In this document: one piece after another, positions 1 to 64,000 of the stretch
Layout: every line of letters starts with the position of its first letter
Numbering within the stretch: position 1 is the stretch's first letter
Assembly (NCBI RefSeq): GCF_019656315.1
Contig: NZ_BPLU01000038.1
Location: 620,001-684,000 of the forward strand
DNA from: Flavobacterium sp. UMI-01
GTDB lineage: Bacteria > Bacteroidota > Bacteroidia > Flavobacteriales > Flavobacteriaceae
Reading direction: 5' to 3'
Length of the DNA stretch: 64,000 nt
Program-made: the position numbers and the translations under genes
The notes under the pieces: model-generated
The model's input: the letters and a program-made list of their open reading frames with translations, nothing else
The model's database searches: none
Told to the model about the DNA's origin: nothing

Positions 1-232
1 CGTGAAAGATGCCGTGGAAACGAACAAATTCAAAACCGCAGTCTTGTTGCACTTTTTCCAATTGCTCCAACCAACCCGCACGTAACCCTTCATTCGCACG
101 ACCGGCTCCTACGCCTTTGCTCCAAAAATGCTCAAATTTTTCTCCTTTTTCTTTCGAATTCACAACCACATTTTGCGCCACAGTCGTTGTAACTTGCGCC
201 AACAAAAATGCTAGTAGTACTAATTTTTTCAT
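1..232 (-). CDS. GH39-like beta-xylosidase, N-terminal part only
   Basis: Only the first 77 codons are present; the gene runs off the left edge. The reading begins MKKLVLLAFLLAQVTTTVAQ, a clean signal peptide ending in AQ, and continues with FWSKGVGAGRANEGLR and then GFEFVRFHGIFH. This order, GAGRA followed by a FEYIRFHGIF-type segment, is what I know from the N-terminus of secreted GH39 enzymes (beta-xylosidases and relatives). The catalytic acid/base and nucleophile would lie beyond the edge. It is the last visible gene of the long minus-strand hydrolase/sulfatase series and is separated from the preceding gene by 170 bp holding an interrupted repeat. A xylosidase fits the alpha-xylosidase-type GH31 and the GH43 in the same series. 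Family assignment rests on one short segment. Confidence 0.7.
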   Translation of the reverse strand, partial: MKKLVLLAFLLAQVTTTVAQNVVVNSKEKGEKFEHFWSKGVGAGRANEGLRAGWLEQLEKVQQDCGFEFVRFHGIFH

Positions 233-249
233 AGGTTGGTATTTATTGT

Positions 250-376
250 TTTTTTATCGGTCATAATAAATCGCTCTTTTACTCATTGGTGTTTGCTTCA
301 CTGCGTTAATATTTTTTTATATGTGTTCAGCGAATTTCATTTGCTAGTACAAACTTCTAGTAAATGGCGATTTCAT
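250..376 (-). repeat. Interrupted copy of a hairpin/mini-ORF repeat
   Basis: The two arms, about 269-298 and 349-375, match the compact element at 25424-25501, but here a ~50-bp stretch separates them. On the minus strand the downstream arm reads KQTPMSKRAI in one frame, as in the other copy, with one synonymous third-base change in the core. The upstream arm reads MKSPFTRSLY and then hits a stop. Both copies lie in the spacer directly upstream of a minus-strand gene start. It could be a remnant of a coding element or a structured leader. Confidence 0.6.
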
Positions 377-402
377 ATCTAATCGTTCTATTTTGGAAAT
401 TC

Positions 403-1809
403 TTATCTCTTAGTTCGGTTGCTTTCGTTAATCGCATTCTCCGCATCCGTTGCTTCACGCACTCCTCCTGCACTCTTTATTTCGGCATTCTTTGTTCCTT
501 TGAAAGTGATTACTTTTGTCAACGTTTTATTATCTAAACTAATATTAGTAGCATGCATAGTCGCTTTTTCATCAAAATTGCCATACCCTTCCCAAACCGA
601 TAGTTTAATCGCCATAGTATTTGGAATCCAGTCGGGATTAGCGGTTGAAATAACCACCTTATGCCCTGTTCCGTTAATTTTGGCTAGCAAATTATTCGCT
701 CTTCCATTTCTGCTGTCCAAAATTTTGATTTCTACCTGCGCATTTTTAGCATTGGTATAAGGAATACAAAAAGCTTCTCCATATTTGGCATCGGCGCTGC
801 AATTAATCACTTTATCTTCATTTCCTATATTGTAACCTGTAGCCACGCAATCGCGCACTTCGCAGTCGATTACTTGGTCTCCCGAAGTGCTCAAGCCCGT
901 ACATATTCCTCTTCGCATTTGGGTTACTTTGCAATTTTTTACAGTGGTGTTTTTGGTTGGGTGACCTTCATAATCAGGGTACATACGGATGCCATCTTCA
1001 CTTAATGAGATGATTTCTCCTGGCAAAATTTTACCGTCTTCGCCCACTATTGTTCCTTCGATATAATTGTTTTTGCCTGCATAAAACTTTTTATCAAAAG
1101 CATAACCCGAAGTCTCTGCAAGAATGGCATCGGTGGTACGCAACAAACCATCCACCTGGCAGTTTTCAATCAAAGTATTTTCGGCTCCTTGCAAGAAAAT
1201 AGCGTGCCCCATTGCTCTCATGTGTACTTGACAACCCAGCAATTTTACATTTTTTGCAGGATAGCCTATTCGGATGCCGTTCATCTTACGCACATCATTT
1301 CCGCCAAGGCCGTACAAATAACCAAAACCCCAAGGACTTGAGCCTGTCGTTCGCACTTCCACATCTTTCAAGGTGACATTTTCCCCTACAAGGTTAAAAA
1401 TTTTGTTCTTGCTTTGTCTGCCCGGCGTATCGCCATAGGTCTCAATATACAAGCCCTCGAATGTTACATCTTTACCCGAAATTTCGATAGCACAATACAT
1501 GCTGTTTCCGTCCTTGCTTTTTGTCAAATCGTTGCGACTAAACAATTTCGAATCTACCATAAATCGCACTCCTCTTAAATCAAAATAAGAATTGTTGCCC
1601 GTGATTTCTATAAATCGGTTTTTTAATGCCGTATCAATTTGGTAATTCCCGGCTTTCATTTTGACCTTTACGTTGTCCTTATCCAAATAGCTTCTGAACT
1701 CCGAAAGGCTGCTTACCTCTATTACTTTATCAATTTTATTTGCCGATTGTGCATAGCTTGAAAAAAGCAGTACCAACACCGCAAAGGCAACATATACTTG
1801 TTTATTCAT
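403..1809 (-). CDS. Secreted right-handed beta-helix protein, paralog 1 (unassigned family)
   Basis: 468 residues with signal peptide (residues 1-22, cleavage after YAQS). The rest shows repeated V-x-NC / I-x-G turns typical of a right-handed parallel beta-helix (pectate-lyase-like fold). It is homologous to the proteins at 4700-6070, 6124-7476 and 22684-24000, sharing collinear motifs: GSSPWGFGYL (156-165), AMGH (199-202), RTTD (224-227), ETSG (232-235) and SEDGIRMY (270-277). Conserved His, Arg, Asp and Glu in those motifs are the obvious candidate active-site residues. I cannot place it in a numbered PL or GH family. Neighbours are a GH28-like gene 18 bp upstream and the GH39 gene downstream. 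A lyase or hydrolase role on the locus polysaccharide is inference from fold and context. Confidence 0.75.
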   Translation of the reverse strand: MNKQVYVAFAVLVLLFSSYAQSANKIDKVIEVSSLSEFRSYLDKDNVKVKMKAGNYQIDTALKNRFIEITGNNSYFDLRGVRFMVDSKLFSRNDLTKSKDGNSMYCAIEISGKDVTFEGLYIETYGDTPGRQSKNKIFNLVGENVTLKDVEVRTTGSSPWGFGYLYGLGGNDVRKMNGIRIGYPAKNVKLLGCQVHMRAMGHAIFLQGAENTLIENCQVDGLLRTTDAILAETSGYAFDKKFYAGKNNYIEGTIVGEDGKILPGEIISLSEDGIRMYPDYEGHPTKNTTVKNCKVTQMRRGICTGLSTSGDQVIDCEVRDCVATGYNIGNEDKVINCSADAKYGEAFCIPYTNAKNAQVEIKILDSRNGRANNLLAKINGTGHKVVISTANPDWIPNTMAIKLSVWEGYGNFDEKATMHATNISLDNKTLTKVITFKGTKNAEIKSAGGVREATDAENAINESNRTKR

Positions 1810-1827
1810 TTTTTTGTTTTCTATTGA

Positions 1828-3318
1828 TTATTTAAATTGAACATCTTTAACAAACTCGTTCATCATGACATTTTTTGCCTGAACCTTTTTTCCATCGAGT
1901 ACTACATTTTCAAATCGAATTCCTTCTACCAAATGCTCGGCATCATGACCAACCAATTCCATACTGGCATGGTCTTTTATGATGTAGGGTTTCCAGTCGG
2001 TGCCATCTTGAAATCCAGTCAACGTAGGGTCAATAGGCGCCGAAGTGGCCGTAATATTTTTGAAAGTTACATTTTTAATATGCCCTCTTTCCTCGGTTTC
2101 TGTCCATCTTGTTTTTCCTATCCAGCACGAAATTAATCGGCGGGCTTCTTCGATTCGGATGTTATCAAAAACCACATCGCTAATTACCGCATCATCGCAA
2201 TGATAAACTCTCAAAGCCGTTTCCCTACCCACATCGTGAATGACATCGCAGTCTTCAAAAAGCACCTTACTGATGTTTTCGTGCACCTCAGCACCGATGC
2301 TTAAAGCGTGTGCCAATTCGTTCCAAACCACACATTTGCGAGTATGCACGTTTTTCACTTCGCCAAAACCACCAAAAGACTTAATCACCACTGCATCATC
2401 AAAGGTTCGCATAAAACAATTTTCGACCAACACCTCTCGGCTGCTGGTAATATCCACGCCATCGGCATTGCCGCGCCATCCGATGATTTTGATGTTGTCC
2501 ACATGTACCTTATCACAACTCTGAATCGGAATCGTCCAATGACTTGGGTCGAAAATAGTGACCCCTTCGATAGTTACGTTTTGTGCATTTTGTGCCAATA
2601 TGGTATAACGACGAATCTTTTTAGGCACAGTGCTTTGGTCGATAATACCCCGTCCGCGAATGCTCACATTTTTCCCTCTTAAAATAAAAGTAGGCGGTTT
2701 TCTTTTGGCTCCTCGAATTTCAACTTCTTCCTCATTTTCAAGTGTACCACAACGCAAATAGGCACCACCGGCTAGGTAAATGGTCTGACCATCGCCAACC
2801 GTAATATTGGTGACATCATGAATACCTGGACCAAAATAAATAACATTGGGGTCTTTGGGGTTGGGTATATTTTTTTCGAATGGATTGACCAAAATATGCA
2901 AGGACTCGTGCCATTCCCCGTTAATTTCCACCGTGATATGCCCGGGATTTTTTACTTGGAACTGAATCGTATTGCCTTTAACACTAGGCACAATTCCATA
3001 CGAAGAGGGCAAAATTTTAACCGATTGCACTTTCTCTGGAACGGTCACCGAAACGCTAGCCGCCGCATTCATATCAAATGAAGCCACCGAGGCCAATCCA
3101 AAAGTTCCTAGAGGTTTTAACCTCGGAATGGGTTCAGCGGGCGGGATTTTGGTTTGATAGACTGGCACCGTTTGTCCTTCTACTTTTACTACATAGGCTT
3201 TGGACAATTCAATTCCTGAAGGAGCGGGATAAACTTTTACTTTTTGAGCAAAAGAATTCCATCCCAATAGAACCCCAAAACTGCAACCTATGATTGCTTT
3301 TCTTAGATTATTAATCAT
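1828..3318 (-). CDS. GH28-like glycoside hydrolase
   Basis: 496 residues with an N-terminal signal (MINNLRKAIIGCSFGVLLGWNSFAQ would be its extent; cleavage after FAQ). Residues ~30-150 form a beta-sandwich-like leader, followed by a right-handed beta-helix from ~155. Polygalacturonase-type signatures are visible: NADGVD (284-289, family NTDG), FDDAVV (306-311, family DD) and AHALSIGAE (336-344, in the place of the GHG motif). The three acidic residues expected to act in inverting hydrolysis are therefore kept, while the GHG glycines are replaced by alanines, suggesting a substrate other than plain polygalacturonate. It lies between the GH43 gene and a beta-helix paralog with spacers under 30 bp, so the three are probably cotranscribed. 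Exact specificity is unknown. Confidence 0.78.
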   Translation of the reverse strand: MINNLRKAIIGCSFGVLLGWNSFAQKVKVYPAPSGIELSKAYVVKVEGQTVPVYQTKIPPAEPIPRLKPLGTFGLASVASFDMNAAASVSVTVPEKVQSVKILPSSYGIVPSVKGNTIQFQVKNPGHITVEINGEWHESLHILVNPFEKNIPNPKDPNVIYFGPGIHDVTNITVGDGQTIYLAGGAYLRCGTLENEEEVEIRGAKRKPPTFILRGKNVSIRGRGIIDQSTVPKKIRRYTILAQNAQNVTIEGVTIFDPSHWTIPIQSCDKVHVDNIKIIGWRGNADGVDITSSREVLVENCFMRTFDDAVVIKSFGGFGEVKNVHTRKCVVWNELAHALSIGAEVHENISKVLFEDCDVIHDVGRETALRVYHCDDAVISDVVFDNIRIEEARRLISCWIGKTRWTETEERGHIKNVTFKNITATSAPIDPTLTGFQDGTDWKPYIIKDHASMELVGHDAEHLVEGIRFENVVLDGKKVQAKNVMMNEFVKDVQFK

Positions 3319-3344
3319 TTTTATTTCAAATATATGGTGGTTAA

Positions 3345-4697
3345 TTATAGTTCATCGTCAAAAACCTGCTCCAATTTCACATAATCGATAGCCAATTGTC
3401 CTTTGGAAGGTTTCCAATTTCGTTTTAAAATGCGAATCAAATTATCTCCGGGTTTCAATTCGACAATACCAAAATCAATTTCGGTAAAGCCTTCGGATTT
3501 TGGAAAAACAAAATCCCTATACTGATGGCTATTAATCAAGATATCGTGATTGGATTCACCTTCAGGAGATGCATAACGCACTTTAAAACGGTATTTGGAT
3601 GTTTTTGCTACTTGAGCCAATAGACTAACATGGTCATAGGGGTTATCAAAATTAGTAACATAGCCTTTGCCACTATACCCTTTTATCCAAGTATCTACAA
3701 TTACATTATATAATTTGCCACCCGCAGCAAAACCATTTTCGGCTTCTAAATGAAGGGTAGTTCGCGTGCGTTTGGCTTTAGTCAAACCCGTTTTTGAGGG
3801 AACAATCGGAATGATGTTTCCTTCCTTATCATAATTCAAATAATCAGCCATCACAGAACGGGTTTCACTTAAACCATCCGATAACCAAGCGCTATGATAG
3901 AACATCAGGTCTTTTCCTTTATAAGTCACAGTACCGCCGTGATTGGTTCCGCTTTGTCCTTCAAAATCGTCAATAAAACAATCTTTAAACTCATAAGGTC
4001 CTAATGGTTTATCAGCCACAGCATAAAACATTTTTTCAGGCCAACGACGTGGTGTCAAACCGGGATAGGTCAAATAATATTTCCCTTTGCGTTTATGAAC
4101 CCAAGGTCCTTCAAACACATGTGTTAATTGCTTTGTTAACTCCACCTGTGTTTCGGGTTTTATCGACATCAAATCGTCATTCAATTGCGCGCCAAAACAT
4201 TGTCTGTCGTGTCCCCAGTACAAATACGGCTTACCGTCATCATCGATAAAAATGGCGGGATCTTGCCCAAATTCCACTCCCTTTACATAACCTAAATCCG
4301 TAAACGGCCCTTGAGGAACATCACTGCGAGCAACTCCTGTTCTAAAAAGTCCAATCCCCGCCTCCTTCATACAATAAATTAGGTAATACTTTCCGCGGTA
4401 GTAGGCAGCATCCATCGCCCAAGCATGACTCTCAGCCCATTGTACATTTTCTAAATGCAAAATTCGGCCATGGTCTGTCCAATTGACCAAATCAGTAGTT
4501 GAAAACGCATGGTACCCCGTCATCCCATAATGGTTGTTCGACCCTGGTTCGTCATGTGAGGTATATACCCAAAGTGTATTGGGATCGTCTGGCCAAACAT
4601 GCGGTGAAGGGTCAGCAGTAAATACATGAGTAAACACGGGGTTTTGAGAAAAACAGAGGCTGGTACAACAAATAAATAAACCGATTATTTTTTTCAT
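3345..4697 (-). CDS. GH43-type glycosidase with C-terminal CBM6-like domain
   Basis: 450 residues, signal peptide to about FSQ18. The five-bladed propeller signatures of GH43 are present: ADPSP with the likely catalytic base D29, FGQDPAIFIDDDG with the likely pKa-modulating D146, and FEGPWV with the likely catalytic acid E197. From about residue 305 the sequence (LHLEAENG..., later AIDYVKLEQV at the end) resembles a family 6 carbohydrate-binding module. GH43 enzymes are typically beta-xylosidases, alpha-L-arabinofuranosidases or exo-galactanases; which applies here cannot be told. The start lies 2 bp from the stop of the upstream beta-helix gene, so translation is probably coupled. Secreted or periplasmic. 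Confidence 0.85.
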   Translation of the reverse strand: MKKIIGLFICCTSLCFSQNPVFTHVFTADPSPHVWPDDPNTLWVYTSHDEPGSNNHYGMTGYHAFSTTDLVNWTDHGRILHLENVQWAESHAWAMDAAYYRGKYYLIYCMKEAGIGLFRTGVARSDVPQGPFTDLGYVKGVEFGQDPAIFIDDDGKPYLYWGHDRQCFGAQLNDDLMSIKPETQVELTKQLTHVFEGPWVHKRKGKYYLTYPGLTPRRWPEKMFYAVADKPLGPYEFKDCFIDDFEGQSGTNHGGTVTYKGKDLMFYHSAWLSDGLSETRSVMADYLNYDKEGNIIPIVPSKTGLTKAKRTRTTLHLEAENGFAAGGKLYNVIVDTWIKGYSGKGYVTNFDNPYDHVSLLAQVAKTSKYRFKVRYASPEGESNHDILINSHQYRDFVFPKSEGFTEIDFGIVELKPGDNLIRILKRNWKPSKGQLAIDYVKLEQVFDDEL

Positions 4698-4699
4698 CC

Positions 4700-6070
4700 T
4701 TACTTTTTAACAATCTGATTATCCTTCCCTTTATCCATAACCTCTCCATTGGTACTAATTTTACACGCAGAGGAAACCGAATTCAATTCGACTGGCATAC
4801 CGGTTAAGTTGGTCAACACAATTCCCGAAGTAGGCGCTGTTCCTAATGGCGAAAATCCGTTATTTGCGGGTGGCGTAGTTGCTCCAATTTTTATCGGAAG
4901 GATTTTGCCTTTGCTCAAATCTCCCTCTTTTTTGAGTGTTATTTTATGATTGTCTCCTGAAATGCACGCCAACGCATGAACTGTCGTTTTAGAATCATTC
5001 GAAGTCAAGGTTAGTTCTACATCCGAAACTTCGCCTTTGGTCACGTACAACAACGGTCCATTGACCATATCTCCTCGGCTATTTTCTACTTTCACACCTG
5101 TAATATTATACCCCACTTCGCAACCTACAGCTTCACAATTTTTGATTAAAACAGCATCGGTTAGTTTCCCGAAAGCAAAACCAATACGGGTGTTTTTTGC
5201 CTTACAATTTACAGCCGTTACCGCCCCTGTTGATCTCCCGTCCACGCCACCTGTTCCGTACATACGAAAACCACATTCATTTAAAGACTTGGTATAACCG
5301 GGTGTAATAACTTTTTTGCCTTCATAATTTTTATAAACAGAAGCAAAACCTACTTTGTGTGCCAATCCTGAAGTTTCCGCCAGCATTTCGTCTGTAGTTC
5401 TTGTCACCCCTTCGGCATAACAATTCTCAAAATACACGTTGCGACCTCCTTGAATAAAAAAGAGGTGTCCAAAGGCTTTCGAATAAATAGCACAGTCCAC
5501 AATAGTATCGTTAGTACCTTCAATACACATTCCACTATGTTTTTGTAAAGGAGCTAAATTAGAATCGCCTTTTCCTAATAAATCGCCATATCCATAAGGC
5601 GAAGAACCACTCACGTTTAGGGTAACTTTTTCAATTTTGGCATTATCACCAGCCACCGTAAACGTATGTCCACCTTTTGAAGTCGCAAAATTCCCTAAAT
5701 CAGTCACGGTTAATCCTTTGATATGTACATTATTTCCTGACAAGTACAACTCACTTACACGCGATTTAAAAACACCTAACAATTTGGTATTAATCTCAAT
5801 GGTTACTCCTGTCAAGTCAAATACGTTATTGTTTCCACTGAAATGAATCATTGCATAACGTTTTATTTTATCAGGTACAATACTTTTTATCACATCGGGG
5901 GTGAGGTATTCTTGCATCGAATAAACACCGGGTTGCATCGTTATGGTATTCCCGCTTTCGGATGCATAGTGTGCTAATTCTTTTAATGATTTTATTTTTA
6001 CATTTTTGGCATTGATTACATTACTGATAACGAGTAAGGCAATAAGTAAAACTACAGGTTTCTTCATCAT
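4700..6070 (-). CDS. Secreted right-handed beta-helix protein, paralog 2 (unassigned family)
   Basis: 456 residues with signal peptide (to about INAK). Motifs shared with the other three paralogs: SGSSPYGYGDL (154-164), KHSG (177-180), AFGH (199-202), RTTD (224-227), ETSG (232-235) and CGFRMY (266-271). It is closest to the gene immediately upstream (6124-7476): both start with a KIKSL-ELA-YA-ESGNTI block followed by MQPGVY, so the pair looks like a local tandem duplication. Repeated short strands with NC and GxN turns indicate a beta-helix. In the fourth conserved motif this copy has NECGFRMY where two others have SEDGIR, replacing the acidic pair ED by EC. Enzyme class unknown; a polysaccharide lyase or glycosidase is the simplest inference. 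Confidence 0.75.
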   Translation of the reverse strand: MMKKPVVLLIALLVISNVINAKNVKIKSLKELAHYASESGNTITMQPGVYSMQEYLTPDVIKSIVPDKIKRYAMIHFSGNNNVFDLTGVTIEINTKLLGVFKSRVSELYLSGNNVHIKGLTVTDLGNFATSKGGHTFTVAGDNAKIEKVTLNVSGSSPYGYGDLLGKGDSNLAPLQKHSGMCIEGTNDTIVDCAIYSKAFGHLFFIQGGRNVYFENCYAEGVTRTTDEMLAETSGLAHKVGFASVYKNYEGKKVITPGYTKSLNECGFRMYGTGGVDGRSTGAVTAVNCKAKNTRIGFAFGKLTDAVLIKNCEAVGCEVGYNITGVKVENSRGDMVNGPLLYVTKGEVSDVELTLTSNDSKTTVHALACISGDNHKITLKKEGDLSKGKILPIKIGATTPPANNGFSPLGTAPTSGIVLTNLTGMPVELNSVSSACKISTNGEVMDKGKDNQIVKK

Positions 6071-6123
6071 GATTTCTTAATTCTTTTTGGGTGTCAATGT
6101 CTATTTTAAATTTTTAAATGCTT

Positions 6124-7476
6124 TTATTTTTGTACTATTTGATTGTTTTCTCCTTTATTTTCCAGAATCTTACCATTGGTTTCTATGGTGCATTTTTTAG
6201 CTTTTGTTCCAATGGATATAGGCATGCCCGCCTCATTTTTTAAGTGAAGATTGACTACTTTTTCTTCGCTATACGGTGACATGGATTCTCCGTGTAAGGG
6301 TGGCGTAAAACCAACCAAGATAGGAAGTTCTTTATTTCTTTTTTGTCCATTTGCGGCTTTTAAAACCACTTTGTTATTTTCTCCAAAAACCGTCATCAAA
6401 GAGTGTACCTTTCTGTCTGATTCTGTGGGTTCCAATGTCAAAGTTACGTCCACATTATTGCCTTCTACAAATAACAACGGCCCGTAATTAGCATCTCCTT
6501 TACAATTGTTCATTACCGTTTGGTCTCCAATCCAATACGCACGTTCCGTGCCAATAGTGGTACAATTTTCTAAACGGGCACTGTTAAATCGAAGTTCAAA
6601 ACCGCCGCGGGTGTTTTTGGCCGTACAATTTTTAAAGGCTATATTTTCGCATTTTCCATAAGTTCGAAAACCGTCTTCGCAAAGCGATTTCATATAACCC
6701 GGAGTTACTACATATTCGCCCTCGCGGTTTTGGGTCCAGGTTTTGAATTGCACATCAAAAGCAGGTCCTGAAGTTTCTTCCAAAATAGCATCAGTCGAAC
6801 GTACTTCTCCTTCGGCATAGCAATCCTCGAAATACACATTCTTAGGATTTTTTTGAATAAAAAAACAATGCCCAAAAGAACGACTAATCACCTTACAACC
6901 ATAGAGTTTGGTATTATTTCCAGTAACCAACAGCCCGCTGTGTTTTTGGTGTTTTATCGTCGTTTCTTTATGGCCACCTTTACCAAATAAATCCCCATAA
7001 CCATACGGATAAGAGCCTGCCACATACAAACTGATGTTTTTCAAAACATTCGCTTCTCCCGCCACCTGAAGTAACGTCCCTCCTGGAGAAATTCCATTGC
7101 CAATGCATCGGATGCTAAGTCCCTCAAAAGTATTATGGGAACCCGTAATCAAAAACTCATCGGAATGAATTGGTGGTTTTAAAGCTGTTCGAATCTTTGT
7201 ATCCAGTTCAATTTCAACTCCTTTGAGGTTAAAAACATTATTATTTCCACTAAACGTGATGTATTGATACTCTTTATTATTTCGAAGTGCATTTATAGAA
7301 ACTCTATTCAAATAGTCCGTCAAGCGATAGACGCCCGGCTGCATGCTAATGGTATTGCCACTTTCTTTAGCATATTTGGCCAACTCTTGTAAGGATTTGA
7401 TTTTGATTTCTTTGGCGTTTATAGCATTTCCAATAACTAATAATCCAACTAAAAATAATCTTGCTATTGTTTTCAT
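6124..7476 (-). CDS. Secreted right-handed beta-helix protein, paralog 3 (unassigned family)
   Basis: 450 residues with signal peptide (GLLVIGNAINAK). Motifs: AGSYPYGYGDL (153-163), QKHSG (177-181), SFGH (200-203), RSTD (226-229) and ETSG (234-237), followed by CEDGFRTY. Residues 21-55 match paralog 2 closely, whereas the middle of the molecule differs more, consistent with duplication followed by divergence of the substrate face. The gene lies 13 bp downstream of the GH116 gene and 53 bp upstream of paralog 2. The protein is probably periplasmic or surface-exposed. The fold is supported by the repeated pattern of short hydrophobic strands; function is not known. Confidence 0.75.
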   Translation of the reverse strand: MKTIARLFLVGLLVIGNAINAKEIKIKSLQELAKYAKESGNTISMQPGVYRLTDYLNRVSINALRNNKEYQYITFSGNNNVFNLKGVEIELDTKIRTALKPPIHSDEFLITGSHNTFEGLSIRCIGNGISPGGTLLQVAGEANVLKNISLYVAGSYPYGYGDLFGKGGHKETTIKHQKHSGLLVTGNNTKLYGCKVISRSFGHCFFIQKNPKNVYFEDCYAEGEVRSTDAILEETSGPAFDVQFKTWTQNREGEYVVTPGYMKSLCEDGFRTYGKCENIAFKNCTAKNTRGGFELRFNSARLENCTTIGTERAYWIGDQTVMNNCKGDANYGPLLFVEGNNVDVTLTLEPTESDRKVHSLMTVFGENNKVVLKAANGQKRNKELPILVGFTPPLHGESMSPYSEEKVVNLHLKNEAGMPISIGTKAKKCTIETNGKILENKGENNQIVQK

Positions 7477-7489
7477 TTACTATTTTATT

Positions 7490-10153
7490 TTATCTCAGGT
7501 TTAAAACTACCGTTTCTCCTGCCTTAATTTTTAAAGTTTCTTTAAACTTAATCTCTTTAGAATCTTTTAAACAAAACTTTTTCAACTCAAGTGCTCCTTC
7601 TTGCACCGAGAACTCCACCGTTTCTTTATTAATTTTGCAAACACCCCAAGCACTACCATTCGACCAAAAATAAGTTCCTGGAGTCGCTGTAAACGCAATG
7701 GATTTTTCTACTGCCGAATAATGAAATCCAGAAAGTGCTATCACAGCTCCCCAACTTGCCATCGCTCGGGCATAATTATTTCCGCATTCTGCTTCGTTAA
7801 AAGGATTGCGTTTTAAACCATCGTAACGGTCTCTGATGTTTTTGATATTAGACAAACCTTGTTCTGTTTGACCTTCATACATCATGCCTATCGAAGCAGT
7901 GTATTCAAATCCTGTCATTGCCTCAGTAAAATAAGGAAAAGGAAACAAGGGTCTCTCTCCTGGATAGCTTGCCATGACCAAGGATTTTTCGTCCCCCAAC
8001 ACATACGAACGCATATTGTTAAAACCAGAACTGCTATCCTCTCTCAAGTTGTATTTCATAATGCTGTTTAAGGTTGTTTTTACATGCTCCTCTTTGGTTA
8101 AATAGCCTAAATCACAAATATGAGCCATGAACTGTCCTACCAATTGATCCACCAAACAGCCTTTCCCTAGTTGATACGCTGGATTTTCTAAATCTTTGGA
8201 TTCTAAACCTTTCAGTAAAGGAGCCGCAATCTCGTCGCGACTTTTGGGAGGTTGGATAATGTGAATGTAATATTCTCCGTTAAAAAGATTTTTATCCATC
8301 CATTGGCTTCCTTTTTCAAAAAGACTATTACAGGTTTTAGCAAATGACTTATCCCCTGAAAAGGTTGCCATTTTTTCAGCAGCTCGAAGCGCTCCCAAAT
8401 ACCAAATCCCCATTTGAGGATTGGGACCAAAATACTGTACATCCATGGTATTGTGTTGACAACCATCCATCACGCCGTCCTTATTAGCATCCCATCCTCC
8501 TTTTATCCAGCAGAATTCCATGGTTTTTTTCACCTTTGGCCACAGTTTTTTGAGTAATTCGTTATCGCCACTCAGTTGCCAATCTCGATACATTTTCATA
8601 ATAGCACCTAATTGCCCATCGGCTGCGGGTCTAGCAAATTCGTTCGCACGTTCTAAGGGCAAATTCACTCGAAAACTCATCATTCCTTTATCATCAGTAG
8701 CATGCGCAAATTCAATCTCACGCATCGATCGAGCTAGCTCTCCAAACAAAAAAGGCGTGGCTTGGTCGTAATTCCATACATGGGTACAGTTTCCATGGCA
8801 AACTCCCTTGGTATCACTCGTACCTTCCCATCCGTAGAAATTCCCATCCGCAGTTCGGAAGCAGGTTTGGGTTCGAAGCGTAGAGCTATTATACAAAGCG
8901 GCTTCTTTTACCACATTTGGCAAATCGCTATTCACAAAAGCAGTTACAAATTCTTTTGTTTTAGATTCCAGATTGGGGACTTGTGGCATTGTTTTTTCAA
9001 TTACATCCCATGCATCCTTGTACTGGGTGGTGTAATAATTGGTTAACATATTACTCAAACCATCCTCAGCTGGTGTCCAAGTTTCCCGATTAGGAAAATG
9101 CCAGGTAATGTAAAAGCTAACTTCACGAGTACTATTGGCAGGAACCGATACCTCAACCGCCATCGATGCCATCGGTCGGTCTTCTCCATTGTGTTCTCGG
9201 TTTTCTAAACGACCATCAGCGCTATAATCATCCCAAAAATCCAGACGGGAATTCCCCCAAACTTCTTCACTCCAAGAGGTACGGTAGCTAACCTTTTCGC
9301 TACTAGAAGTAGATAGTGCCATGGTTCCCCATGCTACCGCATTCTTATCTACCCCATCCGAACTCATATAAATACCTTGAACGCTTTTTTCATTTCTGAA
9401 AACATTTTTATTTTTTTTGGCTCCTACAGGAATTAAAGCACTTCCTCTTCCAATAGGTTCACGTACCGAACCATCTTCCCCAATAAAATTGGGCATGTTC
9501 CCACAAACGGAGGCAAAAACAGCTTTATTAGTTGTATTGGTTAACTCATAGGTAATGACTGCAATAGGTATTCCACTTGCTTGGGCATCACCGGGGATGA
9601 AAGGATTGAAAGCTTTAATACGAACAGTAAGTGGCGCTTTTTTATCCGAAAGCAACACTTGTCCGAAAGGATAGGCTGCCTTAAAAGTACAGGTTTCAAA
9701 GCGAGGAAAACCATGATTGACTGCTGTTCCTCCAAAAGCACCTTCATAAAGCGAATAATCCAACGGCCCTTCGAGTACTCGTGCATCTTTTTTACCATCG
9801 GCAGTTTGGGTAAACAACGCAAAAAAGGGACCGATGTACCTCAATTTTTCACTCGTTGGAATATAGCCTTTGGCAGCAGTATTCATAATTTCCCAGTCTT
9901 GCAAATTCCCACGTCCTCCTAGGGATACGGTTCCAGTGCCTATTCCGCCAATTGGCATCGAAATTTTCGCCAAATGATGAGCATCATAGGTCGTCAAAAC
10001 GGGCCAGTCAGTGGTTGCAGTTTGCGCTGTTTTCTTTATTATTTTTGGATTAACTCCTTGAATCACTTTCGCTCCTTGTGCCTGCAAAAGCAATCCTTGT
10101 ATTAGGATTACAAAGATTACTACAAAGCGAATAGATAGATATTGATTTTTCAT
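7490..10153 (-). CDS. GH116 glycosidase (beta-glucosidase/beta-xylosidase type)
   Basis: The open frame begins at 10174, but an internal Met at 10153 starts a normal signal peptide (MKNQYLSIRFVVIFVILIQG) and avoids overlap with the upstream sulfatase stop at 10162, so I prefer 10153 (887 residues). An N-terminal beta-sandwich domain (MPIGGIGTGTVSLGGRGNLQ) is followed by an (alpha/alpha)6 catalytic domain (FYGWEGTSD, NTMDVQYFG, NPFNEAECGNNYARAM). Counting from the 10174 Met, the likely nucleophile is E450 and the likely acid/base D578. Their spacing of 128 is close to the 127 I recall for the characterised Sulfolobus GH116 enzyme. Members cleave beta-glucosides or beta-xylosides and some beta-GlcNAc. 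The gene is flanked by a sulfatase and two beta-helix paralogs. Confidence 0.87.
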   Translation of the reverse strand: MKNQYLSIRFVVIFVILIQGLLLQAQGAKVIQGVNPKIIKKTAQTATTDWPVLTTYDAHHLAKISMPIGGIGTGTVSLGGRGNLQDWEIMNTAAKGYIPTSEKLRYIGPFFALFTQTADGKKDARVLEGPLDYSLYEGAFGGTAVNHGFPRFETCTFKAAYPFGQVLLSDKKAPLTVRIKAFNPFIPGDAQASGIPIAVITYELTNTTNKAVFASVCGNMPNFIGEDGSVREPIGRGSALIPVGAKKNKNVFRNEKSVQGIYMSSDGVDKNAVAWGTMALSTSSSEKVSYRTSWSEEVWGNSRLDFWDDYSADGRLENREHNGEDRPMASMAVEVSVPANSTREVSFYITWHFPNRETWTPAEDGLSNMLTNYYTTQYKDAWDVIEKTMPQVPNLESKTKEFVTAFVNSDLPNVVKEAALYNSSTLRTQTCFRTADGNFYGWEGTSDTKGVCHGNCTHVWNYDQATPFLFGELARSMREIEFAHATDDKGMMSFRVNLPLERANEFARPAADGQLGAIMKMYRDWQLSGDNELLKKLWPKVKKTMEFCWIKGGWDANKDGVMDGCQHNTMDVQYFGPNPQMGIWYLGALRAAEKMATFSGDKSFAKTCNSLFEKGSQWMDKNLFNGEYYIHIIQPPKSRDEIAAPLLKGLESKDLENPAYQLGKGCLVDQLVGQFMAHICDLGYLTKEEHVKTTLNSIMKYNLREDSSSGFNNMRSYVLGDEKSLVMASYPGERPLFPFPYFTEAMTGFEYTASIGMMYEGQTEQGLSNIKNIRDRYDGLKRNPFNEAECGNNYARAMASWGAVIALSGFHYSAVEKSIAFTATPGTYFWSNGSAWGVCKINKETVEFSVQEGALELKKFCLKDSKEIKFKETLKIKAGETVVLNLR

Positions 10154-10161
10154 TTTCTTAA

Positions 10162-11628
10162 TTAGTTTTTGCAATGGATTGGATTTTTCAATTTAGCTTC
10201 CATTTGTTTTCTAAGTTCCAGTACCAATTCTGGATTTTTAGTAGCAATATTTTTTATTTCATACGGGTCTTTTAGATGGTTGTACAACTCTACATCGCCA
10301 TTACAATGCTCAATAAAACGGTATTGATTTGTTCTAATAGTGGTGGCTTCAGCGGTATAGGCAACGGTAGCATGACCTTTAGTATTCGGATTTTCTAGAA
10401 TTGGAGCTAATGAAGTTCCTTGGGCAAAATCAGGTTTACTTAGTTTTGTCAAATCACATAAGGTAGGAAAAACATCTAAGGTTTCCACCACAGCATGACT
10501 TTGTTTGCCAGGATATTTCATATCAGGATTATAGATGATTAACGGAGAACGTAAGGATTCTTCAAACAAACTGTGCTTTCCCCAAATGGCATGTTCCCCT
10601 AAATGCCATCCATGATCGCCCCACAACACTATAATCGTGTTTTTATCGGCTCCCGTTTCTTTTAATTTTTTCAAAATGTCTCCCACCTGTTTATCGGCAT
10701 AGGTTACACAGGCAGCATAATATTTTTTAAGTTCCAACGCAAACTCCTTATCCTCTCTTGGGTCTTTACCGTCACGATCGTAATTCATAAATTCGTTCGA
10801 CGGATGCCAAGTTGTTTTTCCTGTTGGCTTTTCGGGATGAACTGGTGACGGAATCGCAACGCCTTCATATTGGTCTAAATATTTTTTTGGCACTCCAAAA
10901 GGCAAATGCGGTTTGATTAATCCAATAGCCAAAAAGAAAGGTTTATCTCCTGTGGCTAATTCCCCCAATTGCTTCAAACCTTCCTCAGCAATGAGTCCGT
11001 CGGGGTAAAGTGTATCGGGTCCTTCAACCGTTTCGAGAACTTTTTTGTTATTCGCCTCTCTTATTTTTCCATTGGCTAAGCCATGCATGGCACCACTTGG
11101 ATTTTTCCATTCTCCCACGGGCATTAAATGTTTATCCCAAGCATTGGGCATTTCGATTATATTTTCATCATCCCAATATTTGCCTCCATAACCTCCAGGA
11201 TGATGCGATATTTTCCCCACAGAAACTGTAGTATATCCTTGTTTCCGAAACCACTCGGGCATGGTTGGCGCAAATTGATCTGGATTTTTACTTCTGTCAT
11301 TGGCTAGCGAAAACAATGCTTCGTTAGAATCATTTCGATATTCAATACCGTATCGTCCCGTAAGCATCGTATAGCGAGAAGGCCCACAGCTTGGCGCATT
11401 GACATAATGACGTATAAAAGGACGACCAATTGAGGATAAGTAATCTATATTAGGCGACTTAATATAAGTAGCTCCAAAAGAATGGAGTTCGGGTCTTAAA
11501 TCATCGATGCAAATAAGCAATACATTCTTAGGGGCATTGTTTTTTGCCCCAATTGTTTGTTTTTCTTGACTTATAACGGATGTTACACTAAATAAAAACA
11601 GTAAAATGTTCCTTGCCTTGTTCCTCAT
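10162..11628 (-). CDS. S1 family sulfatase, iduronate-2-sulfatase-like
   Basis: 488 residues, signal peptide to about VISQ. The N-terminal metal site is [12 protein letters not shown] (41-52), and the formylglycine signature is [15 protein letters not shown] with C81 as the residue converted by an anaerobic or aerobic maturase. [20 protein letters not shown] supplies further metal and sulfate-binding residues. This layout (DDLRPEL, WHLGEH, KHSLFE) is that of iduronate-2-sulfatase-like enzymes, SulfAtlas S1_7 as I recall. The enzyme would hydrolyse sulfate esters on sugar residues in the periplasm. It sits between the GH31 and GH116 genes with spacers of about 10 bp, implying one mRNA. The sulfated sugar it recognises cannot be deduced from sequence alone. 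Confidence 0.88.
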
Positions 11629-11638
11629 TCAACTAAAA

Positions 11639-14281
11639 TTATTGCAAATTAATTTTAGATTCCTTACCGGTAAAAACTACTTTTTCCGTTTTTCCTTTGC
11701 CTACCCATTCCACTACGAAGTCCATTGGTTTTTGTTTAAAATCAATGAAATTTCCTTGACCGTTTATAATAGTTAATTCTTTTTTAGATTCTGAATAAGT
11801 GAAGATAACTTCCGAATACTTCCCTTTTTCATATTCATAGGACTCATTATCATCCAAATACAATACAAACTGGGCGTCTTTACCTGGGTAAACTTTAATT
11901 TGCAACGGCTCGGTTGTTTTTTGAGTGGCATATTGCACTTTTGGCCCTAAAGGCAAGATCGTTCCTGCTTTCACAAACATCGGAATTTCGTTCAGTTCCG
12001 CTTTTACTTTAGTGATTTTACCACCTTGGATTTTTTCATTTGTCCAATAGTTGTACCAGTCTCCTTCAGGGAAATACAGGTCCTTTTCACGTTGCTGGTA
12101 TTGGGTAACAAAACCTACCATAATCGATTCTCCAAAGAACAATTGGTCTTTTATTCCCCAGGTGTTTTTGTCATTCGGGTATTGATAGGCTAACGGACTC
12201 ATCAATTGGCGGCTGTTGCTGGTAATTTGCCAAGCTTGCGAATAGATGTACGGCATTAATTGGTAGCGTAAATCAATAAATTTACGAGCAGTACTTTCAA
12301 AGGCTTGGTTGTATCTCCAAATTTCGGTTTCCGACACATACCCATGAATTCGGAAAATGGGACTAAAGGTGCCAAACTGAAACCAACGTGTCAACAACTC
12401 AATGTATTCTGGATTGGTGTATTGACTGTCGAATTCTGGATTTATCGATTTTGAATCTCTAAAAAATCCCCCAATATCGTGTGTCCAATAAGGTACACCT
12501 GCCATCGTAAAGTTTAGACCTGCGGCAATTTGTTCTGAAAATTGTCTCCAAGAAGCTTCCACATCACCCGACCAAGAAGCCACACCGTAACGTTGCTGTC
12601 CTGAATAAGCCGAACGCGTTAAATTGAAAACACGCTCTTTAGGATAATCGGCTCTTCTGCCTTCATACATCGCTCTTGTTACTTCCAGCGAATAGGGGTT
12701 TTGCACTTCTTCATACGGACCCACTTCAGTTTTCACTTTTGTATTGTTAACCCCTTCTGGTTCGGTTCCGTCTAACCAAATTGATTTTACGCCCAATTTG
12801 AACATCGAATCATTAATCATGCGATAAAAACGCTCGCTCACTCCTTTGTCATAAATGTCCACATTGTGGCTGCCTTCAATTTTGGTCAAATTGTATTTTT
12901 TTTCCAAAGCTGCGTTTTTTACCTCTGGCCAAACCGAAACCATCAAATTCAAGTTTAACGTTTTCAATTCGTCCACCATCGCTTTTGCATCTGGATATTT
13001 GGCTCTATCCCATTCTGGGCCTTTGGTTTTTTCTGGCCAATAAAACCAATCCTGCACAATGTTGTCAAAAGGAATTTGACGTTTTCTCATTTCGCGTGCA
13101 TTTTCTAATAATTCGGCTTGATTATGGTAACGCTCACGACATTGCCAAAAACCATAGGCACTTTTAGCAAATAGGGGGGCTTTTCCTGTCAAATCTTGGT
13201 AATTTGCAATCACCTCACCCGGATTGGTGCCTTGAATCAAATAGTAGTCAATGGCACTGCCTTTGGTACTGCTAAAAACGGTTTTGTTGAAATCTGGTTC
13301 GTTATAAAACAATTTTCCTGGGATTTTAGCTCCTGTATTTTGAAATACAACTTTATACGTTTTACCCGCTTGCAAGTATTTTTTACCCGAATACCTTCTC
13401 GGCATCCAAATAGTAGAATAGTTGATGATATCCTCTCCATCAAGAGTCACCTTGATTTCGCCACGCATGCGTCCGTTGTTATCGCTTAAAGCTAAAAAAG
13501 TATATTCTCCTGATTTTTTAGGAGTAAAAGTGGTCTCGCGAATGTTTTTATCTAAATTTTCTTTGGAAATGTAAGCGGCTACATTTTCTTTTTCACCTGT
13601 AGCCACTACTTCTTTGGTACTGGCAACACTTTTAAAATCTCCTGTATTGGCAAATTGAATTTCGTTTTGCGGTTCGTTAAAATCCGTCAAACTGTAGTTG
13701 TGCCAATAAATACCATAGCCTTTGGTCGAAATCAAAAACGGAATGGCAATTTCCTGATTGTATTGTTGCAAACGCATCGGAACATTTTTCCAATTCATAA
13801 TGCCACTTTGAAATTGTCCCAAACCATACAAGGCTTCATCGCCTACGGTAAACGATTGTGAAACGGCATTGCCTTTGTCATTATTGGGTTTGATATAAGT
13901 GACCTCTTTTGTTTCACCCACTAATTTTTTATTGTCTTTGGTTTCATATCCAATGTTTCCCGCTTTGTCCACCACTACTTTTAAATTTGCCGTGCTTATC
14001 AAGAGTTGGTCTTTGTTTTCTTTTAAATTCCAACTTACTTTTTGCGGTTTTAAAATGGTTACATAATCTGGAATCGTGGAAGGCTTGGTCCCTGTCAATG
14101 TTTTTTTGACATGGATAATGGATGCATTCACAATCTCGATTTGGATGGTTTCTTTGTCTTTTTGAATGCTGACACCATGAGCGGTTTTCGCGAATGAATT
14201 TGGATATTTATTTTGTCCTGTGGCCGTTAAAATCACCAGCAGGAATAAGCTTAAACCGTAAATTGTTTGGTTCTTTTTCAT
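11639..14281 (-). CDS. GH31 alpha-glycosidase with inserted PA14 domain (alpha-xylosidase type)
   Basis: 880 residues, signal peptide to about ATGQ. Order: N-terminal GH31 beta-sandwich (20-225), a PA14-like insert (about 230-345, ending near GKLFYNEPDF), the (beta/alpha)8 barrel (about 375-690), then C-terminal beta domains. The nucleophile motif IWLDGTEPEG gives D504 and the acid/base motif WSGDVEASW gives D573. A PA14 insertion in this position is known from alpha-xylosidases such as Cellvibrio Xyl31A, so alpha-xylosidase is the most likely activity, with alpha-glucosidase or another alpha-glycosidase possible. Together with GH39 and GH43 this suggests xylose side chains in the substrate. 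The gene is the second of the transcription unit starting near 15.93 kb. Confidence 0.88.
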   Translation of the reverse strand: MKKNQTIYGLSLFLLVILTATGQNKYPNSFAKTAHGVSIQKDKETIQIEIVNASIIHVKKTLTGTKPSTIPDYVTILKPQKVSWNLKENKDQLLISTANLKVVVDKAGNIGYETKDNKKLVGETKEVTYIKPNNDKGNAVSQSFTVGDEALYGLGQFQSGIMNWKNVPMRLQQYNQEIAIPFLISTKGYGIYWHNYSLTDFNEPQNEIQFANTGDFKSVASTKEVVATGEKENVAAYISKENLDKNIRETTFTPKKSGEYTFLALSDNNGRMRGEIKVTLDGEDIINYSTIWMPRRYSGKKYLQAGKTYKVVFQNTGAKIPGKLFYNEPDFNKTVFSSTKGSAIDYYLIQGTNPGEVIANYQDLTGKAPLFAKSAYGFWQCRERYHNQAELLENAREMRKRQIPFDNIVQDWFYWPEKTKGPEWDRAKYPDAKAMVDELKTLNLNLMVSVWPEVKNAALEKKYNLTKIEGSHNVDIYDKGVSERFYRMINDSMFKLGVKSIWLDGTEPEGVNNTKVKTEVGPYEEVQNPYSLEVTRAMYEGRRADYPKERVFNLTRSAYSGQQRYGVASWSGDVEASWRQFSEQIAAGLNFTMAGVPYWTHDIGGFFRDSKSINPEFDSQYTNPEYIELLTRWFQFGTFSPIFRIHGYVSETEIWRYNQAFESTARKFIDLRYQLMPYIYSQAWQITSNSRQLMSPLAYQYPNDKNTWGIKDQLFFGESIMVGFVTQYQQREKDLYFPEGDWYNYWTNEKIQGGKITKVKAELNEIPMFVKAGTILPLGPKVQYATQKTTEPLQIKVYPGKDAQFVLYLDDNESYEYEKGKYSEVIFTYSESKKELTIINGQGNFIDFKQKPMDFVVEWVGKGKTEKVVFTGKESKINLQ

Positions 14282-14329
14282 TTTTTGGTTTTAAAAAAAT
14301 TGGTTGGTATAATAGAAATATTTTGGCTT

Positions 14330-15892
14330 TTAGTTTCGTTGTACTGCTGTTTGATAGAGTTCTTCCGTTTGTTTTCGAAGTTTTTTCAAAATAGCACTGT
14401 GTTTCGAATCATTAACAAGGTTGTTTTGTTCCAATGGATCGTTGTCCACATCGTATAATTCTTCAATTTTTGGCGTATGTTCGTGGTACACAATGTATTT
14501 CCAACGATCTGTTCTAACGCCACGACTGCGGTAGGATTTGTTGGCATCAATTAGTTTTTTATTGATTTCGTCCACATTTTCTTTGTATCTCGCTCCAAAC
14601 ATATCTGCCAGAAATAAGTCTTCCATAAATACGGCATCACGCCATTTGGACTTATCTTGGGTTTGATTCAAAACTTTGCTAAAATCCTGACCTTGCATAC
14701 TCGATGGGATTGGCAAACCCGCTAGCGAAACAATTGTTGGCGCCATATCTACTGATGAAATAAGTGCTTCTTCACGTCGTTGTCTTTTGCTTGCTGGAAC
14801 TCGGCCGTCATACACAATCAAAGGCGCTTTTACCGACTCTTCATATAAAATACATTTATCAAATAATCCATGAGAGCCTTGAAAACGTCCGTTATCACTG
14901 GTGTAAATGATAATGGTATTTTCTAACAATCCTTTTTCTTTCAGCATTTCAACTAACAATCCAACTTGTTGATCCACCGTGTAGCCTTGGGTAGCAAAAC
15001 GACGTACCAATCTTTGATACATTTCGGGTGTCGAGGAACGCTCGGCATGTAATTTTACCCCACGGGCATTTTCTTTTAGTACTTTTGGTAATTTCTCATT
15101 GGCACCTTCCACCCAATTGCCTGGAACTGAAAATTCTTTGTTTTTGAATTGCTCAAAGTGAGGCATATACATATCCTTGTTGTTGTCATGCTTTACCGCA
15201 TAAAAACTCACTGACAAACAGAATGGTTGCTCTTTAGGTTGGGTTTCAATAAAATGCAACATCGCCTCGCCTGTTCGCAGCGTTCTGCCTGAATTAATTC
15301 GTTCTTCTTTATAAATTTCGTGTAATACTTGGTCGTCTTTAGGCCAAATAACAAAGTCTTTTCGATCATAGGTTTCGCTCCCTGCAAAATAATCGAAGAC
15401 CTGTTTCATGTTTTCTTCGTAGAAATGTTCTTTGGGAGTACTCGGACGAGTCGCTTCGGGTGTTACAGTGAAACCTACCTTACCGATAAAACCCGTTCGG
15501 TAACCCGCTTTTTTAAGAATCGCAGGATAGCTTGTAGCAAAATCAGCTTGGGATAAGGTATAATCTTCGGGAGCTACAAAACCTACTTTATGACTGGATA
15601 AATAACGCCCCGTTAGCATCGTTACCCTACTGGGCATGCAAATTGCCACGGCATAATAAGCTTTGTCAAAAGTAACGCCTTGAGCTGCTAATTTATCAAT
15701 ATTTGGGGTATTGAATTCAGGGCGACCATAGCACCCCATATTGTCCCAACGTTGGTCATCGGTCATTAAAAAAATGATGTTGGGTTTTCTATTTTCAGTT
15801 GACGTTTTCTTAGAATTTGTCTGTCCATGAACCGTCACAAAAGCCAACATTAAAAAACCTAGTCCTACCCTTTTTTTAAAACTTTCCCTCAT
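14330..15892 (-). CDS. S1 family sulfatase
   Basis: 520 residues with signal peptide (LGFLMLAFVTVHGQ). The metal-binding opening IIFLMTDDQRWDNMGCYG and the formylglycine signature AVAICMPSRVTMLTGRY (C85) are intact. YTSDNGRFQGSHGLFDK carries the second metal site, and the region RWKYIVYHEHTPKIEELYDV near the end is the usual sulfatase C-terminal subdomain. It is the first gene after a strong terminator hairpin and a promoter with tandem repeat sites (15935-16001), so it probably leads its own operon with GH31, the next sulfatase, GH116 and the genes below. The substrate position is not predictable from what I can see; arylsulfatase- and N-sulfoglucosamine-type members share this layout. Confidence 0.88.
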   Translation of the reverse strand: MRESFKKRVGLGFLMLAFVTVHGQTNSKKTSTENRKPNIIFLMTDDQRWDNMGCYGRPEFNTPNIDKLAAQGVTFDKAYYAVAICMPSRVTMLTGRYLSSHKVGFVAPEDYTLSQADFATSYPAILKKAGYRTGFIGKVGFTVTPEATRPSTPKEHFYEENMKQVFDYFAGSETYDRKDFVIWPKDDQVLHEIYKEERINSGRTLRTGEAMLHFIETQPKEQPFCLSVSFYAVKHDNNKDMYMPHFEQFKNKEFSVPGNWVEGANEKLPKVLKENARGVKLHAERSSTPEMYQRLVRRFATQGYTVDQQVGLLVEMLKEKGLLENTIIIYTSDNGRFQGSHGLFDKCILYEESVKAPLIVYDGRVPASKRQRREEALISSVDMAPTIVSLAGLPIPSSMQGQDFSKVLNQTQDKSKWRDAVFMEDLFLADMFGARYKENVDEINKKLIDANKSYRSRGVRTDRWKYIVYHEHTPKIEELYDVDNDPLEQNNLVNDSKHSAILKKLRKQTEELYQTAVQRN

Positions 15893-15934
15893 GAATATTG
15901 CGAATTACTTTTGTTATAAATGATTACATCTTAA

Positions 15935-16001
15935 CAAAAATACGTAATCGACCTAAGGCGTTGTATAAATCATGATTCATAGTATATAAAACATGGCTAA
16001 T
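15935..16001 (-). promoter_or_regulatory. Predicted activator-dependent promoter P2 with two 21-bp-spaced repeats
   Basis: On the minus strand a TATTTTTG box (15935-15942) matches the Bacteroidota -7 consensus TAnnTTTG. On the plus-strand text, ATAAATCATGATTCAT lies at 15965-15980 and the related ATAAAACATGGCTAAT at 15986-16001, 21 bp apart. Promoter P1 (44659-44725) has the same spacing and the same offset of 30 bp from the box. No -33 TTG element is evident, as expected for a promoter that needs an activator. Confidence 0.65.
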
Positions 16002-16078
16002 TTACAACGAATATGAGCGTAACCCTTAGGAAACAAGGGAGGTTTTCAAAAAAACAGTTTCGGAATTTCAAACCATAA

Positions 16079-16141
16079 TGAAAGGATTACCCAAGAACAA
16101 AGAAGGCATTTCTTTGTTCTTGGATAGCCGGTAACCTTTTT
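16079..16141 (-). terminator. Strong hairpin terminator between two sulfatase genes
   Basis: A perfect 14-bp stem (CCAAGAACAAAGAA / TTCTTTGTTCTTGG, loop GGCAT) is nested in an outer stem pairing AAAGGATTACC with GGTAACCTTTTT. It lies just downstream of the stop at 16162 on the minus strand and upstream of the P2 promoter, so it marks the end of one transcription unit. A run of T does not follow the inner stem directly, so it may also protect mRNA 3' ends. Confidence 0.7.
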
Positions 16142-16161
16142 AAAATTAGTTTTTTTTTATA

Positions 16162-17976
16162 TCATTTCACCCCTTTGAATTGGGCATAATTGTAATACAC
16201 AGCCCCTTCAATTTGACCCGCAGCATTGTAAAACCACGTTTGTACAAAGGCAGGTCCTTTAGGTAACTTTTTAATCGTAAAAGTAACACCGTCCGCATCG
16301 GGATTGGCGTCTTTCTTTTCGTCCACATAAACCGTGTCGCCATTCCAAATTTTAATTCGGGCACTGGCAATTTTAAGGGCTTTTCCTGAACCAGCAGACA
16401 TCAATGTGGTTTCTTTTTCTATCTCTTTTGGCCAACGGCGCAAATCAAAAGAATAAGTTCCTGTTTTATCAAATTCCACCGCAATAAAACCACTTCCTGC
16501 GCTCCCTTTTTGAACATCGCCTTGGTGCCAAATCACAGTACCGTGAAAATCGTGTGCATGTAAAACCGATTCGGGTTCTTTTGGATTTCCAATAATAATT
16601 CGGGTATATTCAGCGGAACGTTCTTCGACCAATTTCCACCAGTTTTCGTACTCTTGTTTTAATTCGGTCACCACGGAAACATAAGCGGTATTGGCTATGA
16701 TATTGTTTTGCTGTTTTTCGTCCACTAGCACATCATACAATTCCCAATCCGAAGTACTGTTGGTTCGTACTAAACGCCATTTGTGCTTGATAACATCTCC
16801 TTCCCAATCGTCTTTTTTAACGGATAATTTTTTATATTTTTCAGGAAATTCCGTCCACATATCATCAATCGTAACGGCTCTGTTTTTATAGGCTTGAGGA
16901 TCGTTTGAAGGATCTTTATCCAAAAAAGGTTTGAAACTACGACCCGCTATTTTTAATTTTTCGGGTCTGTTAGGCACATCTTTTAAATTCAAAACATCCA
17001 TAAACGTAGGTAGCCAATCGATATGAGCAGTCAAGGCCGTTACTTCTCTGCCCTTTCCTGCGCCTCCTAGATTTCCTTTTTCCCATCGTATGAAACAAGG
17101 CACACGAGTACCCCCGTCATAATTAGAACCTTTTCCGCCTCTTAAATAACCGCCATCTCCATTATCTGTGGTGAAAACCAAAATGGTGTTATCTGCAATT
17201 CCTTTATCTTCTAAGAATTGCATCAAGCGACCCATATTTTTATCAATATTTTCGATGGTTCCCATTTTCGCACTAACCCCTTTACGCGCATCTGGTGGCA
17301 AAAAATGCGGTGCATGCGCCGTACCAAGCGGAATATAAGCAAAGAACGGCTTGTTCTTTTTGATATTATCTTCCATAAAATCCATGGCCCGATTCATAAA
17401 GAAATTGGTCGTAAAAGCGCCTTCAATGCCATCATTTTCATCGGTCATTGTTACCAATTTGTCATTCACCCACATACTGGCAGTATTGTTGGTATTTCCC
17501 CAATAATCGGGTTGTTGCCCCGTTCCCCCGCCTTTAATCCAAGCTACATACTCAAAGCCTCGGTCTTTTGGGCGAAAGGGATAATTGTCCCCCAAATGCC
17601 ATTTGAAAAACAAACCCGTTGCATAGCCATTGGCTTTGAAAATATCAGCCATGGTGATTTCGTCAGCACGCATCATGTTACGGCCGTTAATCGTATGCCA
17701 AACCCCTACCACATCACTAGGCCTTCCAGTTAAAAGTGCCGCTCGGGTAGGAGAACAACTCGGTGACACATGAAAATCGGTTAATTGTACCGACTCTTTA
17801 GCCAATTTATCAATATTGGGTGTGCGTGCGCCATTTTCTTTATAATACGAAAAAGAGCTGTGACTGATGTCGTCAGGCATTACAAAAATGACATTCGGAC
17901 GGTCTTTGGATTGGGCTGATAGTTGGAAGTTCCAAAGAAATCCCAATAAGAGGAAGGTTGATTGTAGTAGTTTCAT
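16162..17976 (-). CDS. S1 family sulfatase with C-terminal extension
   Basis: 604 residues, signal peptide to about LSAQ. The opening is NVIFVMPDDISHSSFSYY and the formylglycine signature is VSPSCSPTRAALLTGR (C74). FFKWHLGDNYPFRPKDRGFE and VFTTDNGDGGY carry metal and sulfate residues. A C-terminal part of about 140 residues (from about 465) follows the catalytic fold and is shared with the sulfatase at 29731-31551, which has the same layout (GVWHT, KWHLGD, HGGGG or KGGGT, PDYW). The two are therefore paralogs, perhaps acting on different sulfated positions. A minor oddity is FFKWHLG where the paralog has MFGKWHLG. The gene abuts the TIM-barrel gene upstream (1 bp spacer) and ends at the terminator at 16079-16141. 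Confidence 0.88.
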   Translation of the reverse strand: MKLLQSTFLLLGFLWNFQLSAQSKDRPNVIFVMPDDISHSSFSYYKENGARTPNIDKLAKESVQLTDFHVSPSCSPTRAALLTGRPSDVVGVWHTINGRNMMRADEITMADIFKANGYATGLFFKWHLGDNYPFRPKDRGFEYVAWIKGGGTGQQPDYWGNTNNTASMWVNDKLVTMTDENDGIEGAFTTNFFMNRAMDFMEDNIKKNKPFFAYIPLGTAHAPHFLPPDARKGVSAKMGTIENIDKNMGRLMQFLEDKGIADNTILVFTTDNGDGGYLRGGKGSNYDGGTRVPCFIRWEKGNLGGAGKGREVTALTAHIDWLPTFMDVLNLKDVPNRPEKLKIAGRSFKPFLDKDPSNDPQAYKNRAVTIDDMWTEFPEKYKKLSVKKDDWEGDVIKHKWRLVRTNSTSDWELYDVLVDEKQQNNIIANTAYVSVVTELKQEYENWWKLVEERSAEYTRIIIGNPKEPESVLHAHDFHGTVIWHQGDVQKGSAGSGFIAVEFDKTGTYSFDLRRWPKEIEKETTLMSAGSGKALKIASARIKIWNGDTVYVDEKKDANPDADGVTFTIKKLPKGPAFVQTWFYNAAGQIEGAVYYNYAQFKGVK

Positions 17977-17977
17977 A

Positions 17978-19645
17978 TTATAACTTATCTCTTAATTCAT
18001 TCACTTTTTTATCTGCATTAGTAGCAATATGTCTATCGTATTCTGGTGTATATAATGTGGCTATTGCGTTGAATTCCTGTGGCAACTGATTATAGGATTT
18101 CCAATTTTTATCATATTCTTTAATCCATTTTTGAATGTTTTTTGTATCTTTATTAACCTCAGCGTCTGACAGATATACAAGAGAACGGTAAATTTTATAT
18201 AAGCGTAAACCGTATTCGGTAGATCCAATAGCATGGTTTCTTGTTTCGGCATCTTTCCATTGAATTGATTTAGCAAGTTTGACCATTGCTGTCCATTTAG
18301 CAACCGATTCGTCTTTTTGTTTAAGATTTCGTTTTTGACCTATCACATCTTTTGCGGGTTTTGGCCATCCTATACCTTGGTCTCGTGTCCACCAAACATC
18401 CATATCGTAATGAGTTGAATTTCTACCTCTAATTACTGCTTCGGCCGACAACAAACAAAGTTTTCTAAATTTAGCAATATCCTTTCCTTTTAAATGTAAC
18501 CTTTCCGTGGCGTACCGATTAAAAACAAAGACCTCCGATTGCTTAGTATCCTTAGCCCATTGTGCCATTACCCAAGAATTCAAATCACACCACATTTCGT
18601 TTTTGATATACGGGCCATCCCAGCCACCACCACGAGTCCAGGTCCATACACCACCAAATAAGTCTGGTTTTTTTTCTACGAATTCGCGAATACTATTTAT
18701 ATCCTCTTCAGGCATGCTAGCATGTTCTTCAAATCCTTCAATAACTCCATTGGCAATATAATTAGGATAAGCTCCTTTGCCTTCATACTCTCTTGCTGAT
18801 TGTACTTCTATAATTTGTGGATGACGCCCCTGACCAATTACTTTACTAAATGGTCGAGCTCTATGGAAATCTCCTTCACAATGTTTGATACTTATTATTA
18901 AATTTCGATGTGGTTCAATAGCATTACTTACTTTCATATAAGCACCTAAATTTCTATCAAATGAATTCCAAGTACGGAAAATGAGTTGTTTATTCCGTTT
19001 TACACAAATCTCTTCCCTTAAAATTTGTATTAATGGGATAATGGTTTTTTCTGGATTTGTTTTATTATCAATTGCTCCTTGATGATAGGGTGCATCATCT
19101 AAATAGGTTTCACCAATACGAACTACCAAGCCTGTTAAATCAGGAAATTGATCAAACATTTCATTAATTTGAGCTCTTATCAATTTTTCAGTGACTAGAT
19201 TATTAGGATCACCAAAAGTTTTCTCTATATGGTATTTTTCTATTAATCGTTTTGGAAACAAAACCAAATCAGACATGGCATAAATAGCCAAACCTTGTGC
19301 TTTGCAAGCAGCATGCATGCTTTTAATTTGCAGTGCCTTATCCTCTACCCAAGCACGTTCTTTGGAACCTTTAGGCAAAATAGTGGCGTCTACAGACTCC
19401 CAATTGATAGCTAATGCTGGCGATTCAAATAGAAAATAAACCTTACCATTGTACCCCATTTCTTTAATAACCGCTGGGTCATTATACACAGACTTGTAAG
19501 GAGCTTCACCAGGATTATGATGAATCATGTCTAAAATTAGGGGATTGGCACTATGATTTTGACCTATCAATACATTACTAAAAGAACATAGGAATACTAC
19601 GAGTACAGCTAATCGATTTTTTTTGTTTGTTGAAATGAAATTCAT
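17978..19645 (-). CDS. Secreted TIM-barrel hydrolase candidate of unassigned family
   Basis: 555 residues, signal peptide to about IGQ. I do not recognise a numbered family. Features suggest a (beta/alpha)8 barrel: a strand-loop series with GKVYFLFE, LAIYAMSDL, GLVVRIGETYL, LIFRTWNSFD, LIISIKHCEGDF, IIEVQSAREYEGKGAYPNY, and GGVWTWTRGGGWDGPYI, then a helical C-terminal part. The acidic residues in RIGET, KHCEGDF and QSAREYEG are candidate catalytic residues. The Arg/Trp-rich loops and general layout recall alpha-glucuronidases (GH67/GH115-like), which would suit a uronic-acid substrate, but this is a weak resemblance. It has its own predicted promoter at 19718-19745 and precedes a sulfatase. 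Base composition is more AT-rich than the neighbouring GH95 gene. Confidence 0.6.
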   Translation of the reverse strand: MNFISTNKKNRLAVLVVFLCSFSNVLIGQNHSANPLILDMIHHNPGEAPYKSVYNDPAVIKEMGYNGKVYFLFESPALAINWESVDATILPKGSKERAWVEDKALQIKSMHAACKAQGLAIYAMSDLVLFPKRLIEKYHIEKTFGDPNNLVTEKLIRAQINEMFDQFPDLTGLVVRIGETYLDDAPYHQGAIDNKTNPEKTIIPLIQILREEICVKRNKQLIFRTWNSFDRNLGAYMKVSNAIEPHRNLIISIKHCEGDFHRARPFSKVIGQGRHPQIIEVQSAREYEGKGAYPNYIANGVIEGFEEHASMPEEDINSIREFVEKKPDLFGGVWTWTRGGGWDGPYIKNEMWCDLNSWVMAQWAKDTKQSEVFVFNRYATERLHLKGKDIAKFRKLCLLSAEAVIRGRNSTHYDMDVWWTRDQGIGWPKPAKDVIGQKRNLKQKDESVAKWTAMVKLAKSIQWKDAETRNHAIGSTEYGLRLYKIYRSLVYLSDAEVNKDTKNIQKWIKEYDKNWKSYNQLPQEFNAIATLYTPEYDRHIATNADKKVNELRDKL

Positions 19646-19717
19646 TTGATCAATTTATTAGGTTTTTGGATTTGCTTTTGTTTTTACTTTTTTTAATAAA
19701 TTATAGCGTTTTTAACT

Positions 19718-19745
19718 CAAACCTAATTTATATTTTTGTTTTCAA
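19718..19745 (-). promoter_or_regulatory. Predicted Bacteroidota-type promoter
   Basis: On the minus strand TTG (19743-19745) is followed after 17 bp by TAGGTTTG (19718-19725), a full match to the -7 consensus TAnnTTTG. It lies 73 bp upstream of the start at 19645. This suggests an internal or constitutive promoter for the TIM-barrel gene and the sulfatase after it. The rest of the 19646-19824 spacer is AT-rich with no gene. Confidence 0.55.
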
Positions 19746-19824
19746 TCTTTTAATTCGACCAATAACAGTTATACTTCGACATTTTACAACCTCAATTATT
19801 AGATTTCCATCGACCCGAAATGTT

Positions 19825-22323
19825 CTATCTCCCTACCAAAACAATTTCTTCACCTGCTTTAGTTGGAATGTCATACACAAAACTTGGTCGTAGCGACGTT
19901 TTGGTTAACGAAGCTGCTGTAGAAACCAATGGTTTTTTAATTTCAGGAAGCTGATAGAACGGATTTGGATTCTCGTTAGAAGCGACAGGAACTGTTTTCC
20001 CATTTGGAAGTACCAATTCGTTATACGAACGAACGCGGCAGTTGCCTCCTAAATTGGATTTTAGCACAACTTTAGTCAATTTGCCGGCTTTCCATTCCAT
20101 CGATTTAATTTCAAAGCCCCCACGAGCTCTCAAACCCGAAACAGTTCCTGCTTTCCACACATCGGGAAGCGCTGGAATCAAATGAATCGCACCATCATGA
20201 CTTTGTACTAACATTTCCGTTAACCCTGAAGTAAATCCAAAATTTCCATCAATTTGAAAGGGCGGATGGGCATCAAACATATTGGCATAGGTTCCGCCTC
20301 CTTTTGGAGAATCTGGTCGTCCTACCAATTTGATTTGGTCTCCCATTAATTTATAAGCATGGTTACCATCAAGCAAACGCGCCCATAGATTGATTTTCCA
20401 GTTCATCGACCAACCCGTTGAAGGGTCGCCACGCTGAATCAACGTATTTTTTGCCCCTTCAAACAACTCAGGATTGCGATAAGGCGAAATTTGATTCGAA
20501 GGATATAAACCGTACAAATGCGATACGTGACGGTGATCTTCTGTTGGGTCGTCCCAATCTTCTAACCATTCTTGCAATTGGTTGTGTTTTCCTATTTGCA
20601 TTGGAGGCAATTGCGGCAAGGTGTTTTCAATTTTGGTAACCAAAGCAGCATCCAAATTCAAAATCTTAGCTGCTTGAATGGTTTTGACAAAAATATCATA
20701 AACGAGTTGGTTGTCCATCGTAGTTCCTTGTTGAATATTGATGCTTCTAGGACGACCCGCTGGACCGTGCTCTGGAGACAAGGATGGAGAAACAATTAAC
20801 CAATTGTTTTTAGGTTCTTTGGTTAAAAAGCTCAAACAAAATTCGGCTGCTCCTTTCATTGTTGGATACACTGAACGCAAATAATTTTTATCGCCATTAA
20901 ACATGTATTTATCCCATAAATGTTGGGCTAACCAAGTTCCTCCTGTAGGCCACATTCCCCAAGTAGCACCATCAACAGCGCCTGCAATACGCCAAATATC
21001 GGTGTTGTGGTGTGCCATCCAACCGTCAGCGCCGTACATTACTTTGGCTGTTTCGGCACCCGTTACCGATAATTCTTTAACCAATTGAATTAGCGGTTCG
21101 TGCATCTCGGTTAAATTGGTTACCTCTGCAGGCCAATAATTCATTTGGGTATTGATGTTAATCGTATAAGCACTTTTCCAAGGCGGTAGTAAATCTTTGT
21201 TCCAAATTCCTTGTAAGTTCGCTGCTTGCCCCCCAGGTTGTGAAGAAGAAATCAGCAAATAACGACCAAATTGAAAATACAAAGCCGCCAAAGAAGGGTC
21301 GTAAGTCGTGCTAAATTCTTTGATGCGAACATCCGTTGGCTTAGTAACCGCGTCGGTTTGTCCCAAATTAAGCTGGACTCTATTGAAATATTTTTGATAA
21401 AAAGCTGTGTGATCTTGCACCAATTGGTTGTACTTTTTCTTTTCGGCTTTGGCGATATAATCCACCGCTCTTTTGTGAGCATCGGCACTAATATCCTTAT
21501 AATTCACAAAATTAGTCGCTATCGATAGGTACATCAAGACAGTATTGGCATTGGTAACCACCAATTTATTAGTTTCTGCTGTAAGTTTTCCTCCTTCAGG
21601 AACAATTTTCAAGCGAGATTCAAATTCGACCAAGCCTTTAATCGGTTTGGCGCTTTTGACACGTTTGTTAAATCCGTCACTGCTGAGGCCTGTCATTTTT
21701 AAAATATCATTCTTTTCAGTGGCTACCGTTACAACCGCTGGTGCGGGACGATCCATTCCTGCCGAAAAACTGATTTTTCCTTTTTGACTTGCCGTTAGTT
21801 TGATGACAATCACTTGGTCTGTAAATGAAGTAAACACTTCGCGTTTGTAATCAACACCATCCACCGTGTAAGTAGTCGTCGTTATGGCTTTTTCAATATC
21901 GAGTTCACGGCGGTAATTGGTAAATTTTTCTTGATTGACAAAATCAAGTCGCAAATCGCCCACCGTTTCATAAAACATTCCATGAGAAGTAGCTGAAATA
22001 AAATTGGATTCGGCAACCTGATGTGCTTCTGTATATTTTTCTTGGAACAATAAGGTTCGGATATTGTCTAATTGCCCTTTTGCCTTTGGATTATTATTTT
22101 GATGAGGACTCCCTGCCCAAAGCGTGTTTTCATTTAGCTGAATTTGTTCACGCACAGGATTTCCAAAAACCATCGCACCTAAACGACCATTTCCTATTGG
22201 CAAAGCTTCGTTCCAGTTGGCCGCTGGGGCATTGTACCATAATGTAAGTCCTGTGTTGTTCTGAGCGCTGGTATTTCCAAGCCCAAGACATACTAAAACA
22301 AAAAGGTTTACTACAAATTTCAT
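19825..22323 (-). CDS. GH95 alpha-L-fucosidase (or alpha-galactosidase)
   Basis: 832 residues, signal peptide NLFVLVCLGLGNTSAQ. The family hallmark opening LTLWYNAPAANWNEALPIGNGRLGAMVFG is followed by the beta-sandwich, then the (alpha/alpha)6 barrel with NINTQMNYWPAE (substrate-activating Asn residues), LQEWLEDW with the likely catalytic E585, HVSHLYGLYP, and FQIDGNFG with D692. This matches the Asn/Glu/Asp machinery known from the Bifidobacterium AfcA 1,2-alpha-L-fucosidase. Presence of GH29 and GH141 in the same locus makes fucose the favoured target. The signal sequence is almost the same, also at DNA level, as that of the beta-helix gene at 22684-24000. Confidence 0.9.
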   Translation of the reverse strand: MKFVVNLFVLVCLGLGNTSAQNNTGLTLWYNAPAANWNEALPIGNGRLGAMVFGNPVREQIQLNENTLWAGSPHQNNNPKAKGQLDNIRTLLFQEKYTEAHQVAESNFISATSHGMFYETVGDLRLDFVNQEKFTNYRRELDIEKAITTTTYTVDGVDYKREVFTSFTDQVIVIKLTASQKGKISFSAGMDRPAPAVVTVATEKNDILKMTGLSSDGFNKRVKSAKPIKGLVEFESRLKIVPEGGKLTAETNKLVVTNANTVLMYLSIATNFVNYKDISADAHKRAVDYIAKAEKKKYNQLVQDHTAFYQKYFNRVQLNLGQTDAVTKPTDVRIKEFSTTYDPSLAALYFQFGRYLLISSSQPGGQAANLQGIWNKDLLPPWKSAYTININTQMNYWPAEVTNLTEMHEPLIQLVKELSVTGAETAKVMYGADGWMAHHNTDIWRIAGAVDGATWGMWPTGGTWLAQHLWDKYMFNGDKNYLRSVYPTMKGAAEFCLSFLTKEPKNNWLIVSPSLSPEHGPAGRPRSINIQQGTTMDNQLVYDIFVKTIQAAKILNLDAALVTKIENTLPQLPPMQIGKHNQLQEWLEDWDDPTEDHRHVSHLYGLYPSNQISPYRNPELFEGAKNTLIQRGDPSTGWSMNWKINLWARLLDGNHAYKLMGDQIKLVGRPDSPKGGGTYANMFDAHPPFQIDGNFGFTSGLTEMLVQSHDGAIHLIPALPDVWKAGTVSGLRARGGFEIKSMEWKAGKLTKVVLKSNLGGNCRVRSYNELVLPNGKTVPVASNENPNPFYQLPEIKKPLVSTAASLTKTSLRPSFVYDIPTKAGEEIVLVGR

Positions 22324-22519
22324 TCGTTTTTTATTTATTTTTTTGGGTTATTGCATCCTAAAACTCCGAGGAGATTTACGATTGATAGTTAATTTTTTTT
22401 TCCAAATTAGAGAAAATATTTCTGAAACGAAATTACTATTTTGTGCCTTTTAGGCTATAAATTAAAATTCCTTTTCTATAACACATAACTCATTTGGTTA
22501 TTATTATAAAAAAGGAAAC

Positions 22520-22618
22520 TGGAATGTTAGGCTCTATATAAACTTGATTGCATTTTACTGGAACACAGATGACACAGATAAAACGGATTTACACCAATTT
22601 TTTAATCCAACATTCCTT
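22520..22618. repeat. Intergenic repeat unit bounded by short inverted arms
   Basis: Arms GGAATGTT and AACATTCC bracket about 95 bp containing GGAACACAGATGACACAG then AAACGGATTTACACC. The same core occurs in inverted orientation at about 29543-29588. This is a dispersed flavobacterial-type repeat, not a gene. The 22324-22683 spacer otherwise shows only AT-rich sequence and the hairpin at 22626. Confidence 0.6.
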
Positions 22619-22625
22619 TCATAAC

Positions 22626-22660
22626 AAATCCTACAAGGTTTTAAAAACCTTGCAGGATTT
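22626..22660. terminator. Near-perfect palindrome downstream of beta-helix paralog 4
   Basis: Arms AAATCCTACAAGGTTTT and AAAACCTTGCAGGATTT pair with a single G-T type mismatch and a one-base loop. It follows the stop at 22684 on the minus strand. No long T run follows, so it may act as an mRNA 3'-end stabiliser or as a mobile repeat rather than a classical terminator. Confidence 0.5.
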
Positions 22661-22683
22661 CATGCAATAGTATTTTTTTTAGA

Positions 22684-24000
22684 TTATTTTACTTTCGGAT
22701 TTTCAATTTGAGTCACCTTGTTATTGGTTCCCTTATCTGTTACTTTACCAAAACTAATCACCGTATTGCCACTCGATGTTTCTTCTAAGATAATCGGATA
22801 TTCGGTTTCGTTTTTAATGGTCGAATTAGCATCTTTTACAACAATGGGACGCAAATTAGTGTCCAACGGCCCATCGGCACGATGAAAAACAATTTGGTGA
22901 TTACTCCCTAAAACATCAGCCACATTATGGTCTCCCACTGCATTGGGCGAAGGCAAAATCGTTAATTCAATATTTTGATTGGATTTCGATAATCGAAAAT
23001 CATTTAGAGGCGCATACGAAAAATTTCCCGTTGAGCCGATTATCTTTCCTTTTTGAGGCATATTAAAATTAGTAGCACCACAATCAATTGCTTTCGAATT
23101 AATTACAGTTGCATTAGAAGCCAAATAGGCTCTGATGCCGCCTCTCATTTTTTTCACCGTACAGTTTTCAACGGTAACACTACCGCCTTTGGTATAGACT
23201 CTGATGCCATCTTCAGAAAGGGGATACATCACATTTTTGGGTATCGGTTGTCCCTCCGTTTTGTATTCGGATCTAAAGGGCAAATCTTCTGGATCTTTCT
23301 CTAAATACAAATCGGCACTAGGGCGCATTCTGCCTTCGACCAAGGTATTTTTTATAACAGATTTATCGGCAGGTTCTTGCATATAAATGCCATGACCAAA
23401 AGCTCTTTGTTGCACCTCACAATTGTCAATCGTATTGCGTTTGCCTTTTAGTAAAATTCCGCAACGTTTATTCAAACCAAAAGCATTGTCTTTTCCAATT
23501 CCGTAGATACTTCCATAGCCATACGGATACGAACCTCGCACGGTTAGTTTCACTTTTTCGATTAGATTATCATCTCCCGAAACCGTTAACACCGCCTGAC
23601 CTTTGAGTCCGCTGGCATGGGTAACCCTATTTTTATTGTAACTGCTAAAATCGGTTACCTCAACTAAACCATCGATATAGGTATCTTCGAAAGTAGCTCC
23701 TTTGAATACATTTTGATTTCCCGAAACCACAATATACCCTAATTTGGTACTCCCTACTGGCACATTGACAAAAACGCCTGTTAAGTCAATGGTATTATTC
23801 GAACCCGAACAATCTATTTTTCTGCTTTCTTTCGGCAGTTCTGTCAAATCATATTTTCCTGCTTTGAGAACAATGTTTTGATTGCTGTTTTTTACAGCTT
23901 CGCTAAGTTGTTTCAAATTCGAAACTTTCACAGTTGTTTGAGCTATTAAATTCCCTAGCCCAAGACATACTAATACAAAAAGGTTTATTACAATTTTCAT
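22684..24000 (-). CDS. Secreted right-handed beta-helix protein, paralog 4 (divergent)
   Basis: 438 residues, signal peptide NLFVLVCLGLGNLIAQ, nearly the same as in the adjacent GH95 protein. It is homologous to the three beta-helix proteins at 403-7476: RGSYPYGYGSIYG (155-167), RAFGH (199-203) and LSEDGIRVY (261-269) align. It is the most divergent copy: where the others have R-T/S-TD and ETSG, this one reads RMRPSADLYLEKDPEDLPF, so one of the two central conserved motifs is rebuilt. If those residues are catalytic, this copy either has another specificity or has lost activity. It sits between a sulfatase upstream (23 bp) and GH95 downstream (360 bp with repeats). Confidence 0.72.
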   Translation of the reverse strand: MKIVINLFVLVCLGLGNLIAQTTVKVSNLKQLSEAVKNSNQNIVLKAGKYDLTELPKESRKIDCSGSNNTIDLTGVFVNVPVGSTKLGYIVVSGNQNVFKGATFEDTYIDGLVEVTDFSSYNKNRVTHASGLKGQAVLTVSGDDNLIEKVKLTVRGSYPYGYGSIYGIGKDNAFGLNKRCGILLKGKRNTIDNCEVQQRAFGHGIYMQEPADKSVIKNTLVEGRMRPSADLYLEKDPEDLPFRSEYKTEGQPIPKNVMYPLSEDGIRVYTKGGSVTVENCTVKKMRGGIRAYLASNATVINSKAIDCGATNFNMPQKGKIIGSTGNFSYAPLNDFRLSKSNQNIELTILPSPNAVGDHNVADVLGSNHQIVFHRADGPLDTNLRPIVVKDANSTIKNETEYPIILEETSSGNTVISFGKVTDKGTNNKVTQIENPKVK

Positions 24001-24022
24001 TAATTATTTTTATTTATTTTTT

Positions 24023-25405
24023 TTATAAGAAATCATCTTCTTGTTCCTTCATCCACTTTAAAAGTGCATTCTTAAGTTCGTTTACTTTAAAATGAAGTTC
24101 CGAATTACCTACAAGATTATTCATTTCCTCTGGATCATCATTAAGATTATAAAGTTCAAATTCAGGATGCTTTCTATACCGTTGAACAATATCAGTTGCC
24201 TTTTTATCATAGCCTGCTTTGGCAAGCCAAGAAAGATACATTTTACGAACATGACGGTCTTCCATTTTATCTACATAGCCATAATCAAAACCATTTATGA
24301 CACGCACAGCATAAAAATCATTGAAAGGTTTATTCCAGATTAATTTAAACTGTCCATCGGTTATCGCTCTCATTTTATATTCGGGGCCTTCGTTAGTATT
24401 ATTATACAAGAAATAGGCATATTCTCTGTGCTTAGTACTAGTTGTCTTAATTAATGGCAATAAACTTTTCCCATCTAAATTGGAAGGCACTTCTCCGCCT
24501 GCCGCATCAATCAACGTTGGTAAAATATCGCAATACTGTGTTAGCGCATGAGTTACAACTTTGTTATTATAGGGTTTTGGCCATTTCATAATGCATGCAG
24601 ATCTTAACCCAATGTCGTAAGTAGTCCATTTTCCGCCTGGCATACCCGCCCCATTTTCGTCTAAAACAATAAGAGCTGTATTTGAAGCTAAGTTGTGTTT
24701 TTCAAGAAGCTTTTGAGTATTACCGACTTGTTCGTCAAAAAGTTTTATTTCGGCTAGGTATTCGGTAAAATACGCCCTTGTTTCTTTAGTGTCCACCAAA
24801 TTTTCCGGAAGCACAACGGTATTGGGATCCCAAAGGGAATTATCTCCAGCGTTCCAAGGATCATGAGCATGTACAGAACAAATAATTAAACAAAAAGGTT
24901 GGTTTTTATCCCGGTTTACAAATTCTGTTACGCCATCCCAATTTTCAGGAGGAGTACCGTTATAATTGGCGTTTTTAGTAAACCCTTCAATTATTTCAAA
25001 AGGATAAACAGAGGTTGGGCTAAAATGCATTTTTCCAGTTAAACCCACACGGTAACCCAATTTATTTAGATGTTGCACAATACTAAGTGTCCCTTTTTTT
25101 GTAGCAGCATGATTCACATTACATCCATTTCTATTAGGCGTTAATCCCGTATATAATTCAGCCCTAGTTGGAGCACAAATAGCTTGAGAAACGAACATAT
25201 TTTTAAATAAAATTCCCTCTGCCGCTAATTTATCAATATTAGGTGTGGTGTTCTTGTTTTTAGAACCATAACACCCAATATCTCTGGCGTTTATATCATC
25301 GCCAAGAATAATTACAAAATTAGGCTGTTTTGATTGCGCCAATATTGTACAGCTAATAAGCAAACTAATAAAGAAAAGTAAAACTCTTGGCTTGTATTTT
25401 TTCAT
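24023..25405 (-). CDS. S1 family sulfatase
   Basis: 460 residues, signal peptide to about ILAQ. Metal site VIILGDDINARDIGCYG and formylglycine signature VSQAICAPTRAELYTGL (C77) are intact. GLTGKMHFSPT and VLDENGAGMPGGKWTTYD carry further active-site residues. GKMH replaces the GKWH common in other sulfatases. The C-terminus ends in an acidic stretch (EEMNNL..., LLKWMKEQEDDFL). It lies upstream of beta-helix paralog 4 and downstream of the esterase, with the mini-ORF/hairpin repeat in the upstream spacer. Periplasmic desulfation of the locus polysaccharide is the expected role; sugar and position are unknown. Confidence 0.87.
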   Translation of the reverse strand: MKKYKPRVLLFFISLLISCTILAQSKQPNFVIILGDDINARDIGCYGSKNKNTTPNIDKLAAEGILFKNMFVSQAICAPTRAELYTGLTPNRNGCNVNHAATKKGTLSIVQHLNKLGYRVGLTGKMHFSPTSVYPFEIIEGFTKNANYNGTPPENWDGVTEFVNRDKNQPFCLIICSVHAHDPWNAGDNSLWDPNTVVLPENLVDTKETRAYFTEYLAEIKLFDEQVGNTQKLLEKHNLASNTALIVLDENGAGMPGGKWTTYDIGLRSACIMKWPKPYNNKVVTHALTQYCDILPTLIDAAGGEVPSNLDGKSLLPLIKTTSTKHREYAYFLYNNTNEGPEYKMRAITDGQFKLIWNKPFNDFYAVRVINGFDYGYVDKMEDRHVRKMYLSWLAKAGYDKKATDIVQRYRKHPEFELYNLNDDPEEMNNLVGNSELHFKVNELKNALLKWMKEQEDDFL

Positions 25406-25423
25406 ATGTGTTAATTTTAATTT

Positions 25424-25501
25424 TTAAGCGGTCACATATGTTATCGCCCTTTTACTCATTGGTGTTTGCTTAAGCAAACTTCTAGTTAATGGCGATTTCA
25501 T
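25424..25501 (-). repeat. Hairpin-forming repeat that also reads as a 25-codon ORF
   Basis: The plus text ATCGCCCTTTTACTC... to ...TTAATGGCGAT forms an imperfect palindrome centred on GTTTGCTTAAGCAAAC (25463-25478). On the minus strand it also reads ATG to TAA as 25 codons (beginning MKSPLTRSLL, containing KQTPMSKRAI). A second, interrupted copy lies at 250-376. Both precede a minus-strand gene, here the sulfatase at 25405. Whether the peptide, the hairpin, or neither is functional is open. Confidence 0.6.
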
Positions 25502-25573
25502 TTTATATTGTTTCATGTTGCAACCGAATATCATCAGCCAATTCAAAAACCTCTTCAAATGTGTAGCAATTTC

Positions 25574-26539
25574 TTATTTCAAATGTTTCAATATAAAATT
25601 GGCTGCGTAATCGTTCAGTTCTTCGATGCTTGGTGAGATGTTTTTTCCGCTAAAACTATGTCCTGCGTTTTTGATAGTCAACAATTCTACATTGGCTTTT
25701 TTCTGTTTGGCCACTTCCATCATATAAATAGAGTTACTGATAGGGAGCACCTTATCATTATCGCCATGCAATAATAAAATAGGCGGACTTTTCTCTGTTA
25801 AAAGTTCGGTAGGACTTAATAATTTTGCCAATTCGGGTTTTTCTTCTAATGGAGCGCCTAACAAACGAACAAAAAGAGTCCCATCAGCAAAAATTGAATT
25901 GGGTCTGATGTCTGGATTTAAGCAAGAGGTAAACGGAAAATAGGAAACTACACATTTGAATTTGGGTTTCTCGTCTAACAACTTAGTCTCGCCTTTAAAA
26001 TCAGCATCAGCACCTAGAGCGGTAATCAAACTCAAATGTCCCCCTGCTGAACCACCCCAAGCGCCGTATTTATTATCGTCTAATTTATATTTCTTAGCAT
26101 TTTTTAACAAAAAACGAGCTGCATCTTTAGCGTCCACCGCCGATTCATAAGCTGTAGAACCATTTTTAGCCAAACGGTATTCGACAGTAGCACATATTAC
26201 TCCTTTGTCCACCAAACTGCGTAAGGTTCCTAAAAAAGGTTTCCCAAAAATATTGAACGGAGAACCACCTGCCCAACCACCGCCATGCACGTACAACATC
26301 CACGGATTTTTAGTTTGCATTTTATCGGCAGTAGGGTAAAAAATAACTAAGTCTAATTCGGTACCCTTTACTGTTTTGTACACCACACGCTCGTGATGCG
26401 GAAAGGATTCTAGGATTTCTTTTTCATCAGGTTTTTGTGCCAAAACAGGCGACAAACTGAGTAGAAAAACACCTATCACCAATAAAGCTGTAGCGGTATT
26501 TTTGAATCGATTCGTTGTTCTCATGCTATCCGTTTTCAT
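25574..26539 (-). CDS. Secreted alpha/beta-hydrolase esterase, carbohydrate esterase-like
   Basis: 321 residues with signal peptide (ALLVIGVFLLSLSPVLAQ). Alpha/beta-hydrolase landmarks are in place: oxyanion-hole motif HGGGW (85-89), nucleophile elbow GGSAGG with S164, LLHGDNDKVLP with the acid, and NAGHSF with the catalytic His. The HGGGW type is that of hormone-sensitive-lipase/BD-FAE-like esterases, often deacetylases in polysaccharide loci. The ATG directly follows the stop of the GH141-like gene, so the two are translationally coupled, suggesting that the esterase removes acyl groups that block that enzyme. Substrate ester (acetyl, feruloyl or other) unknown. Confidence 0.82.
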   Translation of the reverse strand: MKTDSMRTTNRFKNTATALLVIGVFLLSLSPVLAQKPDEKEILESFPHHERVVYKTVKGTELDLVIFYPTADKMQTKNPWMLYVHGGGWAGGSPFNIFGKPFLGTLRSLVDKGVICATVEYRLAKNGSTAYESAVDAKDAARFLLKNAKKYKLDDNKYGAWGGSAGGHLSLITALGADADFKGETKLLDEKPKFKCVVSYFPFTSCLNPDIRPNSIFADGTLFVRLLGAPLEEKPELAKLLSPTELLTEKSPPILLLHGDNDKVLPISNSIYMMEVAKQKKANVELLTIKNAGHSFSGKNISPSIEELNDYAANFILKHLK

Positions 26540-29344
26540 TTAAAATTTTACTTTGAATTTCTTTTCTTTATAATCTCTTACAGCAATAAGCATTACCTCT
26601 TTGCCTTTAAATTCCGCAAGCAACTTTTGTAAGCTTGCAATATTTTGTACTCGCTTCCCATTGACTTGCTGAATCACCCAATCTTTTTCTAATTTGGCAT
26701 CCAGCCACATTTTACCTTTTTCGACATCAATCGATTTGATATAACATCCAAAATCATAGCCTCCCGTGGCATCAATCAGGTCGGGATCATCGGCTATATT
26801 AATCATTACAGCACCTGCCACTTCTTTTTCGACTGCTTTTTTAGTAACTGTTGCTTTTCCTTCATAATTCCCAGCAATTAAAGTACTGAGCCAACTTGGA
26901 TGAACCACTTCATCCACTTTTACAAATGAAGCTTCAGCAATAACACCTACCGCAATACCTTGCTCATCAAAAGTTCTTGATTTGACTACCGTGTTCTGAT
27001 TTAGTTTAAAAGGTTGGGTATAAATTTTCGAATGAACAGTCGGCTCCGATCCGTCTAAGGTATATGTTATTACAGCATTTTTATCTGCTCTTTTATCTGC
27101 CTGTAAACTAACTGTAGTTTCAGTCGAAAATTCACCACCATACGGTGTGATTCGGGTCATTTGATGTCCAAACTGATCCATTGGAAAATTCTTAAAGCCT
27201 AATTGAAGTGCTGGAGATCCTGCTTTTACTTGATAATTTCCAGCTTTGGCATCCACAAACATCGGATTAGCAGCTATCGAATGGGTATCATATCCTTTTT
27301 GTTGCCAATCTTTAAAAGACACTCCATTAGTAACCTCAAAATTTTCAGGGAAATTGATATTCCAATACAAATTATCGTCATAACGAGTACTCCATTTGGT
27401 CGCTGTAGGCAAACCTATATCGCGAATAAACGCTTTGGTAGGTTCTTTGCTTCCTGGCAAAGCGCCCGAAATAACGAAAATATTAGAATACACTTCGTCC
27501 TCCGAATTTTTAGGCCAAACGTGCCAACCCAAAGGCACTGCACTCACGGTTATATTGTTAAAAACTTTACGAGCCATTCCGTCTCGTAATTTTATTGTAG
27601 AACCTAGATTGAGGTTGTTGTAAATTTCATAATAACTCGAACCGTCATCTAAATCGATGGTCCAGTTACCCGCGCTGATGGATTTGCGGTAGTTGGCGAT
27701 TTTATTATTTCTTAAAATGACATTATCAATCGCATCTAATTTGGTTAACTCTTTTATAAAATGGTCGTCAGAACCTCGAGAGCCTTTCCATTGGCGTTCG
27801 CGTCCCCAAGCATTAAAAGGACCGTGTTCGCCTGTTTCTCTTACCGTTTCCCATATATCATTATATTCAATGATATGACCACCCCAAGTCCCGTCATTGA
27901 TGCAAATTCCAGCTCGAGGACAATTGTAAATCGTGTTATGCGAAGCTGTAATTTTATGACTCATCGAAATATAAACACCTGCTACTTGTTTTCCAAAATC
28001 ACCAAAATCATGCATAATCGAATTTTCAACAACACAGTTTTTAGGATAATCTTCGGTTTTAGGACCGGGTTCTAAGTCCATGTTTTTACGCATGGCTTCC
28101 CAATCTTTGCCTAACAATTCTTTGTCGTCCCAAGTTTGATAAAAACGCACTGCCGATGGTAATCCTACAAAACAAACCGCACTTTCGCCCGTATGCACAA
28201 AGCGGGAATTGCTGACAGTGTTGTTTCGATTATAACCACTCATAAAAACACCATTTCCGCCAATGTCTTCAAAATTACAGTCGGTAATCGTGCAATGGGC
28301 TGTACCTTCCATAAATACTGCACCTCCTCTGTGAATCGCCCAATCTCCTCGGGCAACAGGCTCATAAGTATCCATAAAAGTGGTCAATGATTGTGTAAAA
28401 TGAAAACCTTTGAACGTGATGTACTGTACGGGCTGGCTCGAATTTCCTTTTAATTGTATGAAATCCTTCAATACTGGAACTTCGATTAGGGCTTTCTTCA
28501 AATCAGTACCTGCCTTAGGATAGTAATACAAAAGGCCTTTTTGGTTATCCAAAAACCATTCCTCAGCTACATCTAATTCTTCGAAAATATTATCAATAAA
28601 ATACCAAGACGCTTTTTCTCCTTTACCTCCAATACCATGAGAGCGTTGCAATTGCCACCCTCCTTCACCTAAAAACACTTTCTGACTTTCTTTATCAATA
28701 CTCTTTATGCGGTATTGCATATTTCCCCAGTTGTGACTTTGAAAGGCATGTACAATTCCGGTCGTGGGGTTTTCCCAATTTTTGGTAGGAACATCGTTTT
28801 TTTTCAACCCAAACCAAGCATCATATCGCTTGTCTGTTCCGTCATTAACCTGTAAATAACCTTTCCCGCCTCGTAACGGATTTTCATAATCATAGTTAGG
28901 ATAACGCGCTCTGATTTGGCGCTGTCCGTTTACAAACAGTTGATCGAAAGGAAGATTCGATGGAACTTTTGCCACATAGATTCCGTTTTTATAAGGTTTC
29001 CATGGTAGATTTTCTAATGGTTTTGACCCTTTTAAAAATACTTTGGCTCCCGGTTGAGTTGAAAACAAAATAGGAAATTGAGCCGTTCCAGATAATTGGG
29101 CGTCAAAAACCACCGTTTGTTTTAAATAATACGTTCCTTCCTCAAACCAAACGGTAACAGCCTCTTTGCCAGCATATTTTTTTAATTCTAAAACCGCTCT
29201 TTCAAAACTCGCAAATGGAGCGGTTTTAGAACCTGTATCTTTGTCTTTGCCTTTAGTCGAAACATGAATTTCATGAAGAGCATAGGTTGTTTGTAAAGAA
29301 AAAGCAGTCGTTAAGAGGACGAAAACGAATTGGGTAAATTTCAT
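26540..29344 (-). CDS. GH141-like beta-helix glycosidase with chitobiase-type and PDZ-like C-terminal domains
   Basis: 934 residues, signal peptide to about TYA. After an opening EIHVSTKGKDKDTGSKTAPF, a long right-handed beta-helix (about 30-700) carries typical turns (HCTITDCNFEDIGGNGVFMSG, NTIYNCPRAGICINDG). This start and length fit GH141, known for alpha-L-fucosidase and xylanase activities on pectin and xylan. Residues ~755-800 (VITYTLDGSEPTVHSK) form a chitobiase C-terminal-like module, and the last ~90 residues (IADDPDLIDATGGYDFGCY..., WVIQQVNGKRVQNIASLQKLL) look like a PDZ-like domain. Spacer to the sulfatase upstream is 386 bp with a repeat element. The exact activity here is not settled. 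Confidence 0.8.
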   Translation of the reverse strand: MKFTQFVFVLLTTAFSLQTTYALHEIHVSTKGKDKDTGSKTAPFASFERAVLELKKYAGKEAVTVWFEEGTYYLKQTVVFDAQLSGTAQFPILFSTQPGAKVFLKGSKPLENLPWKPYKNGIYVAKVPSNLPFDQLFVNGQRQIRARYPNYDYENPLRGGKGYLQVNDGTDKRYDAWFGLKKNDVPTKNWENPTTGIVHAFQSHNWGNMQYRIKSIDKESQKVFLGEGGWQLQRSHGIGGKGEKASWYFIDNIFEELDVAEEWFLDNQKGLLYYYPKAGTDLKKALIEVPVLKDFIQLKGNSSQPVQYITFKGFHFTQSLTTFMDTYEPVARGDWAIHRGGAVFMEGTAHCTITDCNFEDIGGNGVFMSGYNRNNTVSNSRFVHTGESAVCFVGLPSAVRFYQTWDDKELLGKDWEAMRKNMDLEPGPKTEDYPKNCVVENSIMHDFGDFGKQVAGVYISMSHKITASHNTIYNCPRAGICINDGTWGGHIIEYNDIWETVRETGEHGPFNAWGRERQWKGSRGSDDHFIKELTKLDAIDNVILRNNKIANYRKSISAGNWTIDLDDGSSYYEIYNNLNLGSTIKLRDGMARKVFNNITVSAVPLGWHVWPKNSEDEVYSNIFVISGALPGSKEPTKAFIRDIGLPTATKWSTRYDDNLYWNINFPENFEVTNGVSFKDWQQKGYDTHSIAANPMFVDAKAGNYQVKAGSPALQLGFKNFPMDQFGHQMTRITPYGGEFSTETTVSLQADKRADKNAVITYTLDGSEPTVHSKIYTQPFKLNQNTVVKSRTFDEQGIAVGVIAEASFVKVDEVVHPSWLSTLIAGNYEGKATVTKKAVEKEVAGAVMINIADDPDLIDATGGYDFGCYIKSIDVEKGKMWLDAKLEKDWVIQQVNGKRVQNIASLQKLLAEFKGKEVMLIAVRDYKEKKFKVKF

Positions 29345-29378
29345 GTTTATTTTGAATAATTATTAAAAAGTAAAGCTC

Positions 29379-29623
29379 ATTTAACCAAAATTGCATTAAA
29401 AAATAGAATTGAAAAAGCATCTATTCCGCTGAAATCAATCGCCTTTTGGAATACATTTTAACCCAAAATCTGCATTAGAATTTTATTATTTTCTTTCACG
29501 CAGATTAGGCAGATTTCCGCAGATTTCATGTTAAAAAAACTATTAAAAAACGGTGTAAATCCGTTTCATCTGTGTTATCCGTGTTCCTAGGCATATCTAG
29601 GTTTAACTCCATTTTGGTTAAAT
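29379..29623. repeat. 245-bp MITE-like element with perfect 13-bp inverted ends
   Basis: ATTTAACCAAAAT (29379-29391) and ATTTTGGTTAAAT (29611-29623) are perfect inverted copies. Between them lies no ORF of note but a core repeat (GGTGTAAATCCGTTTCATC, then TGTGTTATCCGTGTTCCT) found inverted at about 22559-22596. The element fills most of the 29345-29730 spacer. No transposase is present, so it would be non-autonomous if mobile. Confidence 0.55.
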
Positions 29624-29730
29624 AAAATTACTTTTTTTCAAAAGTATCACTCTCTCAAATAAGGGATAAAAATGTTGCAATTGCTTATATTGAAAACAAT
29701 TATTGTATTTTCAGTTTAAAACCTATTCTG

Positions 29731-31551
29731 TTAGCTTCTTTTCAAATCCCCAATTCGAGTGATTTTAAAATAAAAAGTACCTATTTCTTTTTTATCGCCA
29801 TCAATAAACCAAGAACTCATCGCGGTTTTTCCTTTGGTAAAATTCCCTTTAAACAAGACCGATTTAGCGTCTGCCGAAACCGGTTTTTCCTCTTTCCAAG
29901 CGCCAATTTTAAGCACAGCTGATTTGAAATTCATTGCTTTTCCTTCGGATATTTCATCGGTATAGGTAGTTGCTTTTCGACCTGCCACGCCTTCATTGAT
30001 TTTCAATCCCGACTCAAATGGCCAACGGCTCACTTCAATTTCATATACGCCATCGCGATCAAAATTTAAAGTAAATTCGCCCCCAATAGGATTCAGTTTT
30101 CCTTCTCTGATATAATCCTGATTCCACGGAATTGTAGAATCGTGTACGTGTTCGTCATGACAGGTAATTTCAACAGGATTTTGTTTATCAGAACCTACAA
30201 TGATTTCTGGAAAAATATTGAATTCGGTTGAAACCGAGCTCCACCATTCTTCATAATACCCACGCATTTTCGCTACTACATCGGGAAATTGAGCGGCTAT
30301 ATTGTTGTTTTGACCTGGGTCTTTGGAAACATCATACAATTCGGTACCGTTTACCAGTCGCATTTTATCGGACATCACGGCACTTTTTCGCCATTTGATA
30401 GGCTCTTGAACGCGTTGTGAATCGGTGATTAAATAATCGCGTTTGAAAACGGCATTTTTATCTAATAATAACGAAGAAATATCACTTCCGTCCAAGTCTA
30501 ATTTGGGCATTTCCAACTTACAAATGGTTGCTAGCGAAGGCAAAACATCCAAGTGTGCCGCTAATGTATTGACATCTCTTCCACCAGAAATTTTTCCCGC
30601 AGGGTACGAAATAAAGAAAGGAACTCGGTGTCCGCCTTCGTATTCGCTGTTTTTAATCCCTTTCATATTGGCATTATAGCCGTACATTTTTCCATCAGTT
30701 TCTTTGTAACCACTAGCTGTACCGTTATCCGTCAAGAAGATAACAATCGTATTTTCGTCCAATTTCAACTGTTTCAATTTGTCTTGAAGTCTTTTGAAAT
30801 TATCATCGACATTGGTAATCATTGCATAAAACTTTTTCAATTCCTCAGGAATCGCTTCGTTTTTGTACTTGTTGTAATAATCGGCTGGCACATTAAATGG
30901 AAGATGAGGCGCATTGGGTGCGATATAACAAAAGAACGGTTTGTCTTTGTTGGTTTCAATATACTTCATCGCTTCGTCAAACCAAACATCGGTACAATAG
31001 CCTTTTACTTTTTTAGGCACGCCATTTTCTAAATAGGTGTCATCAAAATAATCATTGTTCCAATAATCAGGCGTTTGTCCCACACCACCGCCGCCATGTA
31101 TCAACGTATGTTTAAAGCCTTTGTCTTGTGGACGTGACGGATAACTATCGCCTAAATGCCATTTACCAAACATTCCTGTTTCGTAGCCGTTGTTTTGGAA
31201 CACATTGGCCATCGTTACTTCTTTTTCACGAAGAATAGAAACTCCGCCAATGGTATGCCAAACCCCAACTCGATTAGCATAACGTCCTGTCATCAAGCCC
31301 GAACGTGAAGGTGCGCAGGTAGGTCCCACATGAAAATCAGTCAATCGGACCGATTTTTTATAAAATTGATCTAAGTGTGGCGTTTTTACAATAGGGTTTC
31401 CGGTACACCCTAAATCACCATAACCTTGATCATCTGTAATTATAATAATGACATTGGGTTTCTTTGTGTTTTGCGCCGTTGCCTGCTGCGTTTGGAATAC
31501 CAATCCCAAAGCCAAACACCAGATTCCTTTGCTTAAATGTTTCAATTTCAT
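29731..31551 (-). CDS. S1 family sulfatase with C-terminal extension
   Basis: 606 residues, signal peptide to about ATAQ. Opening NVIIIITDDQGYGDLGCTG and formylglycine signature VGPTCAPSRSGLMTGRY (C79). FGKWHLGDSYPSRPQDKGF and IFLTDNGTASGY supply metal and sulfate contacts. About 130 residues after the catalytic fold (from about 465, PEIIVGSDKQNPVEI...) match the extension of the sulfatase at 16162-17976, so these two are paralogs and probably form one S1 subfamily. It is followed downstream by the repeat-filled spacer and preceded by the GHL-like gene with a 36-bp gap. Confidence 0.88.
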   Translation of the reverse strand: MKLKHLSKGIWCLALGLVFQTQQATAQNTKKPNVIIIITDDQGYGDLGCTGNPIVKTPHLDQFYKKSVRLTDFHVGPTCAPSRSGLMTGRYANRVGVWHTIGGVSILREKEVTMANVFQNNGYETGMFGKWHLGDSYPSRPQDKGFKHTLIHGGGGVGQTPDYWNNDYFDDTYLENGVPKKVKGYCTDVWFDEAMKYIETNKDKPFFCYIAPNAPHLPFNVPADYYNKYKNEAIPEELKKFYAMITNVDDNFKRLQDKLKQLKLDENTIVIFLTDNGTASGYKETDGKMYGYNANMKGIKNSEYEGGHRVPFFISYPAGKISGGRDVNTLAAHLDVLPSLATICKLEMPKLDLDGSDISSLLLDKNAVFKRDYLITDSQRVQEPIKWRKSAVMSDKMRLVNGTELYDVSKDPGQNNNIAAQFPDVVAKMRGYYEEWWSSVSTEFNIFPEIIVGSDKQNPVEITCHDEHVHDSTIPWNQDYIREGKLNPIGGEFTLNFDRDGVYEIEVSRWPFESGLKINEGVAGRKATTYTDEISEGKAMNFKSAVLKIGAWKEEKPVSADAKSVLFKGNFTKGKTAMSSWFIDGDKKEIGTFYFKITRIGDLKRS

Positions 31552-31587
31552 TTTTTCTATTTTAGTTAGAAACGGTATGGGTTTGTA

Positions 31588-32808
31588 TTATTTCCAAGTA
31601 ATTTTTGCTTTTCTGGTCTCCGTATTTACCCAAACACTAGCACGTTCAAATTCACGAGTAAATTCCCAACCGTCCGCTTTTACACGTTTGTAAGCGCCTT
31701 TAGGACTTCCTAATGGTTTTTGCAACGCTGGATAATCCACTAAGTTTCCGTCTTCTAAATTCCATCCCCAGTTCCATTGAAAATACGAATAGGGTTGTGC
31801 TCCAATCAGGTAACAAGCATGGTAAAACTCCAATTGCTCGTGTGATTTTTTTTCGATTCCCGAAGTTCCTGTAGCTCCCATAGTGATGTCAGCCTTTCCT
31901 TTTCCTTTGGCGCCAAAGCGGTAAATAGACATTTTTCCAGCCTTAGCAATGCGTTCCATATCTTGCCAATCTTTCAATAAACTTTCTTTACTCATCACAT
32001 CTTCGTTATAATGTTCGAACATAAAAGCATCGCAAGAAGGAAAAACTTCCTTGGTGTTAGCCGCATTGTTTCCTACCAAGATTTTATTAGGTCCTATTTG
32101 TTTTTTCAATTCGGCCATCATTTCACCTTTGGCTTTGGCAATTTCGGCTAATTTATCTTTTGGATAGTCTGCCTTGGCATCGACATTCATACGGTCAATA
32201 AAAATTCCGTCAGCACCTGAAATACGAACGCCTTCTGCTGCTGAGGCTACCCACCATTTACGGAAATCCGGATTCAACGCTTCAAAATAATAGGTAAAAG
32301 CAGGACCATTTGTTTTTTCCATGAGTTTTCCTGTCTTAGGATTGATGGCTAAGAATTTGGTTAACTCTGGATTTTTAGCAATTCCTTCAGGGGTAAATTC
32401 TTTATTGAATTGTGTAAAAGGCCAAGCCACATACGAATTGTAATAAAACAATATTTTGATGGCTGGTTTTTCTTTATGAAACGCTTCTACCTCGTGTTTG
32501 GTTCCTAAAACCGCATCCCCCAATTGCTTGTAAGCATGTGATTTTTCCATACTAATAAAATCACTTCTCTTAGCAATGAATTCAACCTCTTTTGGCTCTA
32601 ACACACGATTTATATCCCCAAAATGATAATACATAGGTGTTGTTTCCCAACTGAATTTTGGATAAAATTTTTGGGCTTTAAAATTTGTACCATCATTAAG
32701 TTTAAATGTTGCCTTTTTCTGTCCGTAAGAGCAAATGCTTACTAACATTAAACAGAGAAGAGTTAAACCTTTACTAAATGGATTCGCTAACAATTGTATT
32801 TTTTTCAT
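31588..32808 (-). CDS. Putative glycoside hydrolase-like TIM-barrel protein (GHL15-like)
   Basis: 406 residues, signal peptide to about SYGQ. It contains KILFYYNSYVAWPF, FEALNPDFRKWWV, GADGIFIDRMNVDAK, ILVGNNAANTKEV, CDAFMFEHYNED and a C-terminal YSYFQWNWGWNLEDGNLVDYP. The pattern of barrel strands ending in acidic residues, and especially GIFID, resembles the predicted GHL families (GHL10/GHL15 type), which lack characterised members as far as I recall. D in GIFID and E in FEHYNE are candidate catalytic residues. It lies between two sulfatases in the same operon. A role as an exo- or endo-glycosidase on the locus polysaccharide is inference. Confidence 0.55.
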   Translation of the reverse strand: MKKIQLLANPFSKGLTLLCLMLVSICSYGQKKATFKLNDGTNFKAQKFYPKFSWETTPMYYHFGDINRVLEPKEVEFIAKRSDFISMEKSHAYKQLGDAVLGTKHEVEAFHKEKPAIKILFYYNSYVAWPFTQFNKEFTPEGIAKNPELTKFLAINPKTGKLMEKTNGPAFTYYFEALNPDFRKWWVASAAEGVRISGADGIFIDRMNVDAKADYPKDKLAEIAKAKGEMMAELKKQIGPNKILVGNNAANTKEVFPSCDAFMFEHYNEDVMSKESLLKDWQDMERIAKAGKMSIYRFGAKGKGKADITMGATGTSGIEKKSHEQLEFYHACYLIGAQPYSYFQWNWGWNLEDGNLVDYPALQKPLGSPKGAYKRVKADGWEFTREFERASVWVNTETRKAKITWK

Positions 32809-32841
32809 TTATATTTTATTTTATTCTATAATTCTATTTCA

Positions 32842-34299
32842 TTATTTTTTTTGATTCCAAAGTGGGTATGGGTCATCATGGGCTTTCATTTGCTCTGCCA
32901 ACAACGCTTCCATTTCGGCTAATTTTTTAGCGTATTTAGGATTAGTAGCTAAATTGGTTTCCATTTCGCCTTTTTTATGATGCTCTGGCAAATACTCGTT
33001 AGGATTTTCTTTTAAATTAAACAGTTGTGTTTCTCTCACCGTTCCATCCATTACATCGTATTTGATTAACTTCCAATCTCCTTTTTTAACCGTGCGCATT
33101 CCTGGTTTTGAACCTCCCGCATAAACCCCATACATCACATCACGAACGACTTGTTTTTCACCTTTTAAAACAGGAACAAAACTTTTGCCCTCTACTGTTT
33201 TCGGAATTTCAATGCCTGCTAAATCGCATAAGGTAGGCAATACATCCAATAGATAAATATTACCCTCTACACGTTTTCCAGGTTTGATTCCAGGACCTTT
33301 CACAATAAATGGGACTCTCCAACTGTGTTCATATAAATTTTGTTTCCCCATCAATCCATGTCTTCCAATGGCAATTCCGTGATCGGCTGTATAAATGATA
33401 TAGGTGTTTTCTAATTCACCCATCGCTTTTAATTTTTTAAGCACTTTACCTAATTGAATATCGACATTTTCGCTACAAGCAAATTCACGTCCTACTTCAT
33501 TTCGAATCGTTTGCTCGTCACGGTTTTTCCATACCCCGCTTACACTTTCTTCGTCACGAAGATTTACATGACCGTGAAAAAAAGGATGTTTGGATAAATA
33601 ATTATCTGGCAATTGAGGTTGTTTTGGATTCGATGGTGGTAAGCTGGTTTTATCTTTATGATTAGTCGCTCCGTATTTTGCCAATAACTCTGGAGTTCCA
33701 TCACGAGTGTCGTGTGGATGAGAGAAACCAAAATAGATAAAGAAAGGGTCTTTTTCCTTACCTTGTTCTCTTTCTGCTAAATATTCCAGTACTTGTTTCG
33801 CATGCCAAGCGCTACCAGACTCCTCAGTCCCTCCTCTTTTAGTGGCATCCCTAACAACCGTAAATTGTTGGTTTGCTGCTGCAAAAGAATTTCCTTTTTT
33901 ACAAGTACGCATGGTTTTATAGCCGGCTCTATTAAATACTGCACCAATGGTTTGTTGTTCTAAACCAATGGGTTCGTTCACGTTTTTATGACCTGAACTA
34001 GCTGGTAAATGCCATAAGCTACGCCCTGACATAATCATGTGACGTGAAGGGGTACAAACCCCACCTATCGCAGCTCCCATGTGACGGGCTCCGTCAAAAA
34101 CGACACCTTCTTTAGCTAATTTTTCAATATTGGGCGTATCCAAAATAGATTTCGCATTATAGATTTTTAAATCAAAAGGCGATTGATCATCTACTAAAAC
34201 AAATAAGAAATTAGGTCTCTTTTTTTCGATTCCTTTTTTTTGTGCAAAACCAAAACTTACCGATAGAAGTATGCTTAGGGTTACTAGTACTTTTTTCAT
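32842..34299 (-). CDS. S1 family sulfatase
   Basis: 485 residues with signal peptide (VLVTLSILLSVSFGFAQ). Opening FLFVLVDDQSPFDLKIYN and formylglycine signature IGGVCTPSRHMIMSGR (C82). YTADHGIAIGRHGLMGKQNLYEHSWRVP holds the second half of the metal/sulfate pocket and ends in the usual conserved R-P segment. In place of the common GKWH stretch it has RTCKKGNSFAAAN, a marked variation that may reflect another substrate. It precedes the GHL-like gene and follows the GH172-type gene with 10 bp spacing, so the three are surely cotranscribed. Confidence 0.87.
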   Translation of the reverse strand: MKKVLVTLSILLSVSFGFAQKKGIEKKRPNFLFVLVDDQSPFDLKIYNAKSILDTPNIEKLAKEGVVFDGARHMGAAIGGVCTPSRHMIMSGRSLWHLPASSGHKNVNEPIGLEQQTIGAVFNRAGYKTMRTCKKGNSFAAANQQFTVVRDATKRGGTEESGSAWHAKQVLEYLAEREQGKEKDPFFIYFGFSHPHDTRDGTPELLAKYGATNHKDKTSLPPSNPKQPQLPDNYLSKHPFFHGHVNLRDEESVSGVWKNRDEQTIRNEVGREFACSENVDIQLGKVLKKLKAMGELENTYIIYTADHGIAIGRHGLMGKQNLYEHSWRVPFIVKGPGIKPGKRVEGNIYLLDVLPTLCDLAGIEIPKTVEGKSFVPVLKGEKQVVRDVMYGVYAGGSKPGMRTVKKGDWKLIKYDVMDGTVRETQLFNLKENPNEYLPEHHKKGEMETNLATNPKYAKKLAEMEALLAEQMKAHDDPYPLWNQKK

Positions 34300-34309
34300 T
34301 CTTTTATTT

Positions 34310-35959
34310 TTATTTTTTGTCGTTTGTTTTTAAATCATTTGGAAATCCTTCTGGCAAAGGTGGGATAACCAATACCCCTTTAGGATCTGGAGTTCTATTC
34401 GATGTTGTTTTTGCATCCCCATACCAGTACATCCCTACTCCATAGCCCATATCACATTTGGTTCCGCTCCACACTTCCATATCCAGAACTAACGAACGCT
34501 CAAAAGGCATGCCATCTAAAGCACGAGTACGTGTTTCCGTACTATAACCCGAAGTGTTTTTTTCGTTAGTCTTCTTAGGATTCAACTTATTATACACATA
34601 CGAACGAGGTTGTGCATGAAAAGGATGTTCATAGAATTCGGTGCTTCTACCACCCCAAGAATAGGCATAATAATCCTCCGTTCCTGTTCCAAAAATCGAT
34701 GGAAAATCTTCGCCATCGACCCAAATTTTTTCATCACCTTCCCCCCACCATCTCGCTACGGGATTCATAATCGTCAAAGCATCTCCTACATAAACGCCAC
34801 GTCCTTTCAGACTTACATAATTCCAATCGGAAAACGGACGTGTTGGCACTGGATATTGCCCTCGCCAAGCGGCATTAAAATATAGGGTTTGAGCATCCCA
34901 TTTGTAATCTCCAACTATTGCTTCTAATTGTAAATCAACCGCTTCTTTTCCTAAATTAACTACTGTAATTTTTCCTGATTTTTTATAAGGCATCACCCAA
35001 CGGCAAGACATCGTTCCATCAGCATCTACCGTTTGATACCACCCTTGTACTGGATTTAATCCGATACCTGTTCCAAAAAAATCACCGATAGGTGTCCAAA
35101 CGGTTTGTTGCCCATCAAATTCCATTTTCAAAACTACCGAACGTGTTACTGCTGGATTTTTATAATCACCTAATTTCAGTACCAATGAACGTACTGCACC
35201 TTCACCGCTTGGTAAATTGATTGATGTTTCTTTATTTGATTTTACTACTTCTTTTACGGCTACTTTTTTCCCTTCTTTAGTATTTTGAGGATTAGAAAGT
35301 TCTTTTCCTATTTTTTCAATAAGCGGTTTTGCCTTATTAAAATCTTCCATGGTAAACGTCTTTACGGCCGTTCCTTTATTGTATTTTCTATAGGTATATT
35401 GGAAAAAGTAAGGTTGTTTCAACGCAGTGATTTTACAACTTTTAGCATACGGAATTGGGAAAAACGAAACTCCTGAACGCAACGATGGGTGTGCAAAAGG
35501 ATAAGGAAACAGTCCCGTACCGTCAAAAAGACTAATCATATTCCCTTCCAATACTGGTTTGGGATTGCCGTCTAAATAAATACGAATAATAATATCACTA
35601 CCTGGTTTTAATTGATCTAACCATGGAGACCAAACACGTACTATAGCACCCGGACCAGAATCTTCCATCATTACCCATTCTTTTTCCCCTTTATTCTCCT
35701 CAATTCGAATGAAATTGATACTTTTTTCACCTTTATTAAAATCGTTATTTGTGAACCAGCCTACAGTATCTTTGGGATTTTTTGAAGCTCTATTGTAGCT
35801 ACTGGCTTGCTGTAGTCTGAAATTGTTATCTGGAAAACGTGTCATGGCGTCTCGATTCACCATTTCCTTTAAAAGTGATTCCATAGAAACTTTATCTTGC
35901 GCAAAGACTCCAACTGATACACTTATTGCTAATAAGCAAAGTATTTTTTTTATTTTCAT
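34310..35959 (-). CDS. GH172-type (DUF2961) glycosidase
   Basis: The open frame begins at 36019, but the Met at 35959 starts a normal signal peptide (MKIKKILCLLAISVSVGVFAQ), so I use it (549 residues). Family landmarks of DUF2961, now GH172, are present: SYNRASKNPKDTVGWFTNND, WSPWLDQLKPGSDIIIRIYLDG, SLFDGTGLFPYPF, and GTGTEDYYAYSWGG with E428. Known GH172 enzymes include alpha-D-fructofuranose-acting and D-arabinofuranose-acting members and assemble as multimers. The fold is a double beta-jelly roll. In this locus it may act on a furanosidic or other side-branch sugar; that is inference. It is followed by a sulfatase and preceded by a heparinase II/III-like gene. Confidence 0.82.
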   Translation of the reverse strand: MKIKKILCLLAISVSVGVFAQDKVSMESLLKEMVNRDAMTRFPDNNFRLQQASSYNRASKNPKDTVGWFTNNDFNKGEKSINFIRIEENKGEKEWVMMEDSGPGAIVRVWSPWLDQLKPGSDIIIRIYLDGNPKPVLEGNMISLFDGTGLFPYPFAHPSLRSGVSFFPIPYAKSCKITALKQPYFFQYTYRKYNKGTAVKTFTMEDFNKAKPLIEKIGKELSNPQNTKEGKKVAVKEVVKSNKETSINLPSGEGAVRSLVLKLGDYKNPAVTRSVVLKMEFDGQQTVWTPIGDFFGTGIGLNPVQGWYQTVDADGTMSCRWVMPYKKSGKITVVNLGKEAVDLQLEAIVGDYKWDAQTLYFNAAWRGQYPVPTRPFSDWNYVSLKGRGVYVGDALTIMNPVARWWGEGDEKIWVDGEDFPSIFGTGTEDYYAYSWGGRSTEFYEHPFHAQPRSYVYNKLNPKKTNEKNTSGYSTETRTRALDGMPFERSLVLDMEVWSGTKCDMGYGVGMYWYGDAKTTSNRTPDPKGVLVIPPLPEGFPNDLKTNDKK

Positions 35960-36055
35960 AGTTTTTTTTTGATAGTTAATGAGTTTGACTATTCGAATTG
36001 GCAATAGTTTAATTGTCATTCTATTGTATTTCTCGAAATCTGGCTCTTTTTGAAA

Positions 36056-38785
36056 CTATTGTAATGCTACTTTTCGCATCGTCCCCATTGCAAATTGATT
36101 CGTTTTATTTTTATAGCTAATTGTCACGGGGACTTCGTTATGCAAGCTGAGTTCCCCGTTTTTGAATTCCAAAACTACATTCCCTATTTCAGTTGTTTTA
36201 ATAGTATAACCATTGGCAATTAACTCTTTACCATTCCCCATAAATAAAACAAAATCGCCATTTTTTTCATTTCCAATCAATGCATAGGCTGCATTGGTCG
36301 TCATATTTTGATAGGTGGCCAAAGCACCGTCTTTGGTCGAAAAAACAAAATCTTCTCTCCCTGATTTATGATTGACCTTCACTCCCACAAAAGAAGCTGT
36401 TCCTTTTTCGTCATCAAAACTGGAAATTTTAGCTATGCTTTTCCCTTCAGCTGAAGTAAAGGGCTCGTAAACAGATACAAAAGGATGTTGCCAAGCCTCC
36501 CCATGCTGACGCGCTGCAAAAGTTAGATACGGCGCTTTTTCCACATCATAAGGCAAGCCGCCTCCGCCACCGTGGTAGGCTTTGTGTGGTGGTGATTTAA
36601 TCGAAAATACCTCACGGCCTTCGGTGCCTTTCATCCACAAATTCATGAATACATCTTCTTTTCCTTCGGGCATGTCAATTTTCCATTCTACCTGATAATC
36701 TTGGTTGGTTTTCACCGATTTTTTATCCCACATATAATCAAAGGCATACAAATGACCACCAGCAAAGCCCATTTCTTCGCTTGGCGTAAGCTTCAAAGCA
36801 TTGCCAGTCGCATCCGAGATTTGCATGCTTTGTCCTAGATTATGGTAAAAATAGTCGTGGAATTTATCGCCTTTGCGCTGTTTTTTGGAACGAAAAACAT
36901 CCACATAATAACCAGTTGTTGCGCCTGTTTTCACAATACTTACCAAACGGCTTTGGTCGCTACGGGTTTCGGGTTCTAAAAAGTACACATCAGAATAGGT
37001 GATATTAGGATAAAAACCTTGTTTTTGCTCTGATTTTGGGTATTCCCCCATTAGGTCAAAAGCGTGATAACTCAACATTTCCGTATAAGACGAAACACCG
37101 TCCACCATTACGGTATTGTGCGCTGGAAACTGCGAATAATATTCCAAATAAATCGGTTGCAAATAACTAGCTCCTTTACCCGGGTCACCGCCTTGCACAA
37201 ATCCTTTTCCGTACAATTCCATGTTGATTCCGTTGGCATGCATGTGATTTCCAAGCGAACCGTTTAAGGAAACCATCATCCCGTCTTTGCCTGTTCCCAT
37301 TCGTTGCACGTGCCAACTCACATTTGGCGCATAAAAAGTTTGGGTAATATACTCTTGGATGTTTCCTATTTTAAACTTCGGATTCAATTCTAAAGGTTTG
37401 CTAGCAAAGAAAGAAGCAATATCGGCCTTAGGTTTCTTTTTGTGTTCTGTATCGTCGGCATTTTTAGAAAACAATCGGTACATGCCTGTGAACTCTTCTT
37501 CTAATTGAGCATCTTTATTTTTTTGCGCAATGCGAATCATATCGCTCATCGCTTCTGTTGACAAGGGTGCATAATTAGAATCTCCAAAAGCTACTGTTTC
37601 GCCATTGGGGAACAAATACTGTGGCAACATTTTTACCGCCTTTGGAATTACAGGCGTATAAGGCAATAAATTGTGGTTAAACGTATTCCCAAAATCCCTG
37701 ATAAAATTGGTCAAATCCTTGGTAACTCCTTGTGAATAGCCCGGACATTCTGCCCAAACTCCATTATTCATATCGTAACCATAATCAATAAACTTAGTCA
37801 ATGACCATTGTCTTGGCGAGGTGACATTCAGAATATAATTGATATAATATTCGCGTCCTTTTTTGTCTTCGTATTGGTTGTTGTCTTGTAACACCATTGC
37901 TGCTTTCAAGATGGTTTTGGCTTGGTGTAAGTTCCAGTTGTTTTGTGGCACTCCATTTTTAATGATTTGGTCAATCCATCGTTTTAAGGTAGCATCATAC
38001 ATTTTGATATCTTTTGGATGTTTCGCCTCAATATATTGGTGTAAAAAGTCGTAAAGCACTGCAATATCAATCAACACCCCTTCATGAATGACCTGAAAAT
38101 TAGTGAATCCTACTAAGGTTTGAATGTGTCCGTTCATCAAATCGATAGGTTCGCTACGGTACGACATTCCCTCCATATAGGTATGAAAAATATCATGAGA
38201 AAACTTCGCAAAACGCTCGTCATTTTCTAACCAATACAAGAAGGAAGCTTCTTTGGCCAAACCAATAATTTCTTCATTAATCGAATAAATCGCTCTGCCG
38301 GTTTGTGCAATTTCAGCCCATTCAAACGGTGATCCTTTTTTGCTTTTATTAGGCAGATACACCCCACGTGGATCATCCATGTACGGCATTACATCTTCTA
38401 ATTTCGGTTTTCCGTACACGCTGGTATAATCACGAGACCCAATAAATTTTACTGTTGGCACAGGCGCTTCTCCATCGGCATGCGAATAGTTGATACCGTT
38501 GACATACACATTAGTAGCCTTTGTTTTCCAATACATTTGCAAACGAGAAACAATCCACTCCTTGTCCGTTACATGGCGTTCGACATGTTTATCTACATTT
38601 TTATGCAAACCTTTGAGCACCTCTTGTGCCCATGTTTCCTGCTGGATGGTTTTTTGAAGATCTTTTTTGCCTTTTTGGGTAACATAAATGCGTGGATATC
38701 CTTGTTCTAACTTTTGCGGAAGCGGAATCTGTGCTTGTACAGCAGTTAAGGAAATCAATGCTATTGTTACGAGTGCCTTTTTCAT
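36056..38785 (-). CDS. Heparinase II/III-like polysaccharide lyase, 909 residues
   Basis: Signal peptide MKKALVTIALISLTAVQAQ. An alpha/alpha toroid (about 80-470, with NNWNLHQAKTILKAAM and MNNGVWAECPGYSQGV) is followed by antiparallel beta-sandwich sheets. The active-site-type segments are NHMHANGINMEL (H514, H516 region), ASYLQPIYLEYY and QFPAHNTVMVDGVSSY, which supply the Tyr and His expected for beta-elimination of uronic-acid-containing chains. Length and domain order recall PL40-type enzymes described from ulvan degradation, but I cannot fix the family. It is one of three heparinase II/III-like genes close together, implying a uronic-acid-rich backbone. An 89-bp spacer separates it from the GH29 gene. 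Confidence 0.8.
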   Translation of the reverse strand: MKKALVTIALISLTAVQAQIPLPQKLEQGYPRIYVTQKGKKDLQKTIQQETWAQEVLKGLHKNVDKHVERHVTDKEWIVSRLQMYWKTKATNVYVNGINYSHADGEAPVPTVKFIGSRDYTSVYGKPKLEDVMPYMDDPRGVYLPNKSKKGSPFEWAEIAQTGRAIYSINEEIIGLAKEASFLYWLENDERFAKFSHDIFHTYMEGMSYRSEPIDLMNGHIQTLVGFTNFQVIHEGVLIDIAVLYDFLHQYIEAKHPKDIKMYDATLKRWIDQIIKNGVPQNNWNLHQAKTILKAAMVLQDNNQYEDKKGREYYINYILNVTSPRQWSLTKFIDYGYDMNNGVWAECPGYSQGVTKDLTNFIRDFGNTFNHNLLPYTPVIPKAVKMLPQYLFPNGETVAFGDSNYAPLSTEAMSDMIRIAQKNKDAQLEEEFTGMYRLFSKNADDTEHKKKPKADIASFFASKPLELNPKFKIGNIQEYITQTFYAPNVSWHVQRMGTGKDGMMVSLNGSLGNHMHANGINMELYGKGFVQGGDPGKGASYLQPIYLEYYSQFPAHNTVMVDGVSSYTEMLSYHAFDLMGEYPKSEQKQGFYPNITYSDVYFLEPETRSDQSRLVSIVKTGATTGYYVDVFRSKKQRKGDKFHDYFYHNLGQSMQISDATGNALKLTPSEEMGFAGGHLYAFDYMWDKKSVKTNQDYQVEWKIDMPEGKEDVFMNLWMKGTEGREVFSIKSPPHKAYHGGGGGLPYDVEKAPYLTFAARQHGEAWQHPFVSVYEPFTSAEGKSIAKISSFDDEKGTASFVGVKVNHKSGREDFVFSTKDGALATYQNMTTNAAYALIGNEKNGDFVLFMGNGKELIANGYTIKTTEIGNVVLEFKNGELSLHNEVPVTISYKNKTNQFAMGTMRKVALQ

Positions 38786-38874
38786 TATTTTATCTTTCTT
38801 TTTTGTATGCTATTTATATTTTACATCCCTTTACTAGCTTTTACACTAGCTTAGCTTTATCGCTCTATTCTTAT

Positions 38875-40269
38875 TTATGTTTTCAAAATCCCCTTTAATT
38901 CCACTTTCAAAATGCTTCCAATTTCTCCTTTATTGGTAGATGGAATGTGAACCTGAATGCCTTTGGCTATTTTTTCTTTTACGGGCGATTTTCCATTGCT
39001 GAGCAGTGTCATTTTCTTGATTTTATTGCTGAATTTAGGCAATAGAATAATACCATTTGTAGGTCTTTTAAAAACCGAAAAATAAAGAATCGTATTCCCG
39101 TTTTGCTCTTTTTTAGTGCAACGTCCCCAATCCAAAATTCCAAACGGACTAGAAGTAGTTCCGTAAATCGCTTCCCCATTCACTTTGAGCCAATCCCCAA
39201 CTTCTTCCAAACGTTGAACTGAAAGTGCTGGAATAATTCCTTCTCCAGTTGGCCCTACATTCAGCAACAAGTTTCCGCCTTTACTGGCAATATCCACCAT
39301 ACTGTGTACCAAGGAATCCTTAGATTTCCAGTTGGTATCGGTTTTGTGATAGCCCCAAGCTCCATTTAGTGTCATACAGGTTTCCCAAGGATCAGGTTCA
39401 CCGCCCACTGGAATTTTTTGCTCTTTGACCGCATAATCCCCCAAACGGTTTCCGATGCGCTGGTTCACAATGCATTTTGGGTCAATGGAACGTATCAATG
39501 CTAGCAATTCTTTACTTTGGTCTAAGGTAATCAACTCAGGTGTGTCAAACCAAATAATCGCAGGATGGTATTGTTTCATCAACTCGGTAATCTGCGGTTT
39601 CACTTTTCGCTCAAAATATTTCGAATAATCTTTTTTAGCTTCTTCTGGAAAATCCCAGGTATTGCTACGCCAACCTTTTACCGAATTGCAATCAGGGTCG
39701 TGCCAATCGCGCCCTAACGAATAATAGACTCCAAATTTCAAATTTTGTTTGGCGCAGGCTGTGGCCAATTCTTTAATCGGGTCCCGTTTCCAAGGCGTTT
39801 GCTTGACAATATTAAAGTCATTGCTTGGGCTATCAAACATCGCAAAACCATCGTGGTGTTTGGCAGTGATGACCATGTACTTCATACCTGCATTTTTGGC
39901 TGTTTTCGCCCATTCATCGGCATTGAATTGAATAGGATTGAATTGGGTTGCGATTTTTTGGTACTCGACAATTGGGATTTGTAAATTTCGCATCATGTGT
40001 TCAGAGCGGCCGTCTTGTCCGTTCCAGAAACAGCCGTCTTGCGCATAAATACCCCAGTGAATAAACATCCCAAAACGGGCATCGTTCCACCAGGCTAATC
40101 GCTTGGCAATCACTTCTGGAGATTCCTCCGACCTTAATTTACTATCGGCAAATTTATCGCCTGTATCAATAGTACCATCGGCATTGACTTGTGCATTCAA
40201 TCCAGCCACTAGGGCGGTTAAAAAAACAGTCAAAAAGCGTTTTTTACTTATTTTGAAGATTGTTTTCAT
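38875..40269 (-). CDS. GH29 alpha-L-fucosidase
   Basis: The open frame extends to 40302, but Met at 40269 begins a better signal peptide (MKTIFKISKKRFLTVFLTAL...), giving 464 residues. The barrel motifs are unmistakable: RFGMFIHWGIYAQ, AGMKYMVITAKHHDGFAMFDS, LKFGVYYSLGRDWHDPD and AIIWFDTPE, whose D253 (counting from the 40302 Met) is the expected nucleophile. KGGNLLLNVGPTGEG closes the catalytic domain, and a short beta-sandwich follows. GH29 enzymes retain configuration and release alpha-L-fucose. With GH95 and GH141 in the same locus this is the third likely fucose-directed enzyme. It lies between two heparinase II/III-like genes. Confidence 0.9.
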   Translation of the reverse strand: MKTIFKISKKRFLTVFLTALVAGLNAQVNADGTIDTGDKFADSKLRSEESPEVIAKRLAWWNDARFGMFIHWGIYAQDGCFWNGQDGRSEHMMRNLQIPIVEYQKIATQFNPIQFNADEWAKTAKNAGMKYMVITAKHHDGFAMFDSPSNDFNIVKQTPWKRDPIKELATACAKQNLKFGVYYSLGRDWHDPDCNSVKGWRSNTWDFPEEAKKDYSKYFERKVKPQITELMKQYHPAIIWFDTPELITLDQSKELLALIRSIDPKCIVNQRIGNRLGDYAVKEQKIPVGGEPDPWETCMTLNGAWGYHKTDTNWKSKDSLVHSMVDIASKGGNLLLNVGPTGEGIIPALSVQRLEEVGDWLKVNGEAIYGTTSSPFGILDWGRCTKKEQNGNTILYFSVFKRPTNGIILLPKFSNKIKKMTLLSNGKSPVKEKIAKGIQVHIPSTNKGEIGSILKVELKGILKT

Positions 40270-40315
40270 AGCATCATTTTTCATTGATTTTCTTATCCAC
40301 AACTAAAAAAACCGA

Positions 40316-42286
40316 TTATAATACGGGTGTGTATTTTATAATTATACTTCCTGCGGTGTTTGGTTTTACAAAATCAATCCCAATTCGAACAGCATCTTTC
40401 CCCTCACGTAACGCTTTGACTGGAACAACTTCTGGCAGTATTTTGATTTCGCCTCCTACTGCTTTGATTTCTACTTTTACTTTGTGATTGTTTTCCAAAC
40501 TCGTGAGTACAATTGTATTACCATCTTTAATCTCATATTTTGAATAGGTCATGATGGCCGTACCAAAAGAAACCGCTTTAGAAGTTTTAAAATCATCTTG
40601 AATGCTAATCGTTCCATTTCCTGATTTGTCATTGATAACCGTACGCACTAGGCTTACTAATTCAGGGATTTCATAGGCTGGTTTGATGTCCAATACTATT
40701 TCGTCTTTATTTGACTGAAAATTGGTTTTGATTATTTTCCCTTCAAAAGTTCGTCCGTTAGACTGAAGTTTATCATCAATTCGAGGAACAGGATGTCCCC
40801 ATGAACTGCGAGCAGGATTGGTTTGAGAAAAAGAACCTGCGGTATAAGACGGTGCCCCTATATCTCCTGAAATGATATCGGCATTGTAAACCAAAGTATA
40901 CGTCCCCACATCACTATGATTGTGATTTTCAGCGTTATGCCCTGCTTTTACGGCAATTGAAAAAGGTGTTTTTTGTTTTCCACGCGAAATAACCATTCCA
41001 AAATCATCAAAATAAGAATAATCAGGTAAGGCATTTTGTACCGTGTTTTTGCTTTTTGACTCATCAAAAAGTTCTGGTTTTCTCCATGCCACCAATTGTT
41101 CTGCGGCTTCTTCCATTCGAATTTCAGAAGGCATCAACGCCTTATAATAATTGGCCGACATCACGGCTGCAAAATTGCTTCCACTGTTTGCGATTCGAGA
41201 AACACCATCGGCAAAAGGAGCGCATCTGGTATTTTGAATTTCGAAACGTTCTGGAAAATTCCCCACGTTTTCTAATTTGGTTGGATTATCCGCTTGGAAT
41301 AAATCAATTTTTCCACCGGTATAGTCTGCTAAAATTTCTGCCAAATACAAGTAATGACCAAAACCGTAACTCCAATAACCCAATCCTTCTGAACAATAGC
41401 CATCCGCACCAAAGCCACTTAAATAATATTTCATACTATTCAATGCCGAACCAATAGCACCTATACGTTCCATTTCTTTTTGAGACATCATCAAGGTGGT
41501 TAGCACTACACCACTGGTACACACTGAATTCCAATTACTCGTACTTTTAATCCAAGTATTGTTTTCGTCGTTCAGCTTACAACTTTTTAAATAATTATCC
41601 GTGATACGCCATTGCAACTGCGAAGCTATCTTGCTTTTTACATCAGCAGGTAATTTATTTTCCAAAAGCACTGTCGCAATAGCCAGCACGCCACCAAATT
41701 TTCGCGCTCCCAAATCAACAGAAACTCTCTTGCCTTCCAGCACGCCGTTGTTTTTGTCATCATGATTGGGATGCAACCATGATTTCATGTCCATAATGGC
41801 TTGAATATACGTTTGAATTTGGGGTAAAAAGCGTCCTTTGTTTTCGATGCATTCGCCCAAAATAAAATGTTCTAAACAGTCCATCGTATTGTAATATTTT
41901 GGTTTGTACATGCCACGATTACCCCCTAGATTAGCTGCTCTATAAGTTTCGTCAGAAATAGGCACTTCAGGCTTTTTGGGTAATAAACTAGTCGCTTCGG
42001 CAAGGTATTTTTGACCTGATTTTGAAGCTGCAATTTTATCCCAAAACCCTCTATCCGAAATACCAGGGACGGGTTCATAAGCACTGGCAGGAACCACTTT
42101 TTTCAGCATTTCTATCTGTTTTGCTGAGGGGTAAATGATATTGGAATCTGCTAATTTTAAATAAGCTGCTAAATCTAATTGCGAGCTTTTATTTCCTGTT
42201 GTGCTTTGAGCCTGCGCTGTAAATACTGAAAAAAGCACGGTTAGTATGCCAAAGAATACAGCTGGTAGTGATAGTTTTGTTTTCAT
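40316..42286 (-). CDS. Heparinase II/III-like protein, 656 residues
   Basis: Signal peptide to about AQAQ. The N-terminal toroid (about 60-400) has NTMDCLEHFILGECIENKGRF, DLGARKFGGVLAIA and NTWIKSTSNWNSVCTSGV. The beta-sheet region opens with AGHNAENHNHSDVGTYTLVY, giving H455 and H457, then DIGAPSYTAGSFS with a Tyr, the arrangement seen in heparinase II and alginate/oligo-uronide lyases. HPVPRIDDKLQSNGR contains another conserved His. The stop is 3 bp upstream of nothing but the next gene's spacer: GH29 begins 46 bp on. Only 2 bp separate it from the gene upstream, so the pair is coupled. Exact lyase family and substrate unknown. Confidence 0.8.
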   Translation of the reverse strand: MKTKLSLPAVFFGILTVLFSVFTAQAQSTTGNKSSQLDLAAYLKLADSNIIYPSAKQIEMLKKVVPASAYEPVPGISDRGFWDKIAASKSGQKYLAEATSLLPKKPEVPISDETYRAANLGGNRGMYKPKYYNTMDCLEHFILGECIENKGRFLPQIQTYIQAIMDMKSWLHPNHDDKNNGVLEGKRVSVDLGARKFGGVLAIATVLLENKLPADVKSKIASQLQWRITDNYLKSCKLNDENNTWIKSTSNWNSVCTSGVVLTTLMMSQKEMERIGAIGSALNSMKYYLSGFGADGYCSEGLGYWSYGFGHYLYLAEILADYTGGKIDLFQADNPTKLENVGNFPERFEIQNTRCAPFADGVSRIANSGSNFAAVMSANYYKALMPSEIRMEEAAEQLVAWRKPELFDESKSKNTVQNALPDYSYFDDFGMVISRGKQKTPFSIAVKAGHNAENHNHSDVGTYTLVYNADIISGDIGAPSYTAGSFSQTNPARSSWGHPVPRIDDKLQSNGRTFEGKIIKTNFQSNKDEIVLDIKPAYEIPELVSLVRTVINDKSGNGTISIQDDFKTSKAVSFGTAIMTYSKYEIKDGNTIVLTSLENNHKVKVEIKAVGGEIKILPEVVPVKALREGKDAVRIGIDFVKPNTAGSIIIKYTPVL

Positions 42287-42288
42287 TA

Positions 42289-44592
42289 TTATTTATGGTC
42301 TCTTATTTTTATTTCAATTGTATTTTTGGTGCCGTCATATTCTCCTTTTTTAATCGTGTTATTCAGTTTCAAACTACTGATTTTTTTAGGTGAATAAAGG
42401 TTGAGGGTTGCATTGGGTTGTCCTTCAAAAAGCAGGCTTGGAGTATTGCCAAAATCCTCTACCAATCCCGTGAATTTGGATAAGGAATGTACCAAAACCT
42501 GACCCTCACGACGGATATAACTACCATGACCTACAAATACTTCTTTCACATTAGCGGTCTTGGTTTTATCTGCTCCTTTATCAAATTGTAAGGCGGTAAG
42601 GTAGGCATCGGTTTCCCAACCGTTCATGCTTATCAAACTATTGCGGTGTTTTATTCTTCCGTCAGCCAATAAGTTCAGATAGACTTCAGTAGTTTTTCCA
42701 TTTTGGGTGATGGAAACCCCCATATAATTTTTGCCTTCAAAACGTTCTATCACAGGAAGATTGTTTTCGTTTTCTTTAGTTTTCAGAATAATAGCCGAAA
42801 CAAATTTGGTTCTAGCTGTTTTCTCAAAATGGCTAATCGACCAATACGGTTTTGTTTTTTCAGGATGATGGTCTTCATATCCTATTTTTTCTGTAAGTCG
42901 CATATGTTCTGGAAAATCATGAGGACGCTCGCCTCCCGGAGGGAAGGTTTCTGGAAATAAAGGTCGCACCAAAATCTGGGCATCACCCTCTTTAACCGTC
43001 AAATCAATACCGCCTTTGAGTGTAGATTCTCCATTATAATGCAACAACCACTCAAACTGCCCTGGTTCGTGTGCCAACAAATCATCAATCACCAAAATAA
43101 CATCGCCAACCCAAATAAAATTGCGATAATTGCGCGCTAAAATTTGTGAATAAGGTCCGGTAGCATTGGCCAATAAATATTTAAAATCTTTCCCTTCAAT
43201 TAAATTATGCAAGGAACCCGAATTCACCACTCCAAAATAAGGATCGTTTCGGTTTTGTCCTTTTCCGTTAAACAGCACTACGTTGTGTGCCTCACTTTGA
43301 CAATAGTATTCAGTGTACAACGGGCTCAAATAACTGGCTGCTCCCGAATCAATAATTAAATTTTTGCCATTATGGAATAAAATATACGAACCTGCATCAG
43401 CATGTGCGTGGTTCCAAGTAAAGCCTGACTTTACGGCTAGCATAGTCGCATTGTCTCCCCAAGAATTACGCATCGTAGCCCAGCCCATGTCTTTATAAAG
43501 TTGTGATTTGGGTCTTTTAGGTATATAAGCCGCTTCGGGAGTAGTGACATTCGAACCTAAAATTAATGCTTCAGCTGCATTGGAATCTTTGGTTTCTTCG
43601 TTCGAATTGTGATTAAGATACCAAGCGAAATCTTTGCTTTGGAACCCTAAATTCCACAACAACCTCACGATTCTATTGCCACCAGCTTCGATACCACTAT
43701 CTCCAAAATTGACAGCGAAATCTTTACCCCCTTTAACGAAATAGGTGGTATTAATAAAGAAATCTCCAATTTTTTCTAACAAAGGCGATTTAAAACGAGG
43801 TGCTGTAGGCAACGCATTGCTGAACGCATTCACAAATAATAAATATTGAGAAGTAGCATAAGTGGCATAACCGATGCTTTCATAAAAACCTCCGTCTTTA
43901 TCGAAATTCACTGGTTTATTTTGTAACACACTCCCTGTGAAGTTCATCCATTCCACAGCAGATTCTTCGATGTCCTTGGCCCATTGCAAGGCTTCAGGAA
44001 TTTCATTTCTTACCGCAAGTGAAGCAAAACCCGACATATACACGCAGGCACTCCACCAGTTGTGTCCCATGGTGTCATAGGTATGCATGTTTTTTTGCGG
44101 GTCTAACCAGTCTGTTCTTGCTGGAATGATTCCCAAACGCACGATTTCTTTAGCAATTTGTTTTTTTTCAGAAGCGTTTAAATAATTGTAAATACAATCA
44201 AAACCCATGGCGATATCATAGCTGGTATGCGAAGTGCCTAAACCACCCTGCCATGCCGGTTCTCTTTTTAAGAGCGTAGCTCCTTCCCATGTTTTTTTTG
44301 AAGTATAATCCAAAAGGATTTTTTTTATAACAGCAGCAAACGCCTCTTCACCTGTCATGCGGTAGGCCAAACCTAAAACATGACAATCTTTGCCTCCTAA
44401 CTTATTTTTTTTTGTTAAATCCTTAGCCGTTTTATAAAGCTCCTCCCAATTCTTTTTGGTCGCTTCATCTGTCTTAATGTGGTTTTTTAAATTAGAAATA
44501 TTGCTATCTGTGTACATCAAATAATTTCTTTTTTGAGCGTACATCGTGATTACAGATATAAAAAAAATAATAAGAAATATTCCTTTTTTCAT
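42289..44592 (-). CDS. Heparinase II/III-like protein, 767 residues, first gene of the locus
   Basis: Signal peptide to about MYAQ. Toroid region with AWQGGLGTSHTSYDIAMGFDCIYNYL and MHTYDTMGHNWWSACVYMSG, then FTWNHAHADAGSYILFHNG (H395, H397), DSGAASYLSPLYTEYYCQSEAHNVVLFNG with Tyr and His, matching the catalytic layout of heparinase II/III-type lyases. A linker QKNMHTYDTMGHNWW is typical of secreted members. It is the first gene of the unbroken minus-strand series and is preceded by the P1 promoter with tandem operator-like repeats, so its expression should reflect induction of the whole locus. Start and signal peptide are unambiguous. Confidence 0.82.
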   Translation of the reverse strand: MKKGIFLIIFFISVITMYAQKRNYLMYTDSNISNLKNHIKTDEATKKNWEELYKTAKDLTKKNKLGGKDCHVLGLAYRMTGEEAFAAVIKKILLDYTSKKTWEGATLLKREPAWQGGLGTSHTSYDIAMGFDCIYNYLNASEKKQIAKEIVRLGIIPARTDWLDPQKNMHTYDTMGHNWWSACVYMSGFASLAVRNEIPEALQWAKDIEESAVEWMNFTGSVLQNKPVNFDKDGGFYESIGYATYATSQYLLFVNAFSNALPTAPRFKSPLLEKIGDFFINTTYFVKGGKDFAVNFGDSGIEAGGNRIVRLLWNLGFQSKDFAWYLNHNSNEETKDSNAAEALILGSNVTTPEAAYIPKRPKSQLYKDMGWATMRNSWGDNATMLAVKSGFTWNHAHADAGSYILFHNGKNLIIDSGAASYLSPLYTEYYCQSEAHNVVLFNGKGQNRNDPYFGVVNSGSLHNLIEGKDFKYLLANATGPYSQILARNYRNFIWVGDVILVIDDLLAHEPGQFEWLLHYNGESTLKGGIDLTVKEGDAQILVRPLFPETFPPGGERPHDFPEHMRLTEKIGYEDHHPEKTKPYWSISHFEKTARTKFVSAIILKTKENENNLPVIERFEGKNYMGVSITQNGKTTEVYLNLLADGRIKHRNSLISMNGWETDAYLTALQFDKGADKTKTANVKEVFVGHGSYIRREGQVLVHSLSKFTGLVEDFGNTPSLLFEGQPNATLNLYSPKKISSLKLNNTIKKGEYDGTKNTIEIKIRDHK

Positions 44593-44658
44593 AGGTTATA
44601 AATAATAGTATTTGAGTGTTTTTATAAGAATGCCAATAAGCATCCTTCTAATCAACTT

Positions 44659-44725
44659 CAATATTATTTATAATTCCTTAAAGAAGGTATAAATCATCAT
44701 GCATTAACTATAAATCATGATTTAT
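44659..44725 (-). promoter_or_regulatory. Predicted activator-dependent promoter P1 with two 21-bp-spaced repeats
   Basis: On the minus strand TAATATTG (44659-44666) resembles the -7 box TAnnTTTG with one mismatch. In plus-strand text ATAAATCATCATGCAT begins at 44689 and the perfect palindrome ATAAATCATGATTTAT at 44710, 21 bp apart. The first repeat starts 30 bp from the box, exactly as in P2. The proximal repeat covers the expected -33 position. The remaining 44593-44843 spacer shows no gene. Confidence 0.68.
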
Positions 44726-44843
44726 TAGGTAGTTTTAGAGGCTTACCAGTAGAAATATTCTTAAAAAAGTCCTAGAAATTGAATGTCTTTTTGATTGCAG
44801 CAATAGGGCAACAAAGTATTAAAACACCCTAAGAAAAGGGAAT

Positions 44844-45827
44844 TTAATCTTGACTGATAAAATACAAAGACTGATTGTAATTGGCTATGGCTAGCAACAC
44901 TTGATAGATAAAGCTACTTACTAGTACACCCCCTTCAGGATTTATCAAATCGATATCGTCCTCTGGAGTATGGTACTGTGGGTGTCCACCCGTGTGAAAA
45001 CCAACACTAGAAATTTTGTTTTTGTAAAAAGAAACATGATCTGAACCTGAAACTCCCCCAGCATGTATGATAAGGTTTAATGCACTATTTTCTCCTATTT
45101 TTTTCATTAATTCCACACCATTGGGAAATGTTCCTGCGCCTCCCATATAAAGATGCTTTTTGGCATTTAATCTCCCTACCATATCCATATTCAACATCAC
45201 TTTTATGTTTTCCTTGGCAATGGGTGAATGATTAATAAAGAAGTTCGAGCCCAACAATCCTTGTTCCTCCCCACTAAAGGCAACAAAAATAATACTCCTT
45301 TTAGGTTTGATTTTAGAAGTGGAAAGTTCCTCTAAAATAGACAACAAGGCGGCAACCCCCGAAGCATTATCATCTGCACCATTATGAATGGCTAAGGTGT
45401 CCTTTTTTTTACTTCCAGAACCTTTTCCGCCCCAACCCCAATGATCATAGTGTGCTCCTATTACGATGAATTCGTTTTTTAATTTTTCATCAGAACCAAC
45501 AATATAGCCCACCACATTTTGAGTGGTTACGGTATCTGATTTCATTTTATTAATATCTTTTTTGACAAATAATTTAAAAGGCTGAAAATAGTTTTTTCCG
45601 AAAGCCTTTAAACCATATTTTTTGAAATGACTTTTGATATAACTGGCAGCTTTATTATTTTGTCTAGTCCCTGGAAAACGACCTTCCATCTTATCTGAAG
45701 AAAGATAGGCATTGTGCTTATAAAAAGTGGCTGCAGTAATACTACTTTTTTGACCGAGCATTTCCCTGCTTAAGAATAGTAAAAGAAATAGTAGAATGAG
45801 GTCTTTTGTTTTAGGAGAAAACAACAT
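44844..45827 (-). CDS. Secreted M28 family zinc aminopeptidase
   Basis: 327 residues, signal peptide to about MLGQ. The five metal ligands of M28 are readable: GAHYDHWG (His), NGADDNASG (Asp), SGEEQGLLG (catalytic Glu and ligand Glu), NMDMVGRL (Asp) and QYHTPEDDIDLI (His). It would remove N-terminal residues from peptides in the periplasm. It is on the same strand as the polysaccharide locus but separated from it by 251 bp with promoter P1, so it is likely an independent gene. Length is on the short side of secreted M28 enzymes, with no extra PA or PDZ domain. Confidence 0.88.
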   Translation of the reverse strand: MLFSPKTKDLILLFLLLFLSREMLGQKSSITAATFYKHNAYLSSDKMEGRFPGTRQNNKAASYIKSHFKKYGLKAFGKNYFQPFKLFVKKDINKMKSDTVTTQNVVGYIVGSDEKLKNEFIVIGAHYDHWGWGGKGSGSKKKDTLAIHNGADDNASGVAALLSILEELSTSKIKPKRSIIFVAFSGEEQGLLGSNFFINHSPIAKENIKVMLNMDMVGRLNAKKHLYMGGAGTFPNGVELMKKIGENSALNLIIHAGGVSGSDHVSFYKNKISSVGFHTGGHPQYHTPEDDIDLINPEGGVLVSSFIYQVLLAIANYNQSLYFISQD

Positions 45828-46355
45828 AGCTTGAAATTTTTTATAACCCGTTGGGCGTAACTTGTTTTTGATGATGCTTTTGGCTGCTTCAATAAATTTT
45901 TTAGAAAATTTGTACCAATATCCGAAAAAAAATAACTAAATCCTTTTTTGTTCTATTTCTTTCCACAAAAAAACTAGATGGAGTACATCCTACATGATTA
46001 CATAATAAATTAAGACAATAATTACCCCTTATCTGAAACGATTGAGGTGTTGTCCAACATAAAATGAAGTCTATTCCACTTCCCGAAGAATGTTAAACTT
46101 TACTATCACTGCTGCAAATATCTTCAACTTTTGTTAAGAACGTTTCAAAGCGTACAACAATTAACAAGCGATAAAACCCTTTGTCGAGTTTCTTAAGGAG
46201 TAACCTCCTATCATCGGTAAGACAAGATTGGGTTACTAGACTTAAAACTTAGGGAATCTGTGTTTTTTTCTTAGTGAGCCTTTGTAAAAAAACCATTAAC
46301 TCTTGCGCAACCCTTAAAAAAAAAATCAGTACTTGTTCTAAAAAGTGCCTCCTCT
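45828..46355. other. 528-bp spacer without recognised gene
   Basis: AT-rich sequence between the peptidase start and the chlorite dismutase-like stop. I read all frames for remnants of transposase or other genes and found no convincing coding stretch, RNA gene or terminator. It should hold the promoter of the M28 gene, but no clear TAnnTTTG box was seen. Confidence 0.5.
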
Positions 46356-46913
46356 TTACTCTACTTTCCTTAACCGAATATCGATTTCTCGGTCAATGTA
46401 TTGCCATTCTTCGGATTGTCGTAATTTTTTAAGAAGTTCATTAAAAGCGGGTTCGTCCTCGGGGGCAAATTCGAACCAAGTTAAAAAATCAAAAGGCTCT
46501 CCTATATCTCTGGAATGAAATAATTTACGAGCTATTGCGGGCAAATACTGCATTCCGATATGAGTATGTCGGGATTGATTTTCCATTATTTTTCGGCGTT
46601 CGTCTTGAGCGAGATTCCACCAAGCGTCGTTTTTACGAATGGGAATCAAAGCCGCACAAGTGGCTTGAGAGCGACCTAAATCTTCTTGCACAGCTACTAA
46701 CTGATCTTTATCAGCTTTTTCAGTATAACGCAAATTGCTCACAATTCCCTTTAGCGACCAAATCCCTTCAAAACGATTGAGTAACGAGCTAGAAATCTTA
46801 TCCACATGTGTTACTTTGGGCAACGAATCTCCTTTTAATGTTGTCATTTGGAGCACTTTCCACTCACCGGTAGTTCCTCCTATAAAATCAAAAATAGTGT
46901 TAGTCATCAACAT
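46356..46913 (-). CDS. cld: Chlorite dismutase-like heme protein (short, lineage II type)
   Basis: 185 residues, no signal peptide. The sequence contains EDLGRSQATCAALIPIRKND, AWWNLAQDERRKIM, SRHTHIGMQYLPAIARKLFH and FDFLTWFEFAPEDEPAF, the typical run of the compact chlorite dismutases. H116 is the expected proximal heme ligand and R129 the distal arginine needed for O2 formation; their spacing of 13 equals that recalled for the Nitrobacter winogradskyi enzyme (H114, R127). The distal Arg separates true chlorite dismutases from coproheme decarboxylases of the same fold. The gene is about 220 bp from the nitrate transporter operon on the same strand. In organisms with nitrate reductase such enzymes are thought to remove chlorite formed from chlorate. 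Alternative Met at codon 3. Confidence 0.85.
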   Translation of the reverse strand: MLMTNTIFDFIGGTTGEWKVLQMTTLKGDSLPKVTHVDKISSSLLNRFEGIWSLKGIVSNLRYTEKADKDQLVAVQEDLGRSQATCAALIPIRKNDAWWNLAQDERRKIMENQSRHTHIGMQYLPAIARKLFHSRDIGEPFDFLTWFEFAPEDEPAFNELLKKLRQSEEWQYIDREIDIRLRKVE

Positions 46914-47076
46914 TTTTTGGTGTTTGGGAACCTCATTTTAGTCAGTACCAAATTTTTTGGGTTCCTATTATTTTTTCTATTACCTAAATATAACGATGTC
47001 ATTCTATTTATTTACCACCCTAAAACAGGCATTAATTTGTTATTCAACTTATTAAAATAGGCGAAAACACAAAAAA

Positions 47077-47113
47077 TAAAAATCCCTATTGTTCTAGTGC
47101 AATAGGGATTTTA
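47077..47113 (-). terminator. Rho-independent terminator of the nitrate transport operon
   Basis: Stem AAAATCCCTATTG / CAATAGGGATTTT with a short loop, followed on the minus strand by a T-rich run. It lies 23 bp beyond the stop of the ATPase gene at 47136. Confidence 0.85.
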
Positions 47114-47135
47114 GAAACAAACAAAACAAATTAAA

Positions 47136-47942
47136 CTAATTTTTATACTTCATTCCCATATCTTCGATTGAGAATTTATCGGTCAATAAATGCAACAATC
47201 TATCTCTTAACTCGATATATTCGGGCATTTTTACGATTTCGATTTTGTTACGGGGTCTTGGCAAATGCACCTCAACAATCTCTCTGATGGTAGATGCGGG
47301 CCCATTATTCAACACGACGATTCGGTCAGATAAAAACAAAGCTTCTTCAATATCGTGTGTAATCATGATAATGGTTTTCTCGCGATTATCTAAGTTCCAT
47401 AATTTCAGTACCTCCAACTGCATCGAGCCTTTGGTTAAAGCATCCAAGGCTCCAAAAGGCTCGTCCATTAGCAATACCCCGGGATTGATGGCAAAAGCAC
47501 GAGCAATAGCTACCCTTTGTTTCATCCCTCCAGAAAGCTGCCCTGGCAATTTGTCTTTGTGTTCAAAAAGGTTTACCATTTTGAGGTTTTTCTCCACAAT
47601 AGCATGTTTTTCGGCAGTAGTTGCTTGCATTACAGAATCCACTACCTGAAAGATATTTTGATATACGGTCAACCAAGGCAAAAGAGAATAATTTTGAAAA
47701 ACGATTCCTCGATCAGGTCCTGGTCCTTTGATGCTCTTACTGTCCAATACGACTGAACCTTCAGAAGGAGTTAACATCCCTGCAATAGCATTTAAAATAG
47801 TTGATTTTCCACATCCTGAATGTCCGATGATGGATATGATTTCGCCTTTTTGAATCGATAAATTAATATCTCTTACGGCTGTATATTTCCCTTTTGGTGT
47901 TGGAAACGAAATTTCCAAATTTTTTATTTCTAAGTAACTCAT
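47136..47942 (-). CDS. nrtD: Nitrate ABC transporter ATP-binding subunit
   Basis: The open frame starts at 47996, but the Met at 47942 (MSYLEIKNLEISFPTPKG) matches the normal start of this family, giving 268 residues. Walker A GHSGCGKST, Q-loop FQNYSLLPWLTVYQN, signature LSGGMKQRVAIARA, Walker B VLLMDEPFGALD and switch His in ITHDIEEAL are intact. It belongs to the NrtD/SsuB/TauB group energising uptake of nitrate, sulfonates or taurine; the NrtA-like binding protein and nitrate reductase nearby decide for nitrate. The C-terminal NasA-type regulatory domain of cyanobacterial NrtC is absent. Last gene of the operon, followed by a terminator. Confidence 0.88.
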   Translation of the reverse strand: MSYLEIKNLEISFPTPKGKYTAVRDINLSIQKGEIISIIGHSGCGKSTILNAIAGMLTPSEGSVVLDSKSIKGPGPDRGIVFQNYSLLPWLTVYQNIFQVVDSVMQATTAEKHAIVEKNLKMVNLFEHKDKLPGQLSGGMKQRVAIARAFAINPGVLLMDEPFGALDALTKGSMQLEVLKLWNLDNREKTIIMITHDIEEALFLSDRIVVLNNGPASTIREIVEVHLPRPRNKIEIVKMPEYIELRDRLLHLLTDKFSIEDMGMKYKN

Positions 47943-48018
47943 GATGTTTAATTTTAGTTTGTTTATTGTAAAAATACTTGGTTTGGAATAAGCCACTAAT
48001 TCACGTTTTTTTTTAAAA

Positions 48019-48082
48019 CCACGGATTAAAAGGATTTTTTTTCGAATAAATCAATTGTGTTTTTAATCTGTGTAATCTGTGG
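48019..48082. repeat. Inverted AATCTGTGTAATCTGTGG-type repeat
   Basis: CCACGGATTAAAAGGATT and AATCTGTGTAATCTGTGG face each other with 14 of 18 matching positions. It fills the spacer between permease and ATPase genes and belongs to the same style of short dispersed repeats (GTGTAATCTGTG-like) as those at 22.56 and 29.55 kb. It may shape intercistronic mRNA stability. Confidence 0.5.
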
Positions 48083-48135
48083 TAAAAAAAACTTAGAATC
48101 TTAGTGCCTTAACATCTCAGATTCTCAGAATCTTT

Positions 48136-49011
48136 TTAAGCTTTATAAGCCACTTTGTTTTCGATATAGGTAAACAATTTATCAAAAAGCAATCCCACGA
48201 CCCCAATGATGATGATGGCCGAAATTACTTTTTCAAGGCTCAATGCGTTCCAACTGTCCCATACAAAGAATCCAATTCCAGCACCTCCTGACAACATTTC
48301 GCCCGCTACAATAACCAACCAAGCAACGCTGATACTCAATCGCAATCCTGTAATAATGTGAGGCAAACTAAAAGGAATCAAAATTTTAGTGAGGTAACGC
48401 ATTTTAGAAAACCCAAATGCTTTGGCTACATTTTTATGGTCTTGTGCCAAAGAGGCAATACCAAATGCTGTATTAATCAAAGTGGACCACAATGAAGTGA
48501 TGAAAACGATAAAAACCGTAGCCAAACCTGTGTCTTTGAAAACCACTAATCCAATTGGAAACCAAGCCAGTGGTGAAACGGGTTTTAACAATTGTACGAT
48601 GGGGTAAAAAATTTGTTTACACACCGTACTTGCTCCCATCAATATCCCAATAGGTATCGCAACTAAAGAACCTAAGAAGAAACCGGTCACTACCGTTTTA
48701 ATCGAATTGATCAACTGCAATCCTATTCCTTTATCATTAGGACCATAATCATAAAATGGATCGCTAATCATTTCGTACAATACCGTGAGTGTTGCTAATG
48801 GGCCTGGTAAAGCATCTTTAGTTACCGCGCTAAGCAATTCCCAAAGCCCTCCAAAAATAATTAATCCCAAGGCCGCAAACACTGCCGATTTAGACTTTTC
48901 TACTATCTTTTCACCAATTACTTTTAATTTTTTGGCTCCTTCTCTGCTAGGTGCTACCGAGGTATTTTTTACCTCTTCAAGTGTTCCTAATGTTAATTCT
49001 CTTTCTGACAT
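48136..49011 (-). CDS. nrtB: Nitrate ABC transporter permease
   Basis: 291 residues with about six transmembrane segments, the first near SAVFAALGLIIFGGLWELL. The EAA-type loop region (VAKAFGFSKMRYLTKILIPFSLPHIITGLRLS) for contact with the ATPase is clear, as is the family segment QLLKPVSPLAWFPIGLVVF. The N-terminal cytoplasmic stretch (about 35 residues, Ser/Lys-rich) is usual for NrtB/SsuC permeases. Gene order binding protein-permease-ATPase on the minus strand and nearby nitrate reductase identify it as the nitrate/nitrite permease; sulfonate or bicarbonate transporters of the same family are less likely. Confidence 0.88.
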   Translation of the reverse strand: MSERELTLGTLEEVKNTSVAPSREGAKKLKVIGEKIVEKSKSAVFAALGLIIFGGLWELLSAVTKDALPGPLATLTVLYEMISDPFYDYGPNDKGIGLQLINSIKTVVTGFFLGSLVAIPIGILMGASTVCKQIFYPIVQLLKPVSPLAWFPIGLVVFKDTGLATVFIVFITSLWSTLINTAFGIASLAQDHKNVAKAFGFSKMRYLTKILIPFSLPHIITGLRLSISVAWLVIVAGEMLSGGAGIGFFVWDSWNALSLEKVISAIIIIGVVGLLFDKLFTYIENKVAYKA

Positions 49012-49114
49012 AATGCAAGCTGTTTTAGTTTAATATTGTTTTGTTGTATTTGAATTGGGGCAATCTTTCTTATTATTTTATATCATCAAACACTAGAAGT
49101 TTGATCTTTGAATG

Positions 49115-49163
49115 CAAAAAGGCGTTTCAATGGTATTTTTTGAATTACTTGAAACGCCTTTTC
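49115..49163 (-). terminator. Intercistronic hairpin between binding-protein and permease genes
   Basis: Stem AAAAGGCGTTTCAA / TTGAAACGCCTTTT with a loop of about 18 nt, just after the nrtA stop. Placed here it should cause partial termination or protect the upstream mRNA, giving more binding protein than permease, as is common in ABC operons. Confidence 0.7.
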
Positions 49164-49176
49164 AAGTGGGTGTAAA

Positions 49177-50418
49177 TTATTTTTTTACTACTTTTAAATA
49201 AGCCTCTGGATTGGCAGGATCAAAAACTGTTTTATCCATTGTCAATGAAAAAGGTTTCATATCATCAGTAGGCATTTTGATTTTCATGCTTGCGGCTACT
49301 TCTTTATACAAATCTTGAAGGATTAATTTATCCGCAATTGCTTTATAATTAGGGTCATCTTTTAAGTAACCAAAACGTACAAACTGTGCCATTGCCCAAA
49401 TAGCGTGAGATTTTTTAGGAAAATTTACCATTCCACCTTTGTGGAACAACATATAGTCATTGTCGTAAATTTCAGTTCCAAGATTACACCCTAAATCATA
49501 GTTCCCCATCAAACGGTTTTCAATTACCTCAGCTGGTGCATTTACATAAGGCGCTTTCCCGATAATCGACGCTGCTTTTTTACGGTTAGCTGGTACATCA
49601 AGCCATTTACACACTTCGATTACCGCTTTCATTACTTTTTTTAGCTCTTCTTTACGTTTTACAGGAAAATCTTTGTTGACTACCAATGCTTTTTCAGGAT
49701 GGTCTTTCCAAATGTCTTGTGTTGCGATTTGAGTAAATCCGATTCCTTGCTTTACAGCTACACCCCCCCAAGGTTCACCAACACAAAATCCGTCCATGTT
49801 TCCTACTTTCATATTTGCTACCATTTGTGGTGGTGGGATAGTAATGATTTTAGATGTTTTTTGGTTCACCCCAGCGATAGCTAACCAGTTACGCAACCAC
49901 AAATCGTGAGTTCCTCCAGGGAAAGTCATCGCAAAGGTTACTTCTTTCTCTGCTTTTAATTTGGCTGCTACCACAGGCGCAACTTTATTCATTTGTTTGA
50001 ATCCTACTTTTCCACAAAAGTCATTGGATAAGGAAATTGCTTGTCCGTTAACATTCAGCATCATGGCGATTTTCATTTCTGAACCTGCTTTTCCACCTAC
50101 TCCCGTATAAACTGAAAAGGGCATAGAAAACAAGCAGTGGGCTCCGTCCAACTCTCCTGTCAAAATTTTATCACGAACATTGGCCCATGAAGATTCTTTG
50201 GTAACAATTACCTCTACTCCGTATTTTTTGAACAAGCCAAGTTCTTTGGCCATTACAATTGGAGAACAATCGGTTAAGGGAATAAAGCCTAGTTTGATTG
50301 GATCTCCCTGAGCATTCACTTTCATTACAGATAATGAAAACACAGTAACTACAGCTGCCAACAGCACTTTTGAAAAACGCATTGTTGTTTTTTGAATTGA
50401 TTTAATCATGGTAAACAT
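49177..50418 (-). CDS. nrtA: Nitrate-binding protein of ABC transporter
   Basis: 413 residues; signal peptide SKVLLAAVVTVFSLSVMKVNAQ, so the Met codons 1, 4 or 13 are possible starts and Met-4 or Met-13 gives a more usual n-region. IKLGFIPLTDCSPIVMAKELGLFKKYGVEV is the NrtA/CmpA opening. TFPGGTHDLWLRNWLAIAGV, FCVGEPWGGVAVKQGIGF and AIWAMAQFVRFGYL are family segments lining the oxyanion pocket. It would bind nitrate/nitrite in the periplasm. Downstream hairpin likely raises its level relative to the permease. There is no N-terminal lipobox Cys, unlike cyanobacterial NrtA, so it should be soluble. Confidence 0.88.
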   Translation of the reverse strand: MFTMIKSIQKTTMRFSKVLLAAVVTVFSLSVMKVNAQGDPIKLGFIPLTDCSPIVMAKELGLFKKYGVEVIVTKESSWANVRDKILTGELDGAHCLFSMPFSVYTGVGGKAGSEMKIAMMLNVNGQAISLSNDFCGKVGFKQMNKVAPVVAAKLKAEKEVTFAMTFPGGTHDLWLRNWLAIAGVNQKTSKIITIPPPQMVANMKVGNMDGFCVGEPWGGVAVKQGIGFTQIATQDIWKDHPEKALVVNKDFPVKRKEELKKVMKAVIEVCKWLDVPANRKKAASIIGKAPYVNAPAEVIENRLMGNYDLGCNLGTEIYDNDYMLFHKGGMVNFPKKSHAIWAMAQFVRFGYLKDDPNYKAIADKLILQDLYKEVAASMKIKMPTDDMKPFSLTMDKTVFDPANPEAYLKVVKK

Positions 50419-50441
50419 TGTATTAATTGTTATTGTTTGTT

Positions 50442-51869
50442 TTATTTTTTAGCTAAGAAATCCGGTTTGATATTGAGCATCACATAAGCAAATTGAGGTG
50501 TCAAATTAGCATTAGTCACATTCTTCACCGCGGCAGAGGCCATTGAATTGGTTGCTTTCATTACAGCATACCCTACCTCAAGGTTGATGATTTTTGTCAC
50601 ATTATAACGCATGGTAAGATCGACCTCAGTCCCTAAGTAACTGTTTAATGTACCCCCTGAACCATTAGATAATTTATTTCCAGCTTCAAATCCGTGTACA
50701 TCTACAAGGAAACTCAGCTTGTCTTTGGCATTGTATTTTACCTTGAAGAAGTAGTTCAACAATCCTTGATTACCAAATCCATTAGCTGCATAGAAGTAAT
50801 CCATATATCCCCAAAACTTGTGTGGTGTTCCGTATAATGGATCAAATCGATTGTTTTGAGTCGCTGTTTTTGTTCCGTCATTACCTGATAAAAAGTCAAT
50901 TCCTGGACCTACAAATAGTTTACGACTGACTTGATAAGTAGCCGTTATCGACCCCATTTTGGCACTGATAGAATTACCGTCCTTATCATGTCCGCCTTGA
51001 TAGTAAGCACTTCCGGTTAAGTTCAGTTTTCTAGTAGGCATCACATTAAAGTAAAGCCCTGTAGTGTTACGACTCCAAACTCCTTCTCCATATACTTTGG
51101 AAGTTACCGGTGGCGTTCCCGAAGCCACATTGGTGTATCTGTTGAAATCGTCTTTGAAAAACAAGAAAGAAATATCTCCAAAGAAGAATTTTTTAGCTAA
51201 ATAGGTATATTGAAAAGACTTATACATTGTTCCAATACCATTGGTTCCTGCTCCGTAACCCGTAGGCACACCATTGTAAACGGTTCCCACATTTTGTTCT
51301 TTATTTTGATTAAAAGCCAAACCTGCATCAAACAACCAACCTTTATTGGCATATTTAAAAATAATTGCATCGTGTCTTCTTCCTTGTTGCAACCAATCCA
51401 AACCTCCAATAACTTTTTGATCATCATAGGAAATGTCTTGACGACCTATTTTTAAAGACATTGTATAACTTTTGTTAAGCGTATCTTTGAGTGAAACATC
51501 TACCCAAGCTTCGTTTAGCATGATGCCATCATTAGCATCTGTGGTGATTTTATTGATTGAAGAAGCATCTTGACCAAAGACTCTCACGTCTTGAATAGAG
51601 GTAAAAAATTTGAATCGATAAGCAGTGTATCCAACATTTAATCGGGTTCTTTGACTATTAAACAATCCCGCTTTTTGACCGTCTTTGGATAAGGTTCCTT
51701 GACCATCACGCACTTCGGCTCTTTCTCTAATTTGTCCCGTAGCGGTAAGTTGCGCTTGAGACTTTTGATAACCAAATACTGTAAATGCAATTCCAAATAA
51801 GATTGTTTTGGAAAAATTCCCTTTTTGTATCCCCTGATAAAAAAGTGATTTTGCTTTTGTCCATTCCAT
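50442..51869 (-). CDS. Outer-membrane beta-barrel porin of the alginate-export type
   Basis: 475 residues with signal peptide (TILFGIAFTVFGYQKSQAQ). The mature part shows alternating amphipathic strands and AlgE-like segments: GQIRERAEVRDGQG, FNSQRTRLNVGYTAYRF, INEAW-type LNEAWVDVSL, SLKIGRQDISYDDQKVIGGLDW, and LDLTMRYNV-like strands at the end. The family (alginate export) forms anion-selective pores. As first gene of the nitrate uptake operon it is the likely outer-membrane channel for nitrate rather than for alginate. Its promoter region contains the dyad shared with the nas promoter (51909-51924). Confidence 0.82.
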   Translation of the reverse strand: MEWTKAKSLFYQGIQKGNFSKTILFGIAFTVFGYQKSQAQLTATGQIRERAEVRDGQGTLSKDGQKAGLFNSQRTRLNVGYTAYRFKFFTSIQDVRVFGQDASSINKITTDANDGIMLNEAWVDVSLKDTLNKSYTMSLKIGRQDISYDDQKVIGGLDWLQQGRRHDAIIFKYANKGWLFDAGLAFNQNKEQNVGTVYNGVPTGYGAGTNGIGTMYKSFQYTYLAKKFFFGDISFLFFKDDFNRYTNVASGTPPVTSKVYGEGVWSRNTTGLYFNVMPTRKLNLTGSAYYQGGHDKDGNSISAKMGSITATYQVSRKLFVGPGIDFLSGNDGTKTATQNNRFDPLYGTPHKFWGYMDYFYAANGFGNQGLLNYFFKVKYNAKDKLSFLVDVHGFEAGNKLSNGSGGTLNSYLGTEVDLTMRYNVTKIINLEVGYAVMKATNSMASAAVKNVTNANLTPQFAYVMLNIKPDFLAKK

Positions 51870-51898
51870 AGTTACTTATATTTAATTTTAGTATGGAG

Positions 51899-51924
51899 CA
51901 AATCTATATAAGTATTTATACTTA
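51899..51924 (-). promoter_or_regulatory. Porin/nitrate transport promoter with dyad operator
   Basis: On the minus strand TAGATTTG (51899-51906) fits the -7 consensus. Immediately upstream lies TAAGTATTTATACTTA (51909-51924), a perfect 7-bp-arm dyad with TT centre. Its core GTATTTATAC is the same as in the dyad at 52918-52935 before the nitrate reductase gene. Confidence 0.65.
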
Positions 51925-52018
51925 AAAACTACCTAAAAAACATCCTTTAACAGCTTTTTTTAACCAAAAATCTAGTCGAAAAATAAGTTTAAAAGGTGCT
52001 AAAAAACATACTTCAACA

Positions 52019-52046
52019 AAAAAGCCCAGTAAATACTGGGCTTATA
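52019..52046 (-). terminator. Terminator of the Crp/Fnr-type gene
   Basis: On the minus strand AAGCCCAGTA-TT-TACTGGGCTT is followed by TTTT. A second, looser hairpin pairing AAAGAGCC with GGCTCTTT lies nearer to the stop (52076-52136). Confidence 0.8.
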
Positions 52047-52131
52047 CAAAATACGATACGTAGTTTACAATACGTGAAAGAGCCTAAGGGTGGGGTTATG
52101 AGACACTAAAAATTGTTCTTACGGGCTCTTT

Positions 52132-52836
52132 TTACAAATTATAATGCTCTTGAATTTCCAATTTTAAGGCGTTTATATCTTTGAGGCTAATGCGTTTGCC
52201 TACAGTGCTAATCAATTGTTCTTTTTTCAAACTTGACACCACCCTAATCACTTGCTCTTCAGTAGTTCCAGCAAAATCAGCAATTTCCTTTCGGGACAGG
52301 TCGATACCCATAACACCTGTAGCTTGTCCAAATTTTCGATGGATATACAAAAGCGTATCAACAACACGCTCTCGAACGTTCATTTGGGCAATTTTTCGAA
52401 TATTGTTCTCGCTTTTATTAAGTTCTTCAGCATAAAACAACATCAAATCAAAGGTGAGTTCAGGGATTTTTCGAAGCATTTCGAGCATGTCATCGTTACC
52501 AAAGTTACAGAGTACGGTATCCCCCAAGGCAAAGGCCCCAATCAAATAGCGCTTACAAGTTCCAAAGCCTCTAAAACCTACGGTATCACCCTCTTTGGCA
52601 AACCGAACAATTTGTTCCCTTCCATTAATACCCGTTTTTACCGTCTTCACCTTGCCTTTGTACACAAAAAACAATCCCTGCATGGGCGCACCTTCAATGA
52701 TAAATTGTTGGCCTTTTTTACACAAAAAAAGGTGTTTTATGTCAATATATTCTTTTATTTGTACTAAATGAATGTGTTTTTTGATGAAACAATTTTCATT
52801 TATACAAGTACTACAAATTGCTAAATCTTCTTTCAT
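52132..52836 (-). CDS. Crp/Fnr family regulator with N-terminal cysteine cluster
   Basis: 234 residues. Cyclic-nucleotide-binding-like beta-roll (about 30-140: GQQFIIEGAPMQGLFFVYKGKVK, GREQIVRFAKEGDTVGFRG) and C-terminal winged helix (DLSRKEIADFAGTTEEQVIRVVSSLKKEQLI). The N-terminus has C8, C11 and C16 (CSTCINENC), and further cysteines occur at 39, 94 and 110. C-x2-C-x4-C plus a distant Cys is close to the [4Fe-4S]-binding pattern of Fnr (C-x2-C-x5-C plus one), so an oxygen or nitrogen-oxide sensor is possible. Arg-Glu residues that bind cAMP in Crp are not evident. Divergent from the nitrate reductase gene and next to the porin operon, it probably controls both. Confidence 0.85.
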   Translation of the reverse strand: MKEDLAICSTCINENCFIKKHIHLVQIKEYIDIKHLFLCKKGQQFIIEGAPMQGLFFVYKGKVKTVKTGINGREQIVRFAKEGDTVGFRGFGTCKRYLIGAFALGDTVLCNFGNDDMLEMLRKIPELTFDLMLFYAEELNKSENNIRKIAQMNVRERVVDTLLYIHRKFGQATGVMGIDLSRKEIADFAGTTEEQVIRVVSSLKKEQLISTVGKRISLKDINALKLEIQEHYNL

Positions 52837-52917
52837 GAGTAGAAATTTTAACCGATAACAATATAAATGGGTACTAAATATTAAGATTCTCCAAAAATAT
52901 AAAAAAAAAGACCTTTA

Positions 52918-52935
52918 TTACGTATTTATACGTAA
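52918..52935 (+). promoter_or_regulatory. Dyad operator in the crp-nas divergent promoter region
   Basis: TTACGTAT-TT-ATACGTAA, a perfect 18-bp dyad with 8-bp arms, between the divergent starts at 52836 and 53001. It matches the porin promoter dyad at TA-x-GTATTTATAC-x-TA. A Crp/Fnr-type dimer would fit a site of this length. The plus-strand start site itself is not clear. Confidence 0.65.
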
Positions 52936-53000
52936 AAATACTTATTTTTACAACTTCAAAAAACAAGACCAAGTTTTAGTAACAACAAAGTAGTTCAACG

Positions 53001-56000
53001 ATGCAAAATTCAGAAATAAAAACGACCTGTTCCTATTGTGGTGTAGGATGTGGAATAATTGTCACCAATGATTCTAAAAATGGAGTAAGCGTAAAAGGAG
53101 ATAAAGACCACCCCGTAAACAGAGGTATGCTTTGTTCAAAAGGAATGAACTTGCATTATGTTGTTAATGACACTTCGGATCGAATTCTTTATCCTGAAAT
53201 GCGATGGAGCAAATCCCATCCTAAAGAACGTGTAAGTTGGGACGATGCCTTGGAGCGTGCTGCTGCCGTTTTTTCATCAATTATCAAAAAACACGGCCCT
53301 GATAGCGTAGGGTTTTACATTTCTGGACAATGCTTAACCGAAGAATATTACCTTGTTAACAAACTCGTTAAAGGATTTTTAAAAACCAATAACATCGACA
53401 CCAACTCCCGACTTTGTATGAGTTCAGCTGTGGTGGGATACAAAAAAACCTTTGGTGAAGATTCGGTGCCCATTGCCTACGAAGATATTGAGCTTGCCGA
53501 TACGTTCTTGATAACCGGGGCAAATCCTGCTTGGTGTCACCCAATTCTTTTTAGAAGAATCGAACAACACAAAGAGAAAAACCCAAAAACGAAAATTATT
53601 GTGGTGGACCCACGCAAAACGGACTCAGCACTCAATGCTGATTTACATTTGCAAATCCTTCCTGGTTCAGATATTTACTTGTACCACGCCATCGCCAAAT
53701 GTTTGATTGACAAAGGGTATATTGATAATGATTTTATAAAAAACCACACTGAAAATTTTAAGGCTTACAAAGAATTAGTCGTGAATACTTCTTTGGAAAA
53801 AGCATCTCAATTGTGTGGTATCTCGATTAGTGACATCAAACAAGCCGCTGAAATGATTGCCAAAGCCAAAGGATTTTTATCGCTATGGGCAATGGGATTG
53901 AACCAAAGTGCCATAGGGGTCGATAAAAACACTGCTTTATTGAACTTGTCCTTGTTGACAGGACATGTAGGAAAACCAGGTTCAGGCCCCTTTTCTCTAA
54001 CAGGACAACCCAATGCTATGGGCGGTCGCGAAGTGGGCGGAATGGCCAATTTACTTGCTGTACATAAAGAACTAGCCAACCCTGAACACCGTCAGGAAGT
54101 AGCCGATTTTTGGGGTGTGGACGCCATTTCAGAAAAACCAGGTTTGACCGCCACAGAAATGTTTGACGCTTTAGAATCTGGAAAAATGAAAGCCGTTTGG
54201 ATTATTTGTACCAATCCATTGGTGAGTTTACCCGATGTCCGTAGAGTTGAAAAAGCATTAGAAAACGCCAAATTTGTTGTCGTTCAAGATATTTCACATA
54301 AATCAGACACTTCAAAATACGCTGATTTGTTGCTTCCTGCTGCCGGATGGTTAGAGAAAGAAGGAACCATGACCAATTCTGAAAGACGTATTTCGTATTT
54401 ACCAAAAGGGATAAATCCTCCTGGCGAAGCACTTTCGGATGTAGAAATCCTGACTCGTTTTGCTAAAAAAATGAATTTCAACGGATTCAATTTCAATTCA
54501 ACCGAAGAAATCTACAAGGAATATTGTGCTTTGACCAAAAATACCAATATCGATATTTCGTTTCTTAATTATACCCGTTTGAAAAACGAAGGTACTTTTC
54601 AATGGCCTGTTCCTGATTATGGACACCCAGGAACTCCTCGTTTGTTTACGGACAAAAAGTTTTATACGCCTTCGCAAAAAGCGATTTTCAATTTACCTAC
54701 TTCCATTGACAATACCTCTGAACAACCTACGGACAAATATCCTTTTATCTTGACCACAGGCCGCATCAGAGACCAATGGCATACAATGACTAAAACCGGA
54801 AAAGTAGCCCGATTGCTTTCTCACATTCCGAGTCCCACACTCGAAATCAACCCCATTGATGCTTTCAAAACAGGAATTGAAGATGGCGACATTACCATCG
54901 TTCAAAGTAAAAACGGCGAGGTGCGTGTCAAAGCCAAAGTGACTGATTCTATCAAAGAAGGAGTGGTTTTCTTACCAATGCACTGGGGAAAACAATTGGA
55001 AAACGATTTGAACCGAACCAACAACTTGACCAAAACGGTTGTGGACCCTATTTCCAAAGAACCCGACTTTAAATTTACAACCGTATCCGTTTCGAAATAC
55101 GAAAAACCTTTTCAAAAAATAGCCGTAGTAGGTGCTGGAGCGGCTGCTTTTAGATTCATCCAAAACTACCGCGAAATCAACACTACGGATGAAATCATCG
55201 TTTTCTCTAACGAAGAAAATCCGTTTTACAACCGCGTATTGTTGCCAGAATATGTAACCGATGAACTGTCTTGGGAAAGTTTGCAAAAAATCAAAGAAGA
55301 CTCATTAAGCAAACTCAACATTACTATGAAATCCGGTGTTGCCATCAACAACATCAACAAATCTGAAAACTTAATTACCGATAGCAACGGAATCACGCAT
55401 AGTTATGATGCTTTGATTTTAGCCACGGGAAGCCGACCATTTGTACCTGAAAATGCACAATTGCATTTACCAGGCCGTTTTACCATGCGTAGAAAAGAAG
55501 ATGCGGACCGTCTTAAAAATTACTTAGACGGAACCAAACTCGCTCCAGAAGAACAACACGTAGTGATTGTAGGTGGCGGTTTGTTAGGACTAGAATTAGC
55601 CGCAGCTTTAAAACATAAAAAAGTAAAAATTACCATCATCCAACGAGCTTCTCGATTGATGGAACGCCAATTAGACCGTATTTCCTGCAAATTATTGGCC
55701 GAAGAAGTGCAATTGCGAGACATTCAAATTTATTTTGACAACGAAGTCAGTACAGTATTCGAAACTGACAATGCAAACGAACTGGAAATTGGCCTTAAGA
55801 GTGGTCGAATCCTCACTGCCAATGCCATTGTATATACCATTGGAACCATCCCAAATATTGAAATCGCTAAAGAAACAGGACTTATTTGTGGTCGTGGAGT
55901 CAAAGTTAACCAATACTTACAATCCTCTCAACCTAACATTTATGCCATTGGGGAAATCGCCGAATTCAACAATCAGTTATTCGGAATCACCTCAGCAGCT

Positions 56001-56516
56001 GAAGAACAAGCGGATATTTTGGCTAACTTTATAGCTGGTGACATCAGCAGTTATTACAAAGGTTCGGTCTTGATGAACATCTTAAAACTAGAAGACATCA
56101 ACCTGTGTAGTATTGGTCAAATTGATTTCCCTGAAAATGATGATTCGTACGAAGAAATTATTTTCTCAGACATGAAAAAAAGATACTATAAAAAATGTAT
56201 CGTTAAAAATGACTTGCTAGTGGGCGCCATTTTGATGGGAGACAAAAACGAATTTGCCGAATTCAAAACCATGATTGAAAGCAAAATTGAATTGTCTGAC
56301 AAACGAAACATGCTCCTTCGGGGAAGCGCTTCGAATGCCAAACCAGTAATAGGAAAACTCGTTTGTTCTTGTAGCCAAGTAGGAAGCGGAAATATCGAAG
56401 AAGTCATCAAAGGCGGTTGTACCAACTTTACTGAATTATGTAAAACTACTGGTGCAGGATTAGGCTGCGGAAGTTGCAAAACCGAAGTAAAAGAATTATT
56501 GGCAAAATGTAATTAA
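53001..56516 (+). CDS. nasC: Single-chain assimilatory nitrate reductase (Mo-bisMGD + FAD/NAD + [2Fe-2S])
   Basis: 1171 residues, no signal peptide, cytoplasmic. The N-terminal [4Fe-4S] cluster uses C10, C13, C17 and C45 (CSYCGVGC ... GMLCSKG); the molybdenum ligand is probably C139 in NSRLCMSS. The Mo-bisMGD region runs to about 690 and ends with the dinucleotide-binding LTTGRIRDQWHTMTKTG segment. From about 704 a pyridine-nucleotide-disulfide oxidoreductase domain follows (IAVVGAGAAAFRF, ILATGSRPFVP, VVIVGGGLLGLELA), and residues 1122-1171 are a BFD-like [2Fe-2S] domain with C1122, C1124, C1156, C1159. So the electron donor NasB is fused to NasC, allowing direct NAD(P)H-dependent nitrate reduction. 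Divergent from the Crp/Fnr gene. Confidence 0.92.
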   Translation: MQNSEIKTTCSYCGVGCGIIVTNDSKNGVSVKGDKDHPVNRGMLCSKGMNLHYVVNDTSDRILYPEMRWSKSHPKERVSWDDALERAAAVFSSIIKKHGPDSVGFYISGQCLTEEYYLVNKLVKGFLKTNNIDTNSRLCMSSAVVGYKKTFGEDSVPIAYEDIELADTFLITGANPAWCHPILFRRIEQHKEKNPKTKIIVVDPRKTDSALNADLHLQILPGSDIYLYHAIAKCLIDKGYIDNDFIKNHTENFKAYKELVVNTSLEKASQLCGISISDIKQAAEMIAKAKGFLSLWAMGLNQSAIGVDKNTALLNLSLLTGHVGKPGSGPFSLTGQPNAMGGREVGGMANLLAVHKELANPEHRQEVADFWGVDAISEKPGLTATEMFDALESGKMKAVWIICTNPLVSLPDVRRVEKALENAKFVVVQDISHKSDTSKYADLLLPAAGWLEKEGTMTNSERRISYLPKGINPPGEALSDVEILTRFAKKMNFNGFNFNSTEEIYKEYCALTKNTNIDISFLNYTRLKNEGTFQWPVPDYGHPGTPRLFTDKKFYTPSQKAIFNLPTSIDNTSEQPTDKYPFILTTGRIRDQWHTMTKTGKVARLLSHIPSPTLEINPIDAFKTGIEDGDITIVQSKNGEVRVKAKVTDSIKEGVVFLPMHWGKQLENDLNRTNNLTKTVVDPISKEPDFKFTTVSVSKYEKPFQKIAVVGAGAAAFRFIQNYREINTTDEIIVFSNEENPFYNRVLLPEYVTDELSWESLQKIKEDSLSKLNITMKSGVAINNINKSENLITDSNGITHSYDALILATGSRPFVPENAQLHLPGRFTMRRKEDADRLKNYLDGTKLAPEEQHVVIVGGGLLGLELAAALKHKKVKITIIQRASRLMERQLDRISCKLLAEEVQLRDIQIYFDNEVSTVFETDNANELEIGLKSGRILTANAIVYTIGTIPNIEIAKETGLICGRGVKVNQYLQSSQPNIYAIGEIAEFNNQLFGITSAAEEQADILANFIAGDISSYYKGSVLMNILKLEDINLCSIGQIDFPENDDSYEEIIFSDMKKRYYKKCIVKNDLLVGAILMGDKNEFAEFKTMIESKIELSDKRNMLLRGSASNAKPVIGKLVCSCSQVGSGNIEEVIKGGCTNFTELCKTTGAGLGCGSCKTEVKELLAKCN

Positions 56517-56642
56517 AAAATTAGTGGTCAGTAGTCAGGTTTAAGTGGTCAGTTATTTGAATTGAAATAATGGCAAGTCCTTTACAAAATCAATGGATTA
56601 CTACTTAAACTGAAAACTAAACACTGAACATTGTAAACGAGA

Positions 56643-58091
56643 TTGAACATGGAACTAACACGATTGATAGTAAAAGGAGGCGTATTATCTCCAGGAGAAT
56701 TAAGAGAGATTGTAAATATGGCAATGGATCAGGGACTGGAGACTATTTCTTTCGGTTCTCGTCAGGATATTATTTTCCCACAAGGATTACAGCATATTGA
56801 CAAAGAGAAAATGGGCAACCACCATTTTGTTTTTCCTAATGAAACCAGCGGAAACAACATTGTTTCCTCCTATGTTTCCACTGATATTTTCAGGCATACC
56901 CCTTGGTTGACGGGAAATAAATTTTTGTATGTACTAGAACAATTCAAAAAGCAACCCGACTTAAAAGTAAACATCACCGACCCGAAACAGCAACTTGTTC
57001 CGTTATTTACAGGACACATCAATTTTATAGCCTCAGAACATGAAGATTATTGGTACCTCTACATTCGTTTGCCCAAATGGGAGCGTATGGAAGTTTATCC
57101 AGTACTGATTTACAGCTGGGATATTGCCAAAATTTATTACGAAATCGAAGAGGTAGTCAGCAAAGAATCTTGTGGTATTGACATGATTTTCAGCTTGGTT
57201 AGTGAAGCTTTGGATACTAATAACAGAACCATCGACAAACCTCTAAATGTACCTTTCTATCCTTTTCCGTATTACGAAGGAATGAACCGATTGGGAATTG
57301 ACCAATATTGGTTAGGATTGTACTGGAGAAACAACCTCTACGATTTGAAATTCCTAAAGGAAATGTGCGATTTATGCTTTGATTGCAAAATTGGTAAAAT
57401 CTGTATTACTCCTTGGAAATCATTTATCGTAAAAGGAATTCCAAAGGACAAAAAACTCGATTGGGAAAAATTCTTAGGTAAAAACGGTATCAATGTACGT
57501 CACTCATTATTGGAATTGAACTGGCATTTACCGGTAGCGACCGAATGGGCTCTGAATCTCAAAACATTCCTAGTACGTACCTTGGACCAATTTGACATCA
57601 GTACCTATGGATTGACTTTTGGAATCTCAGACTACAACCGTGAGGGACATTATTTCACTTCAATCGTAGTTGAAAAAAACAAATTACCCAAAGACTTAGA
57701 ATCCATAAAAATACGAGATACATTCAACGTGCTTCATGCTAAAAATTTTGACCCCAACAGCCGTGAATACATCATCCACGCACAAGATGTGGACAAATTA
57801 GAATTGCCTAATATTTTGATTGAATTGAGTCGAAAATACTTCAATCAACTCGGAAACATTGTTGCTGAAAACAACAACGAAACCACCCCTATCAAAAAAG
57901 AAAACACCGTCCAGGATGTGTACCAATGCTCAGAATGTTTAACCGTTTACAACTCAGAGTACGGCGACTTGATTCAAGGAATTGCCAAAGGAACCTTGTT
58001 CAAAGACCTGCCTGAAACCTATTGTTGCTCGCTATGCGAAGCACCAAAAAATAATTTCATAGCTTTGACCAGCGAAACCCAAGAAATCTAA
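56643..58091 (+). CDS. Nitrite/sulfite-reductase-like protein with C-terminal rubredoxin
   Basis: 482 residues, cytoplasmic. Residues 4-100 (VKGGVLSPGELREIVNMAMDQGLETISFGSRQDIIFP) resemble the ferredoxin-like half domain of sulfite/nitrite reductases. The four cysteines typical of siroheme/[4Fe-4S] binding are missing; instead C242, C245, C248 and C253 (CDLCFDCKIGKIC followed by ITPWKSF) could hold another cluster. The tail is a rubredoxin with C429-x2-C432 and C462-x2-C465. Cotranscribed with the nitrate reductase (126-bp spacer) it could be an electron carrier to, or a variant of, nitrite reductase. No ordinary nirB/nirA is present in the window. The spacer 56517-56642 holds nothing recognisable. 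Confidence 0.75.
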   Translation: MNMELTRLIVKGGVLSPGELREIVNMAMDQGLETISFGSRQDIIFPQGLQHIDKEKMGNHHFVFPNETSGNNIVSSYVSTDIFRHTPWLTGNKFLYVLEQFKKQPDLKVNITDPKQQLVPLFTGHINFIASEHEDYWYLYIRLPKWERMEVYPVLIYSWDIAKIYYEIEEVVSKESCGIDMIFSLVSEALDTNNRTIDKPLNVPFYPFPYYEGMNRLGIDQYWLGLYWRNNLYDLKFLKEMCDLCFDCKIGKICITPWKSFIVKGIPKDKKLDWEKFLGKNGINVRHSLLELNWHLPVATEWALNLKTFLVRTLDQFDISTYGLTFGISDYNREGHYFTSIVVEKNKLPKDLESIKIRDTFNVLHAKNFDPNSREYIIHAQDVDKLELPNILIELSRKYFNQLGNIVAENNNETTPIKKENTVQDVYQCSECLTVYNSEYGDLIQGIAKGTLFKDLPETYCCSLCEAPKNNFIALTSETQEI

Positions 58092-58110
58092 AAATACAAA
58101 GTAGAAACAC

Positions 58111-58659
58111 ATGGAAAAAACATTTAAAACTGTAAGCTCTTCACACATAACGATTTCCGAATTGATGTTACCCTCACACACTAACTTTAGTGGCAAAATT
58201 CACGGAGGTTATATTTTGTCTTTAATGGACCAAATTGCCTTTGCCTGTGCTTCAAAGTTCTCGGGAAACTACTGTGTAACAGCTTCTGTAGATACGGTGA
58301 ATTTCCTAAAACCCATCGAAGTAGGTGAATTAGTGACCATGAAAGCCAGTGTGAATTATGTAGGTAAAAGTTCGATGATTGTAGGGATTCGAGTAGAAGC
58401 CGAAAACATTCAAACAGGTGTTATCAAGCACTGTAATTCCTCTTATTTCACGATGGTTTCCAAAGACAAAGAAGGCAACAACTCCCCTGTCCCAGGACTC
58501 ATCTTGACCACGCTCAAAGAAGTGAGCCGTTTCCAGAATTGTTTGCGCCAAATCGAAATGAAACGCATCCGCGAAGAACAAAAAAGCATTGCTACCTTTG
58601 GTTCCATCGATACCATTTTGAACTCCAAAAAATACAATATCAAGGTCGAGTTGCAGTAG
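58111..58659 (+). CDS. Hotdog-fold acyl-CoA thioesterase
   Basis: 182 residues with hotdog-domain features: LMLPSHTNFSGKIHGGYILSLMDQIAFACASKF (substrate Asn/His/Gly and catalytic Asp), then VDTVNFLKPIEVGELVTMKASVNYVGKSSM, and GVIKHCNSSYFTMVSKD. This is the pattern of YciA-type acyl-CoA thioesterases. A C-terminal extension of about 45 residues (RFQNCLRQIEMKRIREEQKS) may aid multimerisation. It follows the rubredoxin gene by 19 bp and is probably read through, though its link with nitrate assimilation is not obvious. Confidence 0.85.
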   Translation: MEKTFKTVSSSHITISELMLPSHTNFSGKIHGGYILSLMDQIAFACASKFSGNYCVTASVDTVNFLKPIEVGELVTMKASVNYVGKSSMIVGIRVEAENIQTGVIKHCNSSYFTMVSKDKEGNNSPVPGLILTTLKEVSRFQNCLRQIEMKRIREEQKSIATFGSIDTILNSKKYNIKVELQ

Positions 58660-58699
58660 TCACAACGCTTCGGGAGTACAATACTTTGTCAGGCTGTCC

Positions 58700-58746
58700 C
58701 GACACTTCGGGAGTACGAAGCAATGTCAGGCTGAGCCTGTCGAAGC
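58700..58746. repeat. REP-like element GTCAGGCTGAGCCTGTCGAAG
   Basis: GTCAGGCTGTCCCGACACTTCGGGAGTAC and GTCAGGCTGAGCCTGTCGAAGC type units follow each other (58688-58746). The second unit (58725-58746) is nearly identical to a segment inside hsdM at 60755-60776. This palindromic family is widespread in flavobacterial intergenic DNA, from memory. Text is limited here to short motifs: GTCAGGCTG, CTTCGGGAGTAC. Confidence 0.6.
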
Positions 58747-58753
58747 TCCATGG

Positions 58754-58960
58754 CATTAAGTTATACTATCGTCAGTTCGAGTTGAGATAAAATTTGCGAC
58801 AGAAAATTTTATCTCAGTAATATCATTAAACTATACTATCGTCAGTTCGAGTTGAGATAAAATTTGCGACTGAAAATTGTATCTCAGTAATATCATTAAA
58901 CTATACTATCGTCAGTTCGAGTTGAGATAAAATTTGCGACAGAAAATTTTATCTCAGTAT
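58754..58960. repeat. Three tandem 70-bp repeats each with a 12-bp stem hairpin
   Basis: CTATCGTCAGTTCGAG recurs at a 70-bp period (58767, 58837, 58907). Each unit contains GAGATAAAATTT-8 nt-AAATTTTATCTC. Units 1 and 3 have perfect stems; unit 2 carries AAAATTGTATCTC, one mismatch in the arm, and a different loop base. They are not coding. Confidence 0.8.
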
Positions 58961-59500
58961 CGAGAACTCAAGCTTACTAACATTCCCCGAAGCACTAAGA
59001 CGCTAGGACAATCGTGGCTCCATTGCAACCTCATTCTCAGCAGTTTTAGGAGCACAACCCCTCCTTTTCAACATAACGACTCGTCCTGCTGTTCATTACA
59101 ATCCACGCCAAAAAAAGGCGTGGGATTTTCATTGCCATCAGGGCTATTTAGTTCGTTTTTATTTTCATAATAGCATTTTAAAATCTTACTTTTAATTACA
59201 AAATTGCATTTTAGATTCTTTCAAAATGCCAAGTTTGTGCATATCCTTTGGGGATAATTTAGGGAACCCACCCTAATATTGTATTTTTTTACCTCAAAAA
59301 CCTATTAAGGATACTGGGTTAAAAAAAGTCCTTACAAAATCTACGCTGAGCTTTAGTAAGGAATCAAAGTAAATCGACTCTTCATTTGTAAACTACCAAC
59401 ATTGACAAGTAGTTTAAAACAAAAATACTTTACTGTTTCCCTCATTTTCATTCATCAGCTTTTTACTATATTTACCAATCAATATACTTACAAACATACA
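58961..59500. other. Spacer before the restriction locus
   Basis: No convincing gene. It contains the terminator at 59101-59125 and AT-rich sequence up to the hsdM start. Open frames here (for example 58934-59170) lack family features. Confidence 0.5.
59101..59125 (+). terminator. Hairpin terminator
   Basis: ATCCACGCC-AAAAAAA-GGCGTGGGAT followed by TTTTC. It lies in the spacer downstream of the nas operon repeats and upstream of hsdM, closing the nas-side transcripts. Confidence 0.65.
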
Positions 59501-60967
59501 ATGGCCAATTTTGCGCAAACATTCAAAAACATAGACGACCTATTATACAAAGATTCAGGAGCCGATTCTGAAATAGACTACATCGAACAAACCTCTTGGG
59601 TGTTGTTTTTAAGATACTTAGACAGTTTTGACAAAAACCGCGAAGACGAAGCCATCTTAGAAGGCAAAGACTACACGAGCATATTAGAAAACAAATACCA
59701 ATGGGAGACTTGGGCAGCACCCAAAAATGATAAAGGAGAAATCGACATCCACAAAGCACTCATTGGCCCCGATTTGGTGAAATTTGTTGAATTTGAGCTT
59801 TTCCCGTATCTGGCGAGTTTTAAAGAAAAGCACATCGATAATCCTAAAACCATTGAATACAAGATTGGCGAAATCTTCTCCGAACTAAGCAACAAAATCA
59901 AATCGGGTTACAACTTGCGTGAAATCATCAATATGGTTGATGGATTGCCTTTTGGTACCAGTAAGGACAAACACGAATTATCGCATCTATACGAAACCAA
60001 AATTAAAAATATGGGGAATGCCGGTCGTAATGGTGGACAATACTATACGCCGAGACCATTAATTCGCACCATGATTAAATTATTGGAACCAAAAATCGGA
60101 GAAAAAATATACGACCCAGCTTGTGGTTCTGCAGGTTTCTTGTGTGAAGCCTATGAGTACCTGTACGAGAAAATGGAGAAAACAGCTGCCAACTTAAATC
60201 AGCTACAGGAAAATACTTTTTTTGGAAAAGAAAAGAAAAACCTAGCCTATATCATTGGTACCATGAACATGATTCTGCATGGAATTGAAGCGCCAAACAT
60301 TGTACATACCAATACACTGGGAGAAAACATACGTGATATTCAGGAAAAAAACCGTTACGACATTATTCTTGCCAATCCACCCTTTGGCGGTAAAGAACGT
60401 GCCGAGGTACAACAAAACTTCGACATCAAAACAGGAGAAACAGCCTTCTTGTTCATGCAGCATTTCATCAAGTCGCTAAAAGCAGGTGGTCGAGCTGCTA
60501 TTGTTATCAAAAATACTTTCTTAAGCAATACGGATAATGCTTCGGTAGCACTGCGCCAACATTTATTAGAAACCTGTAACCTACATACGATTCTCGATAT
60601 GCCACAAGGAACTTTCTTGGGGGCAGGAGTAAAAACGGTAGTCTTGTTTTTTACCAAAGGAGAACCAACAAAAAACATTTGGTACTATCAGCTAGACCCC
60701 GGAAGAAACATGGGGAAAACCAATCCGCTTAACGATGCTGATTTAGATGATTTTGTCAGGCTGAGCTTATCGAAGCCCGAAACCGAAAAATCATGGAATC
60801 TGGCGGTGGCTACTGTTGATGAAAAAACCTGCGACCTCTCGGTTAAAAATCCAAACAAACCCGAAGAAGCACCACTGCGCGAACCGGCTTTAATTTTGGA
60901 AGAAATGCAAACCCTTGACGAGGAAACAGCTGAGATTTTAGGAACTTTAAATGAGTTAGTGGGCTAG
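59501..60967 (+). CDS. hsdM: Type I restriction-modification DNA methyltransferase subunit
   Basis: The open frame extends to 59402 with a TTG, but MANFAQTFKNIDDLLYKDSGAD at 59501 is the usual HsdM start (488 residues). Helical N-domain (SWVLFLRYLDSFDKNRE) then the N6-adenine methyltransferase fold: motif I DPACGSAGF (D205), motif IV NPPFGG (N292). Residues 418-428 read FVRLSLSKPET, encoded by a REP-like DNA segment (60755-60776) that replaces a normal stretch of about equal length in the family. The last codons (EILGTLNELVG) share 18 bp with the end of the next gene. With HsdS it methylates adenine in a bipartite site. Confidence 0.93.
   Translation: MANFAQTFKNIDDLLYKDSGADSEIDYIEQTSWVLFLRYLDSFDKNREDEAILEGKDYTSILENKYQWETWAAPKNDKGEIDIHKALIGPDLVKFVEFELFPYLASFKEKHIDNPKTIEYKIGEIFSELSNKIKSGYNLREIINMVDGLPFGTSKDKHELSHLYETKIKNMGNAGRNGGQYYTPRPLIRTMIKLLEPKIGEKIYDPACGSAGFLCEAYEYLYEKMEKTAANLNQLQENTFFGKEKKNLAYIIGTMNMILHGIEAPNIVHTNTLGENIRDIQEKNRYDIILANPPFGGKERAEVQQNFDIKTGETAFLFMQHFIKSLKAGGRAAIVIKNTFLSNTDNASVALRQHLLETCNLHTILDMPQGTFLGAGVKTVVLFFTKGEPTKNIWYYQLDPGRNMGKTNPLNDADLDDFVRLSLSKPETEKSWNLAVATVDEKTCDLSVKNPNKPEEAPLREPALILEEMQTLDEETAEILGTLNELVG
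60755..60776 (+). repeat. REP-like segment inside hsdM
   Basis: GTCAGGCTGAGCTTATCGAA plus GC matches the intergenic element at 58725-58746 at about 20 of 22 positions. The frame is kept; it encodes VRLSLSK. Confidence 0.75.
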
Positions 60968-61944
60968 TTTGATAACTTGAGGTCACAAATTGTGACTTCA
61001 AATTAAAAGTCATAAATAAAAAAAGTATTTTGAACCGGTCACAAATTGTGACCAGTTCGTCAAAAATAAAAACACAAGTTTCTTGTATGAGTGAACTAAT
61101 AACAATTGAAAATCGCATTTTTACTTTTAGAGGGGAACAAGTGATGATAGATCGTGATCTGGCCGAAATGTATAATGTAGAAGTGAAAAGGTTAAACGAA
61201 CAGGTAAAAAGAAACATAGAACGTTTTCCGGAATCATTTAGATTTCAACTTACAGCTGAAGAAAAAGAGCAACTGGTCGCAAATTGCGACCGGTTCGCTA
61301 CACTTAAACATTCTTCGGCAAACCCCTATGCATTCACAGAACAAGGCGTTGCCATGCTTTCGGCTGTTTTGCGAAGTGATATAGCCATACAGGTAAGCAT
61401 CCAGATTATGCAGGCCTTTGTACACATGCGCAAAAACATCAACAACAACCTGTCGCTGTTACAATTGTCCGACGATTTTGAAAAGTTTAAACTCACTACC
61501 ACTCAACAATTCGATAAAATATTCAATGCATTGGAAAACCATAAAGAACTACCTAAACAAGGCATATTCTTTAACGGACAAACCTATGATGCCTATGCTT
61601 TTGTAAACCAATTAATAAAAGAAGCCAAAACAAGCATCACCGTAATTGACAATTATATAGACGATACCGTAATTACCTTGTTGACTGCTAAAAAACAAAA
61701 CGTAAAAGTTAGCTTACTCATGCAGCAACCCACTAAAAAAATAGAACTCGACGTGCAAAAAGCAAACACCCAATACCCAACATTTCAAATTAAAAAATTC
61801 AAGCTGTCGCATGACCGCTTTATCATTATAGACAATCAGAAGGTCTATCACATAGGCGCTTCGCTCAAAGACCTGGGTAAAAAATGGTTTGCCTTTACCC
61901 TACTGGAACAGGATACCGTAAAATTATTAGGAACTTTAAATGAG
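60938..61944. repeat. 18-bp direct repeats bounding the ORF6N unit
   Basis: TTAGGAACTTTAAATGAG occurs at 60938-60955, the end of hsdM, and at 61927-61944, the end of the ORF6N gene, 989 bp apart. The second copy is followed by the ATG of hsdS 10 bp on, as the hsdM end probably was before insertion. Confidence 0.75.
60982..61052. promoter_or_regulatory. Two copies of palindrome GTCACAAATTGTGAC upstream of the ORF6N gene
   Basis: Perfect 7-bp-arm palindromes at 60982-60996 and 61038-61052, centre to centre 56 bp, before the ORF6N start at 61087. A third, covariant version (GTCGCAAATTGCGAC, 61276-61290) lies inside the gene. Operator for an autoregulating DNA-binding protein is one reading; part of the mobile unit is another. 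Confidence 0.6.
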
Positions 61945-61953
61945 GTGGTGTAA
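61087..61953 (+). CDS. ORF6N-domain protein with PLD-like C-terminal segment
   Basis: Start chosen at 61087 (MSELITIENRIFTFRGEQVM), the family's usual N-terminus, rather than 61030; 288 residues. N-terminal ORF6N DNA-binding domain (about 1-115: DRDLAEMYNVEVKRLNEQVKRN, RFPESFRFQLT, NPYAFTEQGVAMLSAVLRSD). A middle coiled region (NNNLSLLQLSDDFEKFKLTTTQ) and a C-terminal part (SITVIDNYIDDTVITLL, LSHDRFIIIDNQKVYHIGASLKDLGKKWFAF) resembling one half of a phospholipase D-like fold. ORF6N proteins come from phages and are common in Bacteroidota hsd loci. The last eight residues (LGTLNEVV) copy the hsdM terminus. Function is unproven; a regulatory or defence-accessory role is inferred from placement. 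Confidence 0.85.
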   Translation: MSELITIENRIFTFRGEQVMIDRDLAEMYNVEVKRLNEQVKRNIERFPESFRFQLTAEEKEQLVANCDRFATLKHSSANPYAFTEQGVAMLSAVLRSDIAIQVSIQIMQAFVHMRKNINNNLSLLQLSDDFEKFKLTTTQQFDKIFNALENHKELPKQGIFFNGQTYDAYAFVNQLIKEAKTSITVIDNYIDDTVITLLTAKKQNVKVSLLMQQPTKKIELDVQKANTQYPTFQIKKFKLSHDRFIIIDNQKVYHIGASLKDLGKKWFAFTLLEQDTVKLLGTLNEVV

Positions 61954-61954
61954 A

Positions 61955-63127
61955 ATGAATTGGATAACAAAAAAAATTGGTGATATCGGTAAAGTTTCAA
62001 TGTGCAAAAGAATACTAAAAAATCAAACTTCCGCAACTGGAGATATACCTTTCTATAAAATTGGAACTTTTGGAAAAAAAGCAGATGCTTTTATTTCAAG
62101 AGAAATTTATGATGAATTTATCAGTAAATATTCTTTTCCCAAAAAAGGAGATATTCTACTTTCAGCTTCAGGAACAATTGGTAGAAGAGTTATATATGAC
62201 GGAAAACCTGCATATTTTCAGGATTCAAATATAGTGTGGATTGATAATGATGAAAAAGAAGTTTTAAATGAGTACTTATATAAATTTTACGGGTATTGTA
62301 ATTGGAATCCTTCGAAAGGCGCAACTATTTCAAGGCTTTATAATGATGATTTGAGAAACATCATTATTTATTTTCCAAAATCTTTCCAAGAACAACGCGC
62401 CATAGTAGCCAAACTCGACCAGGCGTTTACAGCCATAGACCAAGCCAAAGCCAACATCGAAAAAAACATCGCCAACGCCAAAGAATTGTTTCAATCCAAA
62501 TTGAATCAAATTTTTTCGCAAAAAGGTGAGGGTTGGGAGGAAAAGAAATTAGGTGAAATTTCTAAGATTAACTATGGTTACACTGAAAAGGCAGTTTTTG
62601 AAAATATTGGTCCAAAATATTTAAGAATTACAGATTTGACTGAAAAGGGTGTTAATTGGGAAAGTGTTCCTCATTGTAAAATCAGTAAAGATGAAATTAT
62701 TAAATATGAATTACAAAAGGGTGATATAGTATTTGCGAGAACAGGAGCAACTACAGGTAAAAGTTATTTGTTTGATGATGATGTATTTTCAGTTTTTGCA
62801 TCATATTTAATCCGTTTGAAGGTTATAAATAAGAATGAGATTCTTCCTGAATTCATCTATTTGTTTTTTCAAAGTGGAAATTATTGGAAAGAAATTAATG
62901 CTGGTATTTCAGGTAGTGCACAAGGTGGTTTTAATGCCTCAAAACTATCTGATTTGAAATTGTCATATCCATTGGATTCAAATATTCAAAAAAAGATTGT
63001 TACAGATTTTGATGTTGTTTTAAGTCAAACTAATTTATTAATTACCAAATACCAACATAAACTAGCTAACCTTGAAGAACTCAAAAAAAGTATTTTAGAA
63101 AAGGCATTTAAAGGGGAGTTGGTGTAA
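61955..63127 (+). CDS. hsdS: Type I restriction-modification specificity subunit
   Basis: Start at 61955 (MNWITKKIGDIGKV), 1 bp after the ORF6N stop, rather than 61940; 390 residues. Two target-recognition domains (about 5-140 and 200-340, the second with KKLGEISKINYGYT) separated by a conserved spacer QRAIVAKLDQAFTAIDQAKAN, and the second spacer KYQHKLANLEELKKSILEKAFKGEL at the end. The TRDs are clearly more AT-rich than the spacers, as expected for cassettes exchanged between hsdS genes. HsdS selects the bipartite recognition sequence for methylation and cleavage. Confidence 0.92.
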   Translation: MNWITKKIGDIGKVSMCKRILKNQTSATGDIPFYKIGTFGKKADAFISREIYDEFISKYSFPKKGDILLSASGTIGRRVIYDGKPAYFQDSNIVWIDNDEKEVLNEYLYKFYGYCNWNPSKGATISRLYNDDLRNIIIYFPKSFQEQRAIVAKLDQAFTAIDQAKANIEKNIANAKELFQSKLNQIFSQKGEGWEEKKLGEISKINYGYTEKAVFENIGPKYLRITDLTEKGVNWESVPHCKISKDEIIKYELQKGDIVFARTGATTGKSYLFDDDVFSVFASYLIRLKVINKNEILPEFIYLFFQSGNYWKEINAGISGSAQGGFNASKLSDLKLSYPLDSNIQKKIVTDFDVVLSQTNLLITKYQHKLANLEELKKSILEKAFKGELV

Positions 63128-63136
63128 ACACATAGT

Positions 63137-63165
63137 TTGTCATTCCGTAGGAATCTCATCTATAA
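63137..63165. repeat. Short GTCATTCCGTAGGAATC-type repeat
   Basis: TTTGTCATTCCGTAGGAATC after the hsdS stop. It is a sequence I associate with short repeats in Bacteroidota intergenic regions. Low information; no gene in 63128-63197. Confidence 0.35.
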
Positions 63166-63197
63166 TAGCAACGATTAATAAAAATATGCTATCAAAC

Positions 63198-63616
63198 ATG
63201 GAAAATCAAATAGAAATATTCAAGTCATCTGACAATCAGGTTGAAGTTGTTGTTCAATTTGAAAGTGATACCGTTTGGTAGAACAGAGAGCAAATGGCTA
63301 CTCTTTTTAGTAGAGATAAATCGGTTATTTCCCGACATATTAAAAACATTTTAATGAAAATGAATTAGATTATTTTACAACTGTTGCAAAAAATGCAACG
63401 GTTCAAAAAGAAGGAGAAAGAGAAATAAAAAGAAATATTGAAGATTACCGCTTAGAAGAATTGATTATAAAAGATTTAACCGCATATCCCAATAGTGGTT
63501 TTAGCGAAATACATCAAAGAATAGGACTGGAAATTAATAAGCACAAAGTTAGAAGAATGTTGAAAAATATGATAGAAAGTGGAATTCTTAAAACGGAAGG
63601 TTTAAAAAATGGTTAA
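63198..63616 (+). pseudogene. Broken RhuM-like gene fused to a winged-helix tail
   Basis: The ATG at 63198 starts MENQIEIFKSSDNQVEVVVQ, the opening of virulence protein RhuM family members. An in-frame TAG at 63279-63281 interrupts after DTVW (a Leu codon is usual), and a one-base deletion in the T run near 63348-63352 shifts the frame (RHIKNI then NENELDYFTTVAKNATVQKEG). After NIEDY the expected RhuM sequence stops and an unrelated winged-helix-like stretch follows (SGFSEIHQRIGLEINKHKV) to TAA at 63616. So the gene has a nonsense mutation, a frameshift and a deletion/fusion. RhuM genes often sit between hsdS and hsdR. Confidence 0.8.
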
Positions 63617-63620
63617 AATA

Positions 63621-63666
63621 TTCTATTGAGTAAATTGGTTAGAAATTCACTAAATACTCAATAGAA
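63621..63666. repeat. 12-bp inverted repeat before hsdR
   Basis: TTCTATTGAGTA (63621-63632) and TACTCAATAGAA (63655-63666) are perfect inverted copies with a 22-nt loop. A further CTCAATA follows. It could be a regulatory site or terminator of the broken gene; the T run is missing. Confidence 0.55.
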
Positions 63667-63720
63667 TGCTCAATAAAACGTTTTATAAAGAGCTAAATTA
63701 AAATAGAAGATATCAATAAA

Positions 63721-64000
63721 ATGAGAAACGAATCCGAAACCCGTGCCGAATTAATTGACCCGCACCTACAACAACAAGGTTGGGCAATTGTTCCTGAAAG
63801 TAGAATTCGCAGAGAGTATCCCATAACCAAAGGACGCTTAATAGGCTCTGGTAAACGTGCCATGCCCGATAAAGCGGATTATATCCTGCAATTCAACAAC
63901 CGTAATTTGGCTGTTTTAGAAGCCAAAGCAGAGGGTTGTTACTATACCGAAGGTTTGGCACAAGCTAAGGATTACGCTTCTCGATTAAACCTGCGGTTTG
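63721..64000 (+). CDS. hsdR: Type I restriction endonuclease subunit, N-terminal part
   Basis: First 93 codons only; runs off the right edge. MRNESETRAELIDPHLQQQGW is the HsdR start. The PD-(D/E)xK nuclease core is visible: ADYIL with D53 and LEAKA with E67 and K69. The DEAD-type translocase motifs would follow outside. Together with HsdM and HsdS it forms the restricting complex. The 104-bp spacer before it holds the inverted repeat at 63621-63666. Confidence 0.9.
   Translation, partial: MRNESETRAELIDPHLQQQGWAIVPESRIRREYPITKGRLIGSGKRAMPDKADYILQFNNRNLAVLEAKAEGCYYTEGLAQAKDYASRLNLRF

Follow-up and report, generated by a model that had tools for sequence, protein, structure and literature searches.

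The lac operon is an autoregulated system of the helix-turn-helix (HTH) repressor type with auxiliary operators inside a gene, and palindromes in or beside genes are also familiar as REP elements and Rickettsia palindromic elements. In phage lambda, the origin of replication lies inside the O gene, where four 19-bp repeats are bound via the amino-terminal half of the O protein, as two reports describe (PMC4488673, PMC5043065). Here we describe a locus of Flavobacterium sp. UMI-01, and the family of ORF6N genes to which it belongs, in which a palindrome inside the reading frame is predicted to be bound by the protein that the surrounding gene encodes. The window, by which we mean the whole 64,000-nt stretch analysed, has the gene order hsdM-like, ORF6N, hsdS-like and contains the following features.

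59402–60967, + strand: hsdM-like type I restriction–modification methylase (N6_Mtase, 212.6 bits); the real start is possibly later
60976–61002, + strand: upstream palindrome 1 (core 60982–60996), CA type, with different outer arms
61032–61058, + strand: upstream palindrome 2 (core 61038–61052), CA type (GTCACA), centre 43 nt before the ATG
61087–61953, + strand: ORF6N gene, 288 aa, with the ORF6N domain at residues 9–94 and a PLD-like C-terminal fold at about residues 154–288
61183–61212, + strand: codons for residues 33–42, the predicted HTH recognition helix, where the strongest residue-to-base couplings fall
61186–61188 (K34), 61198–61200 (E38) and 61210–61212 (R42), + strand: codons of the predicted contact residues
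61270–61296, + strand: in-gene palindrome, half-site type CG (GTCGCA), encoding residues 62–70 (QLVANCDRF)
61955–63127, + strand: hsdS-like type I restriction–modification specificity subunit (Methylase_S, 139 bits)

Pfam places the window protein in the ORF6N family (PF10543, 108.6 bits against a cut-off of 27.8, profile positions 1–86 of 86), and a structure search with its C-terminal part (residues 154–288) indicated a fold resembling Nuc/NucT and the TrmB C-domain. The PLDc_2 model scored 25.9 bits, slightly below its cut-off of 27. The nuclease motif of the PLD superfamily is HxK(x)4D; the window protein reads HDRFIIID, with arginine replacing the motif lysine, and H242, D243, R244 and D249 are invariant among 31 aligned proteins. 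The hsdM-like gene product scored 22.8 bits against HsdM_N, below the cut-off of 24.5, and the hsdS-like start at 61955 was picked by eye, the first ATG being at 61940. No second intact ORF6N gene was seen in the genome.

An 18-nt direct repeat (60938–60955 and 61927–61944) lies at the 3′ ends of the hsdM and ORF6N genes and gives the two proteins alike ends (LGTLNELVG and LGTLNEVV). Similar locus-specific sharing between an ORF6N gene and its upstream gene occurs at loci L015 and L025, and 5 of 241 loci share at least 14 nt with the upstream gene, compared with about 0.2 per shuffle; at three of these five (L081, L157 and L239) the upstream ORF is itself perhaps an ORF6N gene. The shared 3′ tail is possibly a trace of insertion or tail mimicry. 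Upstream of hsdM, a Flavo-1 RNA (RF01705) lies on the reverse strand at 59078–59149 (57.5 bits, gathering threshold 42).

The original prediction had pointed to a palindrome occurring twice before the ORF6N gene and once within it. We recovered three exact GTCRCAAATTGYGAC palindromes in this arrangement: GTCACAAATTGTGAC at 60982–60996 and 61038–61052, both 5′ of the gene, and GTCGCAAATTGCGAC at 61276–61290 inside it. As had been claimed, the inner copy encodes LVANCD and the upstream copies contain SQIVTS in another frame, reading LRSQIVTSN and NRSQIVTSS in the other palindrome phase. The symmetry exceeds that first described, spanning about 27 bp at each site (60976–61002, 61032–61058 and 61270–61296), and the centre of upstream palindrome 1 lies 99 nt 5′ of the ATG, with the palindrome directly past the hsdM stop. 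When up to two mismatches are allowed, the window contains 7 matches against 0.53 expected and a maximum of 3 in 100 dinucleotide shuffles. Zero-mismatch matches to GTCNCAAATTGNGAC across the whole genome (4.02 Mb, 76 contigs) are these three sites only, and a covariance model at E < 0.09 found the same three sites plus a fourth, within an ORF6N fragment of a different contig (150 of 1,579 candidates scored). A REP-like or dispersed palindromic element, which would be expected in many copies, was rejected on this basis, with all three zero-mismatch matches at the window locus; a general genomic repeat was likewise rejected, as the sites are strongly tied to ORF6N loci. Rfam returned no match over 60976–61296 at E values up to 1. 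On contig 34, at about 65590–65664 (L012), a short piece of ORF6N contains a degenerate palindrome and seems to lie within repeated DNA.

To follow the palindrome across the family, we drew on the best 80 of 244 relatives from a scan of species genomes and on family searches in the window's family, its phylum and beyond; 58 of 248 loci were left unparsed, many of them palindrome matches unrelated to ORF6N or duplicates. An inverted repeat with a 3-nt centre, located past the HTH codons, has at least 9 of 12 pairs in 300 of 306 full-domain ORF6N genes and at least 10 in 287 (distinct genes; 17 partial domains, of 323 genes in all, were excluded). This agrees with the earlier proposal that selection acts on the DNA site itself, under which most homologues should carry the palindrome. 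Recoding 192 genes with synonymous codons lowers the mean number of pairs from 10.74 to 7.37, and in 161 of the 192 none of 60 recodings reaches the observed pairing. Of the 192 genes, 187 reach 9 of 12 pairs; in these, codon phase 2 holds the centre in 111 and phase 0 in 76, with phase 1 never used, so the proposed two classes of ORF6N protein, reading one palindrome in two frames, are real. Symmetric covariation, a check suggested with the original prediction, is also strong: across 57 distinct repeats the score is 0.643 against 0.163 for shuffled pairings, and 160 cells show a double change against 37.3. Changes on both sides occur at 9 of 12 pairs, a number of pairs not above that in shuffles (8.8). 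Some cores are divergent yet symmetric, among them GTTCCA/TGGAAC, GTCAAA/TTTGAC and GGTGCCA/TGGCACC.

The distribution of the palindrome follows that of ORF6N. In the distant ORF6N proteins L387, L389, L390 and L416, which lack a VKRN-type helix, it is absent (best 8–9 of 12 pairs); L388, L417–L419, L213, L236 and L242, in which no anchor was found, stand outside this comparison. A scan of viral contigs with a single protein as query gave no match, and with an alignment as query gave 45 loci, of which 29 were parsed by pattern; every one of the 29 reached 9 of 12 pairs or more. Matches to the covariance model occurred in 49 of 50 ORF6N-bearing genomes and in 9 of 50 lacking the gene; the former were hand-chosen from the 162 genomes with an ORF6N match and the latter from those without, and both searches ran under the stricter filters that apply above 40 genomes. 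The seven of the nine ORF6N-free matches whose sites were read comprise four terminator-like sites, one inside an ORF, one resembling an ORF6N remnant (L293) and one adjoining an integrase pair (L289/L298); the sites of L296 and L297 fall outside that reading. The exact core occurs in 30 of 397 genomes of the family, 18 of them among the 49 with an ORF6N match. In the other 12, judged by eye, eight sites are A/T-tailed and terminator-like, two lie in other coding frames, one coincides with mutS codons and the twelfth (L118) adjoins an integrase pair. As a separate observation, L307, L308, L310 and L311 carry tandem ORFs that by eye are tyrosine recombinase-like, followed by the palindrome, near Rhs-like ORFs; in L307 and L308 an ORF6N gene follows the palindrome, and the arrangement is repeated about 7 kb apart.

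Structure models of the full window protein and of its N-terminal domain alone (mean pLDDT 91.4) both contain an HTH, with helices at residues 22–28 and 33–42. A fold search with the N-terminal domain gave no significant match (best E 0.29), a result with which a relative is still compatible. For 296 genes (4 of 300 had no readable helix anchor), we aligned the second HTH helix with the in-gene site and counted each half-site over 284 distinct combinations of helix, site and frame, with duplicates merged. A simple correspondence emerged. Residue 38 specifies pairs 4 and 3, with Q taking CA (257/270), E taking CG (191/194) and K taking TC (26/26); R takes GC less cleanly (47/70) and L takes TT (5/6). 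Residue 42 goes with pair 2 (R with C in 535/536, N with A in 26/28) and residue 34 with pair 6 (K with G in 380/382, whereas R takes A in 99 and G in 49). These three residues are four apart and thus lie on the same helix face, and their pairs follow in order toward the palindrome centre. With no residue preselected, the top corrected couplings between 60 domain columns and 12 pairs fell at helix positions 9, 6, 5, 10 and 13, which are window residues 38, 35, 34, 39 and 42. Residues on one helix face therefore covary with specific base pairs of both half-sites, as expected of an HTH reader, and this helix-to-base code makes it very probable that the surrounding protein binds at the palindrome.

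The best in-gene site fits the code in 287 of 296 genes; for six of the nine exceptions, the locus holds a matching site nearby, and L309, listed among the exceptions, is truncated, and the string taken for its helix is not the real one. The window gene obeys the code, combining K34, E38 and R42 with GGTCGCA, and its in-gene palindrome is the predicted cognate site of the window protein (E38 with CG, K34 with G at pair 6, R42 with C at pair 2). Both upstream copies have the CA half-site GTCACA, which is the type of Q helices, whereas the window gene is E-type; the window protein would accordingly be expected to prefer GGTCGCANNNTGCGACC over GGTCACANNNTGTGACC. The original prediction had suggested that the palindrome might be a binding site of ORF6N proteins, and the code, which it did not foresee, supports recognition of the in-gene copy by the protein. 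Fifteen genes (L386, L415, L184 and others) were flagged as having at least two palindromes in the ORF6N loop, sometimes of different types; all 15 have a match to their own helix in at least one copy, and some second copies are weak chance repeats.

The code was inferred from the genes that it describes; counts from held-out genes, sister pairs and tree pairs are separate tests of it. It is the same in both frames: among fully symmetric cases, Q goes with CA in 45/49 and E with CG in 33/33 phase 0 genes, and in 81/86 and 62/64, respectively, in phase 2. Predicting each site from genes less than 50% identical outside the helix and site succeeded in 253 of 262 cases, and predicting it from genes of the other frame alone in 216 of 242, where success means that at least one half-site fits. 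Sister pairs were defined by a flank identity of 60% or more. They had no half-site type in common in 91 of the 96 pairs that differ at residue 38, against 4 of the 99 in which this residue is the same; counting any site difference, the figures are 93/96 and 9/99. Analyses that required the flanks retained 264 or 256 rows. A tree built from the flanks with FastTree (256 rows) requires at least 85 changes of helix residue and at least 31 changes of frame, bearing out the frame switching that had been expected alongside covariation. Between independent tree pairs on well-supported branches, Q/E and site type are concordant in 10.6 of 11 and opposite in none, and K34 and base pair 6 are concordant in 18.0 of 21 and opposite in none. 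Frame-independence, hold-outs, sister pairs and tree pairs together argue that the code reflects neither coupling within the protein nor shared ancestry.

What the site is for can be approached through its surroundings. A predicted cognate site lies inside the gene's own transcription unit in 287 of 296 genes, as expected of an autoregulated repressor, and 217 of 265 ORF6N genes have a same-strand gene (ORF of at least 120 aa) close upstream; the 94 of these 217 neighbours that were scanned include 9 with N6_Mtase and 7 with Phage_integrase, the remainder being diverse. Further sites occur within 400 nt of the genes. By a rule requiring a CA..TG apex and 10 of 12 pairs, there are 49 distinct sites upstream (45 of 323 genes) and 21 downstream (18 of 323 genes; a few of these sites lie inside split or adjacent ORF6N genes and are their in-gene sites), and 35 of the 49 upstream sites lie 28 to 73 nt 5′ of the start codon. 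An earlier count over 190 loci had found 44 matches outside the in-gene site compared with 2 in reversed control DNA. Agreement between these extra sites and the code of the gene to which they belong is no better than chance (24 of 66; after shuffling, 20.1, s.d. 2.9; some of the 66 are terminator-like repeats). Similarity within a locus is raised in the arms (0.561 vs 0.461, P = 0.001, 2,000 shuffles) but not in the core (0.812 vs 0.806), so neighbouring sites are not mere copies of one another. Simple autorepression through neighbouring sites, for which a code match above chance was expected, is weakened by these counts; the Q-type upstream sites beside an E-type gene weaken it at the window as well. 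There, the reading block may plausibly have been replaced and the Q-type upstream sites left behind. Two further arrangements touch on possible targets and neighbours: at L299 (1521–1590), K-type and Q-type palindromes lie just 5′ of a DUF3800 gene with no adjoining ORF6N, a possible further target, and at L104 a LAGLIDADG endonuclease gene (640–1203, reverse strand) lies directly 3′ of the ORF6N gene.

Self-regulation is the likeliest use of the palindrome, since the in-gene cognate site is near-universal and other sites in the window's own genome are few. We consider it likely that these ORF6N proteins are self-addressed HTH proteins, each reading the palindrome in its own gene through the recognition helix and probably limiting transcription of its own operon. 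Proteins of this type would bind the palindrome as symmetric pairs, presumably as dimers, with residues 34, 38 and 42 reading pairs 6, 4/3 and 2 of each half-site; contacts at pairs 2–6 flanking a 3-nt centre would set the half-sites about 11 bp apart, one duplex turn. In each gene the protein's own site would lie within the reading frame, just past the codons of the reading helix, and a site encoded beside those codons would be inherited, exchanged and respecified together with the specificity. The protein would bind its own gene and, at some loci, a site 28–73 nt before the start codon as well, and the bound protein might limit transcription of its gene and of the operon (hsdM–ORF6N–hsdS in the window) by a roadblock or by looping, both the direction and the purpose of this control being inferred.

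A selected form different from a duplex operator would be a nucleic-acid hairpin, either in mRNA or as a DNA cruciform, recognised in its folded state by the protein or by another factor. We judge this unlikely, although the outer arms speak for it: pairs 9–11 are complementary in 93–97% of 254 genes while using 43 distinct outer 5-mers with no clear reading residue, copies within a locus have identical arms in 1 of 49 pairs, the longest arms contain 16 or more perfect pairs (the measuring limit), and non-coding copies are more stable on the sense strand in 32 cases versus 16 (n = 56). A plain HTH operator leaves this outer complementarity unaccounted for, and DNA fold-back may therefore also matter. 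The inner pairs, however, obey the HTH code, the contacts on the two sides of the centre imply the spacing of one duplex turn given above, and there is no consistent preference for G·U over A·C on the coding strand, with G·T and A·C numbering 27 and 55 in phase 2 in-gene sites, 47 and 12 in phase 0 (29 of them at pair 8, with the codons Leu CTG and Arg CGG opposite each other) and 22 and 15 at pairs 1–11 of non-coding copies. Folding energy favours the sense strand in phase 0 (70 vs 14) and the opposite strand in phase 2 (84 vs 27). An RNA hairpin was not adopted, because the wobble and folding signs conflict between the frames and the non-coding copies.

Comparison of close relatives bears on whether the palindrome might instead be a crossover or mobility site, at which binding would serve recombination, for exchange of the central block or movement of the gene. 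At L302, two neighbouring paralogues have near-identical flanks; most of their differences fall in a block that covers helix and palindrome and stops at the latter, and the pair combines a Q-type gene carrying GTCACA with an R-type gene carrying GTGACA/TGGCAC. Shared flanks with a different centre were also seen in L046/L086 (about −112 to +46 from the palindrome centre), L160/L221 (about −136 to +94) and the L239 pair (about −139 to +145). These exchanges, the 31 or more frame changes on the tree and the Phage_integrase domain in 7 of 94 scanned upstream neighbours would suit such a role. Nevertheless, the ends of high-identity blocks are scattered over the gene with no pile-up at the palindrome, so the sharp boundary of the L302 pair was rejected as a general rule; many upstream neighbours are ordinary genes; and a mere crossover site would have no need to track the encoded helix, as this site does. 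We regard this role as improbable. A comparison of protein identity to the left and right of the site was set aside owing to misalignment in genes with tandem palindromes.

Returning to the self-addressed binder, helix and site appear to change in concert, in some cases through the swap of a single block. In-frame exchange of such a block would explain how close relatives come to use different frames (L401 and L391; L345 and L343) without paired frameshifts. More tentatively, and as a picture that we hold possible without favouring it, ORF6N genes could form a widespread library of self-addressed binders in which swaps of blocks of about 150–250 bp give orthogonal specificities, the loop being readable in two frames and the fold-back outer arms aiding the swap or regulation.

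A role in replication initiation or segregation, by analogy with the lambda origin inside the O gene, would share the layout of sites inside the binding protein's gene, and the 15 genes flagged with two or more loop palindromes (the second being in some a weak chance repeat) also speak for it. We think it very unlikely: ORF6N adjoins many unrelated chromosomal genes, mostly a single site was found, and no replication module lies next to the ORF6N gene in the window. Coincidence, codon bias or protein-level constraint alone, which the protein-coding nature of the palindrome segment might suggest, has a negligible chance of being right, being contradicted by the synonymous-codon null and by identical DNA and code in two frames.

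For a poorly described family, these results supply a predicted binding site, contact residues and a specificity code together. They also reveal a DNA-level constraint strong enough to mould protein sequence in two reading frames, in the light of which the protein motifs LRSQ(I/F)VT and LVTNCD look like by-products of the site; residue couplings in ORF6N could mislead the inference of protein contacts. With lock and key located in a single gene and changing in step, the family offers a clean natural system for the long-standing question of how regulators and their sites coevolve.

As far as our searches go, a self-encoded site with a code is a new form of a known idea, that of a binder's site within its own gene; our literature search found no paper naming the binding site of an ORF6N protein. 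The window protein belongs to ORF6N (PF10543) and resembles phage anti-repressor families (phrog_4792). Lambda O and its origin share with ORF6N symmetric sites inside the coding sequence of the binding protein, and the portions of the lambda reports available to us describe neither a helix-to-base code nor two reading frames (PMC4488673, PMC5043065). Unlike lambda O, ORF6N shows no indication of an initiator function or origin and usually has one palindrome. Archaeal TrmB and TrmBL2 are like the window protein in joining an N-terminal DNA-binding part to a PLD-like C-domain (C-domain Z scores of 9.7 to 11.5), but only some of the ORF6N proteins examined are long enough for such a domain. In contrast to REP and Rickettsia elements, the ORF6N palindrome is not dispersed and is tied to ORF6N loci. 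Lac-type systems resemble the window locus in having operator-like palindromes both before and inside a gene; they differ from ORF6N in that the in-gene site of ORF6N is near-universal and encodes part of its binder, with specificity and site changing together.
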